From the IMG/VR virus record IMGVR_UViG_3300025301_000033, positions 1 through 39,608 of that record: 39,608 nt of DNA; one strand, 5' to 3'. The stretch comes from a virus. Within the stretch, counting starts at the first letter, position 1, and each line of letters begins with the position of its first letter. This document shows, piece after piece, positions 1-39,608 of this stretch. The notes beneath the pieces were generated by a model. That model was not told the DNA's origin and made no database searches. It saw only the letters and a program-made list of their open reading frames with translations. The translations under genes and the position numbers were made by a program.

Positions 1-391
1 TTCTTACACCGTTAATCACTTTTGCAAGTGTCCCAATGCGGACTTTCTCCACTTCCTTTGGTGTGAGAGAATTTTTCCTTATCGCTATGTATTCATAATC
101 CAAGTTACCGTGCTTTTTTTGAACGAGGGTGACGAGGTTGTTGTCATAGGCACTCAATACATGCCTTCTGAACTTGTCCACGCGCACCCTGTCGTTCGTT
201 GGCGCGATCCGCTGGATTGTCGGATCCACGATATATCCACGGTAGTAGGATAACTTTTCTCCACTCCTGGATTTGTTGATCCAGTTTTGGAATGCTTTTG
301 CACTCATCATAATGTTATTAAGCTCCCCATCAGTGAGGTAGCTTCTCTTGTCCTTGGAATAAATTCCTGTCTTGTTATAAACTCTTGTCAT
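1..391 (-). CDS. Hypothetical phage protein, 3' end cut by window edge
   Basis: An open frame runs leftward from an ATG at 389-391 to the window edge without a stop, giving at least 130 residues. The start follows a purine-rich AAAGAGATGAG stretch that can serve as ribosome binding site. The product is basic and soluble, beginning MTRVYNKTGIYSKDKRSY, with no signal peptide or membrane segment. I do not recognise the family. It is the first gene of a leftward transcript driven by the promoter at 477-505 and carries a perfect stem-loop in its leader. A strong dedicated promoter next to a divergent region suggests an early or regulatory gene, but that is inference. Confidence 0.75.
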   Translation of the reverse strand, partial: MTRVYNKTGIYSKDKRSYLTDGELNNIMMSAKAFQNWINKSRSGEKLSYYRGYIVDPTIQRIAPTNDRVRVDKFRRHVLSAYDNNLVTLVQKKHGNLDYEYIAIRKNSLTPKEVEKVRIGTLAKVINGVR

Positions 392-407
392 CTCATCTCT
401 TTTTTTA

Positions 408-433
408 GGTGGGCCACACCCAGATGGCCCACC
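408..433 (-). promoter_or_regulatory. Leader stem-loop of the leftward gene
   Basis: GGTGGGCC at 408-415 and GGCCCACC at 426-433 form a perfect 8-bp GC-rich stem with a 10-base loop. In the leftward transcript it lies directly upstream of the purine-rich ribosome binding site of the gene starting at 391. It is not followed by a T run in either direction, so it is not an intrinsic terminator. A stable 5' stem-loop could protect the message, be cut by RNase III, or modulate translation; the role is inference. Confidence 0.55.
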
Positions 434-476
434 CTTAGGAAATCATAATATGTCTAACTATATTATAACAGCCCAT

Positions 477-505
477 ATTATAGGGTAAATAATGGGATAA
501 GTCAA
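477..505 (-). promoter_or_regulatory. Strong sigma70-like promoter, leftward
   Basis: Read on the minus strand, TTGACT (500-505) and a perfect TATAAT (477-482) are separated by 17 bases, close to the bacterial sigma70 consensus. A second TATAAT copy lies 15 bases downstream (462-467) without a good -35. The predicted start near 470 leaves a leader of about 80 bases containing the stem-loop at 408-433. It should drive the truncated gene at 1-391. Confidence 0.7.
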
Positions 506-565
506 GTAAATAATTATGGCGGAAATCAGCCAAAAAACCTTGTCAAGTAAAAAATCACTTTGTTG

Positions 566-594
566 TTGCATAAATACAACAGGTATTGTATAAC
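566..594 (+). promoter_or_regulatory. Possible rightward promoter for a short RNA
   Basis: TTGCAT (566-571) and TATAAC (589-594) are separated by exactly 17 bases. The -10 matches consensus at five of six positions and the -35 at three of six. Transcription would begin near 601 and meet the hairpin plus T run at 623-662 after only about 60 bases. Confidence 0.45.
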
Positions 595-600
595 AAAATC

Positions 601-662
601 CTCAACTTCATTTCATCTCGGTGGACCTTGTGAGCACATTCGTTGCTCCAAGGTCCCTTTTT
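601..662 (+). ncRNA. Candidate short RNA (about 60 nt) or attenuated leader
   Basis: A rightward promoter-like element (566-594) is followed by about 20 unpaired, pyrimidine-rich bases and then a strong hairpin with a T run. No reading frame of use is present. The layout (promoter, single-stranded segment, terminator hairpin) is that of a small regulatory RNA. It could equally be a leader controlling read-through into the membrane-protein genes at 762. I do not recognise a known RNA family. Confidence 0.35.
623..662 (+). terminator. Intrinsic terminator-like hairpin
   Basis: GGACCTTG (623-630) pairs perfectly with CAAGGTCC (649-656), and GAGC (632-635) pairs with GCTC (645-648) across a single bulged T, giving a 12-bp stem with a 9-base loop. 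Five T residues follow at 658-662. This is a good rho-independent terminator shape for rightward transcription, sitting about 100 bases upstream of the first rightward gene rather than after a gene. Confidence 0.6.
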
Positions 663-699
663 AAGGACAATTAGCGTGACACGTAGAATCAGAAATATC

Positions 700-708
700 T
701 GGTATAAA
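700..708 (+). promoter_or_regulatory. Weak extended -10 promoter for the rightward genes
   Basis: TGGTATAAA at 700-708 is an extended -10 (TG, one base, TATAAA) about 55 bases upstream of the ATG at 762. No good -35 sits 17 bases upstream. It lies after the terminator-like hairpin and so could start the rightward operon independently of read-through. Confidence 0.35.
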
Positions 709-761
709 TTTAAAAAATGGTTAAGATATCAACCTCATAAAACATACTTACGAGGAAAATA

Positions 762-995
762 ATGGTCAAGATATGGCTTCTGTTGATGCTAATGTCTACC
801 CCAAACCAACCATCAGTCAAGTACAACGCGGCGATCTATCCAACGGAAGATCAATGCATACAGGCACGGGAGGGATTTATGGAGTCATTTGAAGCAAAAC
901 CACAGGAATACAAGGATACAATGAGGACGGAAGCTATCTGCATCCCCTTTGAATCATTCCCCATTAAGGGAATGCCTTCACCTATTGGTGTATGA
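762..995 (+). CDS. Small exported or membrane-anchored protein with two cysteines
   Basis: This is a 77-residue product beginning MVKIWLLLMLM, a short hydrophobic head that looks like a signal peptide or weak anchor, followed by a polar body with cysteines near residues 32 and 60. GAGG lies just upstream of the ATG. Its TGA overlaps the next start (ATGA), so the genes are coupled. The pattern of hydrophobic head, Tyr-x-Pro-x-Glu, Cys and second Cys resembles the gene at 2026-2340; they may be diverged relatives. Function unknown. As first gene of a rightward membrane-protein cassette it may act in the envelope. Confidence 0.75.
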   Translation: MVKIWLLLMLMSTPNQPSVKYNAAIYPTEDQCIQAREGFMESFEAKPQEYKDTMRTEAICIPFESFPIKGMPSPIGV

Positions 996-1189
996 GAATT
1001 ATCATTTTACTGTTGGCGCTACTTATGGTAGGGTGCTATGACATGAATACTTTAAGCGTCAAGCCGTCAACAACCACAGTTACATATGGACAAGACAGGA
1101 GCACGGGTGAAAAGGACGCAAAGAATGATGTCTTGACGAATAATAGAAAGCAGTCATGGACAATTAAACAGGTGTTCAAATGGGAGTAG
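992..1189 (+). CDS. Small lipoprotein, candidate outer-membrane spanin subunit
   Basis: The 65-residue product starts MRIIILLLALLMVGC: one Arg, a leucine-rich core and a lipobox ending at Cys15, so lipid modification and a mature form of about 51 residues are expected. It overlaps the preceding gene by 4 bases and ends 3 bases before a gene for an N-terminally anchored coiled-coil protein. That pairing resembles a two-component spanin (Rz/Rz1), where a small lipoprotein in the outer membrane meets a coiled coil from the inner membrane. The mature part is not proline-rich like Rz1, and the order is reversed, so the spanin role is a hypothesis. Confidence 0.75.
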   Translation: MRIIILLLALLMVGCYDMNTLSVKPSTTTVTYGQDRSTGEKDAKNDVLTNNRKQSWTIKQVFKWE

Positions 1190-1192
1190 ATT

Positions 1193-1558
1193 ATGAACGG
1201 ACTTAAAATATCATTCGCCGTCGTGGCCTTTGTCCTCGTTCAGGGGATAGGAGTCATATGGTACATTTCAAAATTGGATTCTCGGGTCGACCAAATGTAC
1301 GCAAGCTTCGAGGAAGAGAATAAGAAAGAAGTAATAGAGAATCAGGTCAAGATGAAAATAGATCTGCAAAATTTAATCGCTGATGTCAAGACACTGCAAA
1401 AAGAAATGAAGCGAATGAACCAGAAAGACAAGGAGATCGTAAAGCAAAACCGTTCCATAGAGAAGCAGCACAAGGATCTGTTTAAGTTCCTGAAACAGCA
1501 ACAACAGGGAATGAACCAGCAGAACGAACAGAAAGGTGGTTATAGCTATGGTGACTAA
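1193..1558 (+). CDS. Membrane-anchored coiled-coil protein, candidate inner-membrane spanin
   Basis: The product has 121 residues. Residues 5-25 form one hydrophobic segment (ISFAVVAFVLVQGIGVIWYI), and almost all the rest is a charged heptad-rich coiled coil, ending in a Gln-rich tail. This topology (N-terminal anchor, periplasmic coiled coil) and size suit an i-spanin, and a lipoprotein gene lies immediately upstream. Anchored coiled-coil proteins also occur among uncharacterised marine phage proteins, so other membrane roles are possible. Its stop TAA overlaps the ATG of the next microgene (TAATG), implying translational coupling. Confidence 0.8.
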   Translation: MNGLKISFAVVAFVLVQGIGVIWYISKLDSRVDQMYASFEEENKKEVIENQVKMKIDLQNLIADVKTLQKEMKRMNQKDKEIVKQNRSIEKQHKDLFKFLKQQQQGMNQQNEQKGGYSYGD

Positions 1559-1632
1559 TGGACTGGTTTGATAAGTTGATTATAGCCATAGGAATCATAA
1601 CAGTGATAATATTTGTAATTGTGGTGGTATAA
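1558..1632 (+). CDS. 24-residue single-pass membrane microprotein
   Basis: An ATG at 1558-1560 overlaps the stop of the previous gene and its own TAA at 1630-1632 overlaps the next ATG, so both junctions read TAATG. The peptide is MDWFDKL followed by an uninterrupted run of 17 Ile, Val, Ala, Gly, Thr and Phe residues to the end. It is therefore essentially one transmembrane helix with a short N-terminal head. Precise overlaps on both sides make chance unlikely. Its size and location among envelope proteins would suit a holin modulator or a membrane-complex subunit; the function is unknown. Confidence 0.65.
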   Translation: MDWFDKLIIAIGIITVIIFVIVVV

Positions 1633-2039
1633 TGACTGACAGACTCGATGTATCGGATAAAACAGCGATCAGCATGCCTATGCGCAACCTTTTGGCCATC
1701 CTATCGGCCACAGCGGTAGGCGTGTGGGCCTTCTTCGGGATCCAGGAGCGCTTGAATAACGTAGAAACTCGGGTAACTCTATCCGAATCAGACCTCACGA
1801 AAAATACAGAATTTAGAATCAAATGGCCTCGTGGTGAATTAGGCAGTTTGCCCGCGGACGCTCAGCAGGATCTCCTAATTGAATTTCTTAGTTCTCAAAT
1901 TGAGTCCATGATGGAAGATATGGAGTCCATGATGAGCAATTCAGTGAACATAAAGAGAGCGCAGCAGGATATAGAACGATTGCTTAATGATGTAGAAAAG
2001 CTTAAAGATAAATTGAGGGAGTCAAATGGAAGTAATTAG
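1632..2039 (+). CDS. Anchored coiled-coil protein of a common marine phage type
   Basis: This 135-residue protein has a short cytosolic head, a hydrophobic segment around residues 18-36 (MRNLLAILSATAVGVWAFF), the stretch EFRIKWPRGELGSLPADAQQ near residues 60-80, and a C-terminal coiled coil. Anchored proteins with the motif IKWPRGELGSLPAD recur in cyanophage and other marine phage genomes without known function; this recollection was not checked. It is coupled to its neighbours by overlap at both ends. An envelope location is likely. Confidence 0.85.
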   Translation: MTDRLDVSDKTAISMPMRNLLAILSATAVGVWAFFGIQERLNNVETRVTLSESDLTKNTEFRIKWPRGELGSLPADAQQDLLIEFLSSQIESMMEDMESMMSNSVNIKRAQQDIERLLNDVEKLKDKLRESNGSN

Positions 2040-2340
2040 CGTAATCGTCATGTTCATATTTGGAAATATGGATGACCAGGAGCACAGGATGACGCAATAC
2101 GTTCCAATGGAATCACTGTCATCATGCATGAAGGAAGTAAGAATACTCAAGAAAAAGGAAACAGACTATACAAAGAACGCATTCTGCGGACCGGCACTCG
2201 TGGAACTGAGTGATGACGGGGAAATATTGACATTACATACGGAGCTCCCTGAAGGAGCGAAGATGGTGAGGAAAGAAATAAGTAGAGAAGCATTTGAGAG
2301 ATGGACACTTAGGTCCAAGGAGAAATGGAATAACAAGTAA
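2026..2340 (+). CDS. Small protein with hydrophobic head and two cysteines
   Basis: The product has 104 residues, with a hydrophobic N-terminus (MEVISVIVMFIFG) and then a charged body with cysteines near residues 34 and 54. The start overlaps the previous gene by 14 bases, with GAGGGAG 6-12 bases upstream inside that gene. The spacing of head and cysteines recalls the 77-residue product at 762-995, so both may belong to one exported family with a disulfide. I do not recognise it. Confidence 0.75.
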   Translation: MEVISVIVMFIFGNMDDQEHRMTQYVPMESLSSCMKEVRILKKKETDYTKNAFCGPALVELSDDGEILTLHTELPEGAKMVRKEISREAFERWTLRSKEKWNNK

Positions 2341-2355
2341 CTATAAGGAAACTAA

Positions 2356-2559
2356 ATGACTACAGGAAAAATTAAATGGTTTAATCCAGCCAAAGGATAT
2401 GGATTTATTGAAAACGGAACAGGAGGCAAGGATGTCTTTCTGCATGTATCGGCTTTGGAAAAGGCGGGTATTGACACACTAAAAGAAGGAGAAGAGATAG
2501 AATTCGATATAGGGGAGAACAAGGGAAAAGAAAACGCCATTAACATTAAAAAGATGTAG
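2356..2559 (+). CDS. cspA: CspA-family cold-shock protein
   Basis: The 67-residue product is a full-length cold-shock domain, an OB-fold that binds single-stranded RNA and DNA. It opens with TGKIKWFNPAKGYGFI, including RNP1 (KGYGFI, residues 13-18), and has RNP2 VFLHVS (27-32). AAGGAAA lies upstream of the ATG. It is the last gene of the rightward group and converges with the SufE-like gene after 12 bases, with no terminator hairpin visible between them. In phages such proteins probably act as RNA chaperones keeping viral messages unstructured; that role is inferred. Confidence 0.95.
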   Translation: MTTGKIKWFNPAKGYGFIENGTGGKDVFLHVSALEKAGIDTLKEGEEIEFDIGENKGKENAINIKKM

Positions 2560-2571
2560 GTTTTAGGGTGT

Positions 2572-3048
2572 TTAGTCTTTGCGTGATCCGTACGATTGAA
2601 TTACTTTCAGCATCGAATGAACGCCATTTCTCCTACCAGGAGTCAAAAGATTATCAAGGCTCAAACCGTCTAATTCTTTTTCTTCAAAGGATGCTATATC
2701 GCTTCTTGTAGAATTACTGAAAACATCAGCAAGAAGGCATACCATTCCCTTTGATATCAACGCAGCTGAATCGGCCGTAAAATAAATCTTGTCATCATAT
2801 GTAAAATGTGGAACCAGCCATGTCTGTGACTGGCAACCTGGGACCTCAAACTCCGGTAATTTGAACCGCTCCGGCACGATCGCCGACTTCTTCCCGAAGT
2901 CCATCAGCCACGTGTAGCGGTCTATCATCTCATCCATGTCATTGAGCAGGTCTATGTAGGTTTTCAGCTTGCTTTGAATGGTGGATACAGGATCGACATT
3001 GGTAATCTTGCAATCCCCCAGAATCTTCATTACCTCTTCAGTCTTCAT
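2572..3048 (-). CDS. sufE: SufE-like sulfur acceptor protein
   Basis: SufE accepts persulfide sulfur from the cysteine desulfurase SufS and passes it to Fe-S cluster assembly. The 158-residue product shows the family hallmarks: RYTWLMDFGKK (44-54), VPGCQSQTW (69-77) with the catalytic Cys at position 72, ADSAALISKG (92-101), and LTPGRRNG (135-142). About 25 extra N-terminal residues precede the usual domain. All key residues are retained, so it is probably active. The start overlaps the stop of the zf-CHCC gene (TAATG). No SufS is seen in the window, so it would have to tap the host desulfurase or serve the PP-loop protein encoded upstream in the same operon. Confidence 0.88.
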   Translation of the reverse strand: MKTEEVMKILGDCKITNVDPVSTIQSKLKTYIDLLNDMDEMIDRYTWLMDFGKKSAIVPERFKLPEFEVPGCQSQTWLVPHFTYDDKIYFTADSAALISKGMVCLLADVFSNSTRSDIASFEEKELDGLSLDNLLTPGRRNGVHSMLKVIQSYGSRKD

Positions 3049-3338
3049 TACCCACTTCCTTTCAAAATTTTATTTACATAATCGTTAATGGGCTCAAGCT
3101 TGTCCTGCATCTCTTCAGATGGGGTTCTCTCTTCCTTCTGCCTGATGGAATCTTTTAACCCCATATCAAGTAACTCCTTTTCCTCCAGCATTTTGGTATA
3201 AAAATCTTTTGGCTCATATAAAAATTTTGTGTAGCAGTATTCACATACGGCCTTGTTCTCCTTGTCCACTGTGTACCACACAATAGGATGGTCATCGCCG
3301 CATGAAAATGTTTTGGTATGAATTACTTTGGGTTTCAT
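3048..3338 (-). CDS. zf-CHCC zinc-binding protein (NDUFS6-like domain)
   Basis: In this 96-residue product, residues 12-40 carry Cys13, His17-Pro18, Val20-Trp21, Cys32 and Cys35, as in SCGDDHPIVW then VCEYC. This is the signature of the zf-CHCC family, known from alphaproteobacterial proteins and from the mitochondrial complex I subunit NDUFS6. The rest is a charged helical tail specific to this protein. It lies directly upstream of the SufE-like gene with overlapping stop and start, so the two are probably co-translated. A role in Fe-S or zinc handling is suggested by family and neighbour. The family call rests on motif recognition only. Confidence 0.75.
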   Translation of the reverse strand: MKPKVIHTKTFSCGDDHPIVWYTVDKENKAVCEYCYTKFLYEPKDFYTKMLEEKELLDMGLKDSIRQKEERTPSEEMQDKLEPINDYVNKILKGSG

Positions 3339-3340
3339 TT

Positions 3341-3445
3341 TTAATATCCGGTGAGAAAATGATTAGGATATTTAATCTGCATGTATGTGACAAATACCAT
3401 GTATGATACAACGGCAAGAAATAAAACTAGAATAAAATATTTCAT
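3341..3445 (-). CDS. 34-residue membrane microprotein
   Basis: The peptide begins MKYFILVLFLAVVSYMVFVTY, a single membrane helix, and ends in a short polar tail (residues 22-34, MQIKYPNHFLTGY). Its ATG overlaps the stop of the 43-residue gene (ATGA), and its own TAA is 2 bases before the zf-CHCC start. There is no clear ribosome binding site, consistent with coupling to the upstream gene. Function unknown. Confidence 0.6.
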   Translation of the reverse strand: MKYFILVLFLAVVSYMVFVTYMQIKYPNHFLTGY

Positions 3446-3573
3446 TTTTTATTTTTCTGTTTGTACCACTTTGTGTTTTTTTTGTTCCATCGTTTGTGCC
3501 ATGCCCAGCAGCTTAGCATGCCCCCATAATGCTCGCATAGGTAATAAAAATAATTTTTAATTTTCTTGATCAT
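3442..3573 (-). CDS. 43-residue basic aromatic microprotein
   Basis: Its ATG at 3571-3573 lies inside the end of the preceding lipoprotein gene (17-base overlap) and is preceded by GGAG at a good distance. The product is rich in Lys, Trp and Tyr, beginning MIKKIKNYFYYLCEHYGG and containing CWAWHKRW. The stop overlaps the next start as ATGA. The lysine-rich tail with tryptophans could bind nucleic acid or membrane phosphates. I do not know its function. Confidence 0.65.
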   Translation of the reverse strand: MIKKIKNYFYYLCEHYGGMLSCWAWHKRWNKKNTKWYKQKNKK

Positions 3574-3862
3574 AGTTACACTCCGGTTCCATTTTTATGC
3601 ACGCAATTGTGTTCTGTGAATCATTAAAACCATCAGGCGGAATTACAAGTGGGTTTGATTTCGCCACCACTTCCTTATCTTTCCATGGCCAGTTCAACGT
3701 TGTGCACCCAGCCAGTAGGCCAAAGAGCAAAAACACTAAAATGAGTAAAATACCCGGGTACAACAGGTACCGGGAACCCCTTAAACCCCGATATAGGCGA
3801 GATATGAGCTTTTTTATTTGGCTCAATACGGTCTTTTCTTCCCCTGGGTCCCAAACGTCCAT
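3557..3862 (-). CDS. Membrane protein with internal lipobox-like site
   Basis: The start is placed at the ATG (MDVWDPGEEK) whose first bases overlap the stop of the preceding gene (TAATG), rather than at an upstream in-frame start. This gives 101 residues: a basic cytosolic head of about 30 residues, a hydrophobic stretch 32-52 ending FGLLAGC, and a polar tail with two further cysteines. LAGC is a perfect lipobox, but the long head is unusual for a lipoprotein, so it may simply be a type II membrane protein. Function unknown. Confidence 0.75.
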   Translation of the reverse strand: MDVWDPGEEKTVLSQIKKLISRLYRGLRGSRYLLYPGILLILVFLLFGLLAGCTTLNWPWKDKEVVAKSNPLVIPPDGFNDSQNTIACIKMEPECNYDQEN

Positions 3863-4053
3863 TACTCGTCTTTCTTCTCCTTGAACAGTTCCAAAGTCCA
3901 ATTGCACTGCTGGATTGCTCCTTGTAAACCATTTATAGTGGCTTCCATGTTTCTTATTGCGTCTCTCCCCTGGCTTATTTTTGCCGTAAGATCATCAAGC
4001 TGCTTTTGCAGTTCTGATTTTCTTTTTTCAACGTCTTCTTTTTCCGGTCTCAT
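3862..4053 (-). CDS. Short coiled-coil protein
   Basis: The product has 63 residues, nearly all a charged coiled coil (residues 5-45) with one Cys near residue 50 and a lysine-rich end. GAGGAGG lies 6-12 bases upstream of the ATG, formed by the last codons of the 37-residue basic gene, whose TAA overlaps this ATG. No family recognised; oligomerisation is likely from the heptads. Confidence 0.75.
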   Translation of the reverse strand: MRPEKEDVEKRKSELQKQLDDLTAKISQGRDAIRNMEATINGLQGAIQQCNWTLELFKEKKDE

Positions 4054-4166
4054 TATTTCCTCCTCAGTTTTAATCCCAAGCGGGCACGCCTTCGGTTCTT
4101 TCTCTTATTAGATCCAACCTTGCGTCTCCCCTTGTGTCTCTTTCTTTTCAGGTCCGCCTTGCTCAC
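4053..4166 (-). CDS. 37-residue hyperbasic microprotein
   Basis: A GTG start at 4164-4166 overlaps the stop of the zinc-finger gene (GTGA), and the TAA at 4053-4055 overlaps the next ATG. Twenty of 37 residues are Lys or Arg, with runs such as KRKRHKGRRK and KRKNRRRARL. Such a peptide should bind nucleic acid tightly and could condense DNA, bind ribosomal RNA, or act on a host target. No similarity is claimed. The non-ATG start and weak ribosome binding site suggest translation by coupling. Confidence 0.6.
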   Translation of the reverse strand: MSKADLKRKRHKGRRKVGSNKRKNRRRARLGLKLRRK

Positions 4167-4420
4167 GGTCCTACGTATTTCTCCTTATACTTCTCAGAAA
4201 TCTCCGTAGAGCAATACGGACCGCATAAAAAGTTAATCTTATATTCAAGAGAAGGATACCACGCCTTAGAGAGCGTATACTTCCATTCATTCCCGTCAAA
4301 CCATGTATTGCAGTTGAAGCATTTGAACTCCGGCGCCGTGCCACCTTCAGGACCCGGTCGTACATGTTTTGTATCATAGTCAACACCTTTCTTATACCCC
4401 ACAGAGGCCTTCGCATTCAT
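4163..4420 (-). CDS. Small zinc-finger-like protein
   Basis: The ATG at 4418-4420 is chosen over two earlier in-frame ATGs because GAGGAG sits 7 bases before it. The 85-residue product has FKCFNCNTWF (Cys-x2-Cys) around residues 32-41 and LCGPYC (Cys-x3-Cys) near 70, a likely four-cysteine zinc site. It overlaps the end of the PP-loop gene by 29 bases and hands on to the hyperbasic gene through GTGA. Nucleic-acid binding is possible. No named family recognised. Confidence 0.75.
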   Translation of the reverse strand: MNAKASVGYKKGVDYDTKHVRPGPEGGTAPEFKCFNCNTWFDGNEWKYTLSKAWYPSLEYKINFLCGPYCSTEISEKYKEKYVGP

Positions 4421-5477
4421 CCGCAAACTCCTCATCAAAGGTATTAAACAATTCCTTTTGCTTGGGTGGTTCTAGAAAATTCATGCTTCGAAGTGGAACA
4501 GCTTTCTTGTGCAAAAACAGTTCAGCTGTTGTATTTTTTAATCCATGTCTTATGGCGTCATCAACCTCGCATGCGTCCTCCCAATCCTTGGGGTAGTTCT
4601 TCTGCATGTTCTTCCACTGATCATTGTGGTGATAAGGACACCCTATGCACGAGGACTTGCCTGGCATAGGATGCTTTTTAATGTCACGGTACCACTGTAA
4701 GCAGTCCGCTCTTGACATCTTCATCTCGATCAATGGCCAACGGGATTCCAACCATGGAAGCCTAGCTTTCTTCATTCTCATTGCTTCATCTGTGGATATG
4801 CCAATCCATTGTTCGACGATTGTTCCTTTCTTAACCCGGTGTCGTGGTTTGATACCGAGCAACTCCCTCATCTTTTTCTGGATGGGGATAACTTTATAAT
4901 CATGTGTACATTGCCTGTAGAGCATTCCAACCTTTCCACCTGGACGTGCCGCAAACAGTGGTGGATTTGGAACCCTTCCGGCAAAAGACTTCCATTCCTC
5001 GTTGGATCCTTTCACTGGATTGGCTGCTCTAATGAGGTCTTCTCTTAAATTGCTTCTTTCCACCGTGTAAATGGGGCAAATCGTGATGGCTTTTTTGAGA
5101 TATTCCACGTGCTCATAGACAAAGGATGGTTCCCATCCAGTGTCAGCGAATATCATGCAGTCCGGTTTGTGCTTTGTCAGTCCTTCTTGAGCCATGAGTG
5201 CGAGACAGGAAGACTGTACCCCTGCGCCGAGCGATAATACACGCATTGTGGGCTCTTTTTCTTTTCCTTCCTCGTCTTTGTATACTGGCTCATGCGTTGC
5301 CGCAACCGCTGCCATGTTATTGAGCTTTCTGCGGTCAACCTTGTGAGACATTTCTTCCAAAAGCTTACGCCTTTCATATTCCATCTGCTCCTGGTTTATA
5401 GCGAATCCTGGCTTAGTGGGGCTATTGGTATAGCCTTTTTTCTTCCCTTGTTCCCTATAACCTACTTTTCTATTCAT
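4392..5477 (-). CDS. PP-loop ATP pyrophosphatase, PAPS-reductase-like
   Basis: In this 361-residue protein a disordered basic head (1-75) precedes the PP-loop domain: SLGAGVQSS at 82-90 binds the ATP phosphates, followed by IFADTGWEP (109-117). Cysteines at 190 (CTHDYK), 259, 277 and 280 (CIGC) could hold a cluster or carry sulfur. Related PP-loop enzymes (CysH, DndC, tRNA thiolases) activate a substrate with ATP before sulfur transfer or reduction. Phage members are common and of unknown function. Co-transcription with a SufE-like gene suggests sulfur transfer to a nucleic acid or nucleotide rather than sulfate assimilation. It has its own promoter at 5491-5519 and AGGAAG before the ATG. Confidence 0.85.
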   Translation of the reverse strand: MNRKVGYREQGKKKGYTNSPTKPGFAINQEQMEYERRKLLEEMSHKVDRRKLNNMAAVAATHEPVYKDEEGKEKEPTMRVLSLGAGVQSSCLALMAQEGLTKHKPDCMIFADTGWEPSFVYEHVEYLKKAITICPIYTVERSNLREDLIRAANPVKGSNEEWKSFAGRVPNPPLFAARPGGKVGMLYRQCTHDYKVIPIQKKMRELLGIKPRHRVKKGTIVEQWIGISTDEAMRMKKARLPWLESRWPLIEMKMSRADCLQWYRDIKKHPMPGKSSCIGCPYHHNDQWKNMQKNYPKDWEDACEVDDAIRHGLKNTTAELFLHKKAVPLRSMNFLEPPKQKELFNTFDEEFADECEGLCGV

Positions 5478-5490
5478 TATTTCTTCCTAT

Positions 5491-5519
5491 ATTGTATACT
5501 ATTTTATGGCTTAAATCAA
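5491..5519 (-). promoter_or_regulatory. Internal sigma70-like promoter before the PP-loop operon
   Basis: On the minus strand, TTGATT (5514-5519) and TACAAT (5491-5496) are separated by 17 bases, in the only real gap between the polymerase gene and the PP-loop gene. Transcription would start near 5484, only a few bases before the ribosome binding site. It could express the PP-loop/SufE block apart from the replication genes. Confidence 0.5.
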
Positions 5520-7388
5520 TCATTTTGCGTGACCCCAACTTTGGTCAATCTTATACTCTACTTTGGAAGGAACTTCAAGCGCTACGCAGGTCTCCATAAT
5601 TTCCTTTATTTTTTCCCCTTCTTCTTTACTTTTGACGCTGCAATTCAGCTCATCATGAACCTGTATTAGGGGAACAGCCCCCAATTTCTCATATATATCA
5701 ACCATTGCCTTTTTGGTTTGGTCCGCAGCGGAACCTTGAATCAATCTGTTAAGGGCCTTATAGGTTCCCGCTCTCTTGACTGTGGTATATTCAGCTTGCG
5801 CCTGCTTCAGTGGCAATGCTCGGTTAAATTCCCTAGTGAACCAAGCTGGTTCGTAAAGATCGAATCGGCATTTTCTTCCAAGAAGGGTTCTGATGGTTCC
5901 AACGGCACTTGCTCTATTCATCACATCTTCCAGCATTTCCTGCATGAAAGGAACCTTTATTCTAAATTCCTTTAAAATATTCTTTGCTTCCATTGGTGTA
6001 ATGTCCAAATCAACTGCCATTTTCTTGTACCCCATTCCATACATTACCCCTAGACCTATAGTCTTTGCCAATTTTCTAGGAATATCAGCCATATCAGCTG
6101 TTTGCTGATGGAAATCAAGATCCTTTTCCCTGTAGGCTTCCTGTACCTCAACAGCTCCATCATTCTTGTTAAGAACAGCGAAGTGGGTTAAAAGCCTAGG
6201 TTCCTGCTGTGAATAATCAGCTGAAAGCCACTGTTCCCCCTCCTCAGGAATGAAAATCTTTCTTATTTCTATACCCATTTCCCCCCTGATTGGAATCTGC
6301 TGTAAGTTGGGACAGTACATGGAGAATCTTCCAGTAACCGTTCCCCCACTATCCCCCCTAATTTGATTTATATGTGCGTGTATCCTGTCATTGTGTATAT
6401 ATTTGGCTATACCATCTATGAATGTACCCTGTAACTTGTTGAATATCCTCGCCTTGGTAATAAGACGTGGAAGCTCATGCTCGTGGGTTTCCAAGAATGT
6501 CTGGGTAAAACTGGGTGCCTTTGTTTTTTCCGTCATTGGATATTCCAAATTAAGGGAATTAAACGCCTTCGCGACTGACCTCGCTGACCACAAATCCACA
6601 TAAGATCCTGTTAAGTCTTTCACTCTTTTTAAAATTTTTTTCTCTTTGTTTCTAAGCTTATTCTTTAGAGCAAAGGCTTTTGTCATGTCAACCCTCACTC
6701 CTTTCTTTGTCATATTGAATATGACGTTAATAAGGCGGCATTCTATGTCATAGATGCTCTGAAGAGATTCTTTTTCTATTTCAATCTTTAATCTTTCATG
6801 CAGTTGCAAAGTCAACCTTGCATCCGCTTCAGCGTATTCCCCCACAAATTGCGCGTTCATTTTGTACATCTCACTCTTGGGATCCAGTCCCAATTCAGCC
6901 GCAGCTTTCTTGAGTGTTGCTTCGTTTTTGTACTCTCCTAGGTATTGGGACACTATGCTATTAAGTGTATATGAAAATCTATTCTCATCAATAAGGGCTG
7001 ACGCAATCATTGTATCATGTATGTATCCTTTTACTTCTATTCCTATTCTCCACAGCCACCCAATGTCATACTGCGCATTATGAAACACTTTGTCTATTGA
7101 ATCGTCTTCACATACAGATTTAATGTATTTTAGGACAGCTTCCTTGTCCATGTTTCCGCCACCATCATGATCAATGGGATAATAGGCACTGAAATGTCCA
7201 TCAGATATGGCAATACCTATAACCTTTCCTATGCCTCGTGGCCAACCTGGGCCCATTTTCTTCAGATCTGTATCGCAAGTCTCCAAGTCCACAGCCACTA
7301 CGGGTCTTTCCTTCATGGATGGAAATTCAGTAGGATGAACCCACTCTGATTTTATAGTGTTAGCAAAGATAAATTCATTTTGTTTCAT
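5520..7388 (-). CDS. polA: Family A DNA polymerase with 3'-5' exonuclease
   Basis: This 622-residue replicative polymerase has a proofreading domain with ExoI VAVDLET (Asp34, Glu36), ExoII FHNAQYD (Asn104, Asp108) and ExoIII EYAEAD (Asp189). The polymerase has motif A DYSQQEPR (Asp391, Glu396), motif B R438, K442, L446 and Y450, and motif C VHDE (Asp579, Glu580). Leu446 matches E. coli Phe762, a position where viral polymerases vary between Phe, Tyr and Leu. Motif A has Gln and Pro where Ile and Leu are usual. There is no 5'-3' exonuclease domain, as normal for phage enzymes. The start overlaps DUF3310 by 14 bases, with AAGGA upstream. Confidence 0.97.
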   Translation of the reverse strand: MKQNEFIFANTIKSEWVHPTEFPSMKERPVVAVDLETCDTDLKKMGPGWPRGIGKVIGIAISDGHFSAYYPIDHDGGGNMDKEAVLKYIKSVCEDDSIDKVFHNAQYDIGWLWRIGIEVKGYIHDTMIASALIDENRFSYTLNSIVSQYLGEYKNEATLKKAAAELGLDPKSEMYKMNAQFVGEYAEADARLTLQLHERLKIEIEKESLQSIYDIECRLINVIFNMTKKGVRVDMTKAFALKNKLRNKEKKILKRVKDLTGSYVDLWSARSVAKAFNSLNLEYPMTEKTKAPSFTQTFLETHEHELPRLITKARIFNKLQGTFIDGIAKYIHNDRIHAHINQIRGDSGGTVTGRFSMYCPNLQQIPIRGEMGIEIRKIFIPEEGEQWLSADYSQQEPRLLTHFAVLNKNDGAVEVQEAYREKDLDFHQQTADMADIPRKLAKTIGLGVMYGMGYKKMAVDLDITPMEAKNILKEFRIKVPFMQEMLEDVMNRASAVGTIRTLLGRKCRFDLYEPAWFTREFNRALPLKQAQAEYTTVKRAGTYKALNRLIQGSAADQTKKAMVDIYEKLGAVPLIQVHDELNCSVKSKEEGEKIKEIMETCVALEVPSKVEYKIDQSWGHAK

Positions 7389-7665
7389 TTTTTTCCTTAT
7401 TGAGTTTTTTGATATGTTTTCTGGTCACTTCTCCCATTAGCTCACCGCGAGATTTCTTGGGGGTGTACTGATCTTCCAAGAGCAATTCAGCATAGTGGAT
7501 AACTTTTTCCACGTCCTGTTTTCCCCCCTTGATACTGTGCCTGGTGATATACTTGACAATGTTTCCTTCATACCAACCAAGCTTATTCTTAACGATATAG
7601 TGGCTAGGCTGGATTGCCATTCTTTTATAATGGTCTCCTCCTATCTGTTTTTTATGGGCACTCAT
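7375..7665 (-). CDS. DUF3310 protein
   Basis: The 96-residue product begins with the DUF3310 signature QIGGDHYKRMAIQPSHY (7-23), followed by LGWYEGNIVKYITRH and a short helical region (KGGKQDVEKVIHYAELLLED). DUF3310 proteins are widespread in phages, often close to replication or nucleotide genes, and lack an agreed function. Its ATG overlaps the helicase stop (ATGA), and its end overlaps the polymerase start, so it belongs to the replication operon. Confidence 0.9.
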   Translation of the reverse strand: MSAHKKQIGGDHYKRMAIQPSHYIVKNKLGWYEGNIVKYITRHSIKGGKQDVEKVIHYAELLLEDQYTPKKSRGELMGEVTRKHIKKLNKEKNETK

Positions 7666-9167
7666 ATTTTGAATCCCCCATAGTTTTGTGGTTCTATTAT
7701 ATGCAGTTGTTCTTTTGCGCGTGTTACCCCCACATAAAAGACTCTGTGCGTATCGTCTGGATTGACTTCCATTTCCTCCCTGTTGGCGCGGGAAAGATCC
7801 GTGAACAGCATAACGTTATCACACTCTCCACCCTTGGCCATGTGAATGGTGCTTAAGTTAATGAGAGGATCAGAGGATAAAGTCTTGTTAACCTTTTCCA
7901 ACGATCGTATGTACTCTATATTTCTATTTCCTATTTTCTCAAACACCACATCCCAAGGCGTGCCGGACGCACACAATCCATGGTGCATCGTTAATTCTTC
8001 AACACCATACATTTTATCTTCACTTAATGTGTTCAAATTCTTATAGCCCCTTTCAACACCAATCTTGGTTGGTAGGTAACTGTATATGTAAGATACCTCA
8101 TCATAGGAAAGTTCATCACCCTCGTTCAGTTTTTTCCATGCATCTATGGCTGACAGTATTTCTTTCTTGACTGGAAGCTTATTATTTTTCTTGTATGCCA
8201 ATCCCTGTTGTCTTAGGTTTTCCTCAATCTCATTCAACATATATCCGCACGGAGCCAGGACAAGCCATTTTCCTATGCTTAAATCAATGGGATCAGGATA
8301 TGCATGTAATTCAGCTACACCATGTACATTTCTTGGCAGCCATTCCTTATCCCTTCTATTGTCTATTCTTTTTACTATCGAGTCCGCAATTCTGTGAACA
8401 GCGCGAGGACATCTATAAGAGTGTTTAAGGATGGTTACATTCCCTTCCATATTTATGAAATGTTCAATACTAGCGCCTGCCCACCTAAAGATGGCTTGGT
8501 CATCATCCCCGCTTATGTAAACTCTCTTGGCATTCTTCCATATTTTGGAGCACATTTTCCACTGTAAATTGGTTAGATCCTGTGCTTCATCAATGAATAC
8601 CACTTCCAACTTTGGGGTAGGTCCCGTCTCGATCCACAGAGAAAGCATGTCAGTGAAATCATGCTTGTTATTACCATGTTTATAATCCTCTAACGCCCTG
8701 TAAGCCATTAATAGCTCATACCAGTTAAAATTAAAATTATGTTTATTATAGAATTCTTCCAGTTCCATGCATTGATTTCTGCATTTATTTATTTCCCTTA
8801 ATAGCTTGTTGTCTGTTGTAATTATTCCTGTATCTTCCCAGTCCTGAGTGACAAATTCCAGGTCAACACCAGACTCAGCCGAGAATGATTTGTAATCTTT
8901 TGGGTTCATTATTTCCGTTTTTGCCATTCCTAGTTGCCTTTTTCCAAATGCGTGTAGTGTACAGAAGTAAGGCAAGTCATCATCAGTCAAGCTAAATTTT
9001 TCTTTGGCCCTATCACGTGCTTCATTAGTAGCTTTGGTAGTAAAACTGAAGAATCCAATTTCATTTGAATCAGCAGTCTTCTCCTTTAGCTCCCGGTCCA
9101 CTATCCGCAGAAGTTCCTCAGTTTTCCCCGTGCCGGGTGGGCCTAGTATGATGTTAATTTCTGGCAT
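7662..9167 (-). CDS. UvrD/Rep-like SF1 DNA helicase
   Basis: The start is placed at MPEINIILGP (ATG 9165-9167), not the in-frame start 48 bases upstream, because Walker A follows at once and overlap with the HNH gene is then only 14 bases. In 501 residues it has Walker A GPPGTGKT, motif II IDEAQD, motif III GDDDQAIFRWAG, motif V TIHMAKGGE and motif VI FYVGVTRAKE, the full set of an SF1A helicase. Such enzymes unwind DNA 3'-5' in replication or repair. No DnaB-like or T7-like ring helicase is seen in the window, so it may take part in fork unwinding, which is inference. Confidence 0.93.
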   Translation of the reverse strand: MPEINIILGPPGTGKTEELLRIVDRELKEKTADSNEIGFFSFTTKATNEARDRAKEKFSLTDDDLPYFCTLHAFGKRQLGMAKTEIMNPKDYKSFSAESGVDLEFVTQDWEDTGIITTDNKLLREINKCRNQCMELEEFYNKHNFNFNWYELLMAYRALEDYKHGNNKHDFTDMLSLWIETGPTPKLEVVFIDEAQDLTNLQWKMCSKIWKNAKRVYISGDDDQAIFRWAGASIEHFINMEGNVTILKHSYRCPRAVHRIADSIVKRIDNRRDKEWLPRNVHGVAELHAYPDPIDLSIGKWLVLAPCGYMLNEIEENLRQQGLAYKKNNKLPVKKEILSAIDAWKKLNEGDELSYDEVSYIYSYLPTKIGVERGYKNLNTLSEDKMYGVEELTMHHGLCASGTPWDVVFEKIGNRNIEYIRSLEKVNKTLSSDPLINLSTIHMAKGGECDNVMLFTDLSRANREEMEVNPDDTHRVFYVGVTRAKEQLHIIEPQNYGGFKI

Positions 9168-9573
9168 CTCTAATTCTTTTCTCCTCCGTTCTATGACAAT
9201 TGGCGCATAGTACAATGCATTTCATCCATTCTTTTTTCATTTTCTTAAACTGTTGCCAACTTGTTCTCCAAAAAGAAGAGACAGGTCTTTCTTTTTTTTC
9301 TGGATTTATATGGTGATAGTCTAACCTTTCTGGATATTTTTTAAATTTTTTATTGCAGTGAGAACACCCAAGTTTGGTTTTGGATGCATTATACAAAGCT
9401 GTTATTGCATCATAAACTTTTTTCTTATTAGCTTTGTGATATGACCTTTGCCTTTCAAATGCTTCAGGACTTCTAAAATCTGCATACTTCTTTCCTCTTT
9501 TCATAGTGTATCCAACAAATATATATCCATCTTCTCTTTTATCACCGTATTTTAAGTTAGAACGGTATGTCAT
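9154..9573 (-). CDS. HNH endonuclease
   Basis: The 139-residue product has zinc ligands Cys70, Cys73, Cys123 and Cys126 around an HNH core: LDYHHINP (84-91, with catalytic His) and CANCHR (123-128). The ATG at 9571-9573 is chosen because GGAGG lies 6 bases upstream, within the end of the primase gene. It overlaps both neighbours. Free-standing HNH genes near phage polymerase and helicase genes are usually homing endonucleases, though packaging-associated HNH proteins exist. Its AT-rich codons (runs of A and T near 9290-9360) differ from the adjacent primase, consistent with recent arrival. Confidence 0.88.
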   Translation of the reverse strand: MTYRSNLKYGDKREDGYIFVGYTMKRGKKYADFRSPEAFERQRSYHKANKKKVYDAITALYNASKTKLGCSHCNKKFKKYPERLDYHHINPEKKERPVSSFWRTSWQQFKKMKKEWMKCIVLCANCHRTEEKRIRDARN

Positions 9574-11101
9574 CTTTTTCCTCCCTATCAAACTCTGAGT
9601 CCTGTTTAGGAAAGGCCGGAATGCCCCATACGTTCACGCCCTTGCCCTTGATCTTGAAGAATTCCGATCTGAATCCTTTTATGTTTTGTATTTCCGCTAT
9701 GATCTGTCCTGTGTTGCTGAAATGGTTGAATTTCTGCCTGATAAGATAGGCGTGGAGGTCCTGAAGCCTGAAATAGGTTATATTGTAGTCCTTCGCTTCG
9801 GAATCGTCCTGTGTCCACGGTCTTCTTATGAGTATTTGTCCTTTGTTTTTTGCCTGCGCCCGATCAGTACAGAACTCCTGGAGGTGAGCCATGAACTGTC
9901 CGGACACAGATCCGTCACTGGAAACTTTGGTAATTTGAGCCTTTTTCATTTTCTCATTTACGAGTTTTTGCCAGTCAGACGTCTTCATCAACGGAGGCAT
10001 AATGGTCAATACGTCCATTGCGCGCCGCTGAAACTTTGTTTGTATCTGTAATTCCTCAGTGCTTAATTGAATCTTGTAGTCATCTTCATCAGGCTTATCA
10101 TTGGGAATTTCAAGGAACCACTGTGGGGGCTTCGTATCCAGCTTGGTCAGTTCCCCCAATGCCTGGGCCAAATCGCTGCCATCTATTCCGTATTTCCTGA
10201 GCTTGCATATGATGGAATTGCAGTAGGAAACTATTGGCTGATCCTTGCACTTATAGTTATAATCTTTCTTGTTGAGTTGTGATACTACAACGGTTACTTC
10301 CTTGTGATCCAATGGTGGTTCCATATATTTCTGATTATATTTTTCCAGTAAATTCTCCCAATTTGTGGGGTCGAACTTTCTCAGGTAAACTCCAATGTTA
10401 AATAGACCGTTGTTGCGTGTTCCTTCCGGAAATCCTTGATCACACAGTGCCTGCAGGCACGGTGGTCCATCCTTGATGGCCTCGTCATCAACACTCACTT
10501 TTACCTTGTCTATGTCTTCCACGCTGTACTTGTCGTACATCGCATAAAATTCCTTTAACGTTGCTGGCTCCCCATTATTCTTGATGGCAAACCTAACTGT
10601 CTTTCTTGCATGGTAATAGGGAAGATTAAGGAAATTTCCCACGTCCCCCTTTTCCGGCTGAATGCCGGATTGTTTTGGAAATATTTCTGATTTTGATTGA
10701 CCTAGTAGCGCCGCAATTGCGGAAAGCTTATTTTTCATGGTCTTGGATGCAATCGTATTTTTCATAAAGAGGAAGATGTGAGCTCCTCCACTCTTTGACT
10801 TGCAGTGCACTAATGGTAATTTTAATTTTCTGATTTTGATAATAAGACTATGGTGATCAATAGGATAATCATCAATATCAATGCATCCCCACTTAGTAGT
10901 ATTATCAGCCCTAATAGGAATAATCCCAAGAGACGGACCCTCACCCTTGAGGTGTTTTTCCCAGAGTTCATCGGTTACCTCCCTTCTGACAACAGAAGAT
11001 TTGCCTTGTTGCTTACCGTCAGCACGTGCCCCATTGGGTTGGTGCTGACCGTAAGCTATATCCAAACCTTCAAATATGAACTTGAATTTCTCAACTTCCA
11101 C
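9557..11101 (-). CDS. Archaeo-eukaryotic-type primase (PrimPol-like)
   Basis: This is a 514-residue protein. The catalytic region has WGCIDIDDY (71-79), giving Asp75 and Asp77 as metal ligands, and SKSGGAHIFLF (102-112) with the Ser-x-x-Gly-x-His pattern typical of AEP primases. A PriCT-like helical segment follows near 218-245 (PEGTRNNGLFNIG). The C-terminus ends DDIPF after an acidic stretch, like the tip of bacterial SSB. Translation starts at GTG with GGAGG 4 bases before it. It should make primers for the phage polymerase and could have polymerase activity itself. It replaces the DnaG-type primase usual in many phages. Confidence 0.88.
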   Translation of the reverse strand: MEVEKFKFIFEGLDIAYGQHQPNGARADGKQQGKSSVVRREVTDELWEKHLKGEGPSLGIIPIRADNTTKWGCIDIDDYPIDHHSLIIKIRKLKLPLVHCKSKSGGAHIFLFMKNTIASKTMKNKLSAIAALLGQSKSEIFPKQSGIQPEKGDVGNFLNLPYYHARKTVRFAIKNNGEPATLKEFYAMYDKYSVEDIDKVKVSVDDEAIKDGPPCLQALCDQGFPEGTRNNGLFNIGVYLRKFDPTNWENLLEKYNQKYMEPPLDHKEVTVVVSQLNKKDYNYKCKDQPIVSYCNSIICKLRKYGIDGSDLAQALGELTKLDTKPPQWFLEIPNDKPDEDDYKIQLSTEELQIQTKFQRRAMDVLTIMPPLMKTSDWQKLVNEKMKKAQITKVSSDGSVSGQFMAHLQEFCTDRAQAKNKGQILIRRPWTQDDSEAKDYNITYFRLQDLHAYLIRQKFNHFSNTGQIIAEIQNIKGFRSEFFKIKGKGVNVWGIPAFPKQDSEFDREEKDDIPF

Positions 11102-11122
11102 AAAACCTCCAATAGATATCCC

Positions 11123-11902
11123 TTAAAAAGGAATATCTACGTTGCTTTCAGTTGTCTGCGGTTTTGCGATTGATTTTGGTTCTTCCGGTTTTGCTTCTAC
11201 TGCACCACTTGATGCGGCAGTAGAAAATGCTTTACCTTCACCGTAAACGGAAGCGTCAGTTACCTGATCCCCCTTTTCTACTTGGAAGCCAAACCAGCTA
11301 CCTCGATCATTTGATTCACCTACCGTTGTTATTTTGTAGGTAAAGGCATATGTTGGAGGCGTAAACATCCCAGATGGACCCTTAATTTTTTGTGACAGCA
11401 TCAGGCTGTTCCAACGTCTGCTTTTCTTAAGCTGACTTGAAGCCATGCTGATCACGGCATTTTGGTATCCACCATTTATTTTAGCCAATACATAATGATA
11501 AGCTGTTTGAACAATATGGTTGCCGTTGTCAAGTACATATCTTCCGGTCATTGGATCCCTAGCTGCTTTTCCTAGAATGCCACTGTCGGCACTATGGGAA
11601 GCAATAAATCCTCCACCCTGTTCACGAGCTTTCCATTCAACATATCTTAGGTGATAAAAAACGGGAATGACAGTTAATTCAGGAAATGTTTCCTGGGTAA
11701 CTGTATTATACAGTTGACCAGCTTTTGCTGTTTCAATGTATTCCGCTTTTGATGGGTTTATTTGAGGGCTTCCGGATTGAAGGATAGTTATGTAGGGGAT
11801 AGCTGTATCCCTTGAAAGATCCAACGCTCCAAAGCCACTTGTGATTTTAGAGTCCGCGGCAATTGTTGCCACGTCGACTGAATTATTAGTTTTTTTATTC
11901 AT
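11123..11902 (-). CDS. Probable phage single-strand DNA-binding protein
   Basis: In the 259-residue product, the body (20-210) is beta-rich with conserved-looking patches (RDTAIPYITILQSGSPQINP, YVEWKAREQGGGF). It is followed by an Ala/Pro/Glu-rich flexible linker and a C-terminal VDIPF. The layout of folded domain, disordered linker and DIPF tip is that of SSB proteins, which use the tip to recruit partners. The body does not show an obvious canonical SSB OB-fold motif, so this may be a phage-specific family. It sits between the primase and two early genes, with GAGGAA before the ATG. DNA binding is inferred, not seen. Confidence 0.6.
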   Translation of the reverse strand: MNKKTNNSVDVATIAADSKITSGFGALDLSRDTAIPYITILQSGSPQINPSKAEYIETAKAGQLYNTVTQETFPELTVIPVFYHLRYVEWKAREQGGGFIASHSADSGILGKAARDPMTGRYVLDNGNHIVQTAYHYVLAKINGGYQNAVISMASSQLKKSRRWNSLMLSQKIKGPSGMFTPPTYAFTYKITTVGESNDRGSWFGFQVEKGDQVTDASVYGEGKAFSTAASSGAVEAKPEEPKSIAKPQTTESNVDIPF

Positions 11903-11923
11903 TAGTATTTCCTCTTTAAGTTA

Positions 11924-12472
11924 TTAAGATTTAATAGTTGTTTTTTGTCCTACATACGCCCCTAACAGATCCATCGGTAATTTCTTACCGGATTCATGTT
12001 GTTCACGTACAAAGGCGCGAAGGGTGGAAGGTTCGACCCACTCGCGTTGTGAAGACTCATATCCCTCTTTATTCAAGTGTTCCAAAAGTCCTCTAGCTTT
12101 CTCATCTTCATTCCTCCCAAAGCTACAAGAGACTTGGTTCTTTACTAAATCACCAAATCCGTTGTTCCTTAACCAAGCATAAGCCATTGCCTTTTTTTCT
12201 GGCTTGATGGAAGCGCCATAATAGTCCTTAACGGATATTAACCTTCCATCTGCTAGTTTTAATTCTGATAAACCTACTTCCGCAAAAAGACTAGGAAGAA
12301 CTTCTTCCGATAGTTTTTTCTTATAGTCTTCTTTCTTTTTTAATTGTTCCTTTATATCGTTTATTTCTTTATCTGTTTCTGCAACATCCGTTGCAACTGC
12401 ACCAATCCTGCCTAAATTATCTTGGGGTACACCCTCGACATCCTTTGCCATTTGATTTACTAAATTATTCAT
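11924..12472 (-). CDS. Coiled-coil protein of the replication operon, unknown function
   Basis: The product has 182 residues, with a helical, charged N-terminal half (residues 30-60, KEINDIKEQLKKKEDYKKKL) and then a compact domain (LKLADGRLISVKDYYGASI, AYAWLRNNGFGDLVKNQV). AAGGAAAAC precedes the ATG, and the gene overlaps its upstream neighbour by 8 bases. I do not recognise the family. Its place between the first operon gene and the SSB-like gene suggests a replication accessory or host-directed early protein. Confidence 0.85.
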   Translation of the reverse strand: MNNLVNQMAKDVEGVPQDNLGRIGAVATDVAETDKEINDIKEQLKKKEDYKKKLSEEVLPSLFAEVGLSELKLADGRLISVKDYYGASIKPEKKAMAYAWLRNNGFGDLVKNQVSCSFGRNEDEKARGLLEHLNKEGYESSQREWVEPSTLRAFVREQHESGKKLPMDLLGAYVGQKTTIKS

Positions 12473-12779
12473 GTTTTCCTTTCAAGTCTATTTCTATATC
12501 ATAATATCTTGTTTCGTTGCGGTCCCACTTCAGTACCTTGAAGCGTCCGTTGTTGTGTTCTGCAGCAATTGCTCCTGCAACCGCTATTATAGCAGGATCT
12601 CCGATTAAAAGCAAGTAGTCATTATCATTAAAATCCCTCAATTCTTTTTGAAGCTTAAATGTTAAAGGACTGGATGATAAAATCATCTGTTTATTGTCAG
12701 GAAGAACAATTTTTAAATCACCAAACTTTTCAGCTGACCTTATATTTCTTCCCATTTCTTGCAAAACGTAAACTGTCAT
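12465..12779 (-). CDS. First gene of the leftward replication operon, unknown function
   Basis: The 104-residue product contains DYLLLIGDPAIIAVAGAIAA (54-73), an Ala-rich helix, followed by GRFKVLKWDR and a beta-rich end. It has no signal or membrane segment that is clearly real; the Ala-rich stretch is probably a buried helix. It is the promoter-proximal gene behind the palindromic promoter, about 15 bases from the predicted transcript start, with little leader and no strong ribosome binding site. No family is named with confidence. Confidence 0.82.
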   Translation of the reverse strand: MTVYVLQEMGRNIRSAEKFGDLKIVLPDNKQMILSSSPLTFKLQKELRDFNDNDYLLLIGDPAIIAVAGAIAAEHNNGRFKVLKWDRNETRYYDIEIDLKGKHE

Positions 12780-12790
12780 AATTTTATTTC

Positions 12791-12828
12791 TTGATTTGTA
12801 TTATATCATATGTTATAATACGAGTCAA
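12791..12828. promoter_or_regulatory. Near-palindromic bidirectional promoter
   Basis: Rightward: TTGATT (12791-12796), 17 bases, TATAAT (12814-12819). Leftward: TTGACT (12823-12828 on the other strand), 17 bases, TATAAT (12800-12805). The two promoters overlap almost fully around a CATATG centre (12807-12812); 16 of 19 base pairs of the 38-base element are symmetric. It should launch the SNF2-like helicase to the right and the replication operon to the left. Polymerase probably cannot occupy both at once. Confidence 0.8.
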
Positions 12829-12842
12829 CATTAGAAATAGGA

Positions 12843-14282
12843 ATGTACAAATTTAAAACAGAGCCATACGAGCATCAAAAGGATGCACTAAAAAAATGCT
12901 GGAACAAGGAGTCATTTGCAGTGTTCGCAGAAATGGGAACAGGCAAGACCAAGATAGCGTTGGACAACGCTTGCATATTATACAACAAGGGAAAGATTGA
13001 TCGTGTTCTTGTGATAGCTCCCAAGGGAGCCTACATGACATGGGTGGAACAAGAAATTCCAGCACACGTTCCGGATTATATAGAAAAGAAAGTACTCGCC
13101 TGGAAACAGTCCACGAGCCAGAAATACAAAGCGCAATTGAAGGACATAATGGATATTCAGGATTATAAATTAAAAATTATGGTCATGAACGTGGAAGCTT
13201 TTTCCACGAAAAAAGGGACTGACTTTGCCAGATTATTCCTGATTGGTCGTTCAATGATGATCGTGGATGAAAGCACTACCATAAAAAATCCACAGGCAAA
13301 AAGAACCAAATCAATATTGAAATTGGGAAAGGATACCAAATACAGAAGAATACTGACTGGATCCCCAGTTACCCGGTCGCCCATGGATCTCTGGTCACAG
13401 ATGGATTTCCTGAACCCGGAAATACTGGAGCAATCAAGCTATTATGCATTCAGGACTCGCTATGCAATCATGGTCACGTCAAATGCAGCCGGCGGAACGC
13501 ATACATACCAGCGTATCGTCAAGTTTCAGAACCTAAAGCAACTGGGGGAGCTAGTAGCACCCCATTCATACCGCATATTGAAGAAGGACTGTCTTGACTT
13601 ACCAGATAAGGTATATACCAAACGTGAGATAGAATTAAGTGATGAACAAAAAGAGGCGTATGTGGATATGAAAGCTAACGCTATAGCTACCCTTAAAGGG
13701 CAATCCATGACTGCAGTTAACGTCCTTACCCAACTGATAAGGCTTCACCAGATAACGTGCGGTCATATGAAAACAGATGCCGGCCATACCATAGATCTTA
13801 GAAGCAACAGAATAGATGAACTAATGCAGATTTTGGGTGAGACAACCGGAAAGGTGATTATATGGGCAAATTACATACATGACATTGAAAAGATTGAAGC
13901 TAATATAGCCTTAAGCGATTTCGGAGCAGATTCTCTGTGCACTTATTACGGCGCAACACCAGCCGATAAAAGGCAGGAATGCATCCGAAAGTTCCAGGAC
14001 CCAGATTCAAAGGTAAGATTTTTTATTGGTAACACCCAAACTGGCGGATACGGTATTACCCTTACCGCCGCAAGCACGGTGATCTACTATTCAAACAATT
14101 ATGATCTGGAAAAGAGAATACAGTCAGAGGATCGTGCTCACCGCATAGGGCAGAAGAACAAGGTACTGTACATTGATCTAATGTCAAAAGGGACTGTGGA
14201 TGAAAAAATCATACAGTCCCTTCGAAGCAAGGTTAACATCGCCAAAGAAATCAGTGGCGAGGAACTTATTGCTTGGATTTAA
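12843..14282 (+). CDS. SNF2-like SF2 helicase/ATPase
   Basis: In this 479-residue protein, Walker A EMGTGKT lies at 30-36, motif II DEST at 142-145, motif III TGSP at 172-175 and motif VI RAHRIGQ at 431-437, as in SNF2-type SF2 ATPases. It is about the minimal size for two RecA-like lobes. Such phage enzymes occur with AEP primases in marine phages and may remodel protein-DNA complexes or help replication start. It is the only rightward gene in this half, driven by the bidirectional promoter. Its last 17 bases overlap hsp20 tail to tail. Confidence 0.93.
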   Translation: MYKFKTEPYEHQKDALKKCWNKESFAVFAEMGTGKTKIALDNACILYNKGKIDRVLVIAPKGAYMTWVEQEIPAHVPDYIEKKVLAWKQSTSQKYKAQLKDIMDIQDYKLKIMVMNVEAFSTKKGTDFARLFLIGRSMMIVDESTTIKNPQAKRTKSILKLGKDTKYRRILTGSPVTRSPMDLWSQMDFLNPEILEQSSYYAFRTRYAIMVTSNAAGGTHTYQRIVKFQNLKQLGELVAPHSYRILKKDCLDLPDKVYTKREIELSDEQKEAYVDMKANAIATLKGQSMTAVNVLTQLIRLHQITCGHMKTDAGHTIDLRSNRIDELMQILGETTGKVIIWANYIHDIEKIEANIALSDFGADSLCTYYGATPADKRQECIRKFQDPDSKVRFFIGNTQTGGYGITLTAASTVIYYSNNYDLEKRIQSEDRAHRIGQKNKVLYIDLMSKGTVDEKIIQSLRSKVNIAKEISGEELIAWI

Positions 14283-14664
14283 TTTTTATTTGTTTTGGTT
14301 TTTCGGATTCCGGAATTTCCCGTTTATAAGTAACTTTAAGAAGTCCATCCTTTAGCTCCGCTCCATTAATCATAATGTGTTCATGAAGCTGGAATTTTTT
14401 GATAAAACTCCTATCAGAAATTCCTTTATGCCAAAAATCTTCTGAGGTTTTTTCTTCTTTACACCCAGAAACATGTAAAGTTTGCTCTTTTACTTCAACT
14501 TTCAAATCTTTCTCAGCGAACCCTGCAACAGCAAATTCAATGACGCCTAAGTCATCTTTTTCTTTAATGTTGTATGGGGGATAAGTTGAGACTCTTTTGA
14601 AACCGTCAAAAAAGTCGTTGTGGAAACCAAGAAAATGGTTACGTATAATATCTAGCTCGTTCAT
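14266..14664 (-). CDS. hsp20: Hsp20-family small heat shock protein
   Basis: The 132-residue product has an alpha-crystallin domain: YPPYNI at the N-terminal edge (28-33), AVAGF (45-49), and the family mark AELKDGLL (102-109). The C-terminal I-x-I motif IKI (126-128) mediates oligomer assembly. These ATP-independent chaperones hold unfolding proteins. Phage versions, known in cyanophages and other marine phages, may assist virion or host protein folding. AGGAGG lies just before the ATG. It may be transcribed by late read-through and by its own promoter near 14720-14747. Confidence 0.95.
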   Translation of the reverse strand: MNELDIIRNHFLGFHNDFFDGFKRVSTYPPYNIKEKDDLGVIEFAVAGFAEKDLKVEVKEQTLHVSGCKEEKTSEDFWHKGISDRSFIKKFQLHEHIMINGAELKDGLLKVTYKREIPESEKPKQIKIKSKQ

Positions 14665-14718
14665 ATGTACCTCCTATTAAAGCAAGATTTAGCAGGACCC
14701 ATTACGGCATCCTAGGTA

Positions 14719-15387
14719 CTATATAACACTTTCTGAATATTTTTCAAGTCTTTTCATGAAGGAATCTGATGCCCTCGTGAAATTCTCACCATCAAGCTCG
14801 AATCGCTGAAACAGCATTCCCCTGGAACACATCAGCACTACTCCTTGGTCAATTTCCGTTCCAAAGAGGTGGTTATGTGCCTGGGCATAGGCGGCGAGCT
14901 GCATGAGGTAATCCTGTACCCACTCTCTCTTCTTGGGCTTGTTTGTCTGCTTAAAGTCGATAATGGCAGGCCTTCCCTTATATAGTCCAACCATGTCAGT
15001 AGTCCCAGCGTACTTGCCAGGCAAATACAGATGAACTTCAGAACCCCATACCTCGTCAACATCCTTCAATCCCTCCTCTATTATCTTTTTCGCCATCAGC
15101 TCCGCTTGCACGCCAACGTCCGTGAGATCCTTGTATGGTTTTCCGTTCACATAATGTTCTATGTATAGGTGGAGCGCGGTTCCAATCTGGGCCGCGTCCG
15201 TCATAATTTTTTCGGCTTTTTTCTCCCCCACGCGCTTTCGCCATGCGTGAAGGCCACTCTTGTCCTTTGTCTTGGAGAGGACTGAGGTTACGGACGGTAA
15301 ACTTTCCCCGTCGGGTGTAAGGTATATTCTATATTCTCCGTCTTGCCTCTTGAGAGAGGCGTAGTCATACTTCTTTATAAATTTCAC
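14719..15387 (-). CDS. PD-(D/E)XK nuclease, Cas4/RecB-like exonuclease
   Basis: The frame extends further upstream, but that part lies inside the neighbouring gene and looks non-conserved. I choose the GTG at 15385-15387, giving 222 residues starting KFIKKYDY. Nuclease motifs are in order: GTALH (His73), GSEVH (Glu117), GTTDM (Asp131), IDFKQ (Asp144, Lys146) and QLAAYA (Gln163, Tyr167). This is the RecB/Cas4 pattern of an exonuclease acting on DNA ends, for recombination, replication or host DNA breakdown. An extended -10 sits directly before the start, so the message may be leaderless. An earlier start is possible. Confidence 0.88.
   Translation of the reverse strand: MKFIKKYDYASLKRQDGEYRIYLTPDGESLPSVTSVLSKTKDKSGLHAWRKRVGEKKAEKIMTDAAQIGTALHLYIEHYVNGKPYKDLTDVGVQAELMAKKIIEEGLKDVDEVWGSEVHLYLPGKYAGTTDMVGLYKGRPAIIDFKQTNKPKKREWVQDYLMQLAAYAQAHNHLFGTEIDQGVVLMCSRGMLFQRFELDGENFTRASDSFMKRLEKYSESVI
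14720..14747 (-). promoter_or_regulatory. Possible promoter for hsp20
   Basis: On the minus strand, TTGAAA (14742-14747) and TATATA (14720-14725) are separated by 16 bases. They lie within the last codons of the nuclease gene, about 55 bases upstream of the hsp20 ATG. The match is moderate and no experimental support can be seen. Confidence 0.35.
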
Positions 15388-15393
15388 GCATGC

Positions 15394-15402
15394 ATTATAG
15401 CA
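15394..15402 (-). promoter_or_regulatory. Extended -10 element before the nuclease gene
   Basis: TGCTATAAT on the minus strand is a perfect extended -10 (TG, one base, TATAAT), but the -35 region is poor. The predicted start falls at or next to the GTG of the nuclease gene. It lies at the very end of the upstream virion gene. Confidence 0.45.
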
Positions 15403-16324
15403 CAAGTGAGACCAATCCGCCAGTGTTATAATTGTATCCAGGAGGCCCTTGATTTGGATATCTATGGGGGTGTTGATCATGCTGGAGGAAAGCCCCAGTA
15501 TGCTTACCAGGAAGCATGCCGGCACGCTCTGCTTCATGTTTAGCGGTCCTCATCAAGTTTCCTCCCCATCCAAGTTCTTTTTGACCCATATTTCCTACCA
15601 TCTCATAAGCATTCCGCACTGTTTGTGGGTTTTGACCGTACACGGCTCCTGTGGCGTATATGGGTATATGCTGTACCTCACCTGGAGAATACTGTATAGT
15701 TGCTTGACGGTTGGGGTCATAGGCTTGGTATTTATCCGTAAAAGCCTTCCATGTTTTTGATTTGCTTGGAACACCTGTATCTCTCCCCGTAAACCAGTGT
15801 TTTTTATTTTCTCTAATCCCTAAGTACTGATCCCACAATGGATGCTTATACTCGTGCCTGTAGACGTCGGAGATAAAGCTCTGAAGAGACCCCTTACTTG
15901 GATCCCAATCACCAATTATCTCGCTTAAATTAATATCCATTCTAGTCCTTGGATCATCATCAGGATCAAAGGGGTCATCGACATCCACTTGCCCCCAATA
16001 ACGGTTTCCTTCTGGGGATTCTTTCAATCTTCCTTTCTTTTGCTCCTCATCATAGAGGTATCTCATGGGTCCTTCCATGGTGTGCTTTCTTAATCCCATG
16101 AGGGCCATCTCATCATAATCATAGAGTGATGTACCCAATCCTTCCATCAGTTTCGATCGTTCAGTAGCACTAAGTTCATCGGAAGGTTTTCCATACATGA
16201 TGTCATCGTACATGTCCTGTTCGAACTCGATGTCACCCAGTCCGGCTTGCAATAGCCAGTCTGGGTCGTTGTATAAATGATCTATGACAGATGAACTACT
16301 GAGATTTGAGGTTCTGTTTGCCAT
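15395..16324 (-). CDS. Virion-region protein with HExxH metallopeptidase-like motif
   Basis: The product has 309 residues. SDVYRHEYKHPLW near 152-164 contains His157-Glu158-x-x-His161, the zinc site of gluzincin or metzincin peptidases. An acidic stretch (VDVDDPFDPDDDP, 113-125) precedes it. The end YNYNTGGLVSLVL resembles Gly-Gly-Leu tails of phage structural proteins. The start overlaps the previous stop (TAATG), with GGAGG upstream. If the motif is real, it may cleave a virion or host protein; HExxH also arises by chance, and the third ligand is not identified. Confidence 0.85.
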   Translation of the reverse strand: MANRTSNLSSSSVIDHLYNDPDWLLQAGLGDIEFEQDMYDDIMYGKPSDELSATERSKLMEGLGTSLYDYDEMALMGLRKHTMEGPMRYLYDEEQKKGRLKESPEGNRYWGQVDVDDPFDPDDDPRTRMDINLSEIIGDWDPSKGSLQSFISDVYRHEYKHPLWDQYLGIRENKKHWFTGRDTGVPSKSKTWKAFTDKYQAYDPNRQATIQYSPGEVQHIPIYATGAVYGQNPQTVRNAYEMVGNMGQKELGWGGNLMRTAKHEAERAGMLPGKHTGAFLQHDQHPHRYPNQGPPGYNYNTGGLVSLVL

Positions 16325-16875
16325 TATCTCTTACCTCCAGGAAATGGTATCACGTTGGCCCCACTCGCCGCGTCCTGCCTTCGCTGTCTCGCGAGGGCGA
16401 TCATGTATTTCTCGTAGTCGGTGAGTCCACGCACGCGCATGTTTCTTTTCGCCATCTGCGCGATCGCGTTCTGTGCCAGCTCGTCCACGTATTCCTGTCC
16501 CCCGAACTCACCCCAGTAGGTCCTTCCCGCCTCGTTCATCTTGGCGTACTCATCTGGGTTCGCGCGGTACCAGTTGATGAGGTCCTTTGTCGTTCTTTCA
16601 CTGTTGAGTCTCGCCTTCATCGTCTGCATTATTCCGCTGTAGGGCGTCGCCTTGTTCTCCGGTGTTACATACTTTGACGCGTTTCGCAGAAGCCCTTCCG
16701 CCGCACCCATCCTTGATGAAAGCGCCACTCCATAAGGATACCACGCTTCATACGCGGTTTCATTCTTCAATGTCTGGACGTGACGGTCCTTTGGATATTG
16801 CTTAGCTATGGCAAGGACGCGACGCATCGCCTCCTTGCCATACTTTTTGCCGATCAGTGATAGTACTCCGTACAT
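16324..16875 (-). CDS. Hypothetical protein of the late operon
   Basis: This 183-residue protein is basic, helical and rich in Ala and Arg, starting MYGVLSLIGKKYGKEAMRRV and ending NVIPFPGGKR. It has no membrane segment or known catalytic motif. GGGGAGA precedes the ATG. The position between an XhlA-like gene and the HExxH gene suggests a virion or lysis accessory role, but nothing specific is visible. Confidence 0.85.
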   Translation of the reverse strand: MYGVLSLIGKKYGKEAMRRVLAIAKQYPKDRHVQTLKNETAYEAWYPYGVALSSRMGAAEGLLRNASKYVTPENKATPYSGIMQTMKARLNSERTTKDLINWYRANPDEYAKMNEAGRTYWGEFGGQEYVDELAQNAIAQMAKRNMRVRGLTDYEKYMIALARQRRQDAASGANVIPFPGGKR

Positions 16876-16894
16876 TCTCCCCCCAAGCGGCCCC

Positions 16895-17095
16895 CTATCC
16901 TATTAAACCTGTGTAAACTGCCCTCAACAACAACCCCAAGACCATGAACGAAACCATCCAGACAATCTTAAAGATCGTATCAATCTTGGAACTCATGTGT
17001 GTAATATGATTGTCCAGCTTCTGATGGATCAACCGAAGCTCTCCCTCAATCCTGATGATGTCCTCGCGGTTCGCTGTTATTTTTTCTTCGGCCAT
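16895..17095 (-). CDS. XhlA-like coiled-coil membrane protein, possible lysis accessory
   Basis: The ATG whose A overlaps the preceding stop (TAATG) is used, giving 66 residues. The N-terminal 40 residues form an amphipathic coiled coil (DIIRIEGELRLIHQKLDNH), and the C-terminal part is one membrane helix (IVWMVSFMVLGLLLRAVYTG). This layout matches the haemolysin XhlA family found with holins in phage lysis modules. No endolysin is seen nearby, so membrane or tail-injection roles remain open. Confidence 0.8.
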   Translation of the reverse strand: MAEEKITANREDIIRIEGELRLIHQKLDNHITHMSSKIDTIFKIVWMVSFMVLGLLLRAVYTGLIG

Positions 17096-17634
17096 TACCA
17101 ATTAGTCCCCCAATTTATGTAAGCATTGTAATCTTCATCATCAATATCATATCCACCGCCAAATCCTAAAGTTCCACCCCATAAATTTTTATCAAAATCA
17201 TAGCCAATTTGTTGATCATTTATGTCAACATCAGGGAAAAAAGGATCAAATTGACTGTAAATGTTTTTCATTTTATTAACTGCAGGACTGTTTGCCATTG
17301 CCAACATAAGACCTGAATTATTTCGAGGTTGATCTGCCTTGACATTCCAGAAGGAACCTTCGCCGCCACCAACATTATTTTGATACCAAGGGGGTAAGTT
17401 TGGATCTCTATTTCTAAGTAAACCTTCACCTGGAGGTGTTTCATCCCTGATCAGTCTGTCAATGACTCCAGGAGCCTGTTGTAAATGTCTTAAAAAATCT
17501 AAATCCATACCAGGCGAAGACCTAATAGTATTATCCTGAAGTATGCGTTCAATTTCAGTTGGTCCTGCACGGTCATATCCAATGTTTGGTCTGTCAACTC
17601 TTGGTTGTAATTTTTGTCTCTCTCTTGGTGGCAT
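17095..17634 (-). CDS. Hypothetical virion-region protein with PNIGYDRAGP motif
   Basis: The 179-residue product is rich in Asp, Asn, Gly and Pro. The N-terminus holds RPNIGYDRAGP (residues 15-25), a motif that recurs in the 195-residue gene product at 25969-26556. The rest includes GGGEGSFW and an acidic, Gly-rich tail. Both ends overlap neighbouring genes as TAATG. It is probably a minor virion or assembly protein; I do not recognise a family. Confidence 0.82.
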   Translation of the reverse strand: MPPRERQKLQPRVDRPNIGYDRAGPTEIERILQDNTIRSSPGMDLDFLRHLQQAPGVIDRLIRDETPPGEGLLRNRDPNLPPWYQNNVGGGEGSFWNVKADQPRNNSGLMLAMANSPAVNKMKNIYSQFDPFFPDVDINDQQIGYDFDKNLWGGTLGFGGGYDIDDEDYNAYINWGTNW

Positions 17635-20600
17635 TATAATACTCCCATTATTCCCTTGTTCTGTGCATTCTGAAAAGGATTGTCATTGATTCCTGTCTGT
17701 ATGTCCGTGTACTTTCCCTGATTGTTCATCACGGGGTTCATCTCCATCAGTCCGCCTCCGGCAGCATACTGTGTTCCGCCGCCGTACTGCGCAGCCAACG
17801 CCGCGTCAGTGTTTCCTGTATACAACGCTCCAGCTGCCGCCGGATTCATTGTCGGATTGCTCATTATTGAAGCGCCAACACGTGATGTGTCATACGCTCC
17901 TCCCGCCGCCTCAGGCGCGTAGTCAACCGCTCCTTCCGGTGCCCCAATTTTTGGACTTAGGAGAGACGGTGTTGGATCTATATCAGCTCCCTTTTTAATA
18001 GCATCATATCCTGCTCCAAGCGTGTCAAGCGGATTCATGACAGCCTCGCCCACTCTGGCGCCAGTTGTCAGTAAGGCATCCTTGGCTTTTTCATTGAATG
18101 TTTGTGCCTGCTGGAATCTTTGTCCTGACTGGTCAAACATTTTTTGATCTTCCTCAAGTTCATGCAAATCACGGTCAAACGCAATCCATTCCTCCGGGTA
18201 CATACGAACCAGTCTGGCAAAGTTTGCAAGCCTAATTGTCTCCGGCAGGTTTGCATCTACCATGTTTTTAAGTACCCTGTGCGATACTGGATTGGTTAGA
18301 ACCTTTCCGCCATAGTTGATCATGAACGCCGCGGCACTCATCATCAACGGTCCAATTCCTATAAGGGTGCCAGCCTCGGCGGCTCCTTTTCCCATCGCTC
18401 CTGGACCCAATGCCGCACCAGGAATAAACGCTCTTACAGCTGACCTAGTGGAACCCATGACTGCACGACGCATCATGAACTTCGCTCCGCTAGGAACGCC
18501 GTTCTCGAAAAGCTTCGCGAGAACCATTGATAGGTCATCAAAGTCCTTCTGGGTTGGCATCTTTGTTCTTTCTCCCCTTATGAATCCTTCCGGCAATTCC
18601 TCGCCGAAGATTTCCTTCAGTCCCTTGCCAACTCCCGTTTCATATACCTGGTCATCAAAATGGGTCCATCCAACTCCAGGCTCCCAAATCCTGAGCTTTG
18701 TTACTTCCGGTGACTCATCAAGCGCGTGACTGAACAGTGATTTTAACTTGGATCCTTCCTTTCCAAGTCCAAGTCCGGCCCTGAATCCTGCCGCGTCAAA
18801 ATATTGCAGTCCTTCCTTTTCAACAATGGATGCATTGAACAGGTCATCAACGTATGTTCCTAATCCGTTGTGGTATCCACGGTCGCCCACAATTCTTCTG
18901 ATTGCAGCCAGTTCCGCCTTTCCGTCTATGGCATGTGCCTTTGATGCATTAATAATGGTATCAAATAGAGTATGAGAAGCACGTGTTGTACTGTTGTCAA
19001 GAATAATGTTGAATCCCCTTTGCTTTACTTCCCCTCTCGCCGCTGTCTTGCCAACATTCGTTCCCCAAAGCATCAGCCCTGAAGAGACAAACTTGTCATA
19101 CTCATCAAACGCCTTGGCAATATCCGGGTATCCCATTTTTTCAAGGGATGCTACATCATTCTCCCACGCCTTCATAAGGCGTGAAATGTCATCCGCATAG
19201 GTGGTCTTCGCCAGTACCTTGTCCTTGAGTGGAGCCAGCAAGTCATTGATCTGCTCGCGAAGCCCTTTCATTTGATGCACGTCTAGCATTGCGTGCGCCC
19301 TTCCTTCGCCAACAGGTTTTATTATTTGTTTTTCCAGGAAGTCGATCAGCTTGTTTCTTACTTCCGATGGGATTATTTCTCCTCCAGGGTCAAGCTGAAG
19401 CTTCTCCCTGTATTCCCTTAGCGTCTGTTTTGCAACGTTGACCAGATTCTCATTGGAGAATCCCTTGCCCATGCCTTCCGCCGCCTCAGTGAATCCCTTC
19501 TCCAGTGTCTTTGCCTGTGCTATGAATCCCTTTAAGTTCTGTGATGCTAGGAAGTCCCAGCTCTCCAGCATCTCGTCAAGGTGTCCGTATGGTGCAAATC
19601 CACCAATCATTTTTCTCATGACTCCATCAATGTAGAAGTCACTCTGTTTTGCCATGTTGTTCTTTATGCTGATTCCGAACAGCGGTGCTGGGGATAGCAT
19701 TGAGGTTATCTTTCCACCCAAAGTTCCACCAACCATTTGCCTTCCAACCATTGTTCCGGCAATCTCAGTTGGATCAGGCCACCATTCATTGGACCCTTTC
19801 TTGATAGGTCCTGGTGGGCCAAGCCAGTTGAGTGCCTTTGAATTGGTAGCACGCCATAGGAAATTTCCAAGTCCCAGTGGTAGGTTGAATGAAAGCTGTT
19901 CCTTTGGTACCTTCAATCCTCTTGTTGCAATCAAGTCCAGTTCATTCTGCGATGGCATCCATCGCTCAAGAACCCTTTGCTCCCCTTCCAGCAGTTCCTT
20001 TCCGCTGACAATTCCTGGCGCCTTGCTGGGCTTTTGCCTAAACATCCTGAATGGAGTGTGTCCAACTACTTTTCTTATTCCGTAATATGCCGGCCTTAAC
20101 GCGAAGAATCCAGCTGTCAGTCCCGCATCCCAGTAGGCGGCGTTGAGAGCGTTGCCTAATCTTTTCTTTTGTGTTGGCCTGTTGATTCCCTGAGGACCAA
20201 ACGTCCATGATTCAGGAACAAGCGTTGCCAGTGTGGCATCAACCAAACTCGCCTGCTTGTTTGGATCACGCATGTATCCTTTCGCCTTTCCTGCCTTGTT
20301 CATCATATCCAGCATGCCCTCGTAGCCATAGTCCGCCACGCCGACGGCCATTGCGCCACCTATGACGGCGCCAGCTGTCCTTGCAAGCCAGTTTCCTTTT
20401 GACTTTCCAAATCCCTTTGCAGCTCCTTTAAAAAATTTATCCCTTACTAATTTTTCACCCTTGACTGATCCGTATATTCCACCACCTATGTATCCCGTCA
20501 TTTCAATTGCAGGATATGGGTTAGGATTATTGGTGAACAGTCCTATATTATCACGCATGTCCAGTACTTCAGGGGACACAACGGTAAAGTCAGTCTTAGG

Positions 20601-21053
20601 ATTCAATCCCTCGTTGGCCATAATTTCATTTATTCCCTGTACAGCCAGATCAAGCTTCGATTGATCTCCGGTTTCCGTAAATCTTCTCTTCGCGGTATCC
20701 GCTATCAAGAGTGCTTGGTCACGCACACGGTCCCTCTTCTCACGGTACAGTCTAGACTCTTGCAGCTCCGCTTTTCTTTGCGCCACGTCCGCCTTGCTTT
20801 GCAGTATCCAGTTGTCCTTTCCGTATCGCCATCCAGTCTTTCCGAAAGGAATATTCCATGCGGTTCCTAAGGCCGCCATTGGTACATCAGTAAGCTTCTT
20901 CTGGAATTCCCTTCCTTTCATTATCTTTTCTTTCGCTTCAGTCTGTGGAACTCCGCCTTCAGTGGTCTCACCCTTGTATTTCTTGTACGCATTCTTGTGG
21001 TCAAGGAAAGGCTTAACTGTTGATTGAAATTTTTGTATTGATGACTGTGCCAT
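17634..21053 (-). CDS. Very large internal virion protein, candidate DNA-ejection protein
   Basis: The product has 1139 residues, mostly helical and basic at the N-terminus, with small-residue hydrophobic stretches such as RTAGAVIGGAMAVGVADYG near 225-245 and LIGIGPLMMSAAAFMINYGG near 900. It ends in a Gly/Ala-rich tail. It is third in a row of genes encoding 343, 653 and 1139 residues, recalling the three internal core (ejection) proteins of T7-like phages in number and rising size. No transglycosylase motif was recognised. The ejection role is inferred from size, order and composition, not homology. Confidence 0.88.
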   Translation of the reverse strand: MAQSSIQKFQSTVKPFLDHKNAYKKYKGETTEGGVPQTEAKEKIMKGREFQKKLTDVPMAALGTAWNIPFGKTGWRYGKDNWILQSKADVAQRKAELQESRLYREKRDRVRDQALLIADTAKRRFTETGDQSKLDLAVQGINEIMANEGLNPKTDFTVVSPEVLDMRDNIGLFTNNPNPYPAIEMTGYIGGGIYGSVKGEKLVRDKFFKGAAKGFGKSKGNWLARTAGAVIGGAMAVGVADYGYEGMLDMMNKAGKAKGYMRDPNKQASLVDATLATLVPESWTFGPQGINRPTQKKRLGNALNAAYWDAGLTAGFFALRPAYYGIRKVVGHTPFRMFRQKPSKAPGIVSGKELLEGEQRVLERWMPSQNELDLIATRGLKVPKEQLSFNLPLGLGNFLWRATNSKALNWLGPPGPIKKGSNEWWPDPTEIAGTMVGRQMVGGTLGGKITSMLSPAPLFGISIKNNMAKQSDFYIDGVMRKMIGGFAPYGHLDEMLESWDFLASQNLKGFIAQAKTLEKGFTEAAEGMGKGFSNENLVNVAKQTLREYREKLQLDPGGEIIPSEVRNKLIDFLEKQIIKPVGEGRAHAMLDVHQMKGLREQINDLLAPLKDKVLAKTTYADDISRLMKAWENDVASLEKMGYPDIAKAFDEYDKFVSSGLMLWGTNVGKTAARGEVKQRGFNIILDNSTTRASHTLFDTIINASKAHAIDGKAELAAIRRIVGDRGYHNGLGTYVDDLFNASIVEKEGLQYFDAAGFRAGLGLGKEGSKLKSLFSHALDESPEVTKLRIWEPGVGWTHFDDQVYETGVGKGLKEIFGEELPEGFIRGERTKMPTQKDFDDLSMVLAKLFENGVPSGAKFMMRRAVMGSTRSAVRAFIPGAALGPGAMGKGAAEAGTLIGIGPLMMSAAAFMINYGGKVLTNPVSHRVLKNMVDANLPETIRLANFARLVRMYPEEWIAFDRDLHELEEDQKMFDQSGQRFQQAQTFNEKAKDALLTTGARVGEAVMNPLDTLGAGYDAIKKGADIDPTPSLLSPKIGAPEGAVDYAPEAAGGAYDTSRVGASIMSNPTMNPAAAGALYTGNTDAALAAQYGGGTQYAAGGGLMEMNPVMNNQGKYTDIQTGINDNPFQNAQNKGIMGVL

Positions 21054-23014
21054 TACTGCTCCAATTGCTCCAGAATGTTATTTGTTATGCTTTGGGTACT
21101 CTCTTTATTCTCCTGATGGTCCTGCGTTATATTACCCTCTATTGAAAATCTATAAGAGCCATATAATTCAGCCCCTTCAATATCATGCCTGTAATAGTTT
21201 TCTTTATCGTTGTATCTAAGTTGGTAGTACGCCCCTTTGAACTTGTCAATGCCACTAATCTTAAATGCATCAGGTGCGTGCGTCCATCCACTCTCCTGCG
21301 CAAAGTCATAGTCACTGGTGTATTCCGCCCCTTCTAGAGCGCTCAGCATGTTGTTGTAGAGCTGGTTGTATATGAATGTAAATCCCTCTATAACCTGTTG
21401 AGGTGAGGTGTATACTGAATCACCGAATCCAGTCATTTTTGTTTCAGCGAATGATCTTCTAAGAACGTCCGCCAGCATACGTCCAGTAGGCTGCCTGTCC
21501 CTTGCTAACGCCAGTCCAAGTGTAGTCTCGAATGTCATGAGTGCTGAACGGTCAGGGTTCTCAAGGATCATCTTCATGCTGTCCCACGTCACATATTCCG
21601 CCGCTGTTCCTGGATCAATCATTGTTTTACCGTCATCAGAATACCTAGCGCCTTCATTCTCTCCATATTTATTTGCATGATCCAGCCACACCCCTACTTT
21701 TCCGTTTGGAGTGTCCATGAGATAGTCAGCTCGTTCCGGTACTGTGCTTTCTTTTGCAAAATCACCCACTTGCCTCTCAAAATCTTTCATGTCACCACCG
21801 CTTCCTGACGATACAGCGGCATTCATCAGTTGATTAAACAAGTCAAGCTTAGGTTGAATTATTCTTCCTGCTTCACCAATCGCGCCAAGGACAGTATCCC
21901 TATTTTCAATGATGGTAGGCATGATGAAGTCCGCCATTGTATCCAGTGTACGTTTCAAGTACTTGGCATACTTAAGTTGCTGATCCATTTGTGCTGGTGT
22001 CTTGAACGTCGCCTGTCCACCACCACCTGGATCTGAACGTTTAATTCCTTCCTTTGTCGCCGTTGTGTCAATGAATGTGAATCGGTCATATCCAAGCTGG
22101 CTGTTGATGTCCATGAGGTTTTGAATCTCAGGGCTTTTTCGGTAGAAAGTCTGCAATCTTTGTTTGTCAATAGGAATAGGGTCGCCATTACGGTCGTATA
22201 TCATTTCTCCCTTATCATTCTCTTTGTATATATTCTCGTAGACAACGGTGAACGGTCCACTACGATCATTCATCTTATCCAGTTCGGACATGTACATGTT
22301 AAGGGCTGCGGCTCCTATTTCTCTATCCGCCTTTCCTTTCTCCACTCCCATCTGGAATAGCGTTGGTGCCATTTGCATCCCTGCCTGTCCTACGACATCG
22401 AAGAATCCTGCCACACCTTGCTGGTCCGTTCTTCCTGACATGAGTGCCGATCCAACCTGCAACAGCATCGCGAGTGACTGCATCTTCTGTCCCTCGTCGC
22501 CGTCACCCATGATCTGCCTTATGACATCCTTGTAACCTTCAATTCTTTTCAGGCTGTCATTGTCAATGAGTCCCGCATACATGTTTGACTGCTCCAGCAG
22601 AGCGGTATTGGTTGTCTCCGAATCCTCTATTGAATCACCTGTAGCGTTAGACTCTTCATGTGCTTCCGTATCTTCATCAACTATCTTATTCTTTTCCGTC
22701 TCAGGAAATGTAAGTAAATCATCTTCAGGAGGTTTTGTTTCTGTTGGTTTTTCCTCCACTATTTCATCTAGATCCAGCGTCTGCACCCTCTCCGGAATGG
22801 TACCATATGCCGCGAGTGGTCCTCCAAGGGCGACTGCCTGCTTGAATCTTCCCTGATTGCCTGCAGCGGCGTCCATGTAGTTCTTTGCATAGGGACGTGC
22901 CCTTTCCGCCGCACGCGTGGCAAATTCCTGTGCCGTTCCAGTCATCCTGTAGGCCGATCTTGCGGCCTTGTTCAATATTGGTTTGAAAAGCGGTCTAAGA
23001 AATGGATTGCCCAT
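21053..23014 (-). CDS. Large internal virion protein, candidate ejection protein
   Basis: In this 653-residue protein, a basic head (MGNPFLRPLFKPILNKAARS) is followed by an acidic Pro/Glu/Thr-rich linker (about 82-135). A helical Met- and Gln-rich region with GVAGFFDVVGQAGMQMAP comes next, then a long mixed domain. AGGAGG lies before the ATG, and the end overlaps the start of the 1139-residue gene. It is second of three consecutive large late proteins; an internal core or ejection role is inferred. Confidence 0.87.
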   Translation of the reverse strand: MGNPFLRPLFKPILNKAARSAYRMTGTAQEFATRAAERARPYAKNYMDAAAGNQGRFKQAVALGGPLAAYGTIPERVQTLDLDEIVEEKPTETKPPEDDLLTFPETEKNKIVDEDTEAHEESNATGDSIEDSETTNTALLEQSNMYAGLIDNDSLKRIEGYKDVIRQIMGDGDEGQKMQSLAMLLQVGSALMSGRTDQQGVAGFFDVVGQAGMQMAPTLFQMGVEKGKADREIGAAALNMYMSELDKMNDRSGPFTVVYENIYKENDKGEMIYDRNGDPIPIDKQRLQTFYRKSPEIQNLMDINSQLGYDRFTFIDTTATKEGIKRSDPGGGGQATFKTPAQMDQQLKYAKYLKRTLDTMADFIMPTIIENRDTVLGAIGEAGRIIQPKLDLFNQLMNAAVSSGSGGDMKDFERQVGDFAKESTVPERADYLMDTPNGKVGVWLDHANKYGENEGARYSDDGKTMIDPGTAAEYVTWDSMKMILENPDRSALMTFETTLGLALARDRQPTGRMLADVLRRSFAETKMTGFGDSVYTSPQQVIEGFTFIYNQLYNNMLSALEGAEYTSDYDFAQESGWTHAPDAFKISGIDKFKGAYYQLRYNDKENYYRHDIEGAELYGSYRFSIEGNITQDHQENKESTQSITNNILEQLEQ

Positions 23015-23016
23015 TT

Positions 23017-24048
23017 TTAACCTCCTTGCAAGTTCTGATAGCCCTGATATGCAGCGAGTCCTGTGATTCCGGTTCCAACGGCCTGTGCAAGCGGACTGGT
23101 TCCAGGCGATGTTCCCATCGCTGTCGCCATCGCGCTTGAAGGCATGCCTTGATAGATGTCGGAAACGAATCCCAATCGCTGGTATGGCTCATACGTTTGC
23201 TGTAACTGCTGTCTGTACTGTGCATCCAAGAACTGTTGTTGTGCTTGTTGCTGCACGGATCCTGATGCCATCAGTGACGCAATGTCTCCCTGTGCCTGTT
23301 GCTGCTGTTGTCCCCCTAATCCAGCCATTTGAGTTGCTGCCTGACCGTATCTCCCCATTTGTCCTGCAAATTGCTGTTGCGCCTGTTGTTGCGCTTGTCC
23401 ATAATTCTGTGCCAATGACTGTCCCACTGTCTCTGCCTGCTGTCTTCCAAGCTCCGCAGCTTGAACTCCTTGCCTTGCTCCGCCAAACGATCCAACCTGT
23501 CCTGCCTGTGCGGCGGCCTGATTCTGTAATTTTTGGAACTGGCTTTCTATTCCAGCAGTGACGTGCTGTTGGTATGGATTCATATAATCCTGATATCCTA
23601 CTTGGCCTGCCGTCTGCCCCGTTGGGTCATACGCCCCTGTTGCCGCCTGCGCATATTGTGACGCAGTGTTCAAGTAAGGCTGAAATGCTCCTAGTCCTGT
23701 TGTTGCAAGACCGAATGCCTGTGTTTGTTGAGGATTAAATGCTGCAACTTGCTGCTGTGGAATTTGAACTTGTCCTTCTGCCGCTCTTTGCCCCCTAGTT
23801 AGGTCTTCCCATTTAGTTCCTGGTGCATAAGCGCCTCCGGCAGGTCCTTGATATGTATATTTTCCAAAGTCTGGGTCACCAACCTTTGCTCCAGGGGTGG
23901 AAAGTTCCCATGGATTCTGTCCAAAGCGGGCATACTGCTGGGCAGTGCCCATCAACCCCATCTTCGCCGCTTCTATCTGTGGTGCGTCTCTTGTAAACTG
24001 TGTCTGAAATTGTGTGCCACTTGGGCTTTCACCGCCGCCAAAACTCAT
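23017..24048 (-). CDS. Gln/Ala-rich virion protein
   Basis: In this 343-residue protein the central two thirds are dominated by Gln, Ala and Gly (QQQFAGQMGRYGQAATQMAG, GGQQQQQAQG), likely long helices or a flexible rod. Near residue 70 GGAYAPGTKWEDLTRG resembles a segment of the 362-residue protein at 24878-25966. The ATG overlaps the acetyltransferase stop (ATGA), and AGGAGA lies just upstream. Gln/Ala-rich proteins beside large internal proteins are often ejection proteins; this is inference. Confidence 0.87.
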   Translation of the reverse strand: MSFGGGESPSGTQFQTQFTRDAPQIEAAKMGLMGTAQQYARFGQNPWELSTPGAKVGDPDFGKYTYQGPAGGAYAPGTKWEDLTRGQRAAEGQVQIPQQQVAAFNPQQTQAFGLATTGLGAFQPYLNTASQYAQAATGAYDPTGQTAGQVGYQDYMNPYQQHVTAGIESQFQKLQNQAAAQAGQVGSFGGARQGVQAAELGRQQAETVGQSLAQNYGQAQQQAQQQFAGQMGRYGQAATQMAGLGGQQQQQAQGDIASLMASGSVQQQAQQQFLDAQYRQQLQQTYEPYQRLGFVSDIYQGMPSSAMATAMGTSPGTSPLAQAVGTGITGLAAYQGYQNLQGG

Positions 24049-24497
24049 AATTTTCTCCTATAAGCGTTCGCAAAATGTTCCATACCTAGGCGTTTTGCCA
24101 TCGCGTCAAATTTTTTTGTCTCATTGTCCGAAAGGCGTGGCTCGAAGTACACTTCTTGCGCTCCGTTCATCTTCGCCCAGTCCATAAATTTTCTCATCAT
24201 AAATATACCTGCCATTCCGTTTCGCTTCGTGGGTTCAACATATAGTTCAAGCTCCCTTGCAAACTTCTCACGGCTGAAGTTGTATTCCAACAGCCTTCCA
24301 ACCATGAACCCAATCCTCTCTTCATCCTTCAGTGCAACGATCCCGAAATAGTTTGGATCATTGGTTGCGGTGTCTATGTATCTCGCCACCTTCTTCTTAT
24401 CATATTCAACCTCGCTCCAGTCTGACTCCTCATGGTGCTCCTTGGATACATACATCATCCACTCGAAGTCGTTAGGTTCCAAGAACCTCCATTCCAT
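24045..24497 (-). CDS. GNAT-family N-acetyltransferase
   Basis: This is a 150-residue, full-length GNAT fold: a variable N-terminal helix region, GIVALKDEERIGFMVGRLL (52-70) as strands 2-3, and motif A ELYVEPTKRNGMAG (84-97) for acetyl-CoA binding. The helix IFMMRKFMDWAKMNGA and strand VYFEP follow. The usual Q/RxxGxG/A is present as KRNGMAG. Lying within virion genes, it may acetylate a virion or host protein. The target is unknown. Confidence 0.87.
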   Translation of the reverse strand: MEWRFLEPNDFEWMMYVSKEHHEESDWSEVEYDKKKVARYIDTATNDPNYFGIVALKDEERIGFMVGRLLEYNFSREKFARELELYVEPTKRNGMAGIFMMRKFMDWAKMNGAQEVYFEPRLSDNETKKFDAMAKRLGMEHFANAYRRKL

Positions 24498-24500
24498 TAT

Positions 24501-24878
24501 CTACCCATGGTGCTTCCCGTATTTTTCACGTTTCTCCTTGGTTTCTTTTTGTTGCCTCTTCAGGGCTTCTTTTAACTTTTGTTTATCCTCTTTAGACTTG
24601 GCTTCTTTTTTAGCTTTAGCCTTTCCAGCTGCATATGCTACACCTGCAATGATAGCTCCCTTACCAATGTCTCTCGTAGTTTTCTTGATTTCTGGTATTA
24701 TTGGTCTTGCTTTTTCTGCTATCCTCGTTCCAGCAATTCCTTTAGGTTGTTTAATTCCTAAAGCTTCACTGGGTTTAATTGCTGGATAAGCTCCTTTTAC
24801 TCTTTTACCAAGCACTGGTGCTTTTTTTAAATGTTTTTTAAGGACTTTTCCCATTCCCCTTAATGCTGCGCCTGCCAT
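24501..24878 (-). CDS. Small lysine-rich virion-region protein
   Basis: The product has 125 residues, highly basic at both ends (KVLKKHLKKAPVLGKRVKG; KQKLKEALKRQQKETKEKRE), with a short hydrophobic centre (KGAIIAGVAYAAGKA). The base composition is more AT-rich than its neighbours. Its ATG overlaps the upstream stop (TAATG). It could be a DNA-binding internal protein or a small membrane-active peptide. No family recognised. Confidence 0.82.
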   Translation of the reverse strand: MAGAALRGMGKVLKKHLKKAPVLGKRVKGAYPAIKPSEALGIKQPKGIAGTRIAEKARPIIPEIKKTTRDIGKGAIIAGVAYAAGKAKAKKEAKSKEDKQKLKEALKRQQKETKEKREKYGKHHG

Positions 24879-25966
24879 TATATTACCTCCGACATGGTTT
24901 CTGATTCGGGATCGAGTACGTTCATAAGGTCGTACATTTGTCTAGCCCCTGCGTAGCGATCCCCACCACCCAGGTTTTCGACTGCCTTTGCAGTCATCAC
25001 GAACTCACCGTCAGACAGGTTCGCATTGATTGAATCCGATGTTCCAGTTCCCGGTCCACTGACACCGCCGCCATTTTCCAATGACGCTATGCCACCCTTG
25101 TTCCAGAATCCGCCACCAGTCGCCCACGGGTTTGTCATTTCCCCTTCGATCATCTCTTCAGGGACTCCGTACATCCATGCCAGTTCTTTTTTTCTTTTCT
25201 TTTGTGACTCTTCCCATTCCTCTTCCGGCGTCATTCTTCCGCCGTAGAGTGCCGCAGCCTGTGAGGCCGCCGTCGGTAGCCAGTTGGCCACTTGTTCTCC
25301 GCCGGTGAACACAGAAGCGCCTGACTGAGGGTCATACACTTGTTTCAACGGTGTAGTCTTGGAGAATATGTCCGCTCCAGGAAGTTCCCCACCTGTAAGT
25401 GCAGTTAAATCTATTGGTTTTTCACCAGGAATAGCGGAAGGTTTGGTATAACTTCCTTTTAAGACATCCCAAGGGGTCATTTTTTGAAATTCGTAACCCT
25501 TTTTTGGAACCATTCCTGTTATATCTTCCCACCTTTTTCCCCCTATTCCAGGGGCATAAGGTCCTCCAGCCGCTCCTGACGGCGTTCTAGTTCCCATCCA
25601 TCTTCGTCCTGTTACTCCCATCTCTTCGGGAATTACATCGGCAAATTGCTGGTTGTATGCGTTCGCGCCTTGCGCAGCGCTCATGTAGGAGAACGGAATT
25701 GACGCAAGTCCTGCGTACATCGCCGCCTTGCCTGGCCTTTTTGATCCGCTCAGCGCCGCCGTTCCGTATCCCATGGCTGACTGCATAAGCATGTTCCTCG
25801 CCATGGGGTTCATTCCACTAAACGCACTTCCAAGCCAACCTAACTTTCCACCTTGGCCCAACAGACTCGCCAATTTAGCGCTTCCCATAATGCCTGATCC
25901 AACCATAGGTAGAAGGAATGGCAGAAACGGTTTCGCCTTCTTAAGTAGTTTGCTTAGGAATCCCAT
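24878..25966 (-). CDS. Virion protein with C-terminal LSDGEFVMTAKAV domain
   Basis: In this 362-residue protein the N-terminus is basic and hydrophobic (MGFLSKLLKKAKPFLPFLLP), with Gly/Ala-rich helices to about 110. GGPYAPGIGGKRWEDITG follows near 135-152. The C-terminal 70 residues carry GPGTGTSDSINANLSDGEFV and ENLGGGDRYAGARQMYDLM. This Ser-Asp-Gly-Glu-Phe-Val segment recurs at the ends of many phage tail and internal proteins. A patch near 25400-25560 is noticeably AT-rich. A tail or ejection-apparatus role is likely; the exact one is unknown. Confidence 0.87.
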   Translation of the reverse strand: MGFLSKLLKKAKPFLPFLLPMVGSGIMGSAKLASLLGQGGKLGWLGSAFSGMNPMARNMLMQSAMGYGTAALSGSKRPGKAAMYAGLASIPFSYMSAAQGANAYNQQFADVIPEEMGVTGRRWMGTRTPSGAAGGPYAPGIGGKRWEDITGMVPKKGYEFQKMTPWDVLKGSYTKPSAIPGEKPIDLTALTGGELPGADIFSKTTPLKQVYDPQSGASVFTGGEQVANWLPTAASQAAALYGGRMTPEEEWEESQKKRKKELAWMYGVPEEMIEGEMTNPWATGGGFWNKGGIASLENGGGVSGPGTGTSDSINANLSDGEFVMTAKAVENLGGGDRYAGARQMYDLMNVLDPESETMSEVI

Positions 25967-25968
25967 TA

Positions 25969-26556
25969 TTATGATGCCATTAACTGATCAAATATTCTCA
26001 ACAGTTCATCACCAGCAGGCTGTATTCCAGTACCACCCTGTCCAAGTGGGTGATTAGGATCATTTAAGTTTTTCCATATCAATTGTATTGTTCTGTTACG
26101 GTCTGTCGTGCTCATGTCAGACAGTCCTGCTACATCAAAGGGTCCACCCCAAGGTGGCTCGGATGGATCTGGAAATGGTGGTGGAAATGGATCTGGAAAT
26201 GGTGGTGGAAATGGATCTCCTGGTCTTGGTGGCCATTGAGGTCCTCCCCACAATCGTGATGTGTTCATTCCACCCAGCATTGCATTAACCATATCATTCG
26301 CGCCGGATGCCCCTTGACCTCCGAATATACCACCCATACGATCACGTCCTATGTTTGGACTCCCTACAGGTACATTTGTCATTGGTCTTTCAAAGCCTGG
26401 TTGATTATATGTTCTGTCACCCATATTCAGGTATGTCGCTGGTTCCCTTCTTGCTGGTCCCGCACGATCAAATCCTATGTTGGGACGACTGTCGCCCGGC
26501 CGTACTCTTTGAGGGACAGAACCTGCCATTCTCATTATTCTATCGTCATAAACCAT
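25969..26556 (-). CDS. Pro/Gly-rich virion-region protein
   Basis: The product has 195 residues. It holds two PNIG repeats: SRPNIGFDRAGP near 23-34 and SPNIGRDRMGG near 66-76, matching the motif in the 179-residue protein at 17095-17634. The middle is a proline-rich tandem repeat (DPFPPPFP, twice) encoded by a 24-base DNA repeat. The C-terminus is an ordinary helical segment. GGGAG precedes the ATG. Likely a flexible virion linker; not recognised. Confidence 0.82.
   Translation of the reverse strand: MVYDDRIMRMAGSVPQRVRPGDSRPNIGFDRAGPARREPATYLNMGDRTYNQPGFERPMTNVPVGSPNIGRDRMGGIFGGQGASGANDMVNAMLGGMNTSRLWGGPQWPPRPGDPFPPPFPDPFPPPFPDPSEPPWGGPFDVAGLSDMSTTDRNRTIQLIWKNLNDPNHPLGQGGTGIQPAGDELLRIFDQLMAS
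26165..26218 (-). repeat. 24-base tandem repeat, 2.25 copies
   Basis: A 24-base unit is repeated exactly at 26165-26188 and 26189-26212, with six more bases of a third copy. It is in frame and encodes the Asp-Pro-Phe-Pro-Pro-Pro-Phe-Pro octapeptide. Copy number may vary by slippage between related phages. Confidence 0.9.
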
Positions 26557-26568
26557 TTTGTTTTCTCC

Positions 26569-26802
26569 CTATGATGTTCCGCCGAATATGCCAGGTAACT
26601 TGTTCACGCTGATCGCGACGTCCCTCCTTATGTCATTTTCTGTGGTATCAGTCGCAGGGTTGTTGATGTCGGTTTGCGCATCCTCTTCACTGGCGTAAAC
26701 CTCCCCTGTTGTGGCGTGCTTGACGGTGGTATTAGTTTCCACGTCGGGTGCCGTGATTATAGTCTTTCCGGCTGTCACGATTATGTCCTCTTTTATAGTC
26801 AT
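26569..26802 (-). CDS. Small structural-region protein of marine phage type
   Basis: The ATG with AGGAGG 8 bases upstream (MTIKEDIIVTAGKTI) is used rather than a TTG six codons earlier, giving 77 residues. The product is beta-rich and threonine-rich, with VKHATTGEVYASEEDAQTD in the centre and LPGIFGGTS at the end. Similar small proteins are frequent in uncultured marine phage contigs; I recall the pattern but no function. Confidence 0.82.
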   Translation of the reverse strand: MTIKEDIIVTAGKTIITAPDVETNTTVKHATTGEVYASEEDAQTDINNPATDTTENDIRRDVAISVNKLPGIFGGTS

Positions 26803-26832
26803 TTTTTGTCCTCCTTGCAAGAATTATTATTA

Positions 26833-27495
26833 TTATCCAGGGTTCCCTATCTCAAGTATTGAAAAATGGGAGTGAAGATCATTCGCTGATCCCGGATGAA
26901 ATGTGATATATTCACTTTCATCCATGACTTGAGGACGCGCACAAAACTCGGCAGCTAAACCAGCAGCTACTGTCCCCCCTAAATAAATAAAAGCAGTATC
27001 ACTTGAATCATTGAATTTTACATAAGTGGTACCCGAGGCGTTGCTTGTATCATCATTATGAATTAATACCGAACTAACTATGGCCTTCTTGGCCGTCGGA
27101 ACGGTGTAAACTGTTACCGTATCAGTTGTTGTATAATCATTTCGCTTGGCGATGAACTTGTTGTTGACTCCCTGGTCCCTTTCCAAAATGGATAAATGCA
27201 GTGTTAACCTATTGGAGTCACCGGCGGTGGCTTTGATAATATCCCCTTCATTTAAAATTAAATTTCTAGCAAAAATGTCCGTTTCCACCAAGGCACTAAT
27301 TGTTGCTGCAGTTATAACAGAAAACACGTTCGCACTGGAATCCGTAATTGTGATTGTAAGGGTCGTTGCGTTGTTTGAAGTTTCAGAATACCTGAAACTG
27401 TTAAGAAAAGCCGTCTTTTCATCCGGAACCGTATAAAGGGTCGTCGCGCTCGTTGTTGACAGGTTATATCTTTTTGTTACGTAATTGTGCGCCAT
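26833..27495 (-). CDS. Two-domain beta-rich virion protein
   Basis: The 220-residue product shows an internal duplication: KRYNLSTTSATTLYTVPDEK (8-27) and AKRNDYTTTDTVTVYTVPTA (about 115-134) begin two similar beta domains of about 100 residues. Each also has an Asn-Asp-Ser-Ser element later on. This suggests a dimer-like beta-sandwich, as in head decoration or tail accessory proteins. Between small genes and the late PNIG protein, it is probably on the virion surface or tail. Confidence 0.85.
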   Translation of the reverse strand: MAHNYVTKRYNLSTTSATTLYTVPDEKTAFLNSFRYSETSNNATTLTITITDSSANVFSVITAATISALVETDIFARNLILNEGDIIKATAGDSNRLTLHLSILERDQGVNNKFIAKRNDYTTTDTVTVYTVPTAKKAIVSSVLIHNDDTSNASGTTYVKFNDSSDTAFIYLGGTVAAGLAAEFCARPQVMDESEYITFHPGSANDLHSHFSILEIGNPG

Positions 27496-27672
27496 CTACT
27501 GTCCTATGTACCATGCCAGTCGTTCCTGTTCCTCACGGAGCTGCTCCGGAGTGTAGGTGGAATTCAGTGCCTTGATTACCTGATCAAGCGCCTCGACCAG
27601 TTTGTTGAACTGATCGGGGTCCACCCTGTTCTCATACGACTGCGGCAGTACTGGTTGATCAATCTTTGACAT
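27496..27672 (-). CDS. 58-residue small late protein
   Basis: The frame begins at the ATG 27670-27672 and ends with TAG directly before the next ATG. It overlaps the upstream microgene by 14 bases. The product is acidic and helical (MSKIDQPVLPQSYENRVDPD then QFNKLVEALDQVIKAL), followed by EEQERLAWYIGQ. It has no membrane segment. The tight overlaps and the filling of an otherwise empty gap argue that it is real. A tail chaperone or minor virion role is possible. Confidence 0.75.
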   Translation of the reverse strand: MSKIDQPVLPQSYENRVDPDQFNKLVEALDQVIKALNSTYTPEQLREEQERLAWYIGQ

Positions 27673-27811
27673 TGGTAATGTACTCCTTCGCCTTTTCCAG
27701 ATCCTCGTCCGTCAGGTCCCCTTCGGGCTTGATGATGCGCGCGACTTTTATGAGGGTGTCCTGGTTATACATCAGGTAATGTCCTTTCATTGGTTTTTTT
27801 TCTATGTCCAT
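27659..27811 (-). CDS. 50-residue small late protein
   Basis: Its ATG at 27809-27811 overlaps the stop of the gp10-like gene (TAATG), and its TGA lies inside the next gene. The product is charged and helical: MDIEKKPMKGHYLMYNQD, then IKPEGDLTDEDLEKAKEYI. No family recognised. With the 58-residue gene it forms a pair of tiny overlapping late genes, an arrangement sometimes used for tail assembly chaperones; that is speculation. Confidence 0.72.
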   Translation of the reverse strand: MDIEKKPMKGHYLMYNQDTLIKVARIIKPEGDLTDEDLEKAKEYITNVKD

Positions 27812-29691
27812 TATCTGCCCCCGTCCGGCCTGACTTCAGCGCGGAAAGTTCCGAACCTCCAGTCGTCGCCTGTGGCGTCGCTTTCAATCCTGAGAGCGGC
27901 CTGTCGTCCCCGTGCGCGTGTGTCAATCTTGTCCGTTGAGGTCGTAATCTCATACGGTCCGTTTGTCCTTTGGGTTGATGATGGATAGTCGCGAAACTTG
28001 AGTGTCAGGTCAACCGATCCCGACAGGTTCTTGAAGTCGGGTATGAATCTTTTAATCGACATCATTTTTTCGCCGTCCTCAAGATCAACGTCAGCTGACT
28101 CTATGTAGGATGTCATCGCGCTGCCGTCGGCGTCCTTCCCGAACTCATGCTTGTAGAAAAATGTCCTTCCCGCCGTCGCCCCGTACACGGTTGGAATTGG
28201 AGTGGTCGTGTCATCCGCGTCGTATTCCGCCGCGTATGGATTATTGTATGCGCTGCGGTCCGCCCACGCGCTTCTTGCCAGTGAGCCAACGTGCCAGGAA
28301 TTTTCCTGGTAGTTGTATGTTACCTGCTTGTCCAGCTGCACGGAATCACTTGACGGATAGAACCACATCACCTCTCCAAAGTCGGAAAGGGTGGAACAAA
28401 ATACGTCCTGCTGCGCAATTGGCTCGATGTCATCGAACACATGATCCTGCACTGTGCAGTCAAGTTTCTTGACTGCCCCGTCGAACACGAAGAATGATTC
28501 CTTACCCATCCAGAACACCCTTCCGCCAATATCAATCGCGGCGTTCATTCCCACTGCACCGCAATTGTCGGCGATGAGCTTGAAACCAAACGTAAACGGT
28601 GGGCCAATGAACTGCATCTGGTAGAGGGAGGTGTCGGTGAAAACAAGGATTACGCCCCTGCTCCTGACCGCCGCCATGATCTGGCTTCCCCTTGTCAATC
28701 GCTGTGAGCCGGCCGTGTTGGTCGCAGTCGGCGTCCACGTGTTGTTGTTTTCCTGGTCGCACCAGCGTATGAACATGTTGTCCTGCGTTGAGCTGGTCGC
28801 GATTGTTGTTTCCGTTCCGAACAGAATGACGTGCCGGTCATCACCCGAGATCAGCATGATCCTGTTTGTCGTTGGCGCGTTGCTCAGAACCGTTGCCAGG
28901 TTGCCGCTGAGTCCTGATGATGTATCCCACGTGTACAGTCCTCCATTTAACTGGCACGCTAGGGCGTCCTCGCCCCAGTTGTCCAAACTCCATTTTCCGG
29001 ATTCAAGAACAGCAGGCGACGCTGTAATATCCTCACGAGAATCGCCCCATTCAGTCTGGTTCCACACTCCCATGCCCCAGCCATATCCATAGATGGACGT
29101 GGCAGGACCGGATCTAATCTTGTATGTCGCCGTCGCCGTCGCGCCACTTGCCGTTGACGTTGCCGCCGCAGGCGAAGTGATCGTGAACGTGTTGGCGGTT
29201 ACAACCGCCGGGCTTGACGTGTCAAGCAATGTAAGTATTTCAAATTCGTTCTGCAGGTTGGCCTGCGTAACGCCGCCAACGTCCGCGCTGACACTGGAAA
29301 TCGTCACGTAGTCCCCAACACGTGCGCCATGGGACCCATCCGTCACGGTGATGGTCGTCGATCCACTGGTTGTGTTAAACTGGGTAATGCTTCCTGTTCC
29401 ACGCGTTGGAGTGGCATCATAGTACTTGTCCGCCAGTATATCCGAATAGACGTAGAGCTTCTTGTTGGTTCCGAACATCGTGTACTTGACACCGTCCAGA
29501 TCAACCCATGTCAAAAGGGCACGCGTCGCCCCTATAAGGGCATCGCTTGTGATCTTCAGCCATCCGCCAATCTTTTCGGGCAATCCGGAACGAAAGCGGA
29601 CGTTATCACCGTCTATCCACGTTCCCTCGGCACCGTATTCGGTTCGCTGCTTGTCGATTCCCGGCCGTATCTGTATCTTGGCTAGTGGCAT
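27811..29691 (-). CDS. Tail protein resembling P22 gp10 DNA-stabilisation family
   Basis: The product has 626 residues. The N-terminus (AEGTWIDGDNVRFRSGLPEK, then IGGW) and the repeated beta-strand units with Trp and Gly (YGYGWGMGVWNQTEWG, GGRVFWMGKESFFVFDG) resemble the widely distributed marine relatives of P22 gp10, a tail protein that seals packaged DNA. The C-terminal 100 residues look like a separate beta domain. GC content is high here compared with the fibre genes. AGGAG lies before the ATG. Recognition is by pattern only; a general tail beta-propeller protein is the alternative. Confidence 0.9.
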   Translation of the reverse strand: MPLAKIQIRPGIDKQRTEYGAEGTWIDGDNVRFRSGLPEKIGGWLKITSDALIGATRALLTWVDLDGVKYTMFGTNKKLYVYSDILADKYYDATPTRGTGSITQFNTTSGSTTITVTDGSHGARVGDYVTISSVSADVGGVTQANLQNEFEILTLLDTSSPAVVTANTFTITSPAAATSTASGATATATYKIRSGPATSIYGYGWGMGVWNQTEWGDSREDITASPAVLESGKWSLDNWGEDALACQLNGGLYTWDTSSGLSGNLATVLSNAPTTNRIMLISGDDRHVILFGTETTIATSSTQDNMFIRWCDQENNNTWTPTATNTAGSQRLTRGSQIMAAVRSRGVILVFTDTSLYQMQFIGPPFTFGFKLIADNCGAVGMNAAIDIGGRVFWMGKESFFVFDGAVKKLDCTVQDHVFDDIEPIAQQDVFCSTLSDFGEVMWFYPSSDSVQLDKQVTYNYQENSWHVGSLARSAWADRSAYNNPYAAEYDADDTTTPIPTVYGATAGRTFFYKHEFGKDADGSAMTSYIESADVDLEDGEKMMSIKRFIPDFKNLSGSVDLTLKFRDYPSSTQRTNGPYEITTSTDKIDTRARGRQAALRIESDATGDDWRFGTFRAEVRPDGGR

Positions 29692-29698
29692 TTAACTC

Positions 29699-30706
29699 CT
29701 AGTTTGTTGCGTAAAACGGCATCCAGTAACTGGTTCCACCGACATCCACGAGAACGTGTCCCGTCAATGATCCCACGCTTGTGTCCGTTGTAACGTTCGT
29801 GCTTTGGTCAGAGGCGCTTGTTCCATCGAACTTGATGAAAGGCTTGTCCTCGTCATCCTGGTCGAGCAACAGGCAGGGAACGGCTCCCGATGCGCTGTTC
29901 TGGTTTATCTCCAGCTTTGCCGCCGGAGCGAGCACGCCAATGCCGACCCTGTCAGTTCCGCCGTCCGAGACAAAATTATTCGCGTCCCCGTTGCTTTCAA
30001 TCCTGTAGTCAAGGTCCGCTGATGCATTATTGAATATGAAAGATCCGCCGTCAAATTCAACATTCCCTGTTGCCTTGAGGCTGCCGACAATATCCAGTGT
30101 AAATGAAGGGGAAGACTGGTTAATGCCAATCGTGTCCGCGCTGCCGTCAACAAAGAAGGCATGCGTGTAAGAGGCGGATTCAATCCTGAAATCAAGGTCG
30201 TTCGCCGATGCTTCATTAAAAGTAAAAGCACCACCATTAAAATTAACGGCTCCCGCCACGTCCAGTGTTCCGTTGGCCGTGATATTTCCCGCATCGTCCA
30301 AGACGTCGAACATCGTCGATCCGTCCGTGTACAGTAAGTGTTTTGATCCTGCTATAAGTCCATCAGTTGTTCCTGTTCCACCAGCCGGCTTGAAGTTAAG
30401 AGTGTATGTTCCCATGGTCGCCGCATTGTCAACAATGTACCAGTTCTCCACCGCCTCGCACTGCATGGTTGTGTTGCCCGTCAGCGTTCCCGTCAGTTTT
30501 ATGATTGCGTTGCTTGTTTCATCCGCTGTTGTTCCGTCCGTTGCCGTCAGGGAATCCGTTGTGCTCGCTATTGCGACAGAGACGTATCCCTTGATAGCCG
30601 ATTCCAGCTTTTGCAAATTGTTATTTGTTATTGTACCCCAAGTCGCGGCGTTCTCCCCCGTTGTCTGGAGCTCAAGGTTCAGGGTGCCTGAATATGTCGA
30701 TGCCAT
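29699..30706 (-). CDS. Tail fibre-like protein
   Basis: The product has 335 residues. After a short N-terminal segment typical of marine phage fibres (LNLELQTTGENAATWGTITN), the body is beta-rich with two similar units: GGAFTFNEASANDLDFRIES near 160 and GGSFIFNNASADLDYRIESN near 222. Each is followed by an Asp-Gly-rich turn. Such units usually form elongated trimeric fibres. AAGGAGG precedes the ATG. Likely host-recognition or fibre stem. Confidence 0.88.
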   Translation of the reverse strand: MASTYSGTLNLELQTTGENAATWGTITNNNLQKLESAIKGYVSVAIASTTDSLTATDGTTADETSNAIIKLTGTLTGNTTMQCEAVENWYIVDNAATMGTYTLNFKPAGGTGTTDGLIAGSKHLLYTDGSTMFDVLDDAGNITANGTLDVAGAVNFNGGAFTFNEASANDLDFRIESASYTHAFFVDGSADTIGINQSSPSFTLDIVGSLKATGNVEFDGGSFIFNNASADLDYRIESNGDANNFVSDGGTDRVGIGVLAPAAKLEINQNSASGAVPCLLLDQDDEDKPFIKFDGTSASDQSTNVTTDTSVGSLTGHVLVDVGGTSYWMPFYATN

Positions 30707-30723
30707 TTTTAGTTCCTCCTTAT

Positions 30724-31059
30724 CTAATCAATTTCCGTCCATGACGCCGTCTGGCTGTCATCAACTTCCGTCCAATCTACTGTCTGGCTGTCATCCGTCT
30801 CGTTCCACAAAGTAAGATCCACGTCATTCACGCTCAGGGTGATCAAGGTCTGGAATGCCTCCCCGAATGCCGTCTCGTCTCCAATGCTGAACGTTGCATA
30901 ATTTCCTGTCGCGTCCACGGGTGCCGAACCGGTAACCGTTTCCGTGCCGATGCTGAATGTTGCTGCATTTCCACCTTCCGTGAATGAAAGGTTATGCACC
31001 ACGCTCAGCATTGCGTCCTGGAATGCCTGCTCCGCGAATGCTGTGTGTCCTAGAAGCAT
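30724..31059 (-). CDS. Small beta-repeat late protein
   Basis: The product has 111 residues with two pairs of internal repeats: ATFSIGTETVTG / ATFSIGDETAFG in the middle, and at the C-terminus WNETDDSQT, WTEVDDSQT and a last WTEID. The pattern suggests stacked beta-strands. It ends 17 bases before the 335-residue fibre gene. Probably a virion or fibre accessory; no family recognised. Confidence 0.8.
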   Translation of the reverse strand: MLLGHTAFAEQAFQDAMLSVVHNLSFTEGGNAATFSIGTETVTGSAPVDATGNYATFSIGDETAFGEAFQTLITLSVNDVDLTLWNETDDSQTVDWTEVDDSQTASWTEID

Positions 31060-31062
31060 CTG

Positions 31063-31674
31063 TTACCCATTTGGATCCGTTGGCCATTCGCCAAGTGGCT
31101 TGCTTTGTACACCGTCCGTTATTGTATAAGTAAACAAAGCCGCCAAAGCGTCCACGTCCGCCGCACCGTCCACCTGTGCCTGCATTGAATTGCACTTGGC
31201 CCTCACGGCCGTCCTGTAATCCGTTATGGCACTGGGTATTGACGTTCCGGCTTCCGTGTTACGTATAACATACCAGTCATATTTTGCAAGAAGTCCTGCC
31301 GCCTGTCTGTCGAATAGTTCCTTTTTAACTGTCTTTAAGCCTTTAGTAACAACTTGATTTCCATTATCATCTAGTATTGGGTTGTCATCTCCATCAACCT
31401 CATTTCTATCCGCAATGGCTTTAGCAACAGCCGTGCCATATGTTGCCGTTACGACTCCCCCTGCAAAGGCTAGGGTCTGGTTGGTATTAGTGTACCATTT
31501 CTCATCCCTTTTATTGGTATCATCATAAACAACCGAATAGATGCCTATGGCATTTAAATCTGCTTCCGGCCACAGACTGTGAATGTTCTGGGGATACTGA
31601 ACGTCACCTATCGTCATCCCCCTAGGATTATTATAGGTTTTTGTTATTGTGTTATCTTCTACTAAAGCGTACAT
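31063..31674 (-). CDS. Possible tail fibre assembly-type protein
   Basis: The 203-residue product starts with MYALVEDNTITKTYNNPRGM and contains LLAKYDWYVIRNTEAGTSIP followed by YRTAVRA. This is a pattern seen in tail-fibre assembly chaperone-like proteins of marine phages, near fibre genes as here. AAGGAGG precedes the ATG. Its 5' half (31331-31674) is AT-rich and its 3' half (31141-31260) about 60 percent GC by hand count, so a composition boundary falls within it. Confidence 0.82.
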   Translation of the reverse strand: MYALVEDNTITKTYNNPRGMTIGDVQYPQNIHSLWPEADLNAIGIYSVVYDDTNKRDEKWYTNTNQTLAFAGGVVTATYGTAVAKAIADRNEVDGDDNPILDDNGNQVVTKGLKTVKKELFDRQAAGLLAKYDWYVIRNTEAGTSIPSAITDYRTAVRAKCNSMQAQVDGAADVDALAALFTYTITDGVQSKPLGEWPTDPNG

Positions 31675-31687
31675 TTCTCCTCCTTAA

Positions 31688-32791
31688 TTATTTTGCCGTG
31701 CACGGTACTCCCCCTGATGTTACAAATGGTTGTTCTGCGAATGCCATATATAAATAATTATCACCGCTTGTATTATCATTATTTTCAGTATTTCTAATTT
31801 TAAAACCATTAGATAATAAATCAATTACAGTTGCACTATCATTTACACTTTCAGCATTAGCCCCATTAGCTAATAAAACTGTTCCATTTGGATTTGTTCC
31901 TCCAGTTGTTGTTCTTTTGTTATCTCTTATTACCCAATTTGATACGCTGTCTACATTTTTATACAGAAGATAAGCTGGTTTAAATCCTGTATAAACAAAT
32001 GGGCCGTCTGCATTTCCGTTGCCTGTATACCCACCAAATTTTGAGTAGCCTTGTATTTCCCTCCAAGCATAGCATACAAATGTTTCAGTATCACCGTGAA
32101 CTCCCGAATTACTTAATGAACATACTGTTGATGTTGGTGCTGTGTCATTCCAAATAAGAAAATCAGTAGTTGCATCAGTAGTATCTAAAACCAAGTAATC
32201 CGTTTCTGGTGCCGCTGTATTGGCACTATGATACATATACCAGTTATTTACTGTGCTTCTTTCCTTGAATAAAAGAACATCTGGAACTGCACCAAGACCG
32301 TGTGATACTGTTGCTGTTGCTCCTGTTCCTGTATAAAGAATTATTGAAAATCCCGCTGTTGTATTTGCTTGGTGTGTACTTGCTAAAATTTGTGATGCAC
32401 CGCTTCCACTCGCACTTACAGATGATGTTGAACCGCCATTAGCTTTCCATTGCCATGCTACGTGACCATCATCTGCATAATTAATTTGATTTGTTCCAGA
32501 AGTAGCTCCCAAGCTAAAACCATCAGAACTAAAAGCTGTCAAGTTCATATTTCCCGATGCATCACCTTCTGCAGCATCTTCATCTGATTTCAATGATTTA
32601 GATGTACCAGTTCCTCTGGTTGAATCATACAAACCGTGAGCGGCAGAAATTTCTCTATTCTTCATCCAAATTAAATCTGGTGCAAAATCTCCTGCATTAG
32701 CGTCATTGGTAATAGCATTTGCATCTGCATTACCAGTATATAATTGAATATGAAAATGTGCTGATGGGTCATCTATTGTTGTATAAGCCAT
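31688..32791 (-). CDS. Receptor-binding-region virion protein
   Basis: The ATG overlapping the previous stop (TAATG) is used, giving 367 residues that begin MAYTTIDDPSAHFHIQLYTG. Three similar beta units occur, recognisable by FHIQLYTGNADANAI, FSIILYTGTGATATVSHGLG and FVYTGFKPAYLLYKNVDSVS. Repeated galactose-oxidase- or lectin-like units of this kind are common in marine phages near fibre genes. The gene is AT-rich. Host binding is inferred. Confidence 0.87.
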   Translation of the reverse strand: MAYTTIDDPSAHFHIQLYTGNADANAITNDANAGDFAPDLIWMKNREISAAHGLYDSTRGTGTSKSLKSDEDAAEGDASGNMNLTAFSSDGFSLGATSGTNQINYADDGHVAWQWKANGGSTSSVSASGSGASQILASTHQANTTAGFSIILYTGTGATATVSHGLGAVPDVLLFKERSTVNNWYMYHSANTAAPETDYLVLDTTDATTDFLIWNDTAPTSTVCSLSNSGVHGDTETFVCYAWREIQGYSKFGGYTGNGNADGPFVYTGFKPAYLLYKNVDSVSNWVIRDNKRTTTGGTNPNGTVLLANGANAESVNDSATVIDLLSNGFKIRNTENNDNTSGDNYLYMAFAEQPFVTSGGVPCTAK

Positions 32792-34227
32792 TATCCATAC
32801 TCCGCTAGGTTCTTGGTGCAAAGGGCATAGTAGCCACTAGGTACTGCGAATTCAAAGTTTCCGTATCCGTTGGCATCCGCATTGCCACTTGATATTGAAT
32901 GTACAGGATTTCCAAAATTAACCTGACCTTCTCCAGCTTGTGAACCAGAAGCATAAGTCATAAATACATAAGGATTGGATTTAGTTTCAGAAAGATTTTC
33001 TGTTTTAGTTAAACTTCCTTCCACATAATATTTAATTGTTTTTGTTCCACTATCTAAATCAATCGCAAATCCAACTATCTCATTTTGAGCAACAACTGTT
33101 CCACCTGTTTGTGTATTTGAACCATTAGCATAAACATATCCATCTCTCCTATAACTGTAACTATCTGTAAAATTGCCTGGATAATCAGTAGCAGCATGAT
33201 TATCTACAGCATCATAACCAACTTGCCCTATGCCTGATTGGGGATTATAGTCATTATCATTAGTACACTTTAGTTCTATATACCATTTCCCATTTTGCAT
33301 AGCTATTGAACTTTTACTAGTAAAAGTTCCACTAACTTGTAAATTACCCTCTGCTAATGTCGCGCCACTCATTAATGGGTTCATTGTAGCAAAATTATTC
33401 GTTGGCGTGTCTGTAATCATATGTTTTGCGGCAAGACTGTCGCTTGTAAAATGATTATCATTTCCAGAAGTGTCAGCACCTATTGTTCCTGTTCCGGCAG
33501 TTCCTGTGCCTGATTCTTTAAGTTCCATAAAGTGTCCGTTGTTCCCCCAAGTAACATCCGGACTCTTGGGTTTCCATATTCCACTATCCTCATCTGCTTC
33601 TCCAAATGATGATGGAGTTAAAGCAGAGCCATCAACAAAAGCAAGTTCAGCGAATGATGAATCACAAGGCGTGTTTTCATACCAAGCAGTTTTACCAACA
33701 GTTCCATCAAACCATAAATGCGAGTTACTGGCGTTACCAAAAGACCAATCATCATTTTGGTCAGGCCAAGTTGCACTATCCGTTGCCGTTATTTGAGTGT
33801 TATTTACATATAGTTTTACTCTATTTGTATCCGTTCCCTGTGAAGTATCACCAACTAAAACAATATGATACCAAGCACTAAAATCACGATAAAGTGGTGA
33901 CCAATTTATATTGGGATTTGTGCCTGAAAGAGTATCAAAAAAGGTAAATTGTGCATTGGATGCATCTGAATAGTGAAGATACCCAATATTATTACCACTT
34001 CCGTCTAAACTTCCCCAAATTTGTTGTGCAACTCTGCTGTCTAGGGAAGCATCAGTTGTGGAAGTATGAGGCTTAAACCAAAAGCTTACTGTAAATTTAT
34101 CAATATCAGTAGCTGTGTCTAAGTCTCTCTTTAAAGTAGGGCGGTCTGCTATTGTACACCTAACTCCGTTAGTTACATTATATCCTGTATCTGCTGCCGA
34201 ATTAGCTCCACCTATTAAGAATGCCAT
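32791..34227 (-). CDS. LamG/SPRY-like lectin-type virion protein
   Basis: The product has 478 residues. The N-terminal part (about 40-200) has FTVSFWFKPHTS and WYHIVLVGDTSQGTDTNRVK, a concanavalin A/LamG-like jelly roll often used to bind sugars. The C-terminal part has GKWYIELKCTNDND and FAVPSGYYALCTKNLAEYG, typical of SPRY-like units in marine phage structural proteins. It is AT-rich (about 31 percent GC at 33001-33120 by hand count). Very likely part of the host-recognition apparatus. Confidence 0.88.
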   Translation of the reverse strand: MAFLIGGANSAADTGYNVTNGVRCTIADRPTLKRDLDTATDIDKFTVSFWFKPHTSTTDASLDSRVAQQIWGSLDGSGNNIGYLHYSDASNAQFTFFDTLSGTNPNINWSPLYRDFSAWYHIVLVGDTSQGTDTNRVKLYVNNTQITATDSATWPDQNDDWSFGNASNSHLWFDGTVGKTAWYENTPCDSSFAELAFVDGSALTPSSFGEADEDSGIWKPKSPDVTWGNNGHFMELKESGTGTAGTGTIGADTSGNDNHFTSDSLAAKHMITDTPTNNFATMNPLMSGATLAEGNLQVSGTFTSKSSIAMQNGKWYIELKCTNDNDYNPQSGIGQVGYDAVDNHAATDYPGNFTDSYSYRRDGYVYANGSNTQTGGTVVAQNEIVGFAIDLDSGTKTIKYYVEGSLTKTENLSETKSNPYVFMTYASGSQAGEGQVNFGNPVHSISSGNADANGYGNFEFAVPSGYYALCTKNLAEYG

Positions 34228-34228
34228 A

Positions 34229-36778
34229 TTAAGCCCTTGTTAAGTTAAGGTTTCTTCCAACTTCTATCCAATGTGAATTGTGATATCTAAAGGTAAATAA
34301 ATCACCCTTGGCTGCCGTTGTAGTGGCCGTTGGAGCAGTACCACCTGTAAATTCAAAAGCGGCGTTCCAAGCAATTGTCCTTGAACCTGTTCCATCCTGT
34401 ATACAAAGAATAGAAATATACTGTCCTGTTGTAGGATTAGAAGGTAAATCAAAGGTCACATTACCTGTCAGTGTTACTTGTGCAACTGGCGATGCCCGTA
34501 CATCCCAATCCTGCGTAGTGTCAAAGGTCAATGTATCTTCTTCCAAGTACACACCACCTGTTATTTTTGTTAGGTTGTTTGAATCTGCTGATAATACTTT
34601 TGATGCCGCACTTGTTCCCAGTGTTGTTAAATCTGAATAGTTTAATTCTGTTGCTGTTGAAGTTACTCCATCAAGAATATTCAGTTCAGCCGCCGTTGAT
34701 GTTACATTCGTTCCACCTATATCAAGGGTAACCATTTGAACTTCACCCGCAAAAGTTGCCAATGAACTTGTTACTGTTGAATTCGGCGTGAGCGTTAAAT
34801 GGGTTACGTATGTTCCCGCTGAATTAATGTCATTACCAAGAGTAATGGTACCCCCGTCAGCGACGTTTAATTTCCATTCATCTCCTGCGTCATCGCCTTC
34901 ATCAGCCATTAAGGTAATGGCTAGTCCCGCACCTTCAGTTGCTGCAATTTTTAAGGAATCAGTTGTTGTTTCATCATATCCTACAAGAACATTTTGGTCT
35001 GAGCCAAATTGAATATACTTATCATCGGCGATATAAAAATCACCCCATTCAGCACTAGCAGAACCTAAATCAGCACCACCAGAAGCATCGGGAATAATTG
35101 ACGTTTCCGCTGTGAATGTGTCAGTTCGTATTCCGGAAGTACCATTATCTATTGCTCCAAAACCTGAAGTTATGGAACCTGAATCCAATGCACCAGTTGT
35201 AACAATGTTACCGCCGCCAACACTATGACTTGCAAAATAAGTTGATACTGTATCAACATTAGTCATTGCCATTGTACCACCATCATTGATGAGTATTCCG
35301 TCACCGCTTGCTACAGCGGTAGTGCCTCTTGAAGTACCGCCATCAATTAAGTTAATCTCAGCCGCAGTAGTTGTTACATTAGTTCCCCCAATATCAAGGG
35401 TAACCATTTGAACTTCCCCTGCGAAAGTTGCCAATGAGCTTGTTACTGTTGAATTTGGTGTAAGTGTTAAATGAGTTACAAAAGTTCCTGCGGAATTAAT
35501 ATCGTTACCAAGAGTAATAGTGCCACCGTCAGCTACATTTAATTTCCATTCATCTCCCGCATCATCACCCTCATCAGCCATTAAGGTAATGGCTAGGCCC
35601 GCTCCTTCGGTCGCCGCAATTTTTAAAGTATCAGTTGTTGTTTCATCATATCCTATAAGAATATTTTGGTCTGAGCCAAATTGAATGTATTTGTCATCGG
35701 CAACATATATATCTCCCCATTCTAAAGCGGCTGTTCCAATATCTGCTCCGCCTGAAGCATCCGGTACGAGTGAAGTTTCTGCCGTGAATGTGTTAGTTCG
35801 TATTCCGGAAGTTCCGTTATCTATTGCCCCGAAACCTGAAGTTATGGAACCACTATCTAAAGCACCAACTGTTACTATATTACCGCCACCAACACTTTCA
35901 GCAGCCATATATGTAGAAACAGTCTGCACAGTAGTCATTCTCATTGTGCCATCGTCATTAATGAGAATACCATCTCCATCTGCAACAGCAGTAGTGCCTC
36001 TTGCAGTACCTCCATCAATTAAATTTATTTCGGCTGCAGTAGTTGTTACTGTTGTACTCGCAATACTAAGAGCATCTGTTTCTAAAGTTCCATCAATATC
36101 CGCATTACCGGATATATCCAATGTTGCTGCGTCTAACTCACCCGATAAAGTAATATCAGTGGCACCAGTAATGGCACCATTTAATGCAACAGCACCATTA
36201 ATGTCTATTGTAGTTGCGGCTATTTGTACTTCTGTATCTGCAACAATGTCTAATTGACCATCCGTAGATGAATAAATATATAAACCAGTATCATAAAATT
36301 GAATTTTTTCTGTACTATTTATTAAAATGTCATCAGAGAATTTAAAGTAATCCTCATCCTCCATCCATGTTAGTACGCCGTCGGCATCAGCACCGTCAAA
36401 CGTTAATGTATAATCAACGCCTGCGGATCCTGTTCCAATTGTTAAATTATTATTTGTATCGAGGGAAGCAATCTTGCTTGCCGGCAAGGTGCAAAATACG
36501 TCCTTCGTGCCAGCACTGAAATCAACAGCGGAATCGCTGTTCGAGCTTGAAATAACTGTTGTTCTTGCTAGTGTATCCGTTGACGCGTCTGTTACGGTTC
36601 CAAGGCCAACTTCCCATTCGTCCTCGTCACGGTTGACAATGGCGTAGTATGTCGTATTGCCATCCCCGATTCCCGCAACGAATGTCTCAAATGCTGTAAC
36701 AGCGCCGCTCAGATCAAGCGTGCCTGTTCCCGTTGTTGTCGAAGTTTCCTTGACTCTATCATTCAGCTTTAGCGCCAT
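34229..36778 (-). CDS. Large tail fibre protein with duplicated 224-residue unit
   Basis: The product has 849 residues. The N-terminal about 100 residues (ALKLNDRVKETSTTTGTGTL) are the attachment-type head seen in many marine phage fibres. Two tandem copies of a 224-residue unit follow (each with GALDSGSITSGFGAIDNGTS and KYIQFGSDQN), then TAAELNILDGVTSTATELNY repeats and a beta-rich tip. The N-terminal segment is about 49 percent GC, while the next stretch is about 26 percent (hand counts at 36481-36600 and 36241-36360). This suggests a resident head joined to an acquired shaft. AAGGAG precedes the ATG. Confidence 0.9.
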   Translation of the reverse strand: MALKLNDRVKETSTTTGTGTLDLSGAVTAFETFVAGIGDGNTTYYAIVNRDEDEWEVGLGTVTDASTDTLARTTVISSSNSDSAVDFSAGTKDVFCTLPASKIASLDTNNNLTIGTGSAGVDYTLTFDGADADGVLTWMEDEDYFKFSDDILINSTEKIQFYDTGLYIYSSTDGQLDIVADTEVQIAATTIDINGAVALNGAITGATDITLSGELDAATLDISGNADIDGTLETDALSIASTTVTTTAAEINLIDGGTARGTTAVADGDGILINDDGTMRMTTVQTVSTYMAAESVGGGNIVTVGALDSGSITSGFGAIDNGTSGIRTNTFTAETSLVPDASGGADIGTAALEWGDIYVADDKYIQFGSDQNILIGYDETTTDTLKIAATEGAGLAITLMADEGDDAGDEWKLNVADGGTITLGNDINSAGTFVTHLTLTPNSTVTSSLATFAGEVQMVTLDIGGTNVTTTAAEINLIDGGTSRGTTAVASGDGILINDGGTMAMTNVDTVSTYFASHSVGGGNIVTTGALDSGSITSGFGAIDNGTSGIRTDTFTAETSIIPDASGGADLGSASAEWGDFYIADDKYIQFGSDQNVLVGYDETTTDSLKIAATEGAGLAITLMADEGDDAGDEWKLNVADGGTITLGNDINSAGTYVTHLTLTPNSTVTSSLATFAGEVQMVTLDIGGTNVTSTAAELNILDGVTSTATELNYSDLTTLGTSAASKVLSADSNNLTKITGGVYLEEDTLTFDTTQDWDVRASPVAQVTLTGNVTFDLPSNPTTGQYISILCIQDGTGSRTIAWNAAFEFTGGTAPTATTTAAKGDLFTFRYHNSHWIEVGRNLNLTRA
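34703..35374 (-). repeat. Second copy of 672-base tandem duplication in fibre gene
   Basis: The unit has exactly the same length (672 bases, 224 codons) as the copy at 35375-36046. Differences are largely at third codon positions, so the proteins are far more alike than the DNA. It encodes the unit from AEINLIDGGTSRGTT to the second DIGGTNV. Confidence 0.85.
35375..36046 (-). repeat. First copy of 672-base tandem duplication in fibre gene
   Basis: This copy directly abuts its partner and encodes the unit from AEINLIDGGTARGTT to the first DIGGTNV. Matching landmarks, such as the antisense ACCATTTGAA at 35403 and 34731, are exactly 672 bases apart. Confidence 0.85.
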
Positions 36779-36787
36779 TGAAACTCC

Positions 36788-37219
36788 TTACGCTAGTCTT
36801 AGAATAGCATTGCTTGCATCTGCTGCCGGAAACGCAATTGTAAACGTTCCGCTTGTTGACGTCTTGTCGCCACCAAAGTCCAGAACAACTACAGCCTTAT
36901 TAGAAGCATTACTATTATAAATTAATGCACCGCGTGCAGTGATTGTTGCTGATGTAAAAGATATATCAGAAAAATCGCAAAGAGCAGTTGTTCCACTTGT
37001 AGTTGGGGTCACTGCTGTCAATGAACCACCTCCAGCCGTGTAGGTTCCTGAATTAGAAACTTCGTTTGTAGCGGAATAAGCAGTTGTTGAAGCGCTTAGA
37101 GTAGCCGAGCTAGAATACAATGCAATTTTAAAAGTGTCCCCTGTTGTAGCCGTGAAATCATGACCTTCAACGAGAATCTCCTGCTTAAAACTGGTACAAA
37201 CAGCTTGGGTTATTGCCAT
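36788..37219 (-). CDS. Small virion protein common in marine phages
   Basis: The 143-residue product has FKQEILVEGHDFTATTGDTF, FKIALYSSSATLSASTTAY and GALIYNSNASNKAVVVLDFG, a conserved-looking set I recall from many cyanophage and other marine phage structural regions, without a known role. It is beta-rich and threonine/serine-rich, so likely an Ig-like or decoration-type fold. AGGAGG lies before the ATG. It falls between an adaptor-like gene and the fibre gene. Confidence 0.87.
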   Translation of the reverse strand: MAITQAVCTSFKQEILVEGHDFTATTGDTFKIALYSSSATLSASTTAYSATNEVSNSGTYTAGGGSLTAVTPTTSGTTALCDFSDISFTSATITARGALIYNSNASNKAVVVLDFGGDKTSTSGTFTIAFPAADASNAILRLA

Positions 37220-37222
37220 GTC

Positions 37223-37927
37223 TTATCCTCCTATGGATTTTTGTTGTGTTTGCATGCCTGGTATTTTTAGTTCCCCATGCATGTACTCATCTCTTCGGTG
37301 CTTTCCTTGTTGTTCGATTATCAACTCCTGAATGGCACGTTGATATGATTGTTCATATAATTGCAGCATTTCCGCTGGTCCCTTCAAGAATTTGAAGGCT
37401 TCTGCAAGACTTCCGTAAAGCAACGCCGATGGGGCATTGTTCCCCAACCATGAAGTTGTGTTGGAACTGGACAGTCTTGTTGGTAATCTAGTGATTCCTA
37501 TCTCTATATTATATGCTGCATCTGGTGTTGGCGCAACATAAATTGTGTCCTCGTCCCACCAGGACCAATATTTTGGAGTTCCTGTCGATGTACGAACTGG
37601 CCAGTATTCATTCATGAAACTAATGTCTCGTTGTTCTAAGAAATCTCTTGTTGCTGTTCCTGAAGCAGGATAAATATGTACTGTTCTTATTGTAGCTAAT
37701 GATGTTGGAGTTGCACCAATTCCCGATGCGCCAGGAAGAGATAAGAAAGGATTGCTCGACGTTAAGGCTGAATACTGATGAGACTTAAACGCATCAATAT
37801 CAGCTTCCCTTAATATCCTGTTCTCTGTATGTTCTATAAAGTCGTCCGTTATTGTGGATGTAAGCACATCAGTGCTTGTTTCCGTGTAATTTAAAATCTG
37901 CGTTGTTAATTCAGCGTATGTTGTCAT
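37223..37927 (-). CDS. Tail adaptor-like protein
   Basis: In this 234-residue protein the N-terminus (DDFIEHTENRILREADIDAF) and the later PKYWSWWDEDTIYVAPTPDA and LLYGSLAEAFKFLKGPAEML form a pattern recurring in marine phage head-tail or tail tube adaptor-like proteins. The C-terminus is helical and charged. Its ATG overlaps the previous stop (TAATG). Upstream in transcription lies a gp4-like connector, downstream the fibre genes, which fits an adaptor. Identification is by pattern. Confidence 0.88.
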   Translation of the reverse strand: MTTYAELTTQILNYTETSTDVLTSTITDDFIEHTENRILREADIDAFKSHQYSALTSSNPFLSLPGASGIGATPTSLATIRTVHIYPASGTATRDFLEQRDISFMNEYWPVRTSTGTPKYWSWWDEDTIYVAPTPDAAYNIEIGITRLPTRLSSSNTTSWLGNNAPSALLYGSLAEAFKFLKGPAEMLQLYEQSYQRAIQELIIEQQGKHRRDEYMHGELKIPGMQTQQKSIGG

Positions 37928-38421
37928 TATGCACTCAATGTTGCCGGACCAGAAGAGGCATATCCTCCTCCACCACTGCCTGTTGTTCCTGCAGCTGTTG
38001 AAACTGCAAAGGTATAAAAATCATCATCTGTTTTTGTAATGCTATATCCATCAGAATCTTCCAACTCATCTACATCAGCTCCAAATATATGTCCTCTGAC
38101 GTCCCTGAACCTTACAGTATCACTGCTTGACCGTCCATGGCCAGGTTCAAAAACTGATATTGTTGTGCTACTTGCCGTAAACCTAAAGGGGTTTAGAGGA
38201 AGTTTATGTTCCACTTCACTTTCATCCCTATCCGTTCTAGCGTATTGTAGTGCTTCCTTGTCAGCAGAATGCTTACGGGGATGGTCCTGTGCTGTCTTGG
38301 GTTCAAATTCACTTCTATGAACACGCGCACCATTCCATTCCTTTACCATTTCCTTGTAGGGAAATTCCATTCCACTACGGTCAGAGATAGACTTAGCGTA
38401 TTTTCCTTTAGAGTACGCCAT
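37927..38421 (-). CDS. Hypothetical virion-region protein of marine phage type
   Basis: The product has 164 residues. The N-terminal half is basic (YAKSISDRSGMEFPYKEMVK, then EWNGARVHRSEFEPK), a pattern I recall from uncultured marine phages. The second half is Ser/Gly-rich and beta-like. AGGATAA precedes the ATG. A minor head or tail protein is likely; function unknown. Confidence 0.86.
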   Translation of the reverse strand: MAYSKGKYAKSISDRSGMEFPYKEMVKEWNGARVHRSEFEPKTAQDHPRKHSADKEALQYARTDRDESEVEHKLPLNPFRFTASSTTISVFEPGHGRSSSDTVRFRDVRGHIFGADVDELEDSDGYSITKTDDDFYTFAVSTAAGTTGSGGGGYASSGPATLSA

Positions 38422-38426
38422 TTATC

Positions 38427-38660
38427 CTACCACTTAGAATCTTTAGATCCTACCCAATGATACTTACCACCTTTAGTGGCCGCACCCATGCTTTGCACAG
38501 TGCCAGAAACAGTTCCTTTGGACAGTGAAACAGATTTTGCCTTTTCCTTAGCCTTGGCTTCAGGAACAGAATTAGTTCCTCTATCACTCCAGTTTCCCTT
38601 TACTCCGCCTTTGGAACTTCTTCCGGTATTAGTGTCTTTATTCCAGTTTGGATTGCTCAT
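38427..38660 (-). CDS. Small basic, Ser/Gly-rich protein
   Basis: The product has 77 residues, low in hydrophobic residues and probably disordered: MSNPNWNKDTNTGRSSKGGV, then KAKEKAKSVSLSKGTVSGTV. GGAGG, encoded by the last codons of the cysteine-rich gene, serves as its ribosome binding site, and its ATG overlaps that gene's TAA. Function unknown; a small virion protein is possible. Confidence 0.8.
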   Translation of the reverse strand: MSNPNWNKDTNTGRSSKGGVKGNWSDRGTNSVPEAKAKEKAKSVSLSKGTVSGTVQSMGAATKGGKYHWVGSKDSKW

Positions 38661-38746
38661 TATTCCTCCTTTTTACATTCGCAGTCTTGACATTCACAAT
38701 TGTCTCCACAATTGCATTCAGGACCGCATTTTTCACATTTAACCAT
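38660..38746 (-). CDS. 28-residue cysteine-rich, metallothionein-like protein
   Basis: The ATG at 38744-38746 follows AGGAGG at an ideal distance, and the TAA overlaps the next ATG. Eight of 28 residues are cysteine, at positions 4, 7, 11, 13, 17, 19, 22 and 24. The spacing is C-x2-C-x3-C-x-C-x3-C-x-C-x2-C-x-C, with only small or charged residues between and no hydrophobic core. This is the composition of metallothioneins, which wrap Zn, Cu or Cd in thiolate clusters; eight thiols could hold a few ions. A single zinc finger is unlikely because several CxC pairs occur. It lies between a connector gene and small virion genes. Function is inferred from composition. Confidence 0.75.
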   Translation of the reverse strand: MVKCEKCGPECNCGDNCECQDCECKKEE

Positions 38747-38754
38747 ATTACCTC

Positions 38755-39504
38755 CTATGGTATGTAGGCTTGTGCCGGTTCAACCCTGAACGACGTTCGT
38801 TCACGGTCATTTTCAGCAGCGCGTTTAAATTCCTCGTCATACACCGCTTTTAAGTTTGCACTTAGCATTGGTGCCCTCTTTAAGCTTATATAGTAAGCCA
38901 ATCCCGCAGTCAAACACGGAAGAAAATAGAATGGGACATCGGCGTTATTAACGTAATCACCGGCATCCTGTATTCTTCCAATATAGAAATACTTGAAAAT
39001 GTAAGCCTTGTTTGGGCTTGGATATAGGAAAAGGGTCATGTCATATTCCGGTCGACCACTAGAGGAAGATCCTCCAGTTGTAACCGTTCCAGGAATCAGG
39101 GCCCACTGTGTAGGTCTTGCGTCCCCAGTTGATGATTTCTCCTTTCTGGTAAGATTCATGAATTCTTCGCGTGAAATTCTAGCAACAGAAACATCAGTAG
39201 TACTGCTGTCTCCTTCCAGGTTTGCAGTTGCGCCAGTTGTGGTTGTGATTGTCGCGTCCAAGATGTCAACGACCTTTTGGTCAACCCCGTAAAAGTTTGT
39301 TCCAGCTGTCAGTGTCTGCGTGGCATAGGCAACAGTCCATAGATTTAACCCACGGTTTGCCCATTCCGCAAACATAAGGTTTAAGGATCTTTTTGCTGTC
39401 TTTAGATCATAGCCACTGCGCGCCTCCAATTGGCAACGCTCTAGTGCTTCCTCTATAATTTCATCTATTGAGAGGTTAAAGGTTTGAGTGCCTGAATAAG
39501 CCAT
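38755..39504 (-). CDS. Tail accessory/connector protein resembling P22 gp4
   Basis: In this 249-residue protein the N-terminal helices (NLSIDEIIEEALERCQLEAR, KRSLNLMFAEWANRGLNLWT) match the head-completion/tail accessory pattern of P22 gp4 relatives, which bind below the portal ring. The remainder is beta-rich, ending in charged helix DEEFKRAAENDRERTSF. It comes first among complete late genes here, just after a truncated gene, consistent with a position behind portal and capsid genes. Recognition is by pattern, so moderate. Confidence 0.9.
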   Translation of the reverse strand: MAYSGTQTFNLSIDEIIEEALERCQLEARSGYDLKTAKRSLNLMFAEWANRGLNLWTVAYATQTLTAGTNFYGVDQKVVDILDATITTTTGATANLEGDSSTTDVSVARISREEFMNLTRKEKSSTGDARPTQWALIPGTVTTGGSSSSGRPEYDMTLFLYPSPNKAYIFKYFYIGRIQDAGDYVNNADVPFYFLPCLTAGLAYYISLKRAPMLSANLKAVYDEEFKRAAENDRERTSFRVEPAQAYIP

Positions 39505-39512
39505 TTAAACCC

Positions 39513-39608
39513 CTATGCGTAAAATACAGTCACATGTGTCGTTACAGCATTAGTGCACTTGATGCTTGTTTCGCACCTGAATCCTTCATGTGGAAACATG
39601 ATAGAGCC
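39513..39608 (-). CDS. 3' end of a late gene cut by the window edge
   Basis: A frame open from the right edge ends in TAG at 39513-39515. It encodes a 31-residue C-terminus, including GSIMFPHEGFRCETSIKCTN and VTTHVTVFYA. GGGG of the following leader overlaps the stop and serves the next gene. Too little remains to name it; position suggests a head or connector gene. Confidence 0.6.
   Translation of the reverse strand, partial: GSIMFPHEGFRCETSIKCTNAVTTHVTVFYA

Follow-up and report, generated by a model that had tools for sequence, protein, structure and literature searches.

A constant SufE/PP-loop gene pair in a lineage of uncultured phages suggests the use of host sulfur for modification of a nucleotide or nucleic acid

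The two kinds of genes considered here have each been described in viruses. sufE was described among the auxiliary genes of viruses from an oxygen minimum zone, where it was interpreted as boosting Fe-S assembly (PMC8940887). PAPS-reductase-like genes are common in phages, plasmids, and CRISPR- and BREX-associated loci, as listed in a recent paper on Thermus phages that pointed out that the phage proteins merit study (PMC11437467). Such genes are often counted as sulfur assimilation from their annotation alone. A tie between one of them and a persulfide carrier gives a way into the origin of the sulfur, and brings the substrate within reach of tests that need two small proteins plus a known desulfurase. 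Each of the two gene types is thus already known singly, and their fixed pairing appears to be new. In the literature that we searched, we found no description of an obligate SufE/PP-loop pairing with a lineage-specific N-terminal extension, nor of the pair itself; an earlier note on this DNA knew of no described phage system with the trio of PP-loop, zf-CHCC, and SufE-like genes.

The locus lies in a 39.6-kb stretch of viral DNA (39,608 nucleotides), hereafter called the window. Its gene order of primase, helicase, DUF3310, and polA is that of the ~60-kb Pelagibacter phages and their marine relatives, and the lineage consists of uncultured phages that are probably marine. The relatives reach 61–70 kb, and the window is therefore probably a fragment. 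No close DNA match to this phage was found among isolates. The three ORFs to which the earlier note had drawn attention are all present on the minus strand, encoding a PP-loop protein of 361 aa (4392–5477), a zf-CHCC-like protein of 96 aa (3048–3338), and a SufE protein of 158 aa (2572–3048; Pfam PF02657). In the order of transcription, the PP-loop gene, which begins 42 bases after the end of the DNA polymerase gene, is followed by a small Cys-rich ORF with a CxxC...CxxxC pattern (4163–4438), then by small variable ORFs, and finally by the zf-CHCC and sufE genes. The Cys-rich ORF overlaps the PP-loop gene at its 3' end, encodes at most 91 aa when counted from a TTG, has no Pfam match, and was recognized in 61 of 97 relatives. 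Two overlapping ORFs of 63 and 116 aa (3557–4053, minus strand) lie between the PP-loop and zf-CHCC genes and are variable cargo without a convincing family. A single overlapping transcript with its own promoter had been proposed. The stop codon of the zf-CHCC gene and the start of sufE do share one base, but the PP-loop gene is located ~1.05 kb upstream, with the small ORFs filling the gap; one transcript spanning the PP-loop gene through sufE is plausible. The proposed promoter was not borne out: a promoter and terminator scan gave seven promoter-like sites against 7.0 expected from shuffled sequence, which is the level of chance.

The product of 2572–3048 scored 100.7 bits against PF02657 (gathering cut-off, 27) and 70.4 bits against the equivalog PRK09296 of NCBIfam (cut-off, 160), so that by these profiles it belongs to the SufE superfamily without being the enterobacterial orthologue. 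Alignment to SufE matches in the PDB placed Cys72 at C51 and Arg139 at R119 of E. coli SufE, and both residues are invariant in 53 sequences; the catalytic Cys72 is thus retained, as previously noticed. The AF2 model (pLDDT 88) superimposed on SufE 3g0m with a Z score of 19.2 over 133 residues (rmsd 1.8) in a fold search, and gave 18.3 with SufS-bound SufE but only 8.1 with SufU. Its identity as a true SufE is therefore secure by profile, predicted fold, and catalytic residues. The closest genome match is on a contig of a Planctomycetaceae MAG that also carries the PP-loop gene and very probably comes from a phage. The matches that follow are ~40% identical and scattered over phyla, and hence SufE does not indicate a host.

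The PP-loop protein matched PHROG 424, "phosphoadenosine phosphosulfate reductase", over residues 26–361 (1e-46), and scored below the gathering cut-off of the PAPS reductase family PF01507 (17.5 vs 22.5 bits). The PADLOC profile of SspD matched part of its second half (residues 188–313 only; 8e-10, 36.8 bits), the profile match to E. coli CysH was weak, and the sole convincing relative by sequence among solved structures was PDB 21fy, "PptA" (E 4e-4). The loop motif SLGAGVQSS reported in the earlier note was confirmed at residues 82–90. Instead of the four candidate cysteines named with it, however, six are invariant in the family (C190, C259, C277, C280, C355, and C359), together with SLG-G-QS and the motifs CT..YK and WIGIS.DE, as judged over 36 members including ones 40–48% identical. 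Sulfonucleotide reductases have a Cys tail at the C-terminus. The C-terminus of the phage protein reads ECEGLCGV, which differs from the catalytic ECGLH tail, and a C[EF]GMCGV tail is common to phages of Pelagibacter, Salisaeta, and Geobacillus. At the other end, the N-terminal ~72 residues include a conserved extension confined to the SufE-bearing lineage.

In the AF2 model of the PP-loop protein, the core is confident (blocks near 90), and the extension and the C355/C359 tail are of low confidence. The fold search with the core returned 7rge, 2oq2, and 6vpu in its top rows (Z 10.8–11.4); PAPS reductase scored 11.4 and APS reductase 10.6, and the thiolases LarE with [4Fe-4S], TtuA, and NcsA scored 10.5, 10.1, and 10.0, respectively. 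Since reductases and thiolases are tied, the fold does not choose between them. Position 88 is Gln, as in the loop of E. coli CysH (SFGIQA), in place of the Asp of canonical SGGxDS loops. From this residue, the chemistry would lean toward a sulfonucleotide rather than ATP-driven thiolation. We infer that C190, C259, C277, and C280 may hold a Fe-S cluster, and C355 and C359 may have a redox or persulfide role.

With SufE as bait in IMG/VR, we obtained 77 distinct viral contigs, 71 of which allowed a test for a PP-loop gene upstream; all 71 had one on the same strand. A PP-loop bait and other loci fetched brought the collection to 97 distinct contigs with a polymerase. Among the 30 PP-loop contigs extending at least 2.5 kb past the PP-loop gene, 29 had a full SufE match, and in the remaining one (L090) SufE was cut by the contig end. 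Sampling by the neighboring DNA polymerase was used against bait bias. In the contigs so sampled, both genes were present wherever there was room when polA identity was ≥64%, whereas SufE was not found in at least 53 contigs at ≤53%, only two of which carried a distant PP-loop gene elsewhere. SufE was likewise not found in 80 contigs carrying distant members of the PP-loop family. The co-occurrence in other phages that the earlier note proposed to check therefore holds for one form only: SufE always accompanies the ~360-aa PP-loop protein, but is absent across the wider family (0 of 80 contigs, and isolates). This distribution indicates that the pairing arose once; most simply, the lineage acquired both genes a single time and lost neither in our sample. 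As one event in one lineage, the pairing does not count as repeated coupling. The DNA polymerases of the pair-bearing phages differ by up to 36%. A 2OG-Fe(II) oxygenase gene lies between the two genes in 25 of 63 contigs and is absent there in the window.

The zf-CHCC-like protein had been proposed as the third member of a sulfur-transfer trio. Its assignment, based on sequence, is borderline: PF10276 gave 29.1 bits against a cut-off of 27, with only profile positions 14–37 matched. The ligands C13, H17, C32, and C35 are present by eye; the Pfam match begins at residue 16, so that Cys13, the first ligand, is outside it. A full-strength match was found in a minority of contigs, the protein was missing or unrecognizable in many that bear SufE, and it was found elsewhere without SufE or the PP-loop gene. 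We thus rejected it as a constant third partner. The proposed module stands as the SufE/PP-loop pair, which is constant in the lineage, with zf-CHCC optional.

Both genes of the pair are under purifying selection, with dN/dS values of 0.064 for the PP-loop gene and 0.149 for sufE, many pairs being saturated at synonymous sites. In the most distant class, the PP-loop protein is 82.7% conserved and the replicative DNA polymerase 65.8%. Protein distances of the PP-loop protein and SufE were correlated (rho 0.58; 0.56 with polA and helicase removed; Mantel p about 5e-4). The correlation between polA and the PP-loop protein was weak (0.21) compared with that between polA and helicase (0.80). The two proteins thus track each other and polA only weakly, and the pair appears to be passed on together, separately from the replication block. 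In the lineage, the two genes are intact, under constraint, and obligately paired, and their constancy exceeds shared ancestry in part.

A cysteine desulfurase (PF00266) was not found in 20 related virus records, and a host desulfurase is therefore expected as the sulfur source, which fits the use of the host enzyme proposed earlier. Dnd, Ssp, and queuosine enzymes were not found among the Pfam matches listed for a 61.7-kb relative (25 of 35 families in the first half). Isolated phages gave only three weak SufE matches (≤35% identity), and no PP-loop match was found near SufE in the stretches read of two of these records, MW462191 and MT836179. In the stretches read of the closest isolates by polymerase (HTVC023P, HTVC027P, 023Pt_psg01, and DSL-LC04), neither SufE nor the PP-loop protein was found.

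Outside the lineage, the same PP-loop family occurs without SufE in many phages and plasmids, and no obvious sulfur gene was found among the neighbors of the common form. On rhizobial conjugative plasmids the relative overlaps the ArdC antirestriction gene, and in Agrobacterium and Mesorhizobium it lies a few kb from traG. Other relatives are near ParB genes, and in one plasmid the relative forms a fusion with a C5 DNA methylase fragment. In mycobacterial prophages the relative adjoins an RNA methyltransferase gene, which makes RNA as possible a target as DNA. These neighbors hint at nucleic-acid modification or counter-defence.

The constancy of the SufE/PP-loop pair, a pattern seen in sequences, suggests that the lineage may draw host sulfur to modify a nucleotide or nucleic acid. 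We tentatively propose, with slightly less than even confidence, a two-protein, host-dependent relay running from host SufS through SufE and the PP-loop enzyme to a nucleotide or nucleic acid. A host cysteine desulfurase of the SufS type would charge Cys72 of the phage SufE with a persulfide, and SufE would pass the sulfur to the PP-loop enzyme, either at its predicted Fe-S site (C190/C259/C277/C280) or at the tail pair C355/C359. The enzyme would activate a nucleotide or nucleic-acid substrate via its phosphate-binding loop and then insert sulfur. The putative parts of this scheme are the Fe-S site, the insertion of sulfur, and the role of SufE as a supplier of the PP-loop enzyme. That SufE feeds a PP-loop enzyme thiolating specifically phage DNA or a tRNA seems rather unlikely to us; if true, it would provide a function for the widespread uncharacterized "PAPS reductase" genes that phages and plasmids carry.

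The main rival to this relay, which we consider somewhat unlikely, is that SufE aids Fe-S assembly, either for the PP-loop protein's own cluster or for host or phage Fe-S proteins by relieving a SufS/SufE bottleneck, and that the PP-loop protein is a reductase-like or redox enzyme taking no sulfur from SufE. Such an enzyme is in line with the PAPS and APS reductases among the best fold matches, with Gln88 as in CysH, and with the C-terminal Cys tail, which resembles that of sulfonucleotide reductases, although the protein falls below the PF01507 cut-off and lacks an ECGLH tail in that exact form. The viral sufE of the oxygen minimum zone has been read as such a booster of Fe-S assembly (PMC8940887), but a general helper would be expected in phages without this PP-loop gene too, and none of the testable contigs among the 77 with SufE lacked it.

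Two further explanations were considered. The genes may be independent and kept together merely through joint acquisition and a single linkage block, which we regard as improbable. The single origin of the pair agrees with simple linkage, which could account for part of the correlation in distances since a correlation with the PP-loop protein is likewise seen for the Cys-rich ORF that overlaps its gene (0.57); on the other hand, genes between and around the pair vary while its SufE and PP-loop ends persist, and in the same contigs the 2OG oxygenase follows the PP-loop protein less closely than SufE does (0.14 vs 0.32), with an n of only 21. A still less likely reading is that the PP-loop protein serves mobile elements in counter-defence or in the marking of DNA, with SufE merely improving the supply of sulfur or clusters in one lineage. 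The ardC overlap and the nearby traG of conjugative rhizobial plasmids, the ParB neighbors, the fusion to a C5 DNA methylase fragment, and the weak similarity to SspD of phosphorothioation are in its favor, whereas the Pfam matches listed for the 61.7-kb relative include no partner of the Dnd, Ssp, or queuosine type, and the prophage relatives in mycobacteria adjoin an RNA methyltransferase gene.

The phage SufE is like SufE of the Suf system (PF02657, partner of SufS) in predicted fold and in its catalytic Cys and Arg, but it is phage-encoded without a desulfurase gene and is paired with a PP-loop gene instead of sufS or sufBCD. SspD and DndC of DNA phosphorothioation are, like the phage enzyme, PP-loop proteins with conserved Cys; here, however, the match to the SspD profile is partial, and no Dnd or Ssp partner or desulfurase gene was found among the matches listed for relatives. 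In known phosphorothioation systems, housekeeping IscS can stand in for DndA. The [4Fe-4S] thiolases TtuA, NcsA, and LarE share the PP-loop core fold (Z about 10), whereas the phage protein is not a member of these families by sequence and has Gln rather than Asp in the loop. CysH and APS reductase are alike in core fold (Z 10–11), loop Gln, and C-terminal Cys tail, and differ in that the phage protein does not reach the PF01507 cut-off and has CEGLCGV where E. coli CysH has ECGLH. The common PHROG 424 form belongs to the same sequence family and has the six Cys and a CEG[LM]CGV tail; unlike this common form, the lineage described here has both an N-terminal extension and a SufE partner.

The gene encoding the PAPS-reductase-like PP-loop protein and sufE, the gene for the predicted sulfur carrier, are separated by a 2OG-Fe(II) oxygenase (PF13759) gene in 25 of the 63 relatives (e.g., contig L001, 5196-5843), and the window contains no gene of this type. 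PP-loop and SufE are both encoded on L371, a contig of a Planctomycetaceae MAG (TMED10). This is probably a misbinned phage contig, and its placement in that MAG is at best a weak hint of the host.

In the window, sufE is convergent with a cold-shock protein gene (2356-2559, plus strand; PF00313, 83.8 bits), with a gap of 12 bases between them, and an HSP20 small heat-shock protein gene (PF00011) is located at 14266-14664 on the minus strand. A long relative (61.7 kb) additionally possesses Cpn10.

Relatives of PP-loop also occur on plasmids and prophages. On rhizobial conjugative plasmids (loci L451, L452, L454, and L457), the relative overlaps the antirestriction gene ardC, and traG lies near this pair in three of the four. 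An RNA methyltransferase gene is annotated next to the PAPS-reductase-like gene in the Mycobacterium prophage records H19, H23, and H24. At locus L455, an N-terminal C5 DNA methylase segment and a complete PP-loop relative share a single ORF (3479-4798), which may represent either a real fusion or a decayed gene.

The 3' end of the window's PP-loop gene is overlapped by a small Cys-rich ORF (CxxC...CxxxC; 4163-4438, minus strand). This arrangement resembles that of plasmid pTB1, where a phage zinc-finger gene (PF24623; L456, 4795-5058) likewise overlaps a PP-loop relative.

Follow-up and report, generated by a model that had tools for sequence, protein, structure and literature searches.

A conserved metallothionein-like gene in the late operon of uncultured marine phages

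The 28-amino-acid cysteine-rich frame near the end of IMG/VR virus record IMGVR_UViG_3300025301_000033 (the window, i.e., the whole stretch of 39,608 nucleotides that was analysed) is a real, conserved gene of uncultured marine phages, which is under selection for its cysteines and has become fixed in a single clade of podovirus-like marine phages. Conservation was taken as the decisive test of whether the frame is real, and a cysteine-rich frame lies directly after the adaptor gene in 74 of the 74 listed loci with a complete interval and an adaptor identity of at least ~64%. With a probability of roughly 60%, the product is a late phage-encoded metallothionein-like peptide that serves as a putative metal-thiolate buffer.

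The gene (38660-38746, minus strand; 87 bases) encodes MVKCEKCGPECNCGDNCECQDCECKKEE and, as a preliminary description of this DNA had reported, contains eight cysteines in 28 residues (29%), with the spacing CxxC-x3-CxC-x3-CxC-x2-CxC and no phenylalanine, tryptophan or tyrosine. The start context is AGGAGGTAATATG, and the AGGAGG ribosome-binding site given in the same description is indeed found upstream of the start (38756-38751, minus strand) and in nearly all of 73 loci, its first two bases being shared with the adaptor gene's TAG stop (38755-38757). The TAATG coupling described earlier also exists, but at the downstream junction, where the TAA stop of the metallothionein-like frame overlaps the ATG of a 77-aa gene (38427-38660, minus strand), and not at the frame's own start. 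Upstream lies a 249-aa protein of the head-tail adaptor type (38755-39504, minus strand; phrog_12985), identified by sequence comparison as a homologue of the DSL-LC04 'Pam1 adaptor protein' and of HTVC023P gp54; it had been called gp4-like, but is better described as a relative of the Pam1 adaptor than as a P22 gp4. The downstream 77-aa product is a low-complexity protein of unknown function that was detected only in the clade with the metallothionein-like gene and is much less conserved. Beyond it are a 164-aa protein (37927-38421, minus strand; phrog_28581), which comes immediately after the adaptor where relatives lack the insert, and a SU10-type adaptor of the head-tail connector module (37223-37927, minus strand; Pfam match to PF24175). 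No frame with at least eight cysteines and at least 28% cysteine arose in 40 dinucleotide-preserving shuffles of the window. A second window frame of such composition (23156-23332, plus strand) was rejected, as it consists of CC runs and is antisense to a Gln/Ala-rich 343-aa gene (23017-24048), and an alternative frame over the bases of 38660-38746 was set aside because the excess of third-position change fits the cysteine frame instead.

Relatives were collected through the neighbours rather than the peptide, by searching viral contigs with the 249-aa adaptor and the 164-aa protein; some contigs come up in both searches, and contigs recur under several locus identifiers. The 74 loci comprise 73 scored by script, which represent 45 distinct nucleotide sequences, and one (L050) read by eye, where gene loss was ruled out since the bases contain an intact 29-aa copy. 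All prevalence figures for the metallothionein-like gene are lower bounds. The frame had been supposed to be widespread but unannotated and to be recoverable from viral contigs beside the adaptor gene, and it was found in that place in every one of these syntenic loci; relatives that lose the frame or its cysteines while keeping the neighbours, which had been named as evidence against the gene, do not occur within the clade. Same-slot relatives range from 25 to 38 aa with 7-11 cysteines, all short-form matches that were checked lie in this slot, and the frame is retained even where the 77-aa neighbour drops to about one third identity or below detection. Across the 45 distinct sequences, pooled pN/pS is 0.36, seven cysteine columns are invariant, and the eighth is cysteine in every sequence that has that column. 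Both TGT and TGC are used at each conserved cysteine column, and since the columns are invariant while their codons switch synonymously, the cysteines are selected as amino acids. The KE of the terminal KKE is codon-fixed (AAG-GAG in 45/45 distinct sequences), and KKE is absent from most relatives in other genomic positions. Because AAG-GAG forms part of AAGGAGG, the ribosome-binding site of the 77-aa gene (38665-38671, minus strand, within the KKEE codons), this tail is probably kept for translation of the next gene rather than for the peptide. In five loci (L158, L164, L176, L500 and L521) an additional ~300-400 nt separates the metallothionein-like gene from its 77-aa neighbour, and the adaptor slot thus seems to take up further small genes.

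The window peptide has no match in curated profile collections (Pfam, NCBIfam, PHROGs). Searches of the PDB with a family profile returned MT_nc (E 0.12) and the mouse MT-1 beta domain (E 0.52), and a long-form profile gave five matches up to E 10, all of them metallothioneins (E 0.05-1), with the alignment spanning CxC-x3-CxC-x2-CxC; the metallothionein-like cysteine pattern ascribed earlier to this late-operon gene is thus matched in the PDB by metallothioneins only. Pfam matches of the relatives comprise five metallothionein families and one EGF domain with weak E-values, and none of the metallothionein entries in Pfam (PF00131, PF02068, PF01439, PF02067, PF12749) or NCBIfam was matched within its cut-off (best Pfam E-values of relatives 0.0017-0.48, none in NCBIfam). 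Neither Pfam nor NCBIfam gave a match to a bacterial SmtA-type profile at E 1 or below, and the window peptide has no zinc-ribbon or FmdB match in Pfam and differs in spacing from two CxxC knuckles. Membership of metallothioneins by sequence was thus not borne out for any defined family; since the window peptide matches nothing and its relatives match weakly, the product appears to be a metallothionein-like peptide outside any such family. The profile matches to known metallothioneins are marginal and could reflect convergence on cysteine spacing. The family has the features of the metallothionein class in both composition (very small peptides, ~25-35% cysteine in CxC/CxxC motifs, essentially no aromatics) and ligands (conserved Cys and His, variable remainder, and a Cys-to-His change at the last ligand). 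The segment CxC-x3-CxC-x2-CxC of the vertebrate beta domain (mouse MT-1, 1dft; MT-2, 2mrt; MT_nc, 1m0j) is identical in the phage short form, while the phage long form adds an upstream CxC-x5-C, one residue short of the vertebrate spacing. The window peptide is similar in size to this domain and lacks aromatics; unlike vertebrate metallothioneins, the phage peptide begins with CxxC, its long forms contain His, and the family occurs here in phage contigs only. Bacterial metallothioneins (SmtA/BmtA/PmtA, Metallothio_Pro) are likewise small and cysteine-rich, but at roughly 55-80 aa they are longer than the peptides of 25-38 aa in the window's slot. His is frequent in bacterial metallothioneins, as a ligand beside Cys (PMC10612145).

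Long-form searches also place the domain outside the adaptor slot, giving at least four different late-gene positions in all. The shared core is C..C.H.CHCSNGGSCCGG.C.C..C.[CH], in which the last ligand is either Cys or His; such an exchange is expected of metal ligands and counts for the metal-binding reading. In the terminase slot the domain precedes the small terminase and TerL genes (L492, L494-L496, L513, L517 and others), often with an FmdB-like frame between them. This FmdB-like gene lies at 3102-3392 in L492, has similar counterparts in L494, L496, L557, L559, L570, L578 and L580, and is overlapped by the metallothionein-like frame through TAATG; the L492-type gene matches FmdB/Zn_ribbon_8 with E 0.0024, below the cut-off, having apparently lost the usual first CxxC. 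A portal-capsid slot lies between the portal and major capsid protein genes (L518, L519, L555, L556, L558, L566), a lysis slot lies before the endolysin gene, with neighbours resembling the window's positions 762-2340 (L507, L514, L515, L520, L567), and a further setting has N-terminal extensions (L565, L574, L575, L579). Lysis-slot forms often carry a VDFDPDFSLT.H tail. The acidic tail VDFDPDF[SD]LT.H was seen in L507 (2998-3156), L514 and L515 (both 2998-3195), L520 (181-336) and L567 (5989 onward); an endolysin-like gene (PF18013 in L514) either overlaps these forms or begins shortly downstream. Among the matches listed, the TerL of the terminase group is closest to that of SAR11 phage HTVC033P (65%) and the portal-group capsid protein to that of SAR11 phage HTVC115P (76%), with HMO-2011 and Roseobacter phages lower in both lists. 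The carriers in these other positions are in part HMO-2011-like phages.

On the metal-buffer reading, the peptide would be produced from the late operon, late in infection, and its eight cysteines (up to eleven, plus His, in relatives) would wrap d10 metal ions in a metal-thiolate cluster. The bound metal would most likely be Zn(II), which is favoured by the His residues of the long forms, and the peptide may buffer or sequester it in the cytoplasm of the infected cell during virion assembly and the dismantling of host metalloproteins. Late expression, and not a shared neighbour, is what all positions have in common, which favours a stand-alone soluble function. A conserved metallothionein-like gene with relatives in at least four late-gene positions suggests that the carrier phages handle metal ions in infected cells. 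The wider proposal is more tentative and somewhat less probable than its negation: a phage-specific metallothionein family may move between the late slots of two marine podovirus-like lineages, through which these phages would carry or regulate trace metals (Zn, Cu) in virions, in lysates or in the cells they infect.

The same positions bear on whether the peptide is instead a virion component, packaged or decorating the head-tail connector and bringing Zn or Cu into the particle, where the metal would act as a structural staple or be cargo to be delivered at the next infection. All of them fall in late modules or next to such modules (connector, terminase, portal-capsid, lysis), as this would predict; the neighbours, however, vary by slot, with one of the slots belonging to the lysis region, which leaves no constant structural partner, and a conserved interaction surface is missing except for the VDFDPDFSLT.H tail of some lysis-slot forms, so we regard this role as unlikely. 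Somewhat less likely again is a redox or detoxifying function, with the thiols neutralising reactive oxygen or toxic metal set free as the host dies, or keeping Zn away from host enzymes; metallothioneins have been linked to roles of this kind (PMC10612145), and the late position of the gene would suit such a function. Nothing in the data separates it from metal buffering, and no redox or defence genes were recognised among the neighbours. The similarity of CxxC and CxHxCHC to zinc-knuckle ligands raises the idea of a structural knuckle that acts as a regulator by binding to nucleic acid or to a protein of the host (e.g., RNA polymerase), and small regulators are common in phages. Such a regulator is improbable for a peptide with 8-11 cysteines in 28-36 aa, hardly any hydrophobic or aromatic side chains, an overall acidic short form, and a late rather than early position. 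The TAATG overlap and the downstream ribosome site inside the frame could also indicate a leader whose translation senses cysteine supply and controls the coupled gene, the peptide itself being disposable, but this is highly improbable given that the spacing and non-cysteine residues (H, G, SNGGS) are conserved, that His replaces Cys at a ligand position, and that the domain is found ahead of unrelated genes too, as well as with extensions at its N- or C-terminus.

The distribution of the metallothionein-like gene among adaptor relatives is sharply divided. It is present in 217/217 listed loci with an adaptor above 50% identity and at least 400 nt downstream, versus 0/66 below 50%; all but one of the 217 have an adaptor above 60% identity and part were found using the peptide itself, the unbiased count being 74/74. 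In the distant relatives, as in the isolates HTVC023P and DSL-LC04, the adaptor joins the next gene directly. On a tree of 146 distinct adaptors, presence maps to one change (SH-aLRT 100) and the gene is never lost again. The peptide occurs in a short form and a long form, the latter with a CHC-x5-C insertion (extra Cys and His), and form changes ~13 times on the tree, with 5-6 main-form changes forced by well-supported branches; compared with the single change in presence, this makes it seem that the adaptor slot exchanges alleles. A 61.7-kb relative that shares most window genes has one such metallothionein-like gene. Phages of the HTVC023P and HMO-2011 types (SAR11, SAR116 and Roseobacter hosts) have homologous polymerase, adaptor, terminase and capsid genes. 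A tblastn search with three peptides against 50,697 phage records gave no match up to E 10, which is weak evidence of absence because the low-complexity filter was on, and the late regions of isolates were therefore scanned directly. Unlike the carriers, HTVC023P, HTVC027P, 023Pt_psg01, HTVC033P, HTVC104P, HTVC115P, HMO-2011 and DSL-LC04 lack such a frame in the part of each genome that was scanned, which argues that the gene is not needed by such phages in general. The 45-aa HTVC115P gp73, in the portal-capsid slot, was rejected as a family member, being a Lys/Gly/Met protein without cysteine. A host origin found no support, with no profile match among 385 genomes from the class to which one Alphaproteobacterial MAG belongs; the same search recovers 10 of 12 viral records as a control. 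No tRNAs for host assignment were found in the analysis, and the hosts of the carriers are inferred from distant relatives only. DNA patterns of the eight-cysteine spacing, scanned across the whole collection, returned mostly poly-Cys frames resembling antisense CAG/GCA repeats, which were discarded; only the known family was convincing among the matches listed, and the scans are uninformative on absence elsewhere.

A bacteriophage metallothionein gene was not found in term searches of the open literature (5.4 million papers), in PHROGs, or in the translated search of 50,697 phage records with its low-complexity filter. The sole phage paper in that literature found to contain the word metallothionein lists a bacterial gene in a table, and neither metallothionein nor cysteine appears in the main text of a study on 80 HTVC023P-type genomes and their 41 new auxiliary genes (PMC9599517). 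Should the peptides bind metal, the handling of metals would be one more host function taken over by marine phages, and the lysis they cause could alter the form in which scarce Zn and Cu are returned to sea water. The system offers a compact test case, with a single gene of 87 bases, naturally occurring variants of short and long form, and relatives that lack it. Elsewhere in the window, a cold-shock protein (2356-2559, plus strand; PF00313, E 7.8e-24) and an Hsp20 small heat-shock protein (14266-14664, minus strand; PF00011, E 5.7e-17) are encoded, the latter with 85% identity in the 61.7-kb relative. A 361-aa protein with a weak PAPS-reductase-like match (4392-5477, minus strand) is also ~85% identical in that relative, versus 65% for the DNA polymerase.
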